A stretch of 64,000 bases of DNA, from the NCBI GenBank assembly GCA_017506865.1, contig JAFCMP010000130.1, positions 62,001-126,000 on the forward strand, read 5' to 3'. Of this stretch, positions 1 to 64,000 are shown in pieces. The notes under the pieces were generated by a model that had not been told where the DNA came from, searched no databases, and saw nothing but the letters and a program-made list of their open reading frames with translations. This stretch comes from Tribonema minus (Eukaryota; Sar; Xanthophyceae; Tribonematales; Tribonemataceae). The first letter of the stretch is position 1; every line of letters begins with the position of its first letter. A program made the translations under genes and the position numbers.

Positions 1-108
1 TAGAAACCCTAATAATCTTGTGCTCCACTACTGCGTGAGTAGGGGCGGGGAGGTAAGGGGTTGGGCGGGTTGAAAAAGAAGGTCACCCCGTGCATTTGAC
101 GTACGTAC

Positions 109-3100
109 CTCCCAAAAGGGCGGCAGCCCTGACGGGTCTGGGTTCTTCTCCCTGCGCAGCATGTAGGCCAGGCCCTGACGCAGGGCGCAGCAAACAACAA
201 ACGTGGCGCAGCAGACGCTGAGAGACGTGGTTTTCAAGGGCATCGGACGCATTCCAGCTTCAGCATCTGAGCGCTGCTGATGCAAACGCACTGACACGGC
301 AGTGATGATCATGGCATGGCTGGATCTCTCATACAAAGAATTCATGAAAGTGAAGTGTTTGGTGTCAATATACGCAAGCACTGAGCACTGAAGTTACGTG
401 CTCGTGGATGCTGAAGAGTGTGTCAGAAGGACCCTCAACAAATTCACAATCCTGCTTTGGTCATGCCTGCCGGAAAACTTCTGTCGAGGCATGGCATAAA
501 GCGCTTCCTGCTGCTGGTCGTGGTATGCAGGCACGTTCGGTTGCGTTTACAAAAGCACCAGGTAATGCCGCGCACATAAAATCAACGTGCTCACAGAATC
601 GCCTCTGCAGCTTGATGATTCGATCGCCTGCTGCTAACAATACTTGCAAGGTACCTACAAGACAGCATGCCCTCCGGTATGACCCTGCCACTGTGGCTGT
701 TGTGCGCCATGTTATATGCGAGGATTGCACAGAAGCACGTGATACTGAAGCGTACTGACATGTCAGCTAGCTGCGGTGCATCGTTTGCATGCGTTGACGG
801 CAGTGGCTGCGGGTGAAGTAAATTGCCCACGAGTACAGCACAAGGTACAGTATACAGCACACATCCCTTTCTGGTGGGGGAACAGGGGCGCGTTGAGCAG
901 CTGCGACGAGCGCTGTTGTGCTCGTCTTGCGCAACACCGCAGGGTACTAGCTGAAATGCCCAAAGGAGACATTATGGCCGAACGCGTGCACAATCCACAT
1001 ACCTCCTTCTGATGGGGGAAGAGGGGCATGTTGAGCTGCCTGACCCTAGTACTTCTACAACGCAGGTAAAGTGTACAGCATACATACCTCTTTCTGGTGG
1101 GGCAAGAGGAGCTCGTTGAGCAGCCTGACCCTAGTACAGCACCAGTACAGCATGCAGCATACATACCTCTTTGTGGTGGGGGAAGGGGGGCACGTTGAGC
1201 TCCTGCGACGAGCGGTCCTGCTGCGCAACACTGCAAGGTACTAGCTGATGCGGCCCGAAAGAGAGGCCATGGCTGAGCGTGTGCGCAACATACCTCCTTC
1301 TGGTGGTGGAAGAGGGGCACATTAAGCAACCTGACTAACGGCCTAGTGCAACGCAAGGTAAAGTATCCAGCATGCATACCTCTTTCTGGTGGGGGAAGAA
1401 GGGTACGTTGAGCAGCCTGACCCTAGTACAGCGCAAGGTACTAGCTACCCAAAGGAGGTATCATGGCCGAATGCGTGAGCAACCTACATACATACCTCCT
1501 TCTGGTGGGGGAAGAGGGGCACGTTGAGCAGCTGTGACGCATCTTCGCCAGCCTTGACGGCGGCGGCAGCGTCTTCTTCGGAGACCACCAGCAGCTGCAC
1601 AGCGGAAAACAGCCATGGCAGCAGCGCCGCAGGCAAAGCAGCACAGTGTGAGTTGCAGAACAGCAGTGGCAGCAGCGCAGTGGGCAGTATGGTTGAGAAC
1701 TTGACAGCAGTGCTCGGCAGCAGAGTGTGACGATTACAGCCACCTGGCTCGCATGCATGGAAGGATGTGATAAGCTTGTCAGCGAGTAGCACTTTCAGCA
1801 GCGAATGGCGGTTGTGCGTGGCCATTGCAGGTCTGGCTGTCTGAAAGCGCTGCGACGACTGCGGCCCAAGCGCAGTGCAAAGGCTCTGCACTGCTCGAGG
1901 TGTGTCTCGGGCACTCATACATCCTGCCTTGAATGCTTGAACTCGAGAGAGCCAATGAGGCAGCGCAGGCCCTTCGCACGTGGCGTGATTGCCCATGCGT
2001 TGTGTCTACTGTGAGAGCTGCAGCAGCCCTAACTGCAACCCTAAACCTAGCCATTGTGAGCGACCGCGGAAACAGGCATGGATGGCATTCCCCTATCAAC
2101 CAATGATCATGCTTGCATTCACTTAGCGTGCAATCGTGCTAGCATCAGCTCAAGACATAGTATTTCACCGAACGTCTCCCGACTCTTGCGTCAGCTGGCC
2201 CTAGGCAGGTGTGTCACAGTTTCACTTGATGTGCATCAACTCCGGCAATCAGTACGCAGCAAAACAGCATGGATCATCCCAAACCACAACTTGCACTCCA
2301 AACTCCGACATGTCGAAGCAGAAATAAAAAAAGAGGCGGAAACCACGGTCATTGGTGGAAGGTACTGTCGTCTAACCACGCTTTGTCACCTAGAGCTCTA
2401 CAATCTTTTAATTCGTTTCCATAGAAAATGTCACACCGCTACCACACATACCTTGTGAAACATCTCATCGAGCTCCTGCTGGCTCTTGACGGGGTCCACC
2501 ACCGACACAGACGTCACCATGCGTCCAAACCACAACTTGCACTTTGAACTTCAACATGTTGGAGCAAAAATGAAAATGGTCATACGGTGTCACCATACAC
2601 ACCTTGTCAAATATCTCATCGAGCTCCTGTTGGCTCTTGACAGGGTCCACCACCGACACAGACGTCACCACGCGTGCAGCGGCACCAGCTGCGTCACATG
2701 GACGAGTTGTAAGGCGTAGGTATCATCATCAATCTCAACTTCAATAGTGTCAGCGCAGTGATGCTTGTGATTTGAGCTCAAACAAAACTGCATTGCGGGG
2801 TCTGGCATGCATGGGCTGGTGCGGAATCGGTCGCAAGAGTATTCACATGGCCAACATGGCGACGTTTGAGGCAACAACAGCTGAACGATCAGCTTTGAAA
2901 AACACAACCGCAGAAACAGTTTTTAGTGCCCCCCCCCCCCCTTGTATGAGACCCCCTACCCATACAGCCGCCCCCCCCCTGCCTGCTTGTCACTGTCTGC
3001 TGAAGTTAAGACAGGGGGCATTTTGTTGAAGACCCCCCTAGCGAGCTGACATAAGATGACCCCTGAATGTGTGTTCCTGTTTCCATCAACATGCAGCTCG

Positions 3101-5278
3101 CCCCACACACTGCCGCCGCATCAGATGTGACAGCTGAAATGTGTCGCCGGAAAATTATGCTCCTATTGCCACTGGCAGGCATGTACAATAATCACTGAAG
3201 CTACACAATACATTCTGTCCAAAACGCTTTGGCCCTCAACAAGTACATGAAATGCAAAAAAGGTACCTGACTGCATTGTTGCCGCAACCTTGCTTTGCAG
3301 GGACAAGCGCGGGTATTTATTTATAACAAAACTATTTTCAGTTAACCTTTCCCCAAGCGATTATGCAAAATGTCAAGCATGAAGCTTGTGAAATACACAA
3401 CATCAGAACACACCTGTGTTGCCGGCCCTCGCAGGCCCCCCTCCACGCGTTGCCGGAGGTAGGGCGGCAATCCTGCTGGTGATGGCGTTGGCTCGCTCCG
3501 GCGGACCAAACACGCTCAGTTCACAGGGGTTCTGGAACCTGCAGAACCGCGACAATTTCACAGAATAAATTACAAATAGGGACATTCAGGACACGCTAAA
3601 CATGTAGTGGACGAGCATCTGCTCTCAATCAACAAACAAAGGTGGTGATTTATTTGCCTTGCGGGCACTACAATTCGCTTGTTAGCTCCACATATGGCGT
3701 CAAGGTGCACTTTTTGGACGCTTCAAAGCCACGCCCCAAGCAGTACAAAATAGGACTTTGTGGGAACATCAACTTGTTTACTATTGCCACACCCCCTTGA
3801 ACAAGGTGAACTTTGCGGCGTCCCTCGCAGCAAACCATCTGCACTTTGTGAGCACTTCAATGAACTTCAAGTGGTTGCCACCACTCTCGCGGCACTTTAA
3901 TTCACCTGTTGCCGCCCCACGTAGTGATGGCTTCAAGTCGAGCGCCGCTGTTAGCATCATCCATCAGCTTTGACAGCACATATGCCAGCTCCCGCTTGAT
4001 GTGCCCAACCTGCGTGGCGAAGCGCGCATACGTAGTTATAAATGAACAGTGATGCACGCACGCTAACTTTTCTATTGTCGTGGCAGTCGTCGCACAGGTT
4101 CGAGGGGCCCCCATGTCCTAAGCAGTAACTGCCAGTGAAGCATTTGCTTCGTACTGATGCCAGATGTGGCTCATGCCACAAGGCAGTTGTCCTGCTCCAG
4201 GTTAACATGAGCTCCGGCAATCAGCGATTGAAACCACCGAATTTGTGGTCTGACGAGCCCGTTACGCCTCAATCACGACAGGTATTGCGAACTGTTGGCT
4301 TGTTCATGGAAACAAATCACAAGATCGTAGAGCTCTAGGTTACAAGGGGTGGTTAGCCGTCAAACACGAATCAAAAGATCGTAGAGCTCTAGGTGACAAG
4401 GAGTGGTTAGCCGCAAGTGCCTTTCACCAATAACCGTGGTCGCCACTGCTGCAGTCAAATACTTTTTTAGTGTGTTTTCTTGTCACGCACCTGGATGTTG
4501 TCCATGTTGTCGACCCGTATCGCGTTCCTGTCGTACGGGTTGAAAGGCTCACGCACCAGGTTCACGTACTCGCCTTCGTGGATCACACCCCTGCGGCAGC
4601 AGTGCACACCGAGCAGATTTGCGTAGTTGAAGTTGAGAGCGCCACAATTGAGCTTTGCGACACATGTAGCTGTGCAAACCCACAGTAAGTGGAGTCTGTG
4701 TGCCGTCTTGGGCATCACAAATGTGAACTGCATTCTGCTAGGGTGCACATTCGCTTTGCCGCCCCCCGCCAGGGCGAATTTCCAGCACACACACGGGACC
4801 CTGTACTTTACTGGCAGGTTCCGTCGGAAACGAAGCTTTATGGCTTGTCGCCAGCACTGAGAAGCCTGCTGCTTTCACCGGGAGCAACGGCGTCTGCGCA
4901 TGATCGATACTTCTGAAGTATCTTCCGGAAAAAACTCGGAGCATCTGATGTTGAGCACATATATCATCAAGTATGTACAAAAATCAATTCTGGTCACTTG
5001 CTGCTGCTTTTGGTTGCCTGCACTTTGCGATGGCACGCCCGATTGCTTGCGGATGCTGATGCCATCGGGAAATCTGAAAAAACTTGCCTGTAATGCTGCA
5101 TGCCCACTAACATGAGCTTGTAGGACCCGAGCAACACCTCGTTCTCCTCCACATTATCGAGCGCAGCTTCGGCATCCACCTCCACCACGTCCGGCGTCTC
5201 TGCAGCTACACCCATGTTCGCCACACACTGGATCGAGCTAGCTCCAGGTGAAAGAGCTCGTTTTGAATCGCGCGCCAT
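109..5278 (-). CDS. HLTF/RAD5-like SWI2/SNF2 translocase, N-terminal exons (partial)
   Basis: Seven minus-strand exons join in frame: 5278-5112, 4590-4491, 4009-3906, 3538-3414, 2688-2603, 1594-1496 and 174-109 (249 codons). Exons 1-4 (about residues 48-165) encode a HIRAN domain, with NLVREPFNPYDRNAI followed across the junction by VGHIKREL. Exon 5 gives SQQELDEIFDK, exon 6 VPLFPHQKE and exon 7 a LPPFWE motif, which is the order seen in HLTF just before the helicase core. Family knowledge: HLTF/RAD5 remodels stalled forks and ubiquitinates PCNA, and HIRAN binds 3' DNA ends. The SNF2 and RING parts must lie beyond the left edge. All donors are GT and all acceptors AG. The start at 5278 is the first Met of exon 1. 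It is divergent from the FKBP gene. Exons 5 and 6 have extra copies in neighbouring introns. Confidence 0.85.
861..1420 (-). repeat. array of six decayed copies of HLTF exon 6 3' end plus donor
   Basis: Downstream of the real exon 6 end (1496-1535), the sequence coding VPLFPHQKE and its GTATGT donor recurs at about 1378-1420, 1291-1330, 1164-1203, 1085-1123, 1001-1041 and 863-902. Spacing is uneven (about 80-140 bp) and the flanking intron sequence is partly shared. The copies are imperfect but most keep an AGG|TATGT-like donor. Confidence 0.8.
2343..2424 (+). repeat. dispersed ~80-bp repeat
   Basis: Runs from ccacggtcattggtggaagg to attcgtttccatag with the cacctagagctctac core. It lies in an HLTF-like intron. 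Confidence 0.75.
2459..2530 (-). repeat. duplicate of HLTF exon 5
   Basis: This stretch repeats exon 5 (2603-2688) about 165 bp downstream. It codes VTSVSVVDPVKSQQELDE and keeps a GTATGT donor, but has no clear acceptor and changes the last codons. Flanking intron sequence is copied too, with a further trace at about 2255-2335. It is either an alternative exon or a decaying duplicate. Confidence 0.7.
4308..4441 (-). repeat. dispersed ~80-bp repeat, one partial and one full copy
   Basis: A partial copy (4308-4360) and a full copy (4366-4441) lie head to tail on the minus strand, in the intron between HLTF-like exons 2 and 3. Confidence 0.75.
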
Positions 5279-5650
5279 TTTCGTCTAGACTTGAAGTGAT
5301 GCTGGAAGTAGCTAGAGAGGAGAGAGGAGCAGATCGGTGAGTCATGAGCGATGCTTAGCCGTGCTGAACTCTCGTCATGCGCTGTTTGCGAAGACGCTGT
5401 GAAGATGAGTTGGTCATGTGTATCCCATCTCAGCACGGCCCATGATTGAAGTTCGCATGTACAAATCTTTTGAGCCTGCAGGTGTGATGAGTGCCATACG
5501 ATGTCCAACTTACCTTCACCTCTCTATCATCCTCAATTCTTGCTGAAGTGGTGCTCTCCTGTGTTCTAGTGCATGCCCATACCTTAAGATTCCGAGTACT
5601 TCTGATACACACACACACGTGTGCCTGCTTCGCACACAGGTGCCTGCGAC
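5279..5650. promoter_or_regulatory. divergent promoter region between HLTF-like and FKBP genes
   Basis: About 370 bp separate the two start codons, which point away from each other, so the region must hold both 5' UTRs and promoters. A CA-rich run (about 5609-5622) precedes the FKBP start. I see no clear TATA box. Confidence 0.4.
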
Positions 5651-8600
5651 ATGATGCGCTGCGCAGCTTTCGTGGTAGCGCTGCCGCTGCTGCTACAGGC
5701 CACAGCGGCTTTTTTGCACACCGCCTCTCCACACCTTTCAGCAGCGTCAGCCGCTGTCGCTGGCAGGCGCACTTGCTCACGCCTGTGCGCAGCACAGATG
5801 GGAGCGCAGGAAGGGGGGGGGCAGCAGCGGGAGCAGCTTTCTAGGCGGCGCGCGTTGCAGTCGGCTGCTGCTGCCGGACTGGCGGCGATCTGCTCAAGTG
5901 GGTGAGCACCTGTCGGCAGGATGCATTGGTCACATAAGTTTGAAGGGTCATCCAGGTTGGGCTATTAGTTTCACTTGCAGGATGCTCCAAGTCAATCAGC
6001 ACCTGCAGTTCAGCCACCGCTGCACAAGATCCCTCATGTCACACAGCTTCATGACAGTAGCAGGCAGGCAACAGGTGCCTCAAATATGCTTGACAGCAAT
6101 GAGCAGTGCAATATCATCGCATGCAGCCGCATTGTCAGCATATGAATCACAGTTGCACTTGGGCTGGTGCAGCACGAGCAAGCACTGCCAGTCTCAGCAG
6201 GCAAGCCGAATCCAGTTTCTGATGTATTGATGCTCACTTGTTTTGGCAATGAAATCATCACACAACACCCACCGAACGTGTGTCTCGCTTGTTTTGGCAA
6301 TGAAGTAATTGCACAACACCCACCGAACGTGAACACACGCCAATGCGCTTTTGCCTCGGCCAGCATCTTGTTGATGTTGGCTGCACTGCTGGTGAGCCTG
6401 CAAGGCGCCACCCTGCTCAACAGCGGATTGCGCGTGCTGCACACAGTGACATGATGATGCAGCTTGCTATCTTGATTCTCGCCATGACTGCGCTGGTGCT
6501 TCTGTGCTATGCTACATCAGCGTCAAAGCGAGCTTCCACCAGCATGTCACGCAAGGCAGATGACGATGAGGATAGCTGCTGCAAATATGTTTGTCACCGC
6601 AAGCTGCGCAGCTCACATTTCTGTTCCCATGCCACTGTTGCGTTGACAGCAGTGCTCAGGAGGCAGCGGCCGCGATGCCTGCTACCTTCAGCGTGACATT
6701 TGAGAGTGGGCCAGTGGGGATTGAGCTGGCAGAGGCGCTGCGGAGCCAGCCGTGCTCCGTCATTGTCAAATCCGTACGCGCTGGCAGCAAGGTAACTTGA
6801 ACATTTTAACTTCAAGCATTCAAGATCAAGTGCTCTATGCGCTACTGACGCATCGTCCAATGTGCACCTTGCTGCCTAGTGTTGATCCAAGACTGTTGGA
6901 TGAAGTCCAATGACATCTTCAGCAGTGACTGCATGCCTCATTCATCTCCGCCCCCTCGTTTTGCATAAAAGCTTCAGCACCTCACACAAAGTCGTAAATT
7001 GAAGTTCAACTGTCTGTCTCCCATGTGTAGGCGGCTGCTGACCGGAGAATCGTGCCAGGGCTAGGCGTCTCTGTGGTGGGAGCGCTGGACGTGTGCAAGG
7101 GCAAGTCGCCACCTGAAGTTGCCAAGTTCATCAAGACGGCACCGTACCCGCTCACTCTCATCTTCAAGTACCCGCCTGTGGCTGAGGACACCCCAACTGC
7201 GACCGGTGAGCAATGCTGTGGACAGTGCGAAACTGGCACCCAGTGCTCGCGGTGGAGTTTCATGTCACAGTGCTCAACATTTGGATTGTGTCTTTGACGA
7301 TACGCACTTCCGGGTTCGGGTGATGATTGACATGAGCTGGAGTGCCCACAAAATGTGTAAGCATAGTGGTGAGGTGCTTCAGCTATCCGTTCTGTCGTAT
7401 GCACTTCAGGAGCGTCTTTGACGGAGCACTGCAGTGAGGACGCAGCACTCCAATGCAGTACAGTATGGTACAGCGCAGTACAGTGCCGATACTGCGCACG
7501 AGACACACCTGCTGCAAACTTTAAAAACTGCTGCCCTCCCAGTATCACAATGTTCATCGGGCTTGAGGGTACAGCACTCATGACCCCAGGACGTGTGCCG
7601 CGTGAAACTCACAATGCGGGTGCTCCATCCTCTATTCTGCTCCCCTTCGATTTCCTATTGCATCAGGACAAGCGCAAGCTCCCGCAGGCGGCGACTCACC
7701 GTATTCAGCACAAACTGCAAGTGGTGCGTCACCTCAAGTTGAAGCGGAGGGCGCCGTGTCGCTGGGCACTGAGGCACCGCAGCAGCCGGTTGAGCAGCTG
7801 ATGGTGAAGCGCCTCACGCGCGCGCGCCCGTGCGGCATGGTGTCGCAGGAAGGTGGGGCACAATCACTTCCCAACCCCATAGGGAATTCTAGCCCTAACC
7901 CCAAGCCCTAACCCAAGCCGTAACGCCCCCTCAGACCTAAATTTCAACCTGTTCACGGGGCCTAGGTGTTTTTGAGTCACACGCAGACATGAAGCGCGCA
8001 GCAGCTTCAATTACGCCGTGCGCTACAGCTCGGGCACTGGTTCTCTGTTGCCCTGCCGTTTTGCTCCTTGCTGTATGCAATAATCCTCTTATTTGCGAAT
8101 TCTCAAAGGCAGCTCCTTCGGTGACTCCATGCAGGTTCTCGGCAATTGTGCATGTCAGGTCAGATACGGACCTAAACAAGCAGGGTCTGCAGTGCCTGCA
8201 TGTCCCAGCACTAGATAACCCTGAACTATGCGTGAGTGCACCTAGGTAGTGTGGTGTGCCGACAGCAAAAAAAAGGTGAGGTTGTTAGGTCGAGTCACAA
8301 CTTGAGTGTTGCAGTGCAGCGTGTCATGGCATCGTGTATGCTGTGCCAAACAAAGCTGCAATGAGGGCCGCCAACTGCCAGGACATGGCCAACATCTGCA
8401 ATGACGCAACGACCAGCGCGCACACTTCCAAGTACATCAACTAGCCAGGCTTGAAGTGCTTCATAGTGATGTGGAGCAGCAGCACATGAAGCACATGAGA
8501 TACCGTGCAATTTGTCAAAGCAGCAGCGCTGTGGTTCACCTTCTCCACATGGCCTTGAGCCCCCGGGTCACACGCGGTCGGACTGGTGACACATGCACTT

Positions 8601-11600
8601 TCACAGCACACTTGAAGTTGGAGCGCGCACCCGTGCGTTGTTTTTACCGTAGGCGACCTCATCGAGATCCGCTACACGGCACGTATCGCCGACACGATGC
8701 GCGAGTACGACGCCAGCGACAAGCGCGGTACGGGGCAGCCGTACGCCATCACGCTCGGGCGCGGTGACGTCGTTCGCGGCCTGGACCTGTCCTTGTACGA
8801 CATGTGCATAGGGGAGCGGCGGAGGGTGGAGGTGGGTGTGCTGATGCTCATACTTTTATGAATACATGCACGTCAAGATCAAGCAGCAAGTTCATACTTG
8901 AAGGCGAAGTAGTGGTGGAAGCACGCTCGGGCGTTGTGACGTCGTTCGCGGCCTGGACCTGTCCTTGTACGACATGTGCATTGGGGAGCGACGCAGGGTA
9001 GAGGTAGGTGTGCTGATGCTCATACTACAATGTACATCAAGGTCAAGCAGCAAGTTCGTACTTGAAGTTTAAATAGTGCTTCAACTGGATGTTGAAGTAG
9101 TGGAGTCAGCACGCTTCGGGCGCGGTGACGTCGTGCGCGGCCTGGACTTGTCCTTGTACGACGCGTGCATAGGGGAATGGCGGAGGGTAGAGGTGGGTGC
9201 TGCTTGCACGGCACCGATACTTGTACTGCAATGTGCATCAAGGCCAAGTAGCAGCCTTGCAGCAAGTTCATGCTTGAATGAAGTCGTGGTGGAGTGTCAG
9301 CACGCTCGGGCGCGGTGACGTCGTTTACGGCTTGGACTTGTCCTCGTACGACATGTGCATATGTAGGCGAGCGGCGGAGGGCGGAGGTGGGTGCTTGCTC
9401 GCGCCGATGCTCAAACATCAAGTTGAAGAAACAGCCGCGTTCAAACTTGAAGTTGAAGTAGTTGTGAAGGGTCTCAGCACGCTCAGCCGTGAAAATCTTG
9501 TGCGCGGGGAATGGCGGAGAGTAGAGGCGGGCGCTGTGCATGCGCCATGCTTCTACTTCAAGTTGGAAAACTGTTTTCAGCCCAAAGTTGAAGATGTAAT
9601 CGGCGCCTTGGCGCGCCACATGACCAGACCAGCACATGTGCATTGGACAGCACTGAAACGTGGTCCGGGGCATTGCTGATCACACGTGTGCTACTGCTGG
9701 ATATTTTGGTGACGCTTGCCAGAGGTTGACAATCGCCAAGCTGGCTACCTCGGCTGTGACACTGGCGAGTACAGGTCGGAAGTGTACTCGTAGCATGTGA
9801 GCGGTGCAGTGGCAGCATCACAGTGCCCAGCACCTGAACAGCGTTGCCAGTTTCCTGAACTGCAGTGCCGTACTGCTGTGCTGCCTCCTCGCTTAAGCCG
9901 TGGCTGCTTCTCGGCGCTGCTGCATCTTGTGTCGCGCGTTGCTTTTCGGCGATGGCGCATCTCTTATCACACAACGTGCCATTGCTGTTCAGTGCCGCAA
10001 GAACTCTCTGGCTCACAGCAGGCGACCTGACATGCTTTGCCGCCGTGTGTCATCGCTGCTTTCTGGGGATATCGCAGGTGCCAGCAGGGCTTGCATACGG
10101 GGCTAAGGGCAACAGTCTGTTTGGGGTCCCCGCCAACAGGTGCGATGTGTTGAAGTTTACTGTCAGTCTTGCGCAGTTATCTGTGAAAATAAGCTGTGAG
10201 AGACAAACCACAGTTGCTGTTCTGACAAAGTCCTCACATATGTGGAAGATAATTTCAAAGAATCCTTCCTCCCTTGTGGTGTACTGTTCATGGAATCTCG
10301 GTCAGGGCGTGAAAAGCCAGGAGGATGTAAACAACTTAAGCGCCAAGAGGTTGATGTCTCGTCGCACAATCTCACAATACTCAAGTTGTTCCAAACATGC
10401 CTTCGCCCAACGGCATCGATGGCACAATGTATGACAGCCAATTCCAACTGGGCTGAGCTGCGCTTGCGCTTGTGTTCTCCAGCACAGCTTTCCTTAACAA
10501 AAACGAATCAAAAGATCGTAGAGCTCTAGGTGACAAGGGATGGTTAGCCGCAAGTGCCTTCCACCAATAATATGACTGCAGGTACTTACTTCAGACAATG
10601 TCTTTACAACGACTTGGTACTGCATGTTCGTCTCATGTGGCCTCGCTGAGTGCTCGATGAAGCCCGAATCATGTACTTCGAAGTACTTTCCAAAAAGTTG
10701 CACTTTCATGATAATTGATGTACTGTGTATCTGCCATGTAAGCGTGCGCTGCGCGCCTTTTCACTTTACATCCATTTTGATTTTGCCTGTGGCGCCCATG
10801 AGAGAGTTGCAGGTGTTGGCGGCTCCACTGCATGACACGGCCCTGTGCACCAGGAGCCATTGCCACTGAATTCATCTGTACCAGATTTCGTCACTACTAT
10901 TTTTTGTTGTTTGCATTGCCCAAACGGTGATGGGAGCTGGTGGCTGCGCTGCATTGATTGACGCGCCAGTGCTCAGCAGTCCGTGCTCCGTGAATCTATT
11001 GCCACTGTTCTACTCAGTAATGTATGCTGAATTTCAGGGTGCAGCGCAAGCAATGTAAGAGTGAGCGGCTGCAATGGTCAGGCAACCCTAGAGACGGTGA
11101 GGCCAATGTTCAACGCGAGCAAGCCACGAAGTGCTGCGAGACGGTCTGTGCAAGTGCTGCTTGCTTGACAGCTGTCAGTCCGGCATCAACCAGGCTGCAG
11201 CAAAGTGGGTCCCAGAAAGAGTGCAGAACCGCCGCGGCATGGAGTTTAACTTGTGTTCATCAGGGTTCAGCTTTGCATCTGTGCTCTTCTGCTGAGGTGC
11301 ACAACGAACAACAGCCTTTTTCTTTGTGCTTTGCCCGGCAGCTGCACAAAGCGCTGCACCCCACAACATCTGCATGCCCACTACAACATGTGACTGCGTG
11401 ATTGCCCACCCCTCTCATCCTTCTCCCCTATTGCGCTGTCGCCTGCACCTGCAGTGCTCTTGTGTTTGGGGTGCAGCTGGTGAGCATCAATGGCGTAACC
11501 GACGAAACTGCCACGCGCGACAGCAACTACTACACAGGCGACCCTTGCAACGACGAGGCGCGCAGAGCCGGCGTTGCCAGCGGTCTGTGTGACCGACTTG

Positions 11601-11608
11601 CAAAATAG
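5651..11608 (+). CDS. PDZ-FKBP peptidyl-prolyl isomerase, predicted thylakoid-lumen
   Basis: Seven exons close in frame to 368 codons: 5651-5901, 6692-6791, 7031-7205, 7667-7852, 8653-8831, 10078-10139 and 11455-11608 (TAG). Residues 1-20 form a signal peptide ending ATA-AFLHTASP, the cleavage context of heterokont plastid presequences. A transit region and a twin-arginine segment (SRRRALQSAAAAGLAAI) follow, suggesting Tat import into the thylakoid lumen. Residues 84-175 look like a PDZ domain (SGPVGIELAEAL, then VPGLGVSVVG). Residues 176-237 are a linker and 238-330 an FKBP domain. The FKBP keeps Tyr245, Tyr304 and Phe322 (FKBP12 Y26, Y82, F99), but has Leu281 where FKBP12 has W59, so activity or drug binding may be reduced. 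A tail of about 38 residues follows. The exon 5 end and the stop-codon region are duplicated nearby. Confidence 0.88.
6236..6330 (+). repeat. two-copy tandem repeat in FKBP intron 1
   Basis: Two adjacent copies of about 50 bp share cttgttttggcaatgaa and acaacacccaccgaacgtg. No coding role is seen. Confidence 0.75.
8929..9528 (+). repeat. four tandem copies of FKBP exon 5 3' end plus donor
   Basis: The last 75-85 bp of exon 5, coding GDVVRGLDLSLYDMCIGE, recur at about 8929-9004, 9111-9194, 9301-9388 and 9479-9528 (the last shortened). The first copy keeps the reading frame and a GTAGGT donor. Later ones carry substitutions, an insertion or a deletion. Copies sit about 180-190 bp apart, so intron sequence was copied along with them. 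Confidence 0.85.
10501..10571 (-). repeat. dispersed ~80-bp repeat, copy in FKBP intron 6
   Basis: A member of a short dispersed family (other copies near 2343, 4308, 4366 and 45040) with the shared core acctagagctctacgatctt when read on the minus strand. Confidence 0.75.
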
Positions 11609-11689
11609 CATTTGGCGACAGCATTACTTCACAGTACATGAGACCAAATAGCATTTGGCGACAGCATTACTTCACAGTACATGGGACCA
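11602..11689 (+). repeat. 44-bp tandem duplication spanning the FKBP stop codon
   Basis: Two 44-bp copies, each starting with AAATAG (Lys-stop) and ending in an ATG(A/G)GACC stretch, lie head to tail. The gene's terminal exon edge has been duplicated in the same manner as internal exon edges. Confidence 0.8.
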
Positions 11690-12137
11690 AGCTGCTACAT
11701 GGCAGCAAGCGCGCTGCTGCTGAGCACTGCCACACAATGGGTGTGTACTCCTATGTACTGAGGTACTTTGAGCCTCTTGTCGAGCAGCGCCTCGTGTGCA
11801 AGCACGTGCATAAATGGACGCAGTGCTGGGCTGATGCAGATTGCTGTTATAATAGTACTGCTGTAAGAGGCAGGAGGCTGAACGGAAAGCCTGTCCACCT
11901 CACACATGGGCACTTGCCATTGCCGTATGGCGGGGGAAGGGGGTTCTAGAGGGCTTGCATTCATTCATTAGCACACATCAGCCGGTGCAACACCAGCAAC
12001 AGCGTTGACGAGGCGGGATCACAAAGAAGTGTCCAGGTTGACTGTTCGTCATGTATCTAAGCTTCATATTGCAGTTAATTGATCGGGGACACAGCCATAA
12101 CAACATCTCGTCTGCATGCATGCTGTCTGGTTAGGTT
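11690..12137. other. intergenic, no gene seen
   Basis: This is the FKBP 3' flank, up to the retrotransposon insertion. I see no conserved coding sequence. The last four bases, GGTT, are the target-site duplication. Confidence 0.5.
12134..12137. other. target-site duplication (left)
   Basis: GGTT precedes the left LTR, and the same four bases follow the right LTR at 23523-23526. Confidence 0.7.
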
Positions 12138-12492
12138 TGAAACAAAGTTGGGGTTATATTTGTTATGTTAAGCCTGTCTTACTTGTAGATGGGGCAGCGT
12201 TGGCTTGGGCTGATTTAGAAGGGTCCATGATGGTTGATGGTTGTTGGCTTCAGTTGTCTCTATCCTGGAGCCGTGGTATCCTAGCTGACTGACAAGAACC
12301 GAGGCCTTGCAAGCACAACCCTTCATCTGGGGAGACTCAAGGGTCTCACCGGTTAAGGGGTTTTCCTGCAATGTTCCCCTAGTTCGAACCAATTGCCCTG
12401 GGCCCTAATAACGGCCGAATATAATAGAGTTGAAACATCATAAGCCAGAAGGCTACATAAATAGTTTACTTTACATACAGCTGCCCGTGTCA
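12138..12492 (-). repeat. 3' LTR of the retrotransposon
   Basis: 355 bp, TGA...TCA ends on the plus strand, no mismatch seen by eye to 23168-23522. It lies downstream of the Gag-Pol stop on the minus strand. A 74-codon ORF inside it (12168-12392) occurs in both LTRs and has no recognisable domain. Confidence 0.95.
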
Positions 12493-12505
12493 ACTCCCCC
12501 TTCTC
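12493..12505 (-). other. polypurine tract
   Basis: Minus-strand GAGAAGGGGGAGT abuts the 3' LTR, where plus-strand DNA synthesis is primed in LTR elements. Confidence 0.85.
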
Positions 12506-12745
12506 ATGATTTCTCTGTCCCCAGAGAAACGCATAGCACCACAGGGATCAACGTTGCTACAGTTCTACGTTAGCGTATGTGTAATTCAATTTGCTTCACC
12601 TCCACACCCAACCTTTACAGACCCTCGTATAGAGTATCCACATAGGTACTGTGCAGCGCAATATTCGTTTAAGGCGCCGCTGCACAGCTCGAGGATAGCT
12701 TCATGTCACAGCGCCGGCCAGCCACTGAGCACATGCGTGGTGTAG

Positions 12746-15700
12746 CTACCTCACATCACCATCGCTCAAATCCATGTCATCGCCACTGTATGAACCTGAA
12801 CCTCCCTGACCAGACTCCTGGCCCAAGGGGACCTCTTCTGCGACCGTGGTCAGCAGTAGGTTCCAACTGGACATAGGGTCTGCCTCAGCCTGCTCGCTTG
12901 TAACTGCGGTGCTGTAGTAGTCAGGCCTCAGCCGCACGGTGATTAAACGCGTGACTGGGTGCCCGTTGTAATGCACGCGAAATGTGTACTTGCCTGCCCG
13001 GGGCAAGTATTCCTTGAGCACTGCACGGCTCCAACCAGTTGCACTTTTGACTCTCACGGTCTGACCATGGTAAGTCGCACCAAAGTCTGGTGGGATCCCA
13101 GGGCACATTTCCTGCACCACCTTGGGGCTAGAAACCGTGACGCCCAGATCCTTTGCGCGCTGCTGAGTGGCTTCAGCCAACGCAATTGCGCATTGCAACT
13201 GCCGCTTTGTGAAGTCCTCCCAGTCACCATCTTCATAGCGCACGCGCCAGTACGGTGCGAGGTAACCAGTGATGGTTCCCCATAGGTACTTGACTTGTTG
13301 CTTAAGCGCGCCGCGCTCCTCACGCACCACCTTAGTACCTCTCGGGAATAGGGCCAGCGCAGCCTCTTTCGTGGCTACGCGCCGGTCCTCCCGTGGTATC
13401 CTCATGGCGTAGTCAGGCATGTCATTCACATGCTTCAACTCGTAGAGCGCGTGAAAAGTATCGAGCGTCCAAGGCATGGCAACCTCGAGTGCATCGTCCT
13501 CTGTCTTCCATGTGCTCAACGTACCATCTCTGAGCAGCCAACGGTAGTCCCACGAACCATTGGGGTTGTACCGGCGGTCTACCAGCCTCTCTAGCCAGCC
13601 ATCTTTGGGCAGTTGCTTAATGTCTTCCTCATTAAGCACCGCGTAGGGCTTGTCAAGTTCCATGACACTTGGCCTTAAATGAAAAGGCTTCATGTTGGTC
13701 ACATGTGCCCGCGTGCGACGCACCCGGCGCCCCATCATGCGGCATGAAAATGACAGCCCAGATCCGCCAGTTTCCTCTGCTACCACCCATGGTGCAATGA
13801 ATTTAGGGTCCAGCTTCCTGGAGCGTCCCTTAGCAGGCTTCTGCTTGATCATGACCAGGTCCCCAACTTTAACCTTCATTGCGCGCTTGACCGCTTCATT
13901 AGCCTTGTCAACTCTGCGCGCCTTGATGCCATATGCCTCATCAATAACCTTCTGTGCCATTTTGAGGTTGACGCGCTTGCGTTCAATCTCAGAATGTAAG
14001 TCACCACCATGCACTTCATCAGGGAAGGTTTCGAATGGCAGGGACGGCTCGCGGCCATACACACAGTAGAAAGGGCTCAGGCCTGTTTCTTCTCTGGGGG
14101 TGGACCGGAGAGCGAACTGCACAGCCTCAACGCCCTCATGCCAATTCTGTTGGGTCTTGTCAACCCAGGCAGTCAGAATGGCCATGATGCGTTCATTTTG
14201 CCGTTCAGCGACCCCATTTGCCTGTGGGTGGTATGCACTTGTGTCAATTTTCATGATCCTGAAAATTGAGCACAAATCGCGCACCACAATGTTCAGAAAC
14301 TCCTTGCCTTGGTCCGACACCAGCTCCTCTAACATGGATCCCATTTCTAGGATTACCTTGTACAAGAGCCTTGCAACCGTATGCATGTCCTTGTTTTTAA
14401 TTGGCATGAGCCAGCAAAATCCAGAGCGTGCCTCAATTACTGTCAGCAGCCCTATGTGCCCCTCTGAAGACACCACCGAGGTCATGGTGATGTCAGTGTG
14501 CGCTCGCTGAAACATGCGAGTTGGCAGTGTTAACATCATCTTGGCCTTGCCAGTCGTAGCCTTCTTGCGCTGTAGGCAAGACATGCAACTAGTGACATAC
14601 GTGTGTACATCACTGCTGATGCGAGGCCAGTAGAAGCGCTCAAACAGGCGGACATACGTGGCGCTTGCGCCGGCGTGACCGGCCGTGGCGTCGTCATGCC
14701 CCAGCCTCAAAACCAGAGGGCGCAGCGCGGCGGGTACAAACCATTGGCGCAGCACCATCCCGCGTTTGGGGTGGCTGGTGGCCAGATGTACCAGCAGGCC
14801 GTCCTCCTCGTGACAGTACCAGTCACGGTTCACCATTAAGTGTGCAGCCAGCTCACTATCCTGCGGGTATATATTGTCCCTCAGAGTGCGTGACACTGCC
14901 TGACACAAGGGGTCCCGCTGCTGGAGCTCAATAAACGCTTCCCGGCTTAGCATTGCCGGCACAGGCGTGGTCCCGTCGACTGGTTCAGGGACCAGTTCAT
15001 GGCTGGGCCTGCTGAGTGTGCGCTTACGGCGTGGCTCCGACACCCCCTCTGTTCGCTGCGGGGGGATGGCGCCCCCTGGTAGCGGTACAGCGGTGTTGGC
15101 AGCGACCCGGCGGCGCTTGGCAGATATGCTCGCAGTCTTGCTAGATGCCGGGGAGTCCCAGTCAGACTCTGCCGCCTCATCCATGCATGCATTAGCATAC
15201 ATATGCAAAGTAGCTGGACTGAAAGACATCGACGCAGTCTCTCCATCCGTCCACGAAGAGTCTTCCTCGTCCAGCTCACATAGCAAAACATTGACCTGTT
15301 GGACCGTAAGCGTAGCCAGCCTGGCTGCTATGCTTGAGTCCTCACTTGCATTCTTCATGGCTAGCTCATTGAGCGAGAAGGGAGTGCCCCACTCATTGCT
15401 CACCAGTTTACCCCTGAAGTTGGCAATTTTAATTGCCGCTGCAGAAACATGTGACCCATGGTTGGTCGCCTTTGCTTGGTCAGCAAACTCCCCTAAGGGC
15501 GCCGCAAACTCTTCCACAAAATGTGCAAACTTCACCCCTGAAGGTGGTGCTGCAAAGCATGGAATTGAGTCTGACCATTGCTCGTCTGCTTGCTCATACT
15601 CTCTAGGAGCGTCCAACTCTTTTTGCATAGGGAGCCTGGACAGGCCGTCTGCATTTGAGTTCACCAGGCCTGGTCGGTGTTGTACGGTAATGTCGTACTC

Positions 15701-18700
15701 CAGCAACCTCATAGCCCACCGCATAAGCTTGCCATTGTGGTCCTGCAAAGTCAGCAGCCATCGTAGGGCCGCCGCATCTGTAACCACTGTGACTGGGTTG
15801 CCCCACACGTAAGGTCGGTAATGGTTGAGTGACAGCACGACGGCCAGGCACTCTAGCGCGGTAGCGCCAAGTTTGGCGTCTTGTGTGGAATTAATTTTTG
15901 AGAAGTAACCCACTACTACTTCCATTTCCTCCTTCCCATTTACTGTGCGCCTGCGGCCTGCCGCGGGGGCAGCTTCTTTGCCACTAAGTGCCTGCACTGG
16001 TTTAAATTGCGTCAAAATGCCACTAGTGGCAGTTTGAGATGCATCAGTGTACAGCACAAATGGTAGTGAGAAGTCTGGGTGTGACACCAGTTTTGCCTCG
16101 CACATTGCCTTTTTTAATGCCTCAAAGGCATCGCGCCTGCGCCTATCCCATACCATTTCTGCATCACTTTTGGTCAGCTCCACAAGTGGGGCTGCCAATG
16201 TCGCAAAATCTTGAACATACCGCCGGTAATAGTTGAAGCAGCCCAGTACTGTACGTACTAGCCCCTTGTCAGCTCTCCCTTTGGCATTCAATGGCGCGCT
16301 CATGTCAGACATTGCCTGAACCTTTTCTGGGTCTGGACGAATGCCCCCTGATCCCACAATGTGACCAAGGAACTTGATCTCAGTTTGGAACCATTGGCAT
16401 TTGTGCCGCGCCACACTTAGACCAGCGTCTTTGATGCGTGATAGGACGTCACGGATATGCGCAAGGTGCGTTTCCATGGAGTCATCATATATCAAGACGT
16501 CGTCGACGTAAACCATGGCATATGCACCTAGGGCAGCGCCCAAAGTGTTGTGCATCAAGCGTGTGAATTGCGCAGGCAAATTCACAAGCCCAAAAGGTGC
16601 CACTGTGTACTGCCATAGCCCTCCATCAGGTGTGCGGAATGCCGTTTTAGGCTTGTCACTTTCGCGCAATGGTATCTGATGGTAGCCCGCGGCCATGTCG
16701 ACTGAGGACACGTACCGGGCGCCCTTCATTTGATGCACCATATCATCGATGTTGCCTAGACCTCTGCTGTCGCGCTTCGTGACAGCGTTGAGACGGCGGA
16801 AGTCCACGCAAAGTCGTATCTTATCACCTTGCCTTGCTAGTACTGGGTTGCATGCCCATGGACCATTGCTAGGCTCCACTTGCTTGCGCACATGCATGGC
16901 CTTGACATGTTCCATGATGTACTCTGCCTCCTTTTGTGCCCACCTCCTAGCCTTTTCAGCGATGGGCATTGCATCACCAGTGTCAATCTCAAACTCCATG
17001 AGGTTTGTCACTGTCGGATTTTTGGGGTCCTTTGCAAACACGCTCGCGAATTCGTTGAACACATCCATCAGATGCTCAGCATATGGCCTACCATCGGGGG
17101 CTTTCATATCATGAAGGTCACCTTTGGTGGGTAGCATCTCGCGTAGCTCTGCTTCAGTGCAGGGTTCCTGTGTGGTACGAGTGCGTTCTGTGCCTGGTGT
17201 AGCAGCAGACACATTAGCAGCACCATAGGTACCAGCAGCCTTCCCCAATGCAATTGCTCGCAGCGCCGCGGTTGCAGCGTAGCTGAACTCGCTGTTCGGG
17301 TGGTGAGCTGCAGCCACCTGCAAGAGCTGTTGCTCAAGCTTGGTCGCAGATGCGTCCTCCAACTCAATGATATCCTCAGGCGAAGCCGGCCGTGCCTCAC
17401 CAATGAAGGTGTTTCTGGCCATAAGCACCGGCTGGTCTGAGAAGTTTACCATGCGTGCGCGCACAGGGTTGTGCGCGCCAACAATATCCACCGACATGGC
17501 GGCCTTTACGCCCCTTTCTTGCAACTTCAACATCGTCTGAGACATTGCGGGTTGTATTACTGCCGAGTAGGGGCTCAGCCCTTTCACTGGTGGGTGTAAT
17601 GCAACTTCAACGTTCACCTCGGTGTGCGCTGGAATGAGTATGTCATTCACCAGGCACACGGCACGATGCGCAGGGGGGGCTGGTACTTTGGGGCTAATTT
17701 TCACAGCCCCTGCGGTCTTAGCGCCTTGCCACACCGTCCCATGCGCTGCCTCGCTGCCTAGCATCTTCAACTTTGGGCCGTCCGAACCTAACGGCTGGTA
17801 TGTCAAATCCTCATAGTCAAAGAGGGTTTTGTACATGCCAAAGAAGTCGCTGCCTAGAATGGTGGTGATGGCCAAGTCCACAATGTAGAACTTGTGCCGC
17901 ACCAGCTTGTTACCAAACCGTAAGGTGAGGTGCAAAGCGCCTACGATCTTGACCTGTGTGCGACTGTCTGCCAGTTCTATGACTGAATGGTCCCCCTTCT
18001 CAAGAGGGCATGTCGTCCCTGGAGATAGCTCATCCGCCGTTGCTTTTGCCATGATGCCTGCCTCAGCGCCGGGGTCCAGCAATGAGACAAAGTCTCGTTC
18101 TTTGAACCCACGTTGGTGCTGCACGCGTGCCTTCAGCCTGGCAAACCGCTGCTTGCTGGGCTGGCCACTTGGCAACACAACTGTCTCTCCCGGCCTAACC
18201 GAGGCGGGATCCACTTCAGCGGCTTGTGAGCGGCTCGCTTCATCGTGTAGCTTGGCAGCCACAGCGCTCACGCGAGGGTTGCCTAGCCCACGCCTGCGAG
18301 TTGCCTCATGCACCGTGTCGTCAAACTGATGCTCGTCTTCACTGGCGTATGCACCTTGTGAGGAGCCGCTAGGGTGTGACTGCACAAGTTCCTCTTCCTC
18401 AACTTCATCAACATCAGAGTCTGAGTCATTGCACGAGTCATTGAGCGCTGTGCAAGACCAAGGACCTGTGTTCAAACCTTCTGTACATATCATATCAGGG
18501 GTGACTGCATACTGCCAAGCACTGCATCGTGCGGTGATGGCCGCAACCCTAGCCTGCACCTTGCCTTGCTCAGTAGGAGTCTCTGCCACATGCATGTAAT
18601 CTTCAGACCCTGGCAGCATCCATTCAGGGGGGGGTGCACTAGGGTCATGGTCCAGGCGGACACCCCGGGGACAAGGGGCGCCTACTTGAAGATCAAGCAT

Positions 18701-21700
18701 GCCAGATCCCACAAGCCCAACGGCAATGTGAAAAGCCATGCGTGGCATGACTAAGTTTACAAGCCATAACTTCATGTCCTCAATGGTGGCCTTGCATGGC
18801 AAGTCACGTGTGAAGGTGAGCAGGACAGCCATTTCACGCAATGACAGTACTCTTGCATTTTGCACAGGGCCAGCATCATGTTCATCATCAGCCACATAGT
18901 CAGCCAGATCCACTGGTGGTTTTCCAGGGTTCCGCCTGACCGGGCTGGGCATGCAGTCATCGGCATCATACACACTCTTGGTACCCTTCACGCGAGATTT
19001 CCAAAAGAAACAGCGCTCAGGGCAGCGAAGAACACGCCGTACGGACATGGGTAATGATGAACGCTGAATTGCATTAATTAACGCCCCGAACCGTGCCATA
19101 GCGGTCGTGACACCAACCCCTGCCCGCGCAATCACCACATACACCCGCCGCCGGTGGCACGCTATGCTAAAATCCGACCCCTTCAGCTTGCTGACATAGA
19201 GACAGTAGCCGTGGGCCAGCAGCAAAGCCTGCGCGCGCGCCCACGCCTTGGAGCTGAGCATGGATACCACATTCTCGATGACACAGCAGCGCAGCTTCGC
19301 CCTCACAATCAGCCGCGCCGCCATGATCGTCACCTCCGCCGCTGCCCCCTCAACGCCACTCCCGTTTGCATAATCTGTGCACGGGGGGGACATTGTGGTG
19401 AGGTCAGGATCCAGTTCAGCCAGTGCTATGGCTACCGCATCATCGCTCAGGCACGCGTTTAAAACCTTGTGGGTGCCAGGGTGCAGTTCGTGGTACGCCT
19501 CACACACGCGGGGGCACTTGTCAACAGCAAGTTGAGTGTCCACCACAAGGCCTGCCACACTTGCCTGCTTTAAACCCTCGTCCCAGCCACCAATGCCGCA
19601 GCATATGGAGGCGTGTGTCACATGCCGCGCTGCACCCGCCACTGGCATGCCAGCATCAGGGTCCTGTGTCACAGCGGTAGCACAGACAGGCGATTCGCTT
19701 GCATTAGGTATGGTAACCGTATGCGGCGAACCAGTGTTTGATGGGGGAGTATCGTTTGCACTATCACCTTCAAGTTGCATGTTAGCATCAGCCGTAGACT
19801 GCGACACTTCCGCGAGGGAAGGTACGCTGGGTAACGAAGGATGCAACATAGCCAGCAATACGGCGTCATTGTGCCCAGGCGCGCGCTCACGTGGTGAGGT
19901 TGCGATGGACGCGGAGACGCACATATCACGTTGACCAAAAGCATGTTCAAGTTCAACTGCGGCGCGCGCACCGCTGGTGCCACCCCCTGAGAGGGCCGCA
20001 CGCGCGCGCGCGAGCGAAGTAGACTCACCCTGAGCCCTCTGCCAGGCCACAAAGGCCATCATCTTGTGATACTCGTCCGCCTCCGCTGGCGTTGGCGCAG
20101 CGGCAGCAGCCGCCGCTGCCACGACCGGCGCCTGCGGCATAGCAGCCGGGGGCGGAAAAGGGGGGCGGGGACCGTACCGCGTGTACTGATTCGCCTGATG
20201 CGCCGGTGGCGCGCCGCGCGGCTCACCGCGCGGCCCGCCGTACGGTGCGGCGCGGGGGCGGCGGGAAGGATCAAACGCCGGGCAGTTGGGCGTGTTGCGA
20301 TGCATGTCAACGGCGATACCGCGCGGCAGCGTTGTCTGGCAGTCAAAGCATACCCAGTGAGAACGCGGGTTGAACTGCACCATGCCTGAATTGTCATGCT
20401 CAGGCGCGGGGGGCCCACGCCTGGCGGGCGCGGCTGCCGGAGCCGACTTGGCGGCTACAGCAGCAGCTCGCACCTCCAAGGCTTTCTCCTTTTTGGCGAG
20501 GCGCCTCTCCTTGTCCGCCAGCGTTCTCTCCTTGCGCGCAATCTGCGAGGCAGAGGGCGTCTGGCGCGGCGCGTCACTTGCTTGCGACGCGTCGTCGCGC
20601 AAACTCTCAAGGTCAGAACCATCCTGCGACGTGGGTCCGCCCTTGCTCGCGGCATGGGCTTTCCCGTTCCAGGTGCGCTCAATGTGCTCCTGAATGCTCG
20701 CAAGACCAGCGTCCTGCCAGCCCCTCCCCAGTGCAACCCTAGCGGCCGTCCGCTCCTTGGATGAGATGAGGCGTAAGTAGTGAAGCTTTTCAGAAAACTC
20801 ACGAGAACTTTCGCTACCACCTGCCTGTACAACCATGTTCCGCACGCGGAGAGCCAACTCCCCAGGGCTCTCGCTCGGGAGACGCCTGGCTTGAAGTAGA
20901 GAATTGTACACCTTCTCTTGGGCAGCTTCAGAGTTGAAGTGCTCAATTATGGCTGCACAACGTTCTGCGTACGTTAGCTGCTCCCACCCCTTCCGCTTGC
21001 CGCCGACCTCTAGGGACAGTAGGCGCACAGTTGAAAGTAAGGGTTTGTCCTTCGACGCCTTTATGGCCACACTTAGAGCGTGGACCTTGACGTCCTCCGC
21101 CATGGAGCGCAGCGCAGCGGTGAGTGAGTCAAGCCTGGTGACACATACACCTACGCGAGAAGAGAGGTCGGCTACGCCGGCAATCCTACCAGCCTTCGCA
21201 TAGACGTCTCCCTTGCCCCTGTTAGCAGCGTCAGCGCCGTCCGCTCGGGACGGTTCACTGCCATCGTCGCTGGGGGTCGTGGTGACCCCAGTGCTCGACG
21301 GCGCAGTATGAGACATCTGAATCGAGGCCGCCACGCCAACGCGGGGCGGGGCAACCTGGACCAAACGCCCTGCCTGCAAGTGCTGCACCAGCTGCACCTT
21401 CTCGAACGCCTTGAGACGGCGCAGTGTATCTGCATCGCCAAGATCGCGATCCATGATTGCGTCGAGTTCTATGCGAGCAGTCTCCAAAGCGCTGAATCTC
21501 TGTGAGTACGCGCAGCGGTCAACTTCTACCTGCTCCATGCTCGCCTTAAGACGTGGAAGCTGGTACGTGATCGCATAGAGGTCCGTCTTGTACATTGTAC
21601 GTTCAGGGGAACCCTCCTTGCTAGCATCGCGCAGGCCACGCAACACCTTAGCCTGGGCGTCAAGGTCCTGGAAACGTTCTTGCAGCTGTACCTCGTCTGC

Positions 21701-22051
21701 AGACAGTCTCGCCGAGGCAGATGCCCCGGACTTGTGCGAGGCCGCCAACAGCTCGAGCAGCCGGGTATAACGGGCTCTGGATACGGTTAGACCGGCACCA
21801 GTCTCACCCGCATCAGAGCTGGCGTCGTCACCGGCGCCAGCGCATATCTCGTCGTCGAGCTCCGCCTCTCGCTCGCTACCGCCAACGGCCGGCGCAGGAG
21901 GGGTTGCGGGCTCCTTTGACGACTTGGACTTCTTCGCGGGCTTCTCCGGCTTGTCAGCCGGTGCCGCATCAGCCTTGCCCTTACTCCCCTTTCTTTTCGT
22001 GGAGGAGTCCGAGTCTGCACATGGAACAGGATCATGTGTTGAGTCTCTCAA
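12746..22051 (-). CDS. Gag-DNA methyltransferase-Pol polyprotein
   Basis: One 3101-codon ORF without a frameshift. Order by residue: a Lys-rich N-terminus and coiled-coil-like Gag; a capsid-like region (about 344-460); a zinc knuckle C568-X2-C571-X12-H584-X5-C590; a C5-methyltransferase (about 811-1115); an aspartic protease with LLDPGAEAG at D1326 and ILGSDFF downstream; RT with YVDD at 1848-1851; RNase H with YTDAS (D2003). Integrase follows: zinc module H2452, H2459, C2489, C2492, and catalytic D2520, D2580, E2616 with exactly 35 residues between the last two. After the integrase come a chromo-like segment (RRYNPNGSWDYRW, about 2817-2854), a Tudor-like segment (RVRYEDGDWEDF, about 2902-2952) and a third small beta-rich segment. 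Protease DPG instead of DTG or DSG is odd. All other catalytic residues are present. Confidence 0.95.
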   Translation of the reverse strand: MRDSTHDPVPCADSDSSTKRKGSKGKADAAPADKPEKPAKKSKSSKEPATPPAPAVGGSEREAELDDEICAGAGDDASSDAGETGAGLTVSRARYTRLLELLAASHKSGASASARLSADEVQLQERFQDLDAQAKVLRGLRDASKEGSPERTMYKTDLYAITYQLPRLKASMEQVEVDRCAYSQRFSALETARIELDAIMDRDLGDADTLRRLKAFEKVQLVQHLQAGRLVQVAPPRVGVAASIQMSHTAPSSTGVTTTPSDDGSEPSRADGADAANRGKGDVYAKAGRIAGVADLSSRVGVCVTRLDSLTAALRSMAEDVKVHALSVAIKASKDKPLLSTVRLLSLEVGGKRKGWEQLTYAERCAAIIEHFNSEAAQEKVYNSLLQARRLPSESPGELALRVRNMVVQAGGSESSREFSEKLHYLRLISSKERTAARVALGRGWQDAGLASIQEHIERTWNGKAHAASKGGPTSQDGSDLESLRDDASQASDAPRQTPSASQIARKERTLADKERRLAKKEKALEVRAAAVAAKSAPAAAPARRGPPAPEHDNSGMVQFNPRSHWVCFDCQTTLPRGIAVDMHRNTPNCPAFDPSRRPRAAPYGGPRGEPRGAPPAHQANQYTRYGPRPPFPPPAAMPQAPVVAAAAAAAAPTPAEADEYHKMMAFVAWQRAQGESTSLARARAALSGGGTSGARAAVELEHAFGQRDMCVSASIATSPRERAPGHNDAVLLAMLHPSLPSVPSLAEVSQSTADANMQLEGDSANDTPPSNTGSPHTVTIPNASESPVCATAVTQDPDAGMPVAGAARHVTHASICCGIGGWDEGLKQASVAGLVVDTQLAVDKCPRVCEAYHELHPGTHKVLNACLSDDAVAIALAELDPDLTTMSPPCTDYANGSGVEGAAAEVTIMAARLIVRAKLRCCVIENVVSMLSSKAWARAQALLLAHGYCLYVSKLKGSDFSIACHRRRVYVVIARAGVGVTTAMARFGALINAIQRSSLPMSVRRVLRCPERCFFWKSRVKGTKSVYDADDCMPSPVRRNPGKPPVDLADYVADDEHDAGPVQNARVLSLREMAVLLTFTRDLPCKATIEDMKLWLVNLVMPRMAFHIAVGLVGSGMLDLQVGAPCPRGVRLDHDPSAPPPEWMLPGSEDYMHVAETPTEQGKVQARVAAITARCSAWQYAVTPDMICTEGLNTGPWSCTALNDSCNDSDSDVDEVEEEELVQSHPSGSSQGAYASEDEHQFDDTVHEATRRRGLGNPRVSAVAAKLHDEASRSQAAEVDPASVRPGETVVLPSGQPSKQRFARLKARVQHQRGFKERDFVSLLDPGAEAGIMAKATADELSPGTTCPLEKGDHSVIELADSRTQVKIVGALHLTLRFGNKLVRHKFYIVDLAITTILGSDFFGMYKTLFDYEDLTYQPLGSDGPKLKMLGSEAAHGTVWQGAKTAGAVKISPKVPAPPAHRAVCLVNDILIPAHTEVNVEVALHPPVKGLSPYSAVIQPAMSQTMLKLQERGVKAAMSVDIVGAHNPVRARMVNFSDQPVLMARNTFIGEARPASPEDIIELEDASATKLEQQLLQVAAAHHPNSEFSYAATAALRAIALGKAAGTYGAANVSAATPGTERTRTTQEPCTEAELREMLPTKGDLHDMKAPDGRPYAEHLMDVFNEFASVFAKDPKNPTVTNLMEFEIDTGDAMPIAEKARRWAQKEAEYIMEHVKAMHVRKQVEPSNGPWACNPVLARQGDKIRLCVDFRRLNAVTKRDSRGLGNIDDMVHQMKGARYVSSVDMAAGYHQIPLRESDKPKTAFRTPDGGLWQYTVAPFGLVNLPAQFTRLMHNTLGAALGAYAMVYVDDVLIYDDSMETHLAHIRDVLSRIKDAGLSVARHKCQWFQTEIKFLGHIVGSGGIRPDPEKVQAMSDMSAPLNAKGRADKGLVRTVLGCFNYYRRYVQDFATLAAPLVELTKSDAEMVWDRRRRDAFEALKKAMCEAKLVSHPDFSLPFVLYTDASQTATSGILTQFKPVQALSGKEAAPAAGRRRTVNGKEEMEVVVGYFSKINSTQDAKLGATALECLAVVLSLNHYRPYVWGNPVTVVTDAAALRWLLTLQDHNGKLMRWAMRLLEYDITVQHRPGLVNSNADGLSRLPMQKELDAPREYEQADEQWSDSIPCFAAPPSGVKFAHFVEEFAAPLGEFADQAKATNHGSHVSAAAIKIANFRGKLVSNEWGTPFSLNELAMKNASEDSSIAARLATLTVQQVNVLLCELDEEDSSWTDGETASMSFSPATLHMYANACMDEAAESDWDSPASSKTASISAKRRRVAANTAVPLPGGAIPPQRTEGVSEPRRKRTLSRPSHELVPEPVDGTTPVPAMLSREAFIELQQRDPLCQAVSRTLRDNIYPQDSELAAHLMVNRDWYCHEEDGLLVHLATSHPKRGMVLRQWFVPAALRPLVLRLGHDDATAGHAGASATYVRLFERFYWPRISSDVHTYVTSCMSCLQRKKATTGKAKMMLTLPTRMFQRAHTDITMTSVVSSEGHIGLLTVIEARSGFCWLMPIKNKDMHTVARLLYKVILEMGSMLEELVSDQGKEFLNIVVRDLCSIFRIMKIDTSAYHPQANGVAERQNERIMAILTAWVDKTQQNWHEGVEAVQFALRSTPREETGLSPFYCVYGREPSLPFETFPDEVHGGDLHSEIERKRVNLKMAQKVIDEAYGIKARRVDKANEAVKRAMKVKVGDLVMIKQKPAKGRSRKLDPKFIAPWVVAEETGGSGLSFSCRMMGRRVRRTRAHVTNMKPFHLRPSVMELDKPYAVLNEEDIKQLPKDGWLERLVDRRYNPNGSWDYRWLLRDGTLSTWKTEDDALEVAMPWTLDTFHALYELKHVNDMPDYAMRIPREDRRVATKEAALALFPRGTKVVREERGALKQQVKYLWGTITGYLAPYWRVRYEDGDWEDFTKRQLQCAIALAEATQQRAKDLGVTVSSPKVVQEMCPGIPPDFGATYHGQTVRVKSATGWSRAVLKEYLPRAGKYTFRVHYNGHPVTRLITVRLRPDYYSTAVTSEQAEADPMSSWNLLLTTVAEEVPLGQESGQGGSGSYSGDDMDLSDGDVR
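18707..19621 (-). other. C5-cytosine DNA methyltransferase domain inside the retrotransposon
   Basis: Residues about 811-1115 of the polyprotein. Motif I is ICCGIGGWDEGL (816-827; AdoMet binding). Motif IV is SPPCTDY with the nucleophile Cys891. Motif VI is IENV (E926, N927). Motif VIII is the RRRVYVV segment near 963-972. Motif IX is LSLREMAVLLTF (about 1068-1080) and motif X the segment ending MPRMAFHIAVGL. The order and spacing match dcm/DNMT-type enzymes with a short target-recognition region. It lies in the same frame as Gag and protease, so it is a true fusion. Confidence 0.92.
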
Positions 22052-23149
22052 ATATACCCCTCACCATCCAACAATAAGGTATCCATCAGCCTGGGAGAAC
22101 AAAAATTATTATAGTACTCATCAAGAGAGCCTCTCTTGGAACATGGGATGTCCCTGTGCGCTCGCCCGTGCAATTAGCCAGCCCGGGACGTGCACAGAAC
22201 ACACCAGCACTCCCATGAGATGCATGTGGTTGCCAATCATAGCCACGCAAGTCAGTAGAACCACGGGCTCCCGCAACCGTGTCAACCGCGGCATGCTATG
22301 TCTCAATGCATTTGATTCTAGTGCGGCAGCGGCAGAGCAGAGTTACTGTTGTTGCTGCGCAAGCACCATATGCACACCTGTTTATCGTCGTAGTTAACGC
22401 TGTTGCCTAGCTGATTGTGGCCTGCACCAATCCAACACCTCCGGTATGCAACCGTTACCTAAGTTGCTCTGGGTAGCAACTTCAAGCGAGCGTCGACGCA
22501 TTCGCAAGACGAACTGTGATCATCAGCTCGATTACACCATCATCAGATGGTGCCGAGAAACAAAGGGTGGGGGGTGATGGGTAACCTCGCAAGCCCACTA
22601 ATGCCCGTGCAAGTCAGTACGGGAGAACCCGTACCGCAGCTTTCGACAGTCAGCCTCATCATCTCAATTACACAGCGTTAACAGCCGACGTCATGCGAAG
22701 CAACTACGGGTGTGTGAGCCGCTGCTAAGCATGATTCCTCCGACACAGGCACTGGAGCTAGGGCGGCTCACGCAGCATAAAAGCACTGCTGCTCAGTGTT
22801 CACTTGGTAGCGACAGCTGGCACAACCAAGCAAAGGATGCGGCGTGCAGGCGCATATTTACAATGTGCATGCACACCGACCCCTGCGCTAAATTCCTCCT
22901 CGTAGCTGCCTCCAGTTAGTACGAGCGGTAACCAACACTCAGCGCGTCCGCCTCGCGAAGGGCCGATACTGAATGATTGGACGATTTCCTATTCAGTCAA
23001 TTGGCCTACGTTAAGGAGCGGGAAACGCAACGTTGGCGCTCCAGAGCACGTGTTGATGAGGGCAAGCGAGGGCTAACGATACGATATTTAGTGAGCACGT
23101 GTAGCTTGGTTCGTCAGGGCCCGCCAGAGCGAAGCAAGGGGTGGGTAAG
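22052..23149 (-). other. retrotransposon 5' leader
   Basis: About 1.1 kb between the primer site and the Gag start codon, with no convincing ORF. By position it should hold packaging and dimerisation signals. None can be named from sequence. Confidence 0.6.
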
Positions 23150-23167
23150 GACTGTCTGTAGGTGCCA
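23150..23167 (-). other. primer-binding site
   Basis: Minus-strand TGGCACCTACAGACAGTC starts directly after the 5' LTR. TGG complements a tRNA CCA end. The primer tRNA is not identified; it does not look like the usual initiator-Met site. Confidence 0.65.
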
Positions 23168-23522
23168 TGAAACAAAGTTGGGGTTATATTTGTTATGTTA
23201 AGCCTGTCTTACTTGTAGATGGGGCAGCGTTGGCTTGGGCTGATTTAGAAGGGTCCATGATGGTTGATGGTTGTTGGCTTCAGTTGTCTCTATCCTGGAG
23301 CCGTGGTATCCTAGCTGACTGACAAGAACCGAGGCCTTGCAAGCACAACCCTTCATCTGGGGAGACTCAAGGGTCTCACCGGTTAAGGGGTTTTCCTGCA
23401 ATGTTCCCCTAGTTCGAACCAATTGCCCTGGGCCCTAATAACGGCCGAATATAATAGAGTTGAAACATCATAAGCCAGAAGGCTACATAAATAGTTTACT
23501 TTACATACAGCTGCCCGTGTCA
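23168..23522 (-). repeat. 5' LTR of the retrotransposon
   Basis: 355 bp, identical by eye to the other LTR. On the minus strand it holds an AT-rich CTATTATATTC stretch that could serve as a TATA-like promoter element. The right-hand GGTT duplication follows at 23523-23526. Confidence 0.95.
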
Positions 23523-23820
23523 GGTTGCCAACTCCCTACTCTACTGTATGAGTTCTCCGTCGCATGCCATGCCCATGCACTACTATTATTCTTCGCTTTG
23601 CCGATGGGCGCAATGTGTACCTTCAAACCGCAAGCGGCGAGGACCTAGCTAGAGCTTCACCTTCGTCCTTAGGATGTTGTCCCTGCCCCCCCCTTCACTC
23701 CCAAAAATAAGGTATGCAGAGGGGAGTCCCAGGGGCGAGGAGGTCGGCCACGTGGCCGCACGATTGAAAATTCCTACTTCTGCTCTGGGCTCTGGCACCA
23801 GCAGAGGCACAGCGGTGTCC
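23523..23820. promoter_or_regulatory. 5' flank of the 601-residue plastid protein gene
   Basis: About 300 bp between the retrotransposon and the start codon. No coding signal. The insertion now lies directly upstream of this gene's promoter. Confidence 0.4.
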
Positions 23821-26800
23821 ATGCCAATGGTGGCCAGCGCAAGGCGCACGGTATGCCTAGCGGCTCTCATATGCCACATCGCCACGGCTTATGTCGGCGT
23901 GCCTCACACCTTCAAGGGCAGTAGCAGTGGGTTCGTGGGCACATGCCTGTCTTGCCATGACGACTCCAGTGCCAGGCGTGGAGTCTGGACCATTATGCAT
24001 GCGCAGGAGCGAAATATCGGCGGCGGCAAAGGTGCAAGGAGCAGGCTGGGTGACTTTAGGTGAGGGGATCTTTCGGAACTTGAAACATGCGCATGGGACT
24101 CGATGCGCGAAGCCACTCTCAGCAGGCGCTTGCAGCTGCTCGGAGCTTTCTGCTGTCGTGATGGAATTGAAAATGCAAAGCTACGCATCTTCCTGCTCCA
24201 ACACCTCCCACAGCTGTCAAACTGCAATTGCGCTCAAGTTATTTGTTGACATTTGCCTGTGGATCCATCATGGATCCACTGGGGGAAACACACTTGAGCG
24301 CCCATGTCATCAGTGTGTGTCAGGTGAGCTACCCAGATTTCCATATCTGATTGCCTGCAACAGCTGTTATTGGCAGCTAATGCGATACAAAGCAAAGGTC
24401 ATGGCAGAAGCTCCAACCCTGGGTTCAAATCTGCGGCACTTTTCAGTCTCCATTGCGACATTGCAGCAGCGAGCAGCAGCAGTGGCAGTGCTCACCTTAG
24501 TGCACGCGCATGCCACTCGCTGCGGTTGCGACGGCACGTTGAAGTCAACATGGCAGACTTTTGCGACGTTTCGTTTATTCCAATGCATACATGCCCAGCA
24601 CGTGCCGCAGCTCAGGCCATTGCGTTTCGTTGCCAACTCTCCCATTGCCTGCGCGTGGCATGACAGCCCTTTTTATTGCAGGCTGCGGCCTGCAACAGCA
24701 CATTGAAGTCGACATGGCCTACGATGTGCGACGTTTCCTTCATTACAATGCATACATGCCTAGCAAGTGCCGCAAAGCGCCACAGCCGAAGCCATCACGT
24801 TCTGTCGCCACTCCTCTCATTGCCTACTCCTGGCATAATGACTGTCTGCATTGCAGGTAGCATCAGGCACAATCTTGGCTGTCATGTGCTGCCACTGATG
24901 TATCTCCTACCCCCTGCCCTACCAGTACTTCATTCACTTCCGCTTGAGGGGCGGGAGCCCTACTCTGCACAACGTTATGTACCACAGTACCGAACATGGC
25001 GCTCCTGCCATTTGTCTACTTGCAGGCGGCGCGCAGCAGCAGCAGCAGCGGTGGCAGCGCTCGTCACGCCGCTGCCTGCACGTGCCCTGTTTGGACGCAC
25101 AAACCCGGTGCCTCCGCCGCCGCAGCCAACGGAAACGGGCATTGTGGAGATGCTGGATGAGGATGGCATTATGTGGGATGACGAGGACATGGATGTCACA
25201 GTTGAAGTTGATGAGGTACGTACCTACTTCACATATACTTTACCTGTGGCAGGTGATACCCCAGTCATGCGTCAGTAGCAAGGTGCGACGAGCTTGCACA
25301 GCAGCACCCTGGTACTTCACTGTTGAAGTATACTGTGTGCATGCATAAGCTCAACACAACTGTCAGGCAACAGTGACCATAGTCTCATGTTATCATGCCA
25401 TCCCTGCTTGTGTGGGCCAGCAGTGATGACAGCAAGGGCTTGGCCAACGCCAACCATGAGCGGTTTGTGTAGGTGGGGTAGCACCGGTGTTGTAGGCTTG
25501 CTATCTGAAAGTCATCTGCTGGGGCTGTACACCCGTGAGCACTGTCAGCTGAGCACTGTCAGCTGACGCCGCATCACGCCCCAGCAATTTGCCGCCGCCG
25601 CTTGTTCAACTTGAAGAATCATCTGCTACCAGGTTGCTGTCAACTTGCAATGAGCAGCCGTGAACGGCAGGCATTCTTCACATTCTTGCTGACGCTCCAA
25701 CATCAATGTCAATGCCATGTATGTTCTTCACATTCATGCTCACACACACTCCAACCTCAATGTCAATGTCATGTACCTATGTCCTTCACATTCTTGCTAA
25801 CACTGCAACATCAATGTCAACGTCGTTGTATGTGTGTCGTTGCGCGGGGTGTATCTAGGAAGTTGTCCTGCCTGAGGGGGCGCAGGGGGGCGCTCTGAGC
25901 CAATCACGGCGCAGCGTACCTGGTGTCGGCCAATCGCAGACGTCGGCTCTGCAGCGGGCGCAGGCGAAAAAGCAGGCTATCGCCTCCGGGGGAGTTGTGA
26001 TTGCTGGCGCTGGGGTGCTGATCGTGGGCAACATGCGCAGAGGGTGAGCGCTGTCACACCTGTACTTCAACTTCAACTTCAGTGGTGGTGTTAGTTGTGT
26101 GGAATGTGCTTGTGGAAGGGTGTGTGCGTGTGAAGAACCTCAAAGAAGGGATGGTTGATACGCACCTATGGCAGACATTACAAGAGTGCATGTAGCTACA
26201 TGCACACTCTGTATGCCAGGGTCGGCAATTTGAATGGTAGGCAGTGCGTGCAGGGCGTGAGCCAGGTTGGCAGACTTCAATTGGAAGCCTTAAACGTTTA
26301 CTACACTAAACCTACTCAGCTCTTGCCCTGATCCTGCCGTATATATGTATGCATGTACAGTGATCATTCTGAGCAACGTGATTGAAGCGATAGCAGAGTC
26401 AACTAGTCTAGCAACATGCCCTCTTCGGCAACCGACAGAACATCAACTGATATAGCGACCGCTACATATCCATAATTGAGACACATCAAACTGTTGATTG
26501 ATGATATCTTTCCGTTCACAATGGCGCATCTGGCTTCCAGTTGTGCCTGTTCACACAGTGCTGGTTTCTATAACTTCGCTTCATCAGACCGGTGGTGCCA
26601 ATGTACGCCCTCACCTACTTAGCTCCTGCCAGTCCCCATGAACCCTTTCTCGAAGATATGCAGCTAAGCGGTAGCAGAACTCGTCTCTTCTTTCATGCCA
26701 GATTTTCATTATGGTGACCCTCCCCCCCCCTTCGCCCCCGCAACCCGGCCTGTTCACCCCATGCACAGCCAGCCCCCGTCAAGTTACACTGATGAGCAAG

Positions 26801-29800
26801 CGGTTCACCACTGTATGTATGCATTGGTAGACAAACTCACCTGTGATCTTGGGCTTGAAATTGCGGTTGCATGTGGCTCCCATAGACAGCGCTCGTGTGG
26901 ATGTCCTAATGCCAGACGCGAGACGTGTGACGTGAAAATCGAGTGACCGAGGTTAAATGTAGTATCCATTCTGCTGTGACTGTGACAGAATGACCCATTG
27001 CACTTATCATCAAGGTATTCGAGACACTGGGGTTACGGTACAGGATGCCGGTCGAGGAATGCAATAGCTGAATCTCATACTCTGAATAAGCATGCATGAA
27101 GCGCCCTTCCCCGGCCGCTTCTTACCGACATCAGCAATTCGTAATTACATACTGTAAGACTTTGTTGTATTTGGGTACGTGATGAAGTTTGCTTGTGAAA
27201 CTCTGTGAAACACATTTGCTGCTGGTTCATACATGAATCTGATGTACTCTATGTTTAGTGCTTGTTAACACAATCACATTGAACTGCCTGTTGACATGAC
27301 AGACGACGCCTTCCAGGCTGGTTCTTGCCAACACTGCACTAATATTTGCACATACATGAAATACATAGCACATAATGAATTCCACTACTTGCTATGCTAT
27401 GACAGGCGGCGTCCCCCGCCCCGCAAGGCACCAGCTCCCAAGTCCAAGTCATACACGCCGCCGCCGCCGCCTAAGGAGTTCAGCTTTGACCTTCTGGATG
27501 ATATCGCTGAGGATAGTGCATGTAAGTGCATACGGTTCAAGCGTGATGAGGTATTGTCCATTGCTGTTGTTGAAGTTTGAATATATGCTGTCGCTTAGGG
27601 CGCAAGTGATGTGGAGCTTGATGCCTCAAGAAGTACTAGAGTCTACAAGTAACTTGTGACATAGCGTCTCTATGCTCATTCGCTCACTCTAAATGGAAGA
27701 AATGTCGTCAAAACACGCTGCTGTTGTTGATGTGTCACTTGCGTCATGCTGTTGTGGTGGACTTCGAGTGTTCACTTACACTCAAGTTCAAGCAAAGGAC
27801 TGACTAATGCGCATCTTCGCTGGCTTGAGATTGTGACGTTGGTATTGTGTCATGCTGAGCTGCGCAGCGGTGACCGCGGTGCTCACAAGGCGTACTAGCA
27901 CACTCACCAGCAGAGTGCATCCCTTGGAAATTGTTGTTTTAAGAATGGGCTGTCTGCGCCTGATGCGGTGCGTCCTGCTGAGCAGCTGCGCGTCAACAAG
28001 CAATGCAACCCTGTGTGTCATCAAGTGCCTGATAACTTTCTCAGGTTCCTAAGTAACCTTCTAAGGCGCCTTATGTATTTTTCAGGTGCCTGACAACCTT
28101 CTCTAGTGCCTGTCGCATGCCCGATGCCGACAACTGTGCTTTATGTGGTGTGTCCTGCTGAGCACTTGCGTGGTAACGAGCAACTTCTCAGACGCCTGAC
28201 AATCATGAACAGCACTGCGTCAGTACGCGCTGCAAGTAATGTATTCGCATATGTATCGCGCTCATAAGCCGTACTCACACACACACTCGGCATCATGATG
28301 CATACCTTAGAGCAGCAACGAAAGAAGACCTCACTGAGCAGTTTGCGCCTGCGGTGTGTTCTGCTGAGCAGCTGCGCGGCAACGAGCAACGCAGGAAAAG
28401 GCGCCTGCGGCGGTGGCGGCGCGCTTCCATGCTGAGGTGGAGGCCGCCGGCACTGATGAGGCTGAGAAGCAGCTGCTTGAGGAGATGAGCGCTGCTGAGG
28501 TACACTACAGTACACAGTTGTGCCGTTCAAGTGTACATGTTAGAGTGCAACGTGTGGTATGAATGTGCACAAGAAGGTTGTGGCTGAAAGATGAAAGGCA
28601 GCCGCTCAAGGAGATTAGTGCTGCTGAGGTATGCCTACGCATAGACTTATGTTGGTGCTTGCAGCAGCTGTCGGCACAAGCGGGTGCACTTGAAGTATGC
28701 ATGCACTCCTTGAAGTTTGAACCAATGTACATGTGTCCATGAAGAGACAGCACACTCTGTCAGGTTTGTGAGGATTGCTCATAATTGAAGCTGCTTAACG
28801 ATGCTCTTTGCCACGAGTGCATGAAGTGTATGCCACAGCGCTGTGATCATAAGCGCAGCAGTGCTCAACAGTGATGATTTGTGCAGCGGGCCCGGCAAAT
28901 GCGGTCACCCATCGCAAACATCAACACCACCTCATGTTGCGGGCGTTGGCCAATCACTGCGTTGTTCGCAGCAATGCTCAGCACAGTGACCCCCCCGTGT
29001 AGAGTGCACCTCATCGACATCACAGCACACAGAGTGCCGTTTGGAAATCATAGCTTTCTGAGAGCGTATAGCTCACGACTGTGCCAGAGATGGACAACCA
29101 CTGGACCCAAGCAGACACAAGACTTGCGGCCAGTGCATGTGTAGCCACTTGGAAGTGATCATTGAGAACCATGAGGCAAAACACGAGAAAGCCACGTTAG
29201 TGCCCAACAGGACGCAACCTCAGCTTGAACTGAGCTGTGCGCTGTGCAATGTGTCTCGCCACTTAGGTTTTCACTGTCCAATGTCTCTCGCCTCTTAGGT
29301 TGTTCACTTCCCAATGTTTTGTGCCTCTTAGGCTGTTCACTTCCCAATGTTTCTCGCCTCTCAGGTGGTGCCACCTGCGCCGCAACAAGCAGCAGTCAGC
29401 GCGCCACCCTCTGCCATGGAAGCGCAAGCAGCACCAGAACCGCCTAAGAAGAAGCTGGGCCTTGGTCTCGGAGGGCTGTTCAAAAAGGTACATGTGCACA
29501 CGGTACTAGGCATGAGCTGAGCCTTGAGTCATGCTGCCAGGCATGAGCTGGGTGTTGAGTCGTGCTGACAACGCAATGTGTCTGCCTGGGCCTGACTCTT
29601 ATAGTTCCATGCTTTGAAGTTCTGAGACGGGCGCCGAGTCATGCTGAAATGACACCTCTCTGCCCCCCTGGGCTCAATTTTTGAAGTTATGTGCATGGGA
29701 AGTTTCAAGGTGGCCGTAGGTGGCTGCACTTCTGAGATTGCACGCCTGAGCTTCAGACGCCTGGGGTTTGTCGAGCAGCTTCATGTCACAATGGACGTAA

Positions 29801-32800
29801 CATCTGCATAACCATGTCTGCAACATGTCGCCATTTGTGGCGTAAATTCAAGTTCAACAGTAAATTCAAGTTCAACAGCATCAGCTGTCGACTCGCCCCA
29901 CAACGCCATATTTGTGCAAGAAGGTGGTGGCCCTGAGGCTTGTCACATTCACCTGCCACCTCTTCCCCAAAAGTAGTCACTTCAAGTTCAACTTCATCAT
30001 GTTGGTGCCGCATCGAATTACCCCCCACCCCTGAGCAATGCCACATTTCCTCGGAGGGCGGTGGCATAGAAGCTCGTCACACTACGCCACACTTCTCGTT
30101 TATCTAGTGCGAACTTCAACATCACATTCCACACGGGACCGCCCCACCATTGCCAGCGCGATGCCATGTCTGGAGTGGAGCGATTCTCGCTTCACAAGCC
30201 TACACTTACACATCACATATTTTTACTGAAGTTCAACTTGAACATCACTTCATATTCTTTTGATGTGCAGGGCGCCGCATCGAACCGCCCCACCACCATC
30301 GGCGACGCCATATCTGCACACACCGTTGCTAAAGTTCAACTTGAACATCCCATTCCAATGTTTTTGGTGTGCAGGGCGCTGCATCGAACCGCGCGACACT
30401 GTTGTTAAAGTTCAACTTGAACTTTACTGCTTCATGTGTTTGGTGTGCAGGGCGCCGCATCCAATCGCCCCACCATCCACCATCGCGACGCCATATCTGC
30501 ACACACTGTTTCTAAAGTTCAACTTGAACATCACTTCTTCATGTTGGTGGTGTGCAGGGCGCCGCATCCAATCGCCCCACCACCATCGGCGACGCCATAT
30601 CTGCACAGGAAGGGGGCGGGCTAGAGGGCTTTTCGCAGGCGCTCGCTGGCTACCTCAGCCACTTTGCGCCCCCGGGCAGCTTCGCGCCAGACCCCACGTT
30701 CTTGCGAGGTGCGGCCTTTTAGGGTTAGGGTTAGGGTTAGGTTTAGTTAGGGTTAGCTTGCAGGCTACCTCAGCCACGTTGCGCCCCCGGGCAGCTTCGC
30801 CAGACCCTACGTTCTTACAAGGTGCGTCGTGGTCTTTTTGTCCTGATACCACATCACCTTGATGTCCTGGTGAAGACGCGCTGTGTATTGACTAAATTCT
30901 TCAGGGCTTGTACAGGTCTGAAGGGGGGTAGGCATACATGTGCACCAGGGCAGCTTCGCTCCAGACCCTACATTCTCGAGAGGTGCGGTTGCTGCAGGTC
31001 ATTCTTGAAGTCAGAGCGCTCAGCTCTGTTGCTGCAAATCTGCTGTGTAACGACGGTGTGTCCCAGGGCTTTCGCCACCTGACCGAGTAGGTCAGTTCAA
31101 GCAGGTGCAATCGGGCACGGGAGAAGCCATACCTCTTCAACGCCATGTTAAGGACGCGTAGTGTATCGACATTATTGTGATATCCTCGCACCTCAGAAGG
31201 ATAAGGCTGCCGGTTCAGTATGCACAAGCTTTTCAACATTGTGGATACGTAAACCCAAGGGCACCACCATAATATTATATATTTTCAGGGTCTGAACGGG
31301 GTAGGTACGTATGTGCCCGCAGCATTGACTGGGTACGTGAGCCGCTGTGCACCCCCTGGATGCTTTGCTGCGGCGCCGTTTACGCTGCACTTGGACGATT
31401 CGCCATCGTGATGTGCGTGGGCACCCTTTTTTCAACTATCGCACAGCTTAATTCATCTGGCAGACCTCAACTGCGCCAAGCAAATAGCCTGCACTGCTGG
31501 CAGCTGCTCCGCAAACATAGCCTTCTCAACGTTCAGAGCCCGTTTTGCAGGAAGCTCCAACTTATGGAGCATCACCTGTGGTGTTTTGCTCCCACTCCGG
31601 GCAGGTGAATGCGCACTTCATCAACACTCATGTGCGGTGTGCAATGGGCTTCTTGTAGATTTCTCGTACTTCGAAGTCACGCATGGCTGGCTCCAAATGT
31701 CAAAATCAAAAACCTGTCCAGGGATCTGAAACAGCGTAGCGGTCCTAGTGGGGTCAGGGAGTGTAGTGTGCAGCTCACCTGCTCGGACAGTCCACCAAGA
31801 GCATGCGTTCCTTCTACATTTATGAGTTTGCTTGGGGTAGAGTTAGGGTTAGGGTTAGGGTTATGCGTTCCTGCATCTCCCACACACTCTCGAACCATAA
31901 GTCATGGTGGCTAGACTCTTGACTGCAATGCCAAACTGCCTCGCGTGACTTCTGTTTGTCTGCGCCGGTGTTCCTCCCAGCAGATGGTGAGCTCGACAGG
32001 GCTGGCGCGGAAGGGACCCTGCTGGAGCTGGTCAGCTCATCAGGGTAAGTATCCTTGACCTTACCATACCCTCTGAGTTTACGACATAGACTTGTGCTTC
32101 GCATTGCCTACGCTTGCTCTGTATGCAGAGGTGTAGCCCACTGACGACATGGACTTGTGCTTTGCATTGCGTGCGCTTGCCTGGTTGCATAGGTATATGG
32201 CATGCATCTATCGTACTTTCATGTGACGCGCGTCACGCTGTTAGGGTGAGGGTCATGGTCATACCTTTGCCTGAACATGCCCACTGAGTTTACGCCATAG
32301 TCTCGTGCTTCGCATTGCCTGCGCTGCCCTGTATGCATAGGTATATGGCATGCATCCAGGGTTTAGGCTTAAGGGGCACATATACTGTGAAGCTGATGCG
32401 CGCATATCGACTATGAGTCAACAAATTGGCTCAAGGGCAAGGCCAATCTAACCCGATTTCAAACCCTCGGCATTCAATTGCTATTCCATGCTGCTGCTCT
32501 CTCTCACGCATTCTCAACGCTGGAAGCGGGTGCTGACGGTTTTGGTTGTACCGGAAGTAATAGTTATGTTGAGAAATGTCTATGTACGCACGCACAATAG
32601 TGTCAAATGATGCGGCCAACTTGTGCATGCACTGCTGCTTTCGCGCGCCACTGACTCCACAGGGTCACGTATAACTGACATCTCGCCACCCTGCTTGTGC
32701 ATCTGGCAGGGCGACATCGCTGCAGGTTGCCGACGCCATTGCAGACGTTGTCAACGCAATGGTCGTGGGCCTCACAGACGCCGCTGTGGCCGCCATCAAG

Positions 32801-35800
32801 GACGAGGACCGCTGCAGACAGGTGTGTATGCGACCCTAACCCTAACTCTAACCAACTCTAACCCTAACCTGCACTTGATACAGGCAGGTGTATATGTAAC
32901 CGCAATCCTAACAGTGACCCTAGCTTGATACTGTACTAGTGTGCTGCAAATATACCAGCACAACACTGCATCCACAGCGCCTGGCCGTGTACTGTGCAGC
33001 GCGGCTCCTACAGTGCGTCTAGTTTGACGTTTGCAGCTGCGCCATCCCTTGTCGCACTGCATGTCTCAAAGTGCTTCATCAAACCAGTCTTGTCAAGTAC
33101 TTCAACGAAATATTTTCAGCGCGTGTCATTTTTGCTTTCATTATTTGCAGTGTTGAAGAACAGTCCTGGCATTTGATGTTGCCGCATTGCGTGACAATCG
33201 CTGATGACCGCAGGCGTTGAGCAGTCTGCTGCTCTCCAAGGATGTGGTCTCGCTGCTACCATGGCTTTAAGTACTCAAGAACAAAAGACACGTTTCACTA
33301 CTGCGTCTTATAGCTACCTTGTGCATCCTTGACTTGATACTCTGCACAGATCGCCGTGAGTGATCTGCTGCTCTGCCTCATGCTGTAAGTGACGTGCCTC
33401 ACTGCCGCTGTACCACTGACTGTACACGCGCGCAGCGTGGATGCTGAGCTGTGCTGCGTTGCCAATGCCCAAAGGCGCAGTTCAGACGAAGCTTTGTCAA
33501 AAAGCTTTGTTTTATCATGTAAAGCCTGGAAACACACTGGACCCTCGCTTTTCCTTGAGGCCTTTATGAATACAAGTCCAAAATTACAACTCATGCCCTC
33601 TGCCTTCCCCATATCTCATCATATCACATCAAAAACCAATGATGCGTCCTCTTGCTGCCTCGTGCCACAATACACACAGGCCTTGAGCGACCTGCTGCTC
33701 TACATGGACAATGCGGGGGGGACGTTTGCGGCCGTCTGCCCCGGGGTCGCTCTCGACCCCCCTCTGCGCTACAACGGCGCTGCCAAAAAGCGCCAGTTGG
33801 AGGAGCTCTATGAGAACTTCACAAGGGCCATGGTGACGGACCAGAGGTAGGTTGTTGTGCGAGCACAGGTGCTTCAGAGTGTGGTGATGATGGTATCAAG
33901 GTTAAGGTGGTTTGCGATTGGATGCTGTGTGACCGGTGCAGAGCGGAAGGCTGTGTCAAGAGGCAGCAAGCGCAGCCATTGTGGTTAGAAGTTCACATGT
34001 GTTCGTTACTACAGATCATAAGCATTAGCAATGTTGACAGTCTAGTTCTGCACACGCCTTTGGGTTTAGCATCATGCGCCGACTCAGTATTTCCAAGAGT
34101 TCACATTTAGGTTTGCACTTCAAATTGTATGTGTATATATGCAGATATGTGACTCTGTGCACCTCCATAGAAAATACATGGTAGGGGTGCAAAGCCACCT
34201 GGCAATCGATGCTGCTTCGGCTTTGTCCTGCCCTGTCAACGACAGCGCCAACTGTTGGCAGTTCTTGAACTCGGATGTTATGCTTAGCACTTTAATGTGA
34301 TCAATTCCACCAGCTGCTAGTAATAAAGCGCGATGAGCCCATGTTCACCCAGTCAATCCAGAACACAATACTTTGCAATTAGAATGAGGTGCTCAAACAT
34401 GGATCTTATGCTGCACTCTACTGTCGCAGCGCCGACATGTCGGCACGGCAGGAGCGGCTGCGTGACATGCTCAACATCAAGGAGTCCAAAGCGCGGGTGA
34501 GTCTGAGTCAGCAGTGTGATTCTGAGTCATCAGCATGATTCTGAATCAGTAGCATGATTCTGAGTGAGAAGCATGCGTCTGAGGAGGCAGCATTGAGTCA
34601 CCAGCACAGGTCTGAGGAGGCAGCATGAGCTTCCTCGCCCTCGCTGTTTGCTATGCTGCACCTTTTCTTGCTGCCTCCCAGAGGTGTGCGACTAGCTCAT
34701 ATGTATAGCAACCTCAAGCTGGTACTTGAAGGTATAGTTCTTGCTGGACGCTTTTTTTCATATTGAGCATACTTGAAAGTGACTGAACCAGATGTCTCAA
34801 CGCTAGCATGCATACCCTTGCCTTGTCGCACTTGCACCCAGTTGACTTCAAGTCGATCATACTGGTGTGTATGATGCACAAGCAGATAGGCATAGCCATG
34901 CTTGTGCCTGACACCCCATCACCATCTCAGATGTACGGCACAAACTCCGGGTGCACGCTCTGCACTTGACACCAATCGTCAATTGACCTTCACGATGCTG
35001 CCTGTTGCCCTGCAACAGTCCCTGAAACTTCTTCATACCTCAAAGCTTCGCGGTTGGTTAGCGGCTGCTAATGTAGGCTCACTCTGTTCAAATGGTTGAT
35101 GAGTCGCTGCGTGCTTTGCTGGCTGACGCTTCATTCATCTACGTAGTCATACAGGTGTACACACTGCGCTTGAACGACGTGTACAGTCAGCGCTTGACAC
35201 CATTCCTCTGCCGACCTTCGTGATGCTTGCTGCCTGCTTGCCCACCTGAAACAGTCCCTGGAACAGAAGGTTCTCATGGAGGTGGTCCAGAAGATGATGA
35301 AGGAGGGGGGTGACGGCGCTGATTTGGCTGCGCTCATGGGGGGTATGGGGGGCATGGGCGAGGGGGGCGGCATGCCAGAGGTAAGCTGAGCACTGTGTTG
35401 CCTCGCATTGAGCGCTGCTGCACCCCTTCGCAATCATGTTTCATGCAATCAACAGAGGTGAACTGAGCACTGTTGCCTAGCGGTGAGCTCTGCTGCGCTC
35501 CTTCGGAATCGTGCGCCATGCGATTAACAGTGGAAAGTAGGCACATGAGACTGTCTAGGAAAATGCTGCCAACATCAAATTGCTGGCCAGGCGGACCCCC
35601 AAACGGCTCATGGGGTTGCACCATTCGGGTTAGGCTAGGGTTAGGGTTAGGGGGTAACAAAGTGTGTATTCAGTGGTACTATTCATTGATTTTTCTTGCG
35701 GTGCCGCATGCGTTGATGTGAGGCGGATCACTCTAACCCGCGGTCCGTGTCACAGTACATCACATACACTTTTGCCGCAGTCGTGCGTGAGCGAGGTCCA

Positions 35801-38010
35801 GCAACAGTACTAACCCTAACCCTAATAGTTGACCGTTCCCATGCGTCTGCAATGATCAACCGTTGCCGAAGAGCCAGGTTGCATCAATGTGCGAAGTCCC
35901 ATTTCCAAAGGCTGAACATACTTCATCATATACAGCGCTTAACATACTCGTTGTTTGTGTGACAGGGCCCTGAGGTAGCGGCTCAACTTGAAGCGTTTAA
36001 GGCGATGGTCAAAGACGGCAACGTCAGTCGCGATGAGGTCACGGAGCTGCGCAAGATGTACAAGGACATGGGCATGGTAGGTGCACTCTTACTCTTGCGG
36101 TTTTCCTGTTTTTGGAAAGTAGTGAGGAAGCACTGATGTGAGCATCATGGGGAGTGCACCATTTGCTGTTGAAGGAAAGTGGTGAGGAAAGCACTGAACG
36201 TGCGCAGGTTTGATGAGGGCGTGGGCATCCCCTGGTGATGCGATTGGTTGCCGGTAGTTGCTGGTGCGTGTTCATGTGGAAGTTCATGTTGAAGTGGTCT
36301 GCTTGGCTTTTTCATGACGTGCGAGGAGGGCACGAACCTGCGCAGATTTGACAAGGACATGTAGCAGGGCTTTCTTGCAGTCGGGCTGATTTGTGCCACG
36401 AAATTTGCCCAATTTCGAGCAAGCATTCGCAGCGTGACTACGCCTAGGAACATGCATGCATATCGATGCAGTCACTCGCAGTCTTGAAGCGGTCAAGAAA
36501 CGTTCTCAATGCAGTCGCTCTCAGGCTTGAAGTTGCCATGAATTGGCCTATATTGAATGAGTGTCGCGTATTGCAGCAATTGCGCGCATGATGGTCGTTT
36601 CGTGTTGTCCACTTGGGCGTGGCTTGTTATGTAGGGCTGGATGCCCCTTGTATCCTGAAGCTGTTTGTGTTACACTTCAGTAAGTATGGCGTGAAAATGC
36701 GCGCCTGACAGCAGCTTCTTTCAGGCTTAGTGCCAGGTGTGCTACTGACTGTGTCTTGCCCGCGGACCGTCAAGATGTGTAGTGGGGTCACGGGTGTTTG
36801 CACAACTCGCAAACCCAGCACCACTTAATATAGGCATGATACGTCTTCCACTGCCTTGCATCTTCATGACACTGGAGTACCGTGCAGGCCTGCTTGCTTC
36901 TCAGCTGCAGGAGTTTTGGGAGTCATGTTTGCGCTGCCCTGAGCACATGCCGACTGGCGCAGAGTGCGAAAACATGCTGCGTGCAGTGCAGACGCGGCAG
37001 AAGTGATGGCGCTACGTACTTGGTCGCCAGCACCCTCCAACTTCAAATAGGCGTTCTGACACGGTGCTGCAGCTTGAAGTCTGAGAAGCTCGACTGTAAT
37101 GAGCTCACGTCCATCTTCACCCACGCAATTTTGAGGGTTGCAACAACCGCAAGTTATGCTGGCTATTACTGTAGATGCAATCTCATGCTTCCATATGTTG
37201 TGACACACAAGGGAAGGTGGTTGCGGTGGCCATGCGCACTAGCTACTGGCTCGGACACTGAGATGTTTGCCATTGCGTTACTGCTCCCTTCCCACAGGAC
37301 ATTGACCAGATGGTGGCAGAGTCTGCAGCTGCTGAGAGCACTATGGACAGAGAGGTGCGTAGCGACAGGAATTGCCGCACTGTTGTGGATCAGCTTGACA
37401 GACATGTTGCATTTGTCCAAGCGCAGATGTTTCCAACATGCAGGTTCATTTGCTGTCCGTGATCGGCAGTCTTGCCAACCTGCAGTGGGCACATCTGTTG
37501 CATTACCCATGCAATTTTTTTTTGGTCAAGCTGTTTTACGCCAATCGAGCTGTTTTGATACTTTACACCATGTACATAGCCACCTGAGCACCACCACTAC
37601 CTGCTGATCGCACCTGAACCAGGTGGCGTACTCCAGATGCAAACAACAACTGCCACTCCCATCCACCATAACTCCAAAAGTGGCTAGATCTTACAGGAAC
37701 CAAACTCTGCACCTGAACCTTAGTTGAAGTGTTGTTAAACAGATAACCTCCGCATCGAGTACATATGCACACCCAGTACAAGAGCACCCGGTTACTCAGC
37801 AGCTGATCATGGCTCATCGTGCGCATCACTGCTGCCGCGTTCAAGGAAATAATTCTGCAGTTCTCATACTGCACGCCAGTTGACCATTGTTGCGAGTGCC
37901 AACCAGTGCCGAATCGCCTGTTGTTTGCTGCGCTCTGTGCATGTGTTTCTGTGCAGGCCAAGGAACTGTATTCCCTGCTTCGGCAGATGCTGGAGCAGCA
38001 CCCTCTGTAA
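23821..38010 (+). CDS. plastid-targeted membrane-associated protein of unknown function, 601 aa
   Basis: Fifteen exons join in phase to 601 codons plus TAA: 23821-24059, 25026-25215, 25940-26043, 27406-27521, 28372-28499, 29365-29487, 30558-30708, 31984-32044, 32710-32821, 33680-33846, 34430-34496, 35255-35380, 35966-36076, 37298-37354, 37957-38010. Residues 1-23 are a signal peptide ending ATA before YVGVPH, a heterokont plastid presequence. A twin-arginine segment follows (RRRAAAAAAVAALV, then LPARALFG), suggesting thylakoid sorting. About 154-174 is a hydrophobic Gly/Ala helix (GGVVIAGAGVLIVG), then Pro/Lys-rich linkers and a helical C-terminal half with a Met/Gly run (LAALMGGMGGMGEGGG). 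No known domain is recognised. Each junction has GT and AG. Exon edges are duplicated in introns throughout. Confidence 0.8.
24461..24860 (+). repeat. tandem copies upstream of exon 2 in the 601-aa gene
   Basis: Two copies of about 160 bp (about 24525-24690 and 24691-24860) share cacattgaagtc and ttacaatgcatacatgcc-like stretches. A degenerate copy of the exon 2 start (poly-GCA then gtggcagtgctcacc) lies at about 24464-24510. Confidence 0.65.
27978..28631 (+). repeat. duplicated edges of exon 5 in the 601-aa gene
   Basis: The acceptor side of exon 5 (28362-28395) has upstream copies at about 27975-28010 and 28155-28190. The donor side (28458-28505) has a downstream copy at about 28588-28635, ending GCTGCTGAG then GTATGC. 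Confidence 0.75.
29250..29364 (+). repeat. triplicated acceptor upstream of exon 6 in the 601-aa gene
   Basis: A unit of about 38 bp (ttcacttcccaatgttt, then a ctcgcctcttag-like acceptor) is repeated three to four times. It places several AG acceptors in a row before the one used at 29364. Confidence 0.8.
29820..30557 (+). repeat. tandem copies of intron end plus exon 7 start
   Basis: The sequence gtgcag followed by ggcgccgcatcgaaccgcc occurs at 30271, 30375 and 30451 before the real exon start at 30558. Weaker traces lie at about 29880, 30000 and 30125. Between copies runs a shared aagttcaacttgaacatcac stretch. Confidence 0.85.
30719..30761 (+). repeat. interstitial telomere-type repeat
   Basis: About six TTAGGG-like units, some degenerate, lie in the intron just after exon 7. 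Confidence 0.85.
30762..30988 (+). repeat. two downstream copies of exon 7 3' end plus donor
   Basis: The exon 7 end (GGCAGCTTCGCGCCAGACCC, then a G|GTGCG donor) is repeated at about 30762-30826 and 30947-30988, both keeping GTGCG donors. Confidence 0.8.
31842..31865 (+). repeat. interstitial telomere-type repeat
   Basis: Three to four TTAGGG units in an intron of the 601-aa gene. Confidence 0.85.
32058..32355 (+). repeat. intronic tandem repeat, three copies
   Basis: Three related copies of about 90-100 bp share cttgtgcttcgcattgc and, in two of them, gcataggtatatggcatgc, directly after exon 8. Confidence 0.7.
32832..32873 (-). repeat. interstitial telomere-type repeat
   Basis: About six degenerate CCCTAA units just after the exon 9 donor. 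Confidence 0.8.
33214..33400 (+). repeat. upstream copies of exon 10 acceptor edge
   Basis: The exon 10 start (cag then GCCTTGAGCGACCTGCTGCT) has copies at about 33211-33245 (with its AG) and 33350-33385 (degenerate). Confidence 0.7.
34497..34630 (+). repeat. ~20-bp tandem repeat at exon 11 donor
   Basis: Repeats of a tcatcagcatgattctgag-like unit start at the GTGAGTCTGAG donor and run about 130 bp, so the donor itself belongs to the array. Confidence 0.7.
34960..35045 (+). repeat. upstream copy of exon 12 acceptor edge
   Basis: The stretch ending ctgcaacag then tccctgaaac repeats the real acceptor region (about 35165-35265), including about 60 bp of upstream intron. The donor side of exon 12 also has a copy at about 35450-35480. 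Confidence 0.75.
35626..35660 (+). repeat. interstitial telomere-type repeat
   Basis: Four to five TTAGGG-like units in intron 12. A short CCCTAA run follows at 35811-35826. Confidence 0.8.
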
Positions 38011-39214
38011 GGACTACCACTCAAGCAGCAGTGGAAAGGAATACATTCAAATAGCAACAGGGTGCATCATATACTTCAAGTTTGAAGCCCTGAGCGTCCT
38101 CCCTTCTGCTGTTGGCTGCACACTGAATGCACACGTGTGTCATTTTCTCGTTCAGCACATATCATTTGATCAAGAGACCACGTGGTGCAGCATGGACACT
38201 GAAGGCGCCTTTCCGCGGGTCATGCAAAGCTGATGGGCCTTTATTTGGCAGGCTCAGAGTGGCTTAGGAGTGTCACCACGAGCGGCTGAGTCGTTGCGCA
38301 TTCCGCTGTGTCGTGCCTGTACTGTAGCTGCATCACACCTGCACTCGCCGCGTTCCCGAAGCTGCATTCCCCAAGCTGACATGAAATCAATGCGTCAGCA
38401 CACGACGAGCATTTTATGAATACTCACTGGATCGAAGTTGTCACCATGGACTGCATGCATGGCGTAAATCTCTGGCCACATTCGACATTGTGACACCTGT
38501 TGACTGACAGCGCTTGCCGAAAAAGTATGTGGGGAGCGCATTGCCTGCGTGGTGTGGCAAATGTATGTATATGTTTACAACAAAGGGGGGATATCAAAAC
38601 CCAGGTCAGTCCCTGTTCTGTGGGAATCTGCCTGTATATGTGCAGTCAGTCAGGCCCATGCGCTTCGAATCCCCCTTCTGGGAGTATCTCTTGTTCTGCT
38701 TGGTTGATACTCACATCACTGATGCCAGCAGTTGCGACCAGTGAGTGCAAAGGCAACTCTGTCTCTCTCTGCTGCAGCTTCTAGACATCACCTCAGCACC
38801 TGCGCAGCAATGAGTTCTCTCTGCCCTGCCTTCTTTGGGCATCTAAACACTATAGCCCAGCAACCTGTTGAACTTGACAGTACTTATTAGGCGGTTTCCA
38901 GAAGCCAGAAAACCCACAAACCGTATGTATCTTGCTTGAACGTCACCCACTTTCACTTGGTGTGTGTCCGTCGCCTGAGGTGTGTGGCAAAGTCAAGGTG
39001 CAAGTTGCGGCATTCAGTCAGTGTGTCAAGCAGCAAGCCGTGTACGCAGGTCGTACCACGTTGCCATCAGTGCGCACGTGTTGGGGACGAAACAGCAGCT
39101 TGCGGTGCTTGCGGAGCGATTGTGTGCGAGCGGCGGCACTCAGGCCATGGTGCCTTGGACCAGGAATTGAGACAGCACGCACGACAACAGGGTGGCGGCG
39201 GCAATTGCGTCTGG
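38011..39214. other. intergenic and possible 5' exon of the FIT-like gene
   Basis: This is the 3' flank of the 601-aa gene and the 5' flank of the next. A frame open from about 38936 into the FIT-like exon codes a Cys/His cluster (CHQCARVGDETAACGACG at about 39061-39115) resembling a zinc-binding site. It has no ATG, so it would need an upstream exon. Confidence 0.4.
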
Positions 39215-42200
39215 ATGACTTGTTCATCAGTGCATCAACGCCACCTGCAGCACATTGCATGTCACTCCACCACAGAGGCATCATCTGCAGCGGCCTTGGC
39301 GACAATGCTAGTAGACACTTGCACTCTCTCTCGGCGGTCTTCCAGCGCGGAGCTTCTGCACCAGCATGAGGCTGGCCACGTGGAGCAGCAGCGCCAACAG
39401 CAGCAGCAGCAGCAGCAGTTGCAACATCATCTGTCCACCAACGCGCTGCTGGCTTCGCCCAAAGCTGCAGTAGCAGCAATCGCGGGTGGAGGCGTAGCTG
39501 CAGCCAACATCTCTGTGTCTGGGAGCCTTCTATTCTGGGCGCATGCCTTGCCGGCGTTTCTGGCGCTGTGCGCGGGATTGCTGGCCAATGGGGGCAACAA
39601 ATATGTGCGGCTAAAGGTGGCGGGGGAGTGCGGTTCAAGATGGGCAGATGTCTACGGTGAGTTGAGGTTGCGACATGGCCACATCCACAAGCAAATTGCA
39701 CATCAAAGCGTCAGTATCGCTTACTGCTGAACGAATCGTCTCGCATTCACTGCGTGGAGGAGCCGCCAACTGCTGCAATTGTCATTGGTACAGTATACAT
39801 ACATGCTACCAAGCGATCTGCGCCAAACAAGCAGCAGAAAGCGGTGTATTTCGAATAAATGCACATTCTACTGGTACCTTCCTCAAGAAGGCTCCAAAGG
39901 GCTTGTTGAAGGGCTTTGAAGTTGTTACTTGGTTGTAGTGCCCCCTAACCTCTTGCTCAAGCGCAGCTGCTGCTATGCACTGCCGGCCAGCATCACATCA
40001 GGTCTTGCATTGTGCCTTGACTGAACGAAGCGCTACAAGACTGGATGACGCCTGGCTTGCTCAAATCACATTCACATTAGGTACTTGAAACTCTTTGTGA
40101 CAGTGCTACATGCCTGCATACTTACTTCTAAGTCAGCACATAATGTTGCCATCACTGCGTGCTGCGTCAAACTTGCACTCAATTGAAGCGCTGTAGCTTT
40201 CTGAGCACTTGTTAGCACTCGCTCGCCGACTCTGAGCACGGCAGTCTCGCGATGCACACTCGCAACACTTGGCAGAAAGCGATGCTTCATCATGTTGTGC
40301 AGCTGCCGATCATCAGCATGTTCACTCATGTTGTTCTGAAGCATCCATTCAACAAGGTCATTTCTTATGAAGGTAGCCGCCATGTCATGTGAAACCTCTA
40401 GGCTTCGCGCCAGAGCAAGCAGGTAACATCTGCAACTGCTGCTGTTACATTGTGCAGCAACCGACACTTTCTACTCCTCGGTTGGGGTATCCATGTAGCC
40501 ACACAGTACACACAGCACGAGTCAGCAGTGAGTTCGGTTAGGGTTAGGGGTAGGTTATCAGCAATGTCATTGCATGCTCGTCAATATGAAGTGGGCGCAG
40601 CTGTGTTCGCTGTTGACGATGTCTGTGTGACAACCGCGTCGCCTTGGAACGCCAGTAATGTCCCCTACTAATGATGCCCTTTCGTCATTGTCTTCTTATC
40701 ATGGGGACCATAGAACCCGCTTGCATTGAAGCCAAGTTAGCTGAGCGTTGCTGCCGCCGCGTCCCTTCGCAGATGGCCCGGATGGAGCTGTGTGCTGCGG
40801 GGGAATAGACACGCTTTTGGTGATGCCAGTGGGCCTGTGTCGAGCGGTGTCACTGAACTGGACAACGGCGCTCATGTCGCAGTTATGGGCGGCGCTGCTG
40901 GTGCCCGTCATCGGTGAGCGCATTGTTGAACTTCATGTGTGACGCTCGCAACATCAAAGCTATCGGTTGCATTGCAATCAGCGCAAGGCGCTTTTGGACT
41001 GAACGCTGCGTAGGTGCTTTTGACTGGTAGATGCGGGTGTGCATTTAACTGCAGCTGTGACGCCCACAACATGACCAATCAACGGTAGTGGTGAACATCG
41101 CGGTGTGGTCAGCTGCACTGAACAGTCAGTGAGCAACGCTCAGCAAAGATTCCGACCAGTGGTGTTTCACTCAGAGTGTGATCGAGCAGCCGCGACAGGT
41201 GCAGTTGGCGCGCTTCATTGGCCAGTACGCAAGGAAGGTCATGAGTGACGTGCCATTACTAGACTTATGTTTCTGTTGGTTCAAACAAGCTGCAGTGACA
41301 ACGACAGGTGACAAATGCCGAGACTGAAGTGCGGGTTTCTGTCAGTGTAAGATGCGCAAAGCTGCCAGCTGACAAGACACTGGCCATGTTCATGTTCCCG
41401 CACGCTGCAGTATTGGTGTGGCAGCCGCTGGTCAGTGTATGCATGTACATGGGGTACATATGTACCACAGCACGTGCAGTTGAAGTTGCTCAGCGACCGT
41501 ATTCTTTCAGTTTGGCATGTTTGACGTCAGCACGCTTGCATGTACATCATGGTGCTAGTGCTACAGGAATGGGTATCAAACCGGCTCGCCACTCCACCAC
41601 ATTGAAGTTTCAACTTGAAGTTTTGACTTTCGCGGCCATTGCCATCAGAGGATAGACAGACGATCACACTCTACAGTTGTACCCCAGCCATGCCTCTCAG
41701 ACTGTTACTGGCCCGATCCATGCGTTTGTACTTTCATTACTTCTCGCTCACGGCGCCAAATGGCCCAGATGGTGGATGGCCATGGACTTGCAGCCAGGTG
41801 TCTTTGTGAGCACCTTGAATGAGTCTCAATGCGCATTGCCGATCACCTCCAAGCGTTGTAATTGTTCATTATCCGTTCGTAGGGTCTGTCGCTGACCCGA
41901 TCCACGCTTCTGTACATGTTCATTACCCGCTCGTAGGGTTTGTGGTGAACACGGGATCGCAGACACCGGCGCGGGTATTTTGCCCAAGGGAGGATGTCAC
42001 CACGCGTCACCTGCGGCGGTTCCTGCTGTATGCCGTGCTGGCTCTGTGGCGCACTCGCGTCCTATACAAGGTGAGCACTGCCGCGGCGATTGTGCCGTTG
42101 CGTCAGTAACGGAACAGAACACTTGTTAACGGCACACTGTACAAGTCTATCCCGGGAGATGGGAGGCATTTCGCGCATGTCGCAAGGGTAACCTGCTGTT

Positions 42201-45200
42201 TCGCACTGTCACGCTGACTAGTGCCATTGCTCAGCAAGGTGAGCACTCCCACCTCTGATGAATGTCAGCGCTCAGACTGTCTTCTACACAAGGTGAGCGC
42301 TGCCACGCAAAGAGACGCCAGTGCTCAGCGCTGCTGTACGAGTAAGGCGAGCACCGCGCCATGCTGCATATGGCAAAAGTCAGAAATGCGTCCTGTACAG
42401 GGTGAGCACTGCCATGCTGATGAACGTCAGTGCTCAGTGTCTTATGTGGTGAGCACTGCCATACTGACTGTGGCTGCTCGGTGACGCATGTCAGAACAGC
42501 ATGAATCGTTGAAGTTTACGGAACAGTCAAAGTTGCTTGCGCTTTGAAAAGCCTGCGCTAACGGGTGCTGAGGTGCGGCTGTGAACAAAACACAATAGAA
42601 TGTCCGCAACATTCTATTTCCGCAATTTTTTCAGCACTGGTGCCATGCTGGTTATCGTTGGTTATCCCTCTCATCACAACGCCGCACATCTGTGACACAG
42701 GGGCTAAAGTGGTTGCAGCGCTCAGCACTGGGGGATGCTCACGGCGCCGACGACTGCTGGTGAGTCAGTCTGGCGCTGTTACAATGCTATACCTTTTACA
42801 TGCCCTCACGTTTCCGTATTGGGCAGAATGCGCTACATTTGCACATTCAATTGATGGGGGGGCAAACAAAATTCAGCGTTCACTGTACGTGACCTGACCT
42901 AAAGCGAATGGAATGTGGTAGCACTGCAGTTTACACCTTCTCATGACAGTACTCTCCTCTTGAATGGTGTTATAACTTACGACGTTCAGTACCTGGCGGT
43001 CTTTACCTTCTCATTGCAGTACTCTCCTCTTGAATGGCATATTATAACATACGACTTGCTGTGCCTGGTATCCTTGATCGTGTTGATGGAGAACAGCTTC
43101 AAATGTCCTTTGCTCATGGTATGGAGACCAGACCCACGAGACACCCATGCAACTCTTTGCATAAGTTAGGGATGGAGTAAGGGTTTGGGTCAGCGTTTAT
43201 GTATGCACACCAAGCGCACACGCTGCCGCAGTGATCTTGCCATCAACATGCTTTTTAACGTCAACAAGCAGGTTGCGCCATTGTGATGATATCAGCTACA
43301 GTATGCCCTGTGGGCTTTGATGCTGGAATGCAGAGTTCTTTCACCAGCACAGCGCATGTGCACTGTTGATCATCATCACGCACCACACTCTGAGATTCAT
43401 GGGAACTTTCTGGTGTCTTTGCTCAGTCAGGCAGCCACAATGTGCTTATTAAGGTTTGTGATATGTGCGCATGCAGGTATGCACAGCACACCTGGCGCGG
43501 CGTGTGCAGAAACGGGTTTGACTTCAGCGACCATGTGGTCCTCTTCATGGCGCAGTACCTCGCGATACAGGTGTGTACTGTGTACTTTCTATGTACTCAT
43601 TCTCGCTCAGGGCACGATAAAGCCTCTATGGTCCCCTTCATGGCGCAGTACCTGGCAATACAGGTGTGTACCTTCCAAGTACCCATGCTCGCTCAGGGCG
43701 CAAGAAAGCCTAGATGTCGGAGGCCAAGCTTGCTATAAGAATTCATGTGCACCTGTGACACCTCACGCGTGTGTACGTGAGTGGTCACTGTCATCATAGT
43801 GTGTAGTAGCACAACACAATTAAAGTTGAAACTTCAATCAACTGTCGATTGTCATCATGGCATCGGCAACACTACCATTCCAAGCAAGATTGCACAATCC
43901 CCACATCAACCTATTCACTGCGAAACTCGTCCTGAACTTTTGACTCCCTTTCAGCATGCCTATGATCTTGCTGAATTGAGCTGAAGCAATTTGAGGCCAT
44001 CACGGTGTTTGTGGTTGTTGTAGTGACCTCCTTGACATAGTGACGATCTCGACCATTCTGGAACATGCTGGACTCTTCCTCGCCAATGCGAGCTTTTCAG
44101 GATGCGCGCACTGCTCGGTCTACAACGCAGCTGGCGCACCTGTGCCCCGTCCACCGCTGTTGCACACTTTCCAACCGTGTGTGGCGCTGCTGCATGAAAG
44201 CGCCACGCGCCCTAACCCTAATCCAAACCCTATGATGCTGCGCTCCCATGTGACTGCACACCACACTGTCAACGCACCATCAACTCAGTGTAGATGCGCA
44301 TGCTGCGTCTGTGCCCTAGCAAGCACTACAATGCGGTCAGCAGGTACACATCTGAGCTGCGTGCAATGTTGCAGCAGGAGTGCCTGGCATATGCTCGTGA
44401 CAGTGCTGCACTCCCAGTTGACCATGCCATACTCTGCAGTATTGCATTGGACGAAAACCCCTCAGTGTTGATATTCGCACCGCGCCCCCCCCCTAAATTC
44501 TACACCCGGCTCTTCCTTTGTCAACTTTGCGTCCACTGCAAAAGCGAACGTGATCCTGAGCCTACCTCCGCTTCGCGCGCCCGCAGATGTTTGAGACGTT
44601 TGCGACGCTGCACGAGAACCGCAAGCGGTTCGCGCGGGTGGCCAGCGCTGCAGTCGGCGCGCTAGTCAGCTTCGTCGCCCTTGGGGGAATGTTTGATACG
44701 GTAGGTATTGTTGCCACATGTATTGTAGGTAACATGGGTGGGACCAGCTTCATCGCTGTCGGGGGCATGCTCGACACGGTATGCAATACCTACTGTATTT
44801 ACTTGATCAAGTAAAACCCTGCACACCACCTTCTACACTACGCGCATTCAAGAGCGCTGTCAATAGCTGCTGCACCTCCTGTGTTTGGGCTACCAGCTGG
44901 AGCTGGCCTACCGAACACGTGAGACCTTTCCATACTGAACACCCATGCCCTCGAACGCTACAAAGCTCGCACACAGAAGTCTTTTGACCTGTGGATATGA
45001 TGGCACTGTTTGACTCGTGGCCAATGACTGCAACAGCGGCGACCACGGTTATTGGTGGAAGGCACTTGCGGCTAACCATCCTTTGTCACCTAGAGCTCTA
45101 CGATCTTTTGATTCGTTTCCATAAACCTACGCTGCTGCCCACGTGTCAGTTTCGTTGCGGCAGCCCCAGTGCCGCACTTGAACTGCTGCGCATCAGGTCT

Positions 45201-46868
45201 CAGCATTCGTCTCCTGAGTGGTGCTGGCGGTTCACGTCTTGAAGAATGCTTCCATGCCTACAGTTCTTTGGGCATATATGTACATCTACAGTTCTTTGGT
45301 GCATACATGATGTGTTGAACTGCAACTGTGCGCAGGCTTGTCAGTCTCATAAGCACATGCGATATACGACATGCGTCATTGGTATCCATGCGGTGAAGCG
45401 CCCTTTGCCTGGCTGAGTGTCAGGCATGCTACCAGTTGCTGAAATATGTGTTGCTGTGCTCTCTGCAGCAACTTGGCATCCAGTCAAGACGACCCTGCTG
45501 TATTAAATTGTCTGTCAATATCGCTACATGTTTGCCCTTGTGCAACACAACCATATGATGCTGCATGCTCAATTTTCAGGGCCACCGTCATGATGGCGCA
45601 GTGATCTGGGTCAGGCTGCGCCAGCGGGTTGAGACAAAGGGTCTGGGGTACCTATGTGCATACATGTGCAGCATCGGACATTCATTGCCAAGTCTTTATG
45701 GTGTGCTGTTCTGCAGCTCACCAGGCTCGCATGAACTTGGAAAGACACCATTCAACGCAGTGTGCTTGCATAACCTGATTGCAGTCACAAATGCCCCATC
45801 AGCGCCCTGCTTTTCTGACCACCGTGCACGTTGCCATGCTACACATGTCACAGGTGGCATTCTTTCACACAAGAACAGAGAGCATTGTGGGGTTCGTTGT
45901 GGCAGCAGTGGGGACCTTCCTGCCGCTGTGGGTGCTCATGACGGGCAGGTATGTATGGTATTCGACCTGAAGTTGAAGTCTATCCAGTTGAAGTGTCTCC
46001 AATGTGCGTTTCTCCCTGCGGGTTTGGGCAGTTGTGCAGTGTGGTGCATGATATATTGTGGTATCGTCATAGCATTCTAATAGATGGAAGAAAGACGATA
46101 CCAAATGCCTTATTTGGCATTGAATTGCGAGTCCTTCATGGTAGAAGTTCGCAGACGTTTGGCTCATAGGCCTCCGTTGGACTGTAGCTCTCTTCTGGAG
46201 TGTTAGGGTTCCAGCTGTTGCACCTTTCTCCTGCTGGTGTATATCTGATCGATTAGAGTATGCAGTATGCCTGCCGTAAAACTCGCTCTCTGGCACATGT
46301 GCACAAGTTCACGTGCGATTGCATTCTGCCAAATGAGAGTCGCCTTGTCTCATGTGCCTCTCCCGCCGGTGGCCATGCAACTCTCGGATTTTTTTTCAGA
46401 ACTTCCTCTGGGGCTATGATTTCCACAGCTGCAGCCCCCTTGCTTGGCCACCCTGGCATCATGGGTCCCCTGGCTTTGCAATGCCACTGCCATTGTGTCA
46501 GTACCATCACCTATGCTACGGTGGCGCGTGGCGCTGCCGCGTCGTTTGTGTGACGTGTCTGTTGTGATATTTCCACACCAGAGCTGAATTCGCGAAGCCA
46601 AAATCGCACATGTTTTGCGGCGCTCCTTAAATTTAATACTACAGGACATTACATGTCCGTCCCGACTCATCATGTGCTGTGCTGCTCTGATGGCACCTGT
46701 TGCACCAATGGTCACTGTGTCCGTTGCAGGGGGGCATCAGTAACGCGGTGGCTGGACCCATCCTACTACATCAACATTGCTGAGAACTGCTGCTCGCCTG
46801 AGCTGGCCATGCCCAAAGCAATCTCCTGCGGCGACCTGAACCATCGCCACAACTGCCACCAAAGTTGA
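39215..46868 (+). CDS. FIT/Scs3-family ER lipid-droplet protein
   Basis: Eight exons join in phase to 405 codons: 39215-39656, 40773-40913, 41937-42070, 42701-42759, 43477-43570, 44587-44700, 45854-45948, 46730-46868 (TGA). After a Gln-rich N-terminus come about six hydrophobic segments. Exon 5 has NGFDFSDH, comparable to the family's GFDISGH, and exon 7 has VAFFHTRTES, comparable to the conserved FH site. His278 and His333 match the two catalytic histidines of FIT2, an ER acyl-CoA diphosphatase needed for lipid-droplet budding. Exon 6 begins MFETFATLHE, where FIT2 has an equivalent EE..LHE stretch. The GFDFSD variant lacks the family Gly. The start is the first in-frame ATG of exon 1 and is uncertain. 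Family assignment is by motif only. Confidence 0.72.
40532..40556 (+). repeat. interstitial telomere-type repeat
   Basis: Three to four TTAGGG-like units in intron 1 of the FIT-like gene. Confidence 0.75.
41698..41936 (+). repeat. copies of FIT-like exon 3 acceptor region
   Basis: The stretch gttcattaycygytcgtag then ggt occurs at about 41862-41886 and again at the used acceptor 41918-41940. The linked gacccgatccacgc stretch occurs at about 41710 and 41894. Confidence 0.75.
42220..42460 (+). repeat. array of donor copies after FIT-like exon 3
   Basis: The exon 3 end and donor (CTATACAAG|GTGAGCACTGCC) is followed by about five variants at about 42235, 42287, 42334, 42392 and 42442. Each lies about 50 bp from the next and is joined by a gatgaacgtcagtgctcag-like spacer. 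Most keep G|GTGAGC. Confidence 0.85.
42936..43070 (+). repeat. two-copy intronic tandem repeat
   Basis: Two copies of about 70 bp share caccttctcatgacagtac / actctcctcttgaatggt-type sequence in FIT-like intron 4. Confidence 0.7.
43632..43668 (+). repeat. copy of FIT-like exon 5 3' end plus donor
   Basis: TTCATGGCGCAGTACCTGGC, then ATACAG|GTGTGTAC, repeats the exon 5 end at 43541-43577 nearly exactly, about 93 bp downstream. Confidence 0.85.
44738..44784 (+). repeat. copy of FIT-like exon 6 3' end plus donor
   Basis: AGCTTCATCGCTGTCGGGGG, then CATGCTCGACACG|GTATGC, repeats the exon 6 end at 44668-44706 about 78 bp downstream. It codes the same motif with conservative changes. Confidence 0.8.
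45040..45123 (+). repeat. dispersed ~80-bp repeat
   Basis: A full copy in FIT-like intron 6, nearly identical to the full minus-strand copy at 4366-4441. Confidence 0.8.
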
Positions 46869-48536
46869 AGTTCTCTTGAACGACACTGTTAAGGTGACAC
46901 CTGCTCAGCGGGGTTGTCACTGGGGCGCATTCTGTGGGGGCCTCTTTGCTGCAACGCCAGCATGACAGGGGGGTCTGGGACTGTCTTTTACAGTTGTAAG
47001 CTTGTATATATGAGGCGCATTCGGGGAACGGGGGGGGGTCTTTCGTGGATCGCGGTCAGTTTCAAGAAGACAGCGATTGATGCCTCAACGATCAGCGAAG
47101 ATAAGGAGCGCAGCACAGTACGGGTGCTGCTGGGTGCGCGGCCGACTTGTGGTGTAAGAGTAATACAGAGTAGGTATGTAGCGGCAATGCCCCTTTTCGC
47201 TCCTTCAGATGCGCGCGCCCTTAGCCACAGCCCTCAAACAATCAGTCAAATGCGTGCGTCTTTCTCCTCTACATCATATATGTCCGCACGAGCATTATGT
47301 CCCTGGTGTCTGGCGTGCACGGCGTCGCCTCGCACCACCGCTGTTACAGCAAATATAGTTTGTATATGCCCCCCTGACTGCATGCGCGCTTGCGCCAGTC
47401 TCTCTCTGCTTCCTTCGCATGAGTTGCTCTATGCTGACAGTTGGCAGTGCCAGCACATATACTCATGTAATGTGGCGGCGGCACATGGGTTGCTTCTCGA
47501 GCGTGCGCGTTCGTGCAAGCATCGCCATGCTTTGGCGGCTCCTCAGGGCCTCCCGAGGGGGCATTGCCACCTGGGAGTTGAAGTAATCATGACAGATCCT
47601 CTTCCTGATCAGGCACACCATGCACATGAGAGCCTTCAGCAACAAAATTTAAAAAATAAAGTAAGGTGACTCTCACAAAGTCCCTACATTGAAAAATCTG
47701 TACCTTGTTCTGCTTGTGCACAATTGCCAAAGGTGTGAGTATTTCCTGAGGTGCTGCTGTGACCAACAGTCCGTCAAACAGACCCACTATGCTGGTCTCT
47801 ATGACCAAATTACAAACTTACCACGTACTTCTATGTTGGCAATTGGGTCATTTTGGCAGCATCTGGTACAGCGGCGGAAGCTGCTGGAGCCTTTGAAGCT
47901 GTATGCACGCAGGATGTCAATGCATGTCAATGCCCGGCGCAGTCTTTTCATGCATATCACTGGCGCGCATACGCTTAGCTCTCTCATTAGCGCTCCACAT
48001 GGCATTCTCTTTGCGTGTTATGACACGCGTGCAGAGTGTACAAATGGACGAGGATGCAAGTAGTGGGGAAGGAGCTGCTATTTGGCGACATCATTGAGAG
48101 GTGATCGTCAATGCGCATTGAGACACTTTCAGGTTGCCGAGAGATGCGTGTAGATTCAGGTAGTAGGCTTGACATCATCATCTGGACTTTCTCGCGCCTT
48201 GAGCGAGTATTTAAAATAAAACGCAATACCTCAGAAGTATGCATTCGGACTTCACACACGTTCTCATGATATCGTTTGTGCAATTGATGTATTGCTTGTA
48301 CACTGTCAACAGCAAAGCGCACACCGCCGCATTACTGTCCAATGAACGAGTATGTAAGAGTTGTCTCGCCTGGCCTGTCTTCAGGAGAACAGAAGGTGCC
48401 AGCAAACCGGTCTGATTCGCACTGCACCATGCTGGCAGTACTCTGTGCCGCTTGCTGTTCAATCCCAAACACGCCCCTTGCTTTGTGCGCCTGCTCTGCC
48501 ATGCCTGAGTCTGTTGGACTATGCCTGCAGATATGA
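46869..48536. other. intergenic, no supported gene
   Basis: This is the FIT-like 3' flank. A 251-codon open frame (46914-47669) starts just after the stop, but has no recognisable domain and no exon structure. Confidence 0.4.
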
Positions 48537-49784
48537 GGCTGCTTGCGCTGCGAATGTATGTTGCTCTCTCTGTAGCTCTTGCAGTTGCTGTTGTCTTCTG
48601 CTGGGCGCTGCAGGCTTGCACATCTCATCACAGCAGGCCACCATCCCAAAGCGTGTGTCCTTTGACATCGCAAACGTACTTCAGGCTGTGAAAAGCCCAT
48701 ATTATCGTTCTGTTGCGTCCACTTGCGTACTTATCCTTCTGAAAAAGCTCTTGGTGACCATTTTTTACTGGGTGATGACGAGATGCGGTTTTTGAACGGT
48801 AAATGATGCAGGATTTTAGAAACTACACAGCCTGGCAGGCCTAGGGCTGTGCCTGCAAGTCATGTGAGCGGCTTAGTGACATACACCAGCATATCATGTT
48901 TATGGTGTCAACACACCGATCAGTACTGGATGCACGAGCTACAATTCCAGAGCAGAGAGAAGTCAAAAGGCAAGCGAAAAATGACGCTCAACTTCAGAGT
49001 GACTCTTGAGGTGGGTATGAAGCGTACGATGACGACATTCAGGACGGCACAATGCCATCTGCCGTCAGGTTGCCGTTGGAGTGCAAGACTGCTCCCCCGT
49101 AATTTGAACGGAAATGTGCGGTTACTACCGCAGTTGTGGTGTAGGCAAATGCTCGATGGTGCAGGCAGGCAGCGCTCAACTCTGTGGCGCAGGGCTAGGC
49201 ACAGGTAGCAGCAGCAGCTCGCTCCACTCTCTGTGTAGCACACGAGAGGGATAGTCATAGATCCACAACAACTCCGCGTCAACCCTCACAAACGTCACGT
49301 GATGAGCCCCAAGACGATGAGGTCACAGGTTCCCTGTAGTTTTCAGGCGAGACTCGATGATCCCAGCTCCCAGCGTATGTATGAATGTGCAGGCTGAGCA
49401 CCTTTCACAAACTTTCACGCGCAGCGTTTGCAAACAGGGGTGCAAAGGCTGCTCGACTCGTGCAGCTCTTGCATCACCGCAAATCAAGCAAGCTCACTCA
49501 GATTTTCGTCAGCCCTCAGCAATTTGAACTAGAACTGTGCTTCAACCTGCCTGCACGCGAGAGTTGATTGGTCATGTTGAATGAGCCCGCTCGTTATTCT
49601 AACTCATCTGTAGCTATCGAACCTCGCTTATGCCGTGTCTGCGCTGACGACAGAGCCGCTTGCGCTTGGCATCATGCATGGCCCAAAGCACCTGTGGCGG
49701 CAGCTGCATGGAGCACCGAGCAGATTGGCTGTATTGAGACTCCGAGCAGCTGGCTGGTGCTGCGTTGACTACTTACATGATGGC
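48537..49784 (+). repeat. left arm of a large inverted repeat
   Basis: About 1.25 kb matching 51838-53080 on the opposite strand with few differences and small indels (for example an extra AAC near 49268). Its outer end codes a short hydrophobic, signal-like ORF (MYVALSVALAVAVVFCWAL) that also exists in the other arm. Confidence 0.9.
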
Positions 49785-51837
49785 TGGCCGAATGTTGATC
49801 GACACCCAAAAGAGGTGTAACTTGCATTCTTCTCTCCTCCCGAAAAAACTTAGGCAATACTACTTCAACTTCAACTATCGTAGGGTATGCGGCTGGCGGC
49901 TAAGCTTACCACCCGGCGGTGATAAGTGATGGTCTCAGCTGTGATATTTGAACGACCCGGCCGTTCAGCGGCAGGTTGCTCATGCACCAACAACAGAAAT
50001 GTAAAAAGGGTCTGAAGATGTGTCTTGAACCAAAGCGCAGCGGCTCGATGTGGCGCACGACGTCGTCGCAGGCCAGAGCATGCGTGCCTAGCAGATTGTT
50101 GCACACCGGACCTTTAAATCGCAGCACGCGCAAACCTGCAAATACTTAATTGTTCGTCACCGCCCCGCAAGACTGGCATGCATTTGTCGGACAACGCCCC
50201 CGAGAGCCCCCGTTGATGAGTGCACTTGCTCCGCCAGATGTTTAGCTGTTGTCAAGTTGTTGCTGCTTCATTGATGTGCGCCACTCAACTGGTATGGATC
50301 ACCTCTCCGTCCCCCGCTTGCAGGCGTAGGGCCAAGCAGAGCGCCAAGCAGATGCTTCGAGATATTATGCGCGTGCGCGCCGGGGCGGCACGGCGGCGCG
50401 CTGGGTGGAAGTTCTTGAAGTTCACAGTAGCTGTTTGTGCCTTATCCATTACCCTTCAACGCCCAGTGATGCTTACCATCAGAGCGAGCTTTTAACATAC
50501 CATTGCAGCATGTTTGAGCCTCTGCAAACCGGCTCTGGGTGTTGATAAACCGCTCGAGTGCGAGGTGCGGTGTGGGGATGACACCGCTGGCATATCTGCA
50601 GGCAGAATAGTCGTGCCACAATGTGTTTTGGTTAAGAATTGTTGAACCATAAGCCATGTTAAAGCCACAAAAGCACTATTGGCTACAGCAGCATCGATCG
50701 AGTCATCCCTGAAATTTGAGTTGCAAGTGCTGACGCAGTATCATGTGTCGAGTACTCGCGGACTTGTTTTCGAATTTATGCCGAGTACACATATATTGTG
50801 ACAGGATGCAGCGCTTGAAATCAAAAGTTCGGCTGGCACTTGACTTGAATAATGCTTGAGCTGCATGCGAGTCGTGTGACTGCCGTATATGATGGCGATC
50901 AAGGCCTCTACATGATTTAGGGTAGATGGCGTCGTCAGTGTTGCAAATCGTAAAGTTACGGGTAAATTGTAAAGCCACAAGCAATGTCACAAGTCTGAAG
51001 GCCTTCGTAAACACCCCAATTTATGCTGCCGCAATTACGTCGAAGTGCCGTAAACTTGCAGTTGAATACTGCAAGCTTACGCTCCAATGCCTTAACTTAC
51101 ACCTGCACGTCAGAGATGACTTGACTTGACTCTTTTGGACCCTGCTCACTAGCGCAGCAGACATTCATCATCCAAGCGCGCTTGAGCCTTCTTCTTTTTC
51201 ACCAATAGCTGGAAATGTTATGAAGTGGACGACCCGACCCTGATGTCTTGGGTGCATTTTGACCACATTATGTTGTACAACGCAGACTAGGCTGCTGCGT
51301 TGACGCAAGCTTTTCGATTGCATAGGCAACCCGGTCTCCCTTGGGCCTTTATAAATACAAGTCCATACGTACAATGCATTACGGCGTACTTACGTTACAA
51401 TCACGACATCCGTCCTAAAAACTTCACGGTGGTGCTCCAGATATGCGGCATTTAATCACGATATGTTGTTGTGTTTACGATTCATGTCCCAAATGTCCCA
51501 GAATTTACGACTCCGGCAACCCTAAGGGGTAGGGGACCATTTGTGAAGGGAGGGGCTATGTATAGTGTCATGAACACACCATGCCAGGGCACGCAGCAGG
51601 GAAAAACCGCCAAGGCAGGGTAAACGAGATAGTACCCCCCTATGATGTGTGCCAGGGAAGCATAGCACGCACATTGTGCGCAACACACGTCAGGTCATGC
51701 TGTTGAGACACCCTTGGCCTTCTTCTGCTTTCCAAACCGACTTGCGCCTGGACACCACAGTGCTGATGCTGACACACTGTGCCCAACACTCCGAGTAAAA
51801 AAAAAACGAGGTTCTTGCTCTGGAGGGCCGATCATCA
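49785..51837. other. spacer of the inverted repeat
   Basis: About 2 kb of single-copy DNA. One exon-like stretch (about 50324-50410, plus strand) follows a ctgcttgcag-like... acceptor and codes a basic segment (AKQSAKQMLRDIMRVRAG). I cannot tie it to a gene. No transposase is seen. Confidence 0.45.
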
Positions 51838-53080
51838 GCTATCATACAAGTAGTCAACGCAGCACCAGCCAGCTGCTCGGAGTCCCAATACAGCCAATCT
51901 GCTCGGTGCTCCATGCAGCTGCCGCCACAGGTGCTTTGGGCCATGCATGATGCCAAGCGCAAGCGGCTCTGTCGTCAGCGCAGACACGGCATAAGCGAGG
52001 TTCGATAGCTACAGATGAGTCAGAATAACGAGCGGGCTCATTCAACATGACCATTCAACTCTCGCGTGCAGGCAGGTTGAAGCACAGTTCTAGTTCAAAT
52101 TGCTGAGGGCTGACGAAAATCTGAGTGAGCTTGCTTGATTTGCGGTGATGCAAGAGCTGCACGAGTCGAGCAGCCTTTGCACCCCTGTTTGCAAACGCTG
52201 CGCGTGAAAGTTTGTGAAGGTGCTCAGCCTGCACATTCATACATACGCTGGGAGCTGGGAGCATCGAGTCTCGCCTGAAAACTACAGGGAACCTGTGACC
52301 TCATCGTCTTGGGGCTCATCATGTGACGTTTGTGAGGGTTGACGCGGAGTTGTGGATCTATGACTATCCCTCTCGTGTGCTACACAGAGAGTGGAGCGAG
52401 CTGCTGCTGCTACCTGTGCCTAGCCCTGCGCCACAGAGTTGAGCGCTGCCTGCCTGCACCATCGAGCATTTGCCTACACCACAACTGCGGTAGTAACCGC
52501 ACATTTCCGTTCAAATTACGGGGGAGCAGTCTTGCACTCCAACGGCAACCTGACGGCAGATGGCATTGTGCCGTCCTGAATGTCGTCATCGTACGCTTCA
52601 TACCCACCTCAAGAGTCACTCTGAAGTTGAGTGTCATTTTTCGCTTGCCTTTTGGCTTCTCTCTGCTCTGGAAGTGTAGCTCGTGCATCCAGTACTGATC
52701 GGTGTGTTGACACCATAAACATGATATGCTGGTGTATAGTCACTATGCCGCTCACATGACTTGCAGGCACAGCCCTAGGCCTGCCAGGCTGTGTAGTTTC
52801 TAAAACCCTGCATCATTTACTGTTCAAAAACCGCATCTCGTCATCACCCAGTAAAAAATGTTCACCAAGACCTTTTTCAGAAGGATAAGTACGCAAGTGG
52901 ACGCAACAGAACGATTATATGGGCTTTTCACAGCCTGAAGTACGTTTGCGATGTCAAAGGACACACGCTTTGGGATGGTGGCTTGCTGTGATGAGATGTG
53001 CAAGCCTGCAGCGCCCAGCAGAAGACAACAGCAACTGCAAGAGCTACAGAGAGAGCAACATACACCCGCAGCGCAGCAGC
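51838..53080 (-). repeat. right arm of a large inverted repeat
   Basis: Reverse complement of the left arm. It ends about 150 bp before the start codon of the regulator gene, so that gene's upstream region is part of or next to the duplicated segment. Confidence 0.9.
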
Positions 53081-53230
53081 CTGCCAGAAGACACGCAACA
53101 GCTTTGGCTTAGCCTGGCATACAGCGAGGGCAAGCAAGCGCGCAGCCTGCTTTGGGCAGGAGAGGAGAGCGAGGAACAGCTTACTTGCACTCTGCCTGAC
53201 TGATAGCGAAAAGAGCGCAAGTCAGCCGCC

Positions 53231-55717
53231 ATGTACGCACAGCACCAGCCACAACAGCCTCAAGGCGGAGGCTTGGAGGCTGGACCGCGCCAACCCCCGA
53301 CTCATGCGCCCCAGCCGATGCAGCAGCCCCATCAGCACTTAACTCACGCGCATCTGGCGCACCTCCCGCAGCAGCAGATGCCGCAGCAGGCCATTCATCT
53401 TGCCGCCTACGATCCTTATGGCACCGCGGCCATGGTCGCCCATCAGCAGCAGATCATGGGTCACCCTCAGCTGGCTGCCCAATTTCTGCAGCAGGGGCAT
53501 TCGCTGCTGCACCATCCGCAGCCGCTGGCCGTGGCCACACAGGCTAGGAGCCATCTTAGAAGAGGCAAGTGGTCATCCGAGGAGGAGGCGTACACGGAGA
53601 GGATCATCCATTACTTTAACACAGGTGTGCTTCAGCTGCCGGAGGGCACCACCCTGAGAGCTTACCTCGCTAAGAAGCTCCAGTGTGACCCGATGCGCAT
53701 CACCAAGAAGTTCACGGGGTCGTCTTGCCTCGGAAAACGAGTTTATCACTCCTGCGAAAGGACGCCGGCATCACCCGACGAGATCACCGCCTCGAAAGAG
53801 GACCTCTCTCAGCTGGAGGCCCGCTTCCTGGCACAACTCGACCGCCGGCGGGAGCGGCGTGCTGGATCGCTCGAGCTGGAAGCGATGACCCTGAGCGGCA
53901 GCCCCGATGCCACGGCCTACGATGCCTACGGCCGGCCCCTGGTGCTCACGGCGGTTTCCGCGGCGCAGCCAATGATGCACATCCCGCCGCAGCACCCGCT
54001 GGCAGCAGCGGCGCAGCAGGCGCAGTGGGCCGCCGCCGCAGCGGCGCAGCAGCAGCAGCAACAACAGCACCAACGCCTTGTGTACGCTGGCTATGGCGCG
54101 CCGCCTGCGGCCCCCACCCCTGCAGCATATGGGTACGAGCCTTCTGCTGCCTATGCGAAGGCACACGGCGCTGCCGCTGCTGCCTACATGCCGCAGACCG
54201 TCGCGTATCCCTACATGATGGCAGCAGGGCGCGCGCCGTCGACAGCACCAGCGCAGCCGTACGCGCAGCCGCCGCAGCACCTTCACGCGCAGTGGGCGCA
54301 GCACATGCAGGCGCAGCAGCAGCAGCAGGCTCAGCAACACGCCGCCGCTGCCGCAGCGGCAGCAGCAGCAGCAGCGGGCATGCCACGTCATCACGCCGCC
54401 ATTCCCTGGCACCAGCAGCACCTGGCGGCGTACTCTGCTGCGCAGCAGCAATACAGCGGCGCCGGCACAGCCGCTGCTGCCGCCACCAGCAGCGGCTCGC
54501 TATCGCACCCCTCTTCACCGCCCACCGTCACGGAGCTCGACAACAAGAGCGCTGCCACCACCGGCGTGGCTCCGAAGCAGTCGGCGGCGGCAGGGGCACC
54601 GGCGGTCAAGCAGCAGCAGCAGTCGCAGCAGAACGGCTCCACCAAGACTGTCACCGCGCCGCTGCCCGCGGGGCTCGTGTCTCACAAGGGCGGCCACAGC
54701 GTCAACGGCAGCGTCACGGGGTCCAGCATCAGCGAGGTGACGACTGCCGACCGCGACAGCGTCAGCTCCAACGGCAACGGCACGGACAACAGCAGCAGCA
54801 GCGGCGGCGAGGGCAACGGCAGCGCCGACAAGCACCAGCGCAGCCACCACCACCATCACATGCGCCGCGGCGGCGGCAGCGGCGGCAGCAGCGCCGCCGC
54901 GCAGCCCGCCGCGCCGTCGTCCATCAGCAGCAGTGCCAGCGACAGCGGCGACGACAGCAGCAGCGGCGCCGCCGCCGCGGACGAGGACCGCAAGGCCAGC
55001 GGCAGCAGCAGCAGCAGCAGCGGCAGCGGCGGCGACGCCGCGTCGACATCACTGTCGAGCGCTGCCTCCAACGACGCCGCGCCGCGCTCGCCGCACGCGC
55101 GCCTGGGCTCCGACGCCGACGGCGGCGCCGGCGCGCTCATGAAGTTCTACGACAGCGTCAACCGCCAGCACCAGAAGCAGCGCAGCGCCGCCGCCGCCGC
55201 AGCCGCCGCTGCCGCCGCCAATGGCAGCGCACCCGACGGCGGCGGCGGCACGCTCAACTCATCGCCGCCGCTGCTCAAGAGCGGCGGCGGCGGCAGCGGC
55301 GCGCACCACGTCCCTGGCAAGAAGCGCCATCGTTTCGGCGGCGGCGGCGGCGTCAGCGCCGGCAGCAGCACCACCAACAGCCCCGGCACCAGCTCCCGCG
55401 ACCACTGCGGCGACGCACAGCAGCAGCAGCGGCACCGCGCAGGGCCGGGCCGGCCGGGCCCGCTGCCGTCGTCCAAGCGCCAGCGCTTGGAGGCGGCGGC
55501 GGCAGACAGCGCGAGCACCGACGGCAGCGACGACGGCGACAACAGCGCCGGCGGCTGCAGCGAGGAGTCCGCGGAGCAGCGCCGTTCCGGCGGCGTGGTC
55601 TCGGCGCCTTCCCGGAAACCATCTGCGCGCGATGAGACGCTGGCGCCGCTGCTGCAGCAGCAGCAGCGGCATCACCACGGGGCTGCGGCGGCGCTGCACA
55701 AGCAGCAGCAGCAGTAG
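53231..55717 (+). CDS. stramenopile-type regulatory protein with GTTLR/CDPMRITKK domain, 828 aa
   Basis: A single-exon ORF, ATG to TAG. Residues about 109-205 hold a compact domain: RRGKWSSEEEAY, then LPEGTTLRAYL, QCDPMRITKKFTG (151-163) and a GKRVYH motif, closing with a helix. I recognise this pattern from many diatom and oomycete proteins of unknown role. The W..EEE start resembles Myb/SANT, so DNA binding is likely. The rest is low complexity: Gln/His/Ala-rich before and after, long Ser and Gly runs in the C-terminal half, and basic clusters KKRHR and KRQR that may be nuclear signals. The composition fits a transcription regulator. It differs from its neighbours in being intron-free and very GC-rich from repeated GCN/CAG codons. 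An inverted repeat ends just upstream. Confidence 0.85.
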   Translation: MYAQHQPQQPQGGGLEAGPRQPPTHAPQPMQQPHQHLTHAHLAHLPQQQMPQQAIHLAAYDPYGTAAMVAHQQQIMGHPQLAAQFLQQGHSLLHHPQPLAVATQARSHLRRGKWSSEEEAYTERIIHYFNTGVLQLPEGTTLRAYLAKKLQCDPMRITKKFTGSSCLGKRVYHSCERTPASPDEITASKEDLSQLEARFLAQLDRRRERRAGSLELEAMTLSGSPDATAYDAYGRPLVLTAVSAAQPMMHIPPQHPLAAAAQQAQWAAAAAAQQQQQQQHQRLVYAGYGAPPAAPTPAAYGYEPSAAYAKAHGAAAAAYMPQTVAYPYMMAAGRAPSTAPAQPYAQPPQHLHAQWAQHMQAQQQQQAQQHAAAAAAAAAAAAGMPRHHAAIPWHQQHLAAYSAAQQQYSGAGTAAAAATSSGSLSHPSSPPTVTELDNKSAATTGVAPKQSAAAGAPAVKQQQQSQQNGSTKTVTAPLPAGLVSHKGGHSVNGSVTGSSISEVTTADRDSVSSNGNGTDNSSSSGGEGNGSADKHQRSHHHHHMRRGGGSGGSSAAAQPAAPSSISSSASDSGDDSSSGAAAADEDRKASGSSSSSSGSGGDAASTSLSSAASNDAAPRSPHARLGSDADGGAGALMKFYDSVNRQHQKQRSAAAAAAAAAAANGSAPDGGGGTLNSSPPLLKSGGGGSGAHHVPGKKRHRFGGGGGVSAGSSTTNSPGTSSRDHCGDAQQQQRHRAGPGRPGPLPSSKRQRLEAAAADSASTDGSDDGDNSAGGCSEESAEQRRSGGVVSAPSRKPSARDETLAPLLQQQQRHHHGAAAALHKQQQQ

Positions 55718-58391
55718 CAGAGCGACGGCAGCCTGTAGCGGCTTCCGCCGGTTTGCCTGTTTTGTTGCATGTGCATGCGCCGCAGCACTCTGTGTATGCT
55801 GGGGAACATTCCTGGAAAGCGACGCACGCGCTGTTCTTCGCGCACGCGCGGCAGCATTCTCCTCTAGCCCCCCCTCCCCCGCTATTCATATCGTTCTTTA
55901 CATCGCCGTGCCAGTTGCAGCAGACCCGATTCTGTCCGCTTAGACACGCGTAGAGTTAGGAGCATCGGGCTGCTGGTGTGTTCGGCGTTACACACGTATT
56001 TTTGGGTGGGCCCGCGCACGCCTCGCCTGCGCGGCCCACCACATTTGTTGTATCTGTACATAAGGTGGTGCACAGATGCGGCACTCGCACAAGCTCTAGC
56101 TGTAGCAGTGCGTCAAATGACACACACACACACGTGCATTGCACAAGTCTTGGCTAGTGTCTCCACCTTTTCTGTTGTCTTGTTTAGTGCATGCCCATGT
56201 CTGTGGACGGGACCAATGTGCCTGCTGCTGCCATTGTCGTTGCTGCATCTGCGGTCATTGCATTCATGCAGGAGTGTTTTGTGCTTGTTGCGTGTGACAA
56301 TTGTCGTCGATGAAGCGATGTTGTGGGTGCTTTGTTGCATCATTCGGTGTAAATGGGCCAGCAAGCAGTGGGATTGGCATAACGTCACCAACAAGGGCAA
56401 GCACATGGGGGCACAAGTGCATGTTTCTGAGGCAGACCTGACTGACATGGACCGTTTGCAAACTTGCCATGTGCCAGGGTGACCACATACCAGGGTGACC
56501 AGTTCAAAAACTTCTGTGAAGTATATACCCACTTGCTCCATGCCGTGCTCTCCTAGGCAGCAGTGCGTGCACGCAGCAGCAGTCCTCTTGCATGCTGACG
56601 GTATGGCGGATCACTTCATGCATGCAGGTATGCACATGTGCCCGTGATGATTACTAATGATCATGCAAAACGTGTATTTGAGGCTATGTACGCCATGCAC
56701 GCGCTGTATATATGCAGTCTTCATACTCCTTGAAGAATGTCAGTTGTAACGTGTTAGGCGTATGGCGTACCTGAGTGGTATTGCCAACTAGCAAAGTATG
56801 CATCATGTTGGGGGTATTTGTGACGCGTCTGATTTGCCCCCCAACATCATGCCGATGTGGTCTTTTGTGGCCCTACTCGCACACCAATGCGTGCATGTAT
56901 GGTGGACGCTGCCCAGAAGGCAACTGATGGGGCACAAGCGTGAAATGGTGCGCAGCGCGCAGTGGCTGAAGTTGCTGCTCACACGCGTATGGTACTTCAA
57001 GTAGAGAAACATGCGATACACTGGCTGTCCTAGCAATGTGGTCAATCCGTTGTGAGGGACAGTGAGCATTGTCCAGTCTTGTACTCGATGTGCAAACCCA
57101 GCCATTGCGATCCCAGCCATTGGAAGGGCTGCCTAACATCCAGATTCACAATCAACATGAAGCGGGATGCCATGCCGAATTGCCTTTTTCATGGATTGCA
57201 AAGCTGTTGCAAGCAGACTGCGCCGATAGCGCATCAGTGACACTTTGCATCTCGACCACCGCGTCGGTGAGCAGCAGCACAGCAGCAGAATGAGCAGCGA
57301 CAGCAGCAACCTGTTGAGGCAGCGATGGCATGCCAGCACACAGGCACTGCAGTGCTGTGCAGTATGGTAAAACTTGCAGCATTCATCAGTGAACCCATTG
57401 GCTATTCTGGCGCCCGAGTGCTTGCATCAGTAGGGGGTGCAGGGGGGGGCGGGGTTGGCAATGGTGGCAGCCCCAATCGCGAGCGCACAGAGTCGGTTTT
57501 GGTCGCGTACGATTGTGCGCAGCTGAAGAGCGCCGATGTGATCCAGTAGCAGAACACGCCACTAGGCAGCTGGGTCGTGACTGACAGGGACAGGATGAGC
57601 AGCGTCTGGAGCGTCCCCTTGAAGTTCTGGAGAAGCGCCCAGGAGCAGCAGAAGCAGGGGCCAGTGATGAGAATGCAAGGGTTGCACTTGAAGGCTGGCT
57701 TGGGTCATGAAGATGGACGTGTGAATTAATTGCTACAGATGCAGAACGTGTCGCCTAGGGGTGCGGCAGGCAATAACCTCTGACCGGCATGGTCACACTT
57801 GAAGCTGCTTATCTAAGAGAGTAGGTTGCATAGTGTGACTTGCCAACGTCAGGAAGCACTTGGGGTCGCGAGGGAAATTGTCAACAAGTCATATGCAAGT
57901 GGACTGACATCCAAGGGCACCACCAAAATCGTACTAAACTCAAGATTTATCAGCGAAGCACTGGACGCTCTGCGCATGCGGTCACGGCAGTGCACGACCC
58001 TCACAAATCCAGTTACACGGCGGCGCTAATTGGACTATGTATGTTGGCCTGTGGCGCATACAAAGGCCACACCACCACCAGCATATCGAAAGGCCGCTAC
58101 AGCTGGCTTTGCGTTTGTGTTGCAGCACTTCCCATTGTGCATTGCAGACACAATCACAGGCATCACCAGGCACTGCTGCCCGCTGACAATACTCACCTTG
58201 GCTTAACCCTAACCCTTAACGCTGACCCCAACTCTAACCCTTGGTGATCATTGTACATGTATACACGCTGGTGATGCCCATCTTGGCGAATCACCTTAGC
58301 GTCACCCTCACTCTCACCCTAACCCCAACCCTAACCCTTAGGTGAGCATCGTACATATATATACTTCTATATATACGCTGGCAAAGCTCAC
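55718..58391. other. intergenic; unresolved 3' exons of OXA1
   Basis: The start holds the regulator's 3' UTR. The right part should contain the last OXA1 exons on the minus strand. I could not define them. Donor-like copies of OXA1 (gccaag|gtgag) lie at about 58190-58204 and 58258-58300. Confidence 0.4.
58201..58341 (-). repeat. interstitial telomere-type repeats
   Basis: Two clusters of degenerate CCCTAA units (58201-58245 and 58302-58341) lie between donor copies of the OXA1 exon. Confidence 0.8.
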
Positions 58392-61300
58392 CTTGGCAAA
58401 TCCTGGCTGCAACTTGGTGCCGAACCCGATTTCCAGGCTCAGATACGTGATGCATGCCGCTGTGACCGGCAGCACAAAGGTCTGATCCGCGGCCGTTAGG
58501 TCGATAAACCAGAGGGTACCGCCCTCACTCAAGGCCACCTGATGGGGTCCGCGCAGCATCTCTCTGCAATCGCAGGCAGTCACATGCAGCCAGCCTTGAG
58601 TGATAGTTACCAGGGTGTTGGTGTCAGGAGCCATACCAGCAGCAGGCATCGCGATGACTTTGATGCTGAGGCCTAGCAAGCAGCCTGTGAGCTCATGCAG
58701 TGGCTGCATGTGACTGCTGCGGCATGCAGTGCGGGCTGATCATTGAACGGTACAACACCTCAAGATGCCCATCTTATTGACCACTATCCATACACATCAG
58801 CACTTGGCATTGGGGCTGAGGATAGCTGAACTGACTTTCTTCTGCAAGCGCACAACTTTCTTCTGCAAAAACACACATGAGAGTGGGTAAAGGGTGGTCC
58901 AAACATTTGCATTTGATGACTTTCGTCACTGGTTATACTAGACCAGATGTCTCTTTAAGCATGTTCACTTCACCGCACTTCCTCCAATGCCAATGCTGAC
59001 ACGAAGTTAGGGTTTCGTTCATGCTTCGGTGCCACTGACCTGGTCGCTGCCACGAAGCAGATGAAAACGGGTATATTGCATAGCGGTGCTATCACCGTCC
59101 TGCACAGCAGTGAGCAGCAGATAAGCACAAGCAGCAAGAAAGTGCCGTTGAAACAGACGAAAACCACAACATCAACGTTGAGCATGTAAGCAGCCTGTGA
59201 AGAACTTCACCTCCTCATGTACTTGAAGTGCACAGCTTGTATCGTGGTACGATACGTCATTCTGCACAGCAAAGAGCAGCAGTTGATGCTTGCATTGTTT
59301 TGCATGAGTGCAAACCAGATAAGTCGCCAGACAAAAGAGTGTACGTTGTGGCACTCAGAATGTGTCGCTCTACAGAAATTCAATCGCGAGGTAGGCACAG
59401 CATCAGCAGGATGAGACAGCACTGGCAATGCCGTTGACTGCCTTTTTCCTGTCTGAGAGTACACTGATGAAAGTTGCATGATAGGCTGTATGGCAGCAAC
59501 CACAATTCAGCATTTGTACGCACCTAACAAGGGAGACTCGATGCAACTGCAAGGCCGCCTTCACACCCGCCATGTACACCCTGAGAGTGGCCGCCTTTTC
59601 CGCAGAAGTTGCATCCTTCGGTTCACGACAGCATGAGCACAAAAACAACGTCAAGCGACGGCGATGCGTAGTTTCAGACATGGTTGTGAATGCACGGATG
59701 GCCTTGGTGCTGAAAGTGTGGATGGACAGAGGGAAATTCCAAGTCACTCAGGCACAGACGCGAATGCGCCATCGAAGACAAACCCTAACCGTACCCCTAA
59801 CCCTAAACCCTTACCCTAAGATTGATTCTCATGACGCGTTTGCGCGTGGCGCACGCATTGTACCTCAGCAACACAAGAGGCAGCAGGAACAGCAGCGGGT
59901 GACAGTGCAATCCTCCACGTGCAACCAATGACATCGCATGGCCATGAGCGACGAGAGCCACTGAAAAACATCAGCAGAGCGTTTAGGATAGCGCACAGTA
60001 CCCACTTCACAACGGAAAGCCAGCATCGAGGTTGGGGGAGCAAGCTTCAGCGGCACGCTTCCCGAGCAAAGAAACTCGGGGCAGCAATTGAGGCACGCTG
60101 CTTCAGTGCGCTCAATTGCTGCCCCAAGTAGTCTTGCTTTGTGAGTCACAGCCGCACCCTTGCCTGGGATATTGCAGTCTGCAGAAGTCCCCTGATTCAT
60201 GTCTACTACATGTACCCCACTGATGTACACCATACCCACTTGGATGCGATCCTCATACTTGTGCTCAATGCTGCGCGCTTGCCTGGGGCAGTTTGGCTTT
60301 CAGAAGCCGCGTGAGCCTGCTGATGTTGTATACACATGCCCCCTTTGCATGCCAAATCATGCAATTGTAACGATCTCAATGCCGCACGATGTTCGATGCC
60401 GCGCGCTTGCCTGGGGGAGTCTGGTCTTCAGGAGCTGTCTGATGTTTATACGCATGCCCCACTTACATGCCAATTTGTGTAACTTTAGCGATTGTGTTCA
60501 GTGCTGCGCACTTGCCTGGGGCAGTCTGGTCTTCAGGAGCCGTGTAAGCCTGCCGATGTCAGGAACAGCACGTCCCAGGTTGGCCTGGGCCCTGAGCTGT
60601 GAGGCCGAGAGAATATGCCATAGCATCAGAGCCGACAGATGTCAGGCACGTCACATGTTGAAGTGACAGCTGGGAGGCAGCCGTCAACTGCTGGGAGAGC
60701 AATAAGTGTCACAGCGCTGAGCAAGGGCTTCACTGCCGCCCCCCTGAGGTCAGTGCACGGCACAACTTCAAGTCAGGCTCGATGTGCAATCATGGAACGC
60801 ACAGATCATCAGCACTGCGATCGGCAGAAGAAGCCTACGTTTCCAGTAGCCTTACCTGGACCCACGCAAGTGGCAGCATGCAGCAGCGCACGCCGACTGT
60901 CGTAGTGGCGATGCTCAGCCACCATGGCAGCCTGATGTACAAGCAAACACACCAGGCGAGGTATGTATGTACTGCATCAGCCGGTATGTATGTATGTAGT
61001 CATGTGTGGATACATGCCCATTTGTTTGTGCATTGTTGACGCTGCGCTGATGATCCTTCAAAGTCCCGCTATGTCCAGCAAACGAGCTATGCTTTCTTGA
61101 GAAGTTGTGTGTCGAGCACCCTATACATGCGCGCAAAAGCGAGCGCAAAGTAGGGGGGAACACCCGATGATTTGAGCAGTCTTTCGTCCAACAAAATATG
61201 GTTGCGTGGTCACCAAATGCTGAGCTTGTGTGGAGCTGCTCATTCATACATGATGACGAGCAATCATCATTATGACGATTTTCATGACGAGAAGCCAGTA

Positions 61301-62641
61301 GGTTGTTTGAAACAGGTTGTGTCGCACTGCTGCTGGCATCACTGACAGGAGCCCCACAACAGAGAGCACCTCCAGTTGCACACATGCAGCACGAGCTCCA
61401 CACATGTACCACACATGTACCATACAGACAGAGCCTTCAGCTGAAGCATTGCACCTCCACATGGAGGTACATTTCTTTGTCAAATACTTTTATGTCAGAC
61501 TTTGCAAGCATGTACCCTGTGGCACAAACATACCTACCTACCCTGTGGTTTGATGCAGCGCTTCGATGCCCCCTTGTATCGCTGCCCATACGCCCAGCAA
61601 CGCGTCAGGGCCGACGCCGGCTGCAGCACCAACCATGTCATAGCCCTTTCCCTGCACGGCAGCAACAGGCGCAGGTAGAAGGGAGCGTCAGCCTGAGTGC
61701 GCTAGTGAGGCGCTAGTGCTGATAGTGCGGGGTCAGATGAGCATAGACTTGTACTGGTGCGATAAATGACATGACCCCTGTGCAGGTCTCGGCGTTGTGC
61801 GTGCTTGATGGTGTACAGCTACATGATGGTCCACGCTGGTGAATGCACCAAATGGCTCCCTCAGCAGTACATGAGAGCCTTGTAGATGCCCATATTTAGG
61901 AAACAGTAGGCATCAAGTTGAGACTTGAACTCAGTGCATGCGATTGCCAATGATGCTTCAGCATAGCACTGACACACTCACCATGGGTGCATCTACATTT
62001 GTGCTGCCGCCGCTGCTGCTGCTGCTGCTGCCAATGTTGCAAGCGCCACCACGCCCGCTGACGTATGCTGCTGCCAGCGGCTGCCAGTGCCTTGGCAGGG
62101 GTAAGCATCTGCAGCAGATCCAATGAGATGAAAGCAAGGGGTATGCACACACTGTTCTTGGCATGTATTTGGGCACCCTTGTGCGACAGCAGGGAAACGA
62201 CATGGCTGGAGGTTTTGTGTACTTGTGCCTTACTGCTCTGCGTCAAAGGCGCTATGGCATTCTGCGAATGCTAAGCGACCGCAACTGAGAAGAGGAAAGT
62301 TTCTTTTTTAACCACTGCGAAAGGCAGGCATCGCAGATCCTACGATGTTTCAGAAGCACTGTTGAAGCTCCCAATGGAGTCGTGCATCAGCTGCATGCGT
62401 CATCTCACAGAACGTGTGACAGCAACAAAACTAGCGCCTCTGCAATGTGCATCTTCAGTCGCACTGACCCTGCTGCTGAGCACACGCCTGCATGGTGCCA
62501 TCGATGTCGGTGTCGCTGTTGCGTGTTCCTGTGCAGCAACCTCTCCGGCAGAATTGCCCCCAGGCTCCTCCTGCCTGCAGCTACGAAAGTCTCACCACTG
62601 CGCGACGCAGCTCTGCGCACCGGGCCGAGCACAAACGCCAT
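58392..62641 (-). CDS. OXA1: OXA1/YidC-family mitochondrial membrane insertase (partial model)
   Basis: Minus-strand exons: 62641-62541, 62108-61982, 61651-61542, 60931-60856, 59580-59524, 59099-59040, 58563-58392. Exon 1 reads as an Arg-rich, almost acid-free mitochondrial presequence (MAFVLGPVRRAASRSGETF). Exon 3 ends IQGGIEALHQTTG, exon 4 gives LPWWLSIATTTVGVR, the 59099 exon APLCNIPVFICFVAATR, and the last EGGTLWFIDLTAADQTFVLP. These are the family hallmarks in order. Family role: inserts proteins into the inner membrane from the matrix. Phases agree, except that at least one exon is unresolved between 60856 and 59580 (or the 59580 exon begins further upstream). The C-terminal helices and stop are not located. 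It is divergent from GET4. Confidence 0.85.
59780..59820 (-). repeat. interstitial telomere-type repeat
   Basis: About six degenerate CCCTAA units in an OXA1 intron. Confidence 0.8.
60150..60565. repeat. four-copy tandem repeat in OXA1 intron
   Basis: Four copies at about 115-bp spacing carry gcgcttgcctggggcagt and cttcaggagccg-like sequence. They fall where an OXA1 exon is missing from the model, so one copy may hold a real exon edge. Confidence 0.75.
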
Positions 62642-62788
62642 TGTCAGCTAGCTAGGATCCAAGAATGCACTTCAACTCTAAGTTGAACTCTCCTTCGCAC
62701 TTCAACTCAGAGTTGAACTCCTTCAACTCAAAGTTGAACTCCTCATGAAAAAGTGAAAGCTTTAGCTGAAGCTGAAGCCGAAGCAGCC
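62642..62788. promoter_or_regulatory. divergent OXA1/GET4 promoter with palindromic repeats
   Basis: Only 147 bp separate the two start codons. Within it, 62669-62742 holds three copies of a palindrome, TTCAACT...AGTTGAA, with 1-3 bp centres. By position it could be a shared regulatory site. Hairpin formation is also possible. Confidence 0.6.
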
Positions 62789-64000
62789 ATGTCCCGAAGG
62801 CGTGCGCGCGGTGACGACGGCGATCTGCTTACAAGGCTGCAGGTGCGGACGACGATCTTCTCTTTCTGTGCTGCACCTGTTGACATGCTTTGGTTTTGCA
62901 CCCGAATTGCTGTACATCGTGCCATCAAATTGCTGCTAATTCCTAGCTGGCGTCTAAGCAAGACGTGGCAGCTGATGAGAATAACATCTCGCTCGCAAAG
63001 ATATGATGGCATTCGAATAAATGTCGAAAGATTGACCATGAAATGGTGTTGGTAGGCACGGATCGCTGAAGGGGACTACTACGAGGCGTTGCAGCTGTAC
63101 AAGACCAGCTATGCGAGGTTATGGTGAGTGTGAGTAGATTTGGCTTGTGACATGCACCAGCGCCACGCGCAGCATCGTCTTGATGTTGTTGGTGAACCCT
63201 GCAGGCAACCAGCTGCATGCAAGTGTGTGTGCGCTGTGCACTGCGCCTCACCATGTAGACATGCATGCTAGCTGAATCTGCCTGGCATGGCTGGTGCAGC
63301 GAGGCTTGTTACGAATGCTGCAGTTGCAACACCGACTCCTCAGACCTGACTGCAGTGACTGTTGCTACCCTCAAAGAATGCTGCTACTGTATGCTGATGA
63401 TGATTACACTGTTTTTTGTATGGCAGCGCTCAGGGGAAGGTTGAGGAGGCGCAGGAGCTGATAACGGTGGGCGCGTGCTCCATGGCCGAACACAATGAAG
63501 TGAGTGAGTGAGTGAATGAGTGAGTGAGTGGTTGATGTGTCGTCATCGATTGTCGTAGTGGCAGAGGGACATGCAGTCCAGAAACAAGCTGTGTGCCTGG
63601 TGCATGCTGCGTCAGATGATGCGCGTAAGCGACAAACAGATGCAGGGTTGTGGGTCGTTACATTCAGCAGAGCAGTGCTGCTGAAACGTCGCTGTATGGT
63701 ATGTATGTATGATGGAGGACGCTAGCATCATTACCTACCCATTGCTGCGCCGTCAGCCACAGCAGCGATTGATTCGATGCGATTGCGGTCATCAGTGACT
63801 CGGTGTATCCGCTTTGAGCACCGCATGCAGTTGCACCTGGTGGCTGTTGTACGAGGAACTGCTGGCATGGCCTAACACGAGTACATGCTGCATGTACTGG
63901 CCCGTTGAACTTCAACCCCAAGCACGCCCATGATCCGTGGGCGCGTGTGCATTTTCTACAGGACAAACATATTGACACCTCCTCGAAACTCACAGATAAC
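62789..64000 (+). CDS. GET4: GET4 homologue, first exons (partial)
   Basis: Exons 62789-62842, 63056-63123 and 63427-63499 join in phase. The product starts MSRRRARGDDGDLLTRLQ and continues IAEGDYYEALQLYKTSYAR and KVEEAQELITVGACSM, matching the N-terminal helical repeats of GET4 in spacing and key residues. GET4 with GET5 hands tail-anchored proteins to the ATPase GET3 in the cytosol. A further exon may begin at 63962 (DKHIDTSSKLTDN), in phase. The gene runs off the right edge. An in-frame GTG lies upstream, but ATG 62789 is the better start. Confidence 0.82.
63500..63531 (+). repeat. GTGA microsatellite at GET4 exon 3 donor
   Basis: Six or more GTGA units begin exactly at the GTGAGT donor, offering several possible donors 4 bp apart. 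Confidence 0.8.

Follow-up and report, generated by a model that had tools for sequence, protein, structure and literature searches.

A Ty3/Gypsy-type LTR retrotransposon of Tribonema minus carries a predicted C5-cytosine methyltransferase (MTase), which is confirmed here to lie in frame between Gag and protease. The element occurs in the window, i.e., the whole 64,000-nucleotide stretch of DNA that was analysed, and judged from its sequence it is young and autonomous-looking. Related MTase domains are found at three positions across four Gypsy lineages, and one multi-copy subfamily has lost motif IV yet keeps the domain in frame; both observations are apparently new. The reading preferred here, with a probability of about 0.45, is that selection keeps the Gag-Pol MTase of this autonomous-looking element and that the enzyme would methylate the element's own duplex cDNA before or at integration. 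The interpretation given in a preliminary description of the window is, as a whole, partly supported.

Structure of the element

The features of the element are listed below.

12138..23522, minus strand: whole LTR retrotransposon, 11,385 bp, with an AACC target duplication flanking both ends
23168..23522, minus strand: 5' LTR, 355 bp, TG...CA, base-for-base identical to the 3' LTR
23150..23167, minus strand: putative primer binding site TGGCACCTACAGACAGTC, abutting the 5' LTR and shared with L015 and L016
12746..22051, minus strand: Gag-Pol frame, 3,101 codons from TTG, with the first methionine at residue 153
20282..20350, minus strand: CX2CX12HX5C zinc-finger-like motif, residues 568-590, at the end of the Gag region
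18707..19621, minus strand: predicted C5-cytosine methyltransferase domain, residues 811-1115 (Pfam, PHROGs, profiles, motifs)
19373..19390, minus strand: motif IV, SPPCTD, with Cys891 (translation)
19268..19279, minus strand: motif VI, IENV, with Glu926 and Asn927 (translation)
17843..18082, minus strand: protease-like region, LLDPGAE ... ILGSDF (motif and conservation in relatives)
16355..16825, minus strand: reverse transcriptase (RT), RVT_1, with YVDD (Pfam)
15695..16075, minus strand: RNase H, PF17917 (Pfam)
14561..14737, minus strand: integrase H2C2 zinc domain (Pfam)
14246..14521, minus strand: integrase core, rve (Pfam)
12493..12507, minus strand: putative polypurine tract, purine-rich, just before the 3' LTR
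12138..12492, minus strand: 3' LTR, 355 bp, identical to the 5' LTR

Direct TG...CA LTRs, a short target duplication (4 bp, AACC), a putative primer binding site and a purine tract place the element with the Ty3/Gypsy LTR retrotransposons. RVT_1, RNase H, H2C2 and rve follow the MTase in Gypsy order within one frame (Pfam), with rve at 38.6 bits against a cut-off of 32.6. Neither a DIRS tyrosine recombinase nor a LINE endonuclease gave a Pfam match in the window frame, and the rve integrase and direct LTRs set the element apart from SymbioDIRS and SymbioLINE. Because the LTRs are identical, the insertion is recent; this comparison concerns the window copy only. A tRNA matching the putative primer site was not found in the window or in eight loci. 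The primer site recurs at L015 (C157:1116022-1126021), whose coding region is nearly identical to that of the window; upstream of that coding region there is no match to the window LTR, which suggests that the LTR was exchanged or belongs to a sister type.

The preliminary description had placed the MTase between a zinc knuckle and the protease. A zinc-finger-like motif does stand at the end of Gag, but its CX2CX12HX5C spacing departs from the canonical knuckle, CX2CX4HX4C. The order MTase before protease is borne out by the D-P-G ... ILGSD motif and its conservation in relatives, but not by Pfam, which made no protease call in the window Gag-Pol. Among relatives, the protease-like motif at window 18062-18082 varies at the usual Ser/Thr or Gly, the triad being DPG in the window and L018, DSG in L020, DCG in L033, DNG in L034, and DSC in L041 and L042. 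Near the C-terminus of the polyprotein (window 13193-13291), a sub-threshold Pfam match to the PTM/DIR17 Tudor domain (18.3 bits, cut-off 27.2) marks a possible chromatin-targeting module. Elsewhere in the window, an 836-codon open frame on the plus strand (53207-55717) has no Pfam match and sits in a GC-rich, CpG-rich block (0.64 GC, CpG observed/expected 0.98).

The methyltransferase domain

The in-frame C5-MTase claimed for 18707..19621 corresponds exactly to residues 811-1115, and the translation puts Cys891, Glu926 and Asn927 at the positions given in the preliminary description. Motifs I, IV (Cys), VI (Glu-Asn-Val), VIII, IX and X occur in order, and PF00145 (DNA_methylase) scores above its cut-off of 22 bits, with 45 bits (E 1.2e-11) in the whole window protein and 53 bits on the isolated domain. 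PF00145 aligns with no more than the catalytic half (profile positions 4-164 of 324), and the motif IX- and X-like stretches come after it in order. Profile searches therefore do find C5-MTase motifs, and not with PF00145 alone: against a profile of phage, host and PDB C5-MTases only, the domain reaches 58.8 bits, while the best of 1,000 shuffles reaches 3.4 bits. Two PHROGs families of DNA methyltransferases match as well (3.6e-19 and 3.8e-17).

Compared as a single sequence with solved structures, the window MTase gave nothing significant (best E 0.11). A nine-sequence profile of lineage 1, which comprises the window element and its relatives, matched DNMT2 (5.4e-12), bacterial MTases and DNMT1 in the PDB, and none of the 52 PDB sequences matched at E ≤1 was named DNMT3, in a comparison that had no positive control. 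All nine aligned lineage-1 domains share the Cys, the Glu-Asn-Val and the two arginines of motif VIII.

Copy number and linkage to Gypsy elements

In the 158-Mb genome, at least 123 places were scored with the PF00145 profile (of 378 candidates), at least 105 with the window MTase (of 457) and at least 102 with the window RT (of 648). Merging three MTase searches gives at least 249 distinct places, and merging four, with the L041 domain as an additional query, gives at least 328 MTase-like places. These merged counts are lower bounds for matches: they exclude some partial or repeated rows of one list, as well as short second pieces from the L041 query and weak rows already present in other lists, a small number of host-like genes (L001-L004) are counted in, and some of the places lie on small contigs, where assembly duplicates are conceivable. 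At least 31 matches, window included, are 98-100% identical to the window MTase over at least 336 residues, and 30 of these 31 have no internal stop.

The MTase is closely tied to Gypsy elements. For 78 of the 102 rows of the window RT query, an MTase on the same strand precedes the RT by 1-4.5 kb. Two of the other 24 (C117 and C290:617968) carry one when read (L031, L032), so the lists miss some MTases. For lineage 2 RT, where the linkage counts use 59 of 102 rows, an MTase stands upstream in 44 of 46 rows taken from the longer matches and, once the L041 domain itself had been used as query, in all 13 of the 37%-identical group. That group had given 0/13 in the first, incomplete lists, and the idea of a third lineage without an MTase was accordingly dropped. 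Among 150 scored Gypsy RNase H places (of 432 candidates), 122 adjoin an MTase, 115 with it upstream and 7 with it directly downstream, and for 28 no adjacent MTase was found in the MTase lists, which miss some.

Other copies with the architecture of the window element exist. Twenty lineage-1 loci (L015-L034), chosen for having MTase or RT matches, were fetched; in 15 of them MTase and RT share a single frame, and the other five are broken or truncated. At G000:C69, two window-family MTases in the same direction (331305 and 342331, plus strand) are 11,026 bp apart, near the element's LTR-to-LTR distance of 11,030, and are probably tandem copies sharing an LTR. At G000:C311:6679-7914, the RT of a lineage-1 relative is part of an open frame that runs for 6,208 codons, roughly double what is usual.

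Selection on the domain

The dN/dS values are Nei-Gojobori counts made with our own script, and deeper pairs are saturated. Between the window and L018, dN/dS is 0.13 for the MTase (dS 1.0), 0.18 for the protease, 0.03 for RT-RNase H and 0.41 for Gag; between L023 and L028, the values are 0.17, 0.14, 0.06 and 0.20, respectively. The pair L020 and L021 shows the opposite trend, their MTases being 97% identical with amino-acid changes and no synonymous ones. By these counts, the MTase domain is under purifying selection, conserved less than RT. The synonymous distance between L023 and L028 is 1.25 in Gag and about 0.09-0.17 from MTase to integrase, and the two look like recombinants with different Gag halves.

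It is hardly tenable that the domain is a one-off or decaying passenger, i.e., a gene or pseudogene for an MTase that a single copy picked up and that has no role. The preliminary description would have been undone by a unique, degraded copy; the window MTase is instead multi-copy and conserved, also across subfamilies. The near-identical matches (at least 31, at 98-100% identity), the absence of stops in 30 of 31 and dN/dS values far under 1 refute the passenger reading, and nothing was found in its favour.

Four lineages and three positions

The order of domains differs among the lineages. In lineage 1 it is Gag-MTase-PR-RT-RNaseH-IN. Lineage 2 (L035, L036) has a protease-like DTG or DSG motif, then the MTase, then RT, and lineage 3 (L041, L042) has a DSC motif, then the MTase, then RT. 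In lineage 4, known from seven places, the MTase starts 148-169 bp after RNase H. The three positions are thus Gag|PR (lineage 1), PR|RT (lineages 2 and 3) and RNaseH|IN (lineage 4), the last of which is based on the RNase H-MTase spacing and on one locus read (L045), with the integrase outside the reading.

The domains in these positions resemble one another. The lineage-1 profile scores 138.5 bits against L045, over nearly the full length, 71-95 bits against lineage 2 domains and 84 bits against L041; L042, which lacks motif IV, is matched in two pieces (22.6 and 32.2 bits). Phage, host and PDB rows reach at most 53 bits with this profile, essentially in the catalytic half. In a 25-row tree, one branch sets all 15 element rows apart from the 10 others, none of which is a Dnmt3 row, with support of 94/92, which is below the starred level.

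Several Gypsy lineages may have acquired related MTases independently, hence the three positions; this reading is tentative, and it has the spread of the domain over those positions in its favour, as well as the best solved-structure matches, which are DNMT1 for lineage 2 and DNMT2 for lineage 1. It is opposed by the grouping of the 15 element rows apart from the 10 others (94/92, not starred), and by the 138.5 bits that the lineage-1 profile gives lineage 4 as against at most 53 for non-element rows. The same joint grouping weakens the idea, which had come from L035 and L036, of two captures of clearly different DNMTs.

No outside source was confirmed among viral contigs for the window or lineage-2 MTase domain, or among GTDB contigs with the lineage-2 domain as query. 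A phage search returned eight records with 23.8-29.8% identity to the MTase. Free-standing C5-MTase genes occur at L001, L002 and L003, which are the strongest PF00145 matches among the places scored in the genome. Beside the MTase gene at L001 lies a neighbouring frame which we take to resemble a deoxynucleotide kinase, and L001 is therefore a possible viral insertion.

Loss and change of motif IV

Of the 15 element domains in the tree, 14 retain the catalytic Cys. Subfamilies E (STPC, STLC), F (TAPC) and G (TSSC), lineage 4 (GSNC) and lineage 3a have a changed motif IV that still contains the Cys. The motif IV region reads TASTRCEG in L041 and TASTTPQLV, without cysteine, in L042. The latter belongs to lineage 3b, in which at least 28 rows match residues 115 or 119 to 337 of the L041 domain at 65-67% identity, a tally that leaves out similar-looking fragments of contigs C25 and C264. 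For 27 of these 28 rows, the match is immediately adjoined by a second piece that stops at residue 90, which means that all of them lack the same 24 residues, with motif IV and its cysteine. The 3b copies L042, L043 and L044 read through the same joint with no Cys there, and frames of this class, with the domain still in frame, extend up to 3,455 codons.

Between L041 and L042, dN/dS is 0.16 for the shared part of the MTase, 0.29 for the linker and 0.04 for RT-RNase H, values that mix the time before and after the loss of motif IV; the 3b copies themselves are too alike for a selection test (dS 0.013 between L042 and L043). Having lost motif IV and its cysteine, the domain of at least one sister lineage would act only without C5 methyl transfer.

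CpG and methylation traces

The CpG observed/expected ratio of the element (0.80) exceeds that of the window (0.76), and CpG depletion of the element by its own enzyme was rejected on this ground. Three alignments, comprising 4, 3 and 4 copies, show 11/1158, 13/1211 and 13/1067 C-to-T singletons at CpG and 5/3808, 13/3831 and 14/3529 at other C (pooled Fisher p 7e-8). T-to-C singletons (15/3806, 27/3755 and 27/3555) are commoner than non-CpG C-to-T singletons, which blurs the direction of change deduced from majorities. The unpolarised CpG-to-TpG excess is 1.58-3.11 in element pairs with more than 10 changes and 2.51 in the non-element pair L002/L003. As this control pair gave the same ratio, the excess was rejected as a sign of self-methylation. 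Because it appears in element copies and in a non-element pair alike, CpG methylation in this genome is likely, but nothing links it to the element's enzyme. The suggestion in the preliminary description that the element methylates itself or hides from silencing is therefore not upheld, the CpG signal not being element-specific and a multi-copy subfamily lacking the catalytic motif.

The rDNA pair L009/L010 has no CpG changes at 291 sites and five other C/T changes. L009 carries eukaryotic 18S, 5.8S and 28S rRNA and ends in an N run. Between L009 and L010, 2.6% of sites differ, and the differences include 16 transversions but not a single CpG transition; the two are either divergent rDNA copies or assembly errors. 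The genome itself is that of an alga, with at least 92 chlorophyll-binding matches (of 116 candidates). One of these is most similar to FCP-D and Fcpb5 (7.6e-31 and 1.4e-30), fucoxanthin chlorophyll a/c proteins of diatoms, which suits a host with chlorophyll c, most probably an ochrophyte, and agrees with the stramenopile host of the preliminary description.

Proposed mechanism and alternatives

The reading in which the element marks its own cDNA starts from the presence, conservation and position of the MTase, which are observed. Given one continuous frame with the domain on its Gag side, the enzyme would be produced in step with Gag, and it may be packed into the particle alongside Gag. C5-MTases act on duplex DNA, and the packed enzyme would act on the element's duplex cDNA, or on the insertion region. 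As to timing, 5-methylcytosine would be placed on the cDNA before or at integration; as to benefit, the new copy would enter already resembling the host's CpG-methylated DNA. The intact frame, the identical LTRs, the invariant catalytic residues, purifying selection and the linkage of the MTase to RT and RNase H speak for cDNA marking. The absence of CpG depletion in the element, the non-specific CpG excess, the persistence of lineage 3b and the altered motif IV elsewhere speak against it. Regarding activity, the available text of PMC5890265 reports that some retrotransposon DNMTs (SymbioDIRS) methylate CG de novo in yeast, and that the Klebsormidium Gypsy enzyme was inactive in yeast, a result that its authors call inconclusive.

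In view of lineage 3b, a non-catalytic role is a serious rival, even if an unlikely one. The domain would then serve Gag-Pol mainly by binding nucleic acid or as a structural module, in packaging, cDNA binding or target binding, with methyl transfer retained or lost by lineage. This fits the 24-residue loss of motif IV shared by 27 of 28 3b matches in frames of up to 3,455 codons, the three copies that stay open through the joint with the Cys absent, the dN/dS of 0.16 in the remaining domain between L041 and L042 and the altered motif IV of several other lineages. Against it stand the Cys in 14 of 15 element domains of the tree, the fact that the L041-L042 value spans the time before and after the loss while the 3b copies are too alike, and the location of some of the 28 3b places on small contigs, where they may be assembly duplicates. 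A broader form, also doubtful, treats the MTase clade as a standard movable Gypsy module, at three positions in four lineages, whose essential service is not methylation, as 3b at about 27 places would illustrate. Decidedly improbable is an action in trans, in which the enzyme would work mainly on the host genome or the insertion region (site marking or restraint of the element) and not on its own cDNA. High copy number and the CpG hypermutability seen outside the element as well (L002/L003) are in line with it; the latter comes from a single control pair, and host enzymes could do the same, given the DNMT2-like and other MTase genes present (L004, L001, L002).

Relation to known systems

The preliminary description knew of no such element from a stramenopile or with this placement of the domain. 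No report of the Gag/protease placement was found in the available open-access literature, but a DNMT-bearing Gypsy element has already been published. According to the available text of PMC5890265, DNMT-bearing retrotransposons, including a Klebsormidium Gypsy, carry enzymes that are Dnmt3-type or of an orphan LINE type. KnitGypsy-Dnmt3 of Klebsormidium nitens (de Mendoza et al. 2018, PMC5890265) is, as far as the available text goes, like the window element an LTR Gypsy with a DNMT in the polyprotein frame, conserved key residues and purifying selection (its Ka/Ks < 0.2). It differs in its Dnmt3-type enzyme, placed in the Pol frame, in a DIRS-like repeat arrangement and in having few copies, whereas the window element has direct LTRs, an MTase between Gag and protease and far more copies. 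The window domain also appears non-Dnmt3-like by the names of its PDB matches, a comparison with no positive control, and in the further lineages of this genome the MTase occupies different positions. SymbioLINE-Dnmt and SymbioDIRS-Dnmt3 of Symbiodinium (PMC5890265, available text) share with the present case hundreds of conserved retrotransposon DNMTs in one algal genome; they are LINE and tyrosine-recombinase DIRS elements, whereas the window element has LTRs and an rve integrase.

The orphan and Dnmt3 retrotransposon DNMTs of PMC12344493 are likewise lineage-specific DNMTs on retroelements; the available text names LTR Copia, DIRS and SymbioLINEs, and no Gypsy was found in it. Among stramenopiles, Sola1-1_Ec32 of the brown alga Ectocarpus (PMC12477816, available text) is also a transposon with a DNA methyltransferase, but it is a DNA transposon with a ParB-like gene and a methyltransferase gene, predicted to make 4mC or 6mA and not C5. 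An opinion article (PMC6338049) names stramenopiles, in the passage available, among the groups that have Gypsy and DIRS retrotransposons with a methylase; that passage gives no element, position or domain class. For the three MTase positions, or for a subfamily without motif IV, no report was found in the available open-access literature, the domain of the search, with subscription journals and preprints outside it.

Significance

Why a transposon should carry the type of enzyme with which hosts silence transposons is, in the available discussion of PMC5890265, an open question. The present genome offers, within one nucleus, a natural series of related elements in which the catalytic motif is intact, altered or absent. 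The 5mC on young copies of each class could tell the marking of an element's own DNA from a non-catalytic role of the domain, and the loss of the active site in lineage 3b bears on what captured enzymes do for a retrotransposon.
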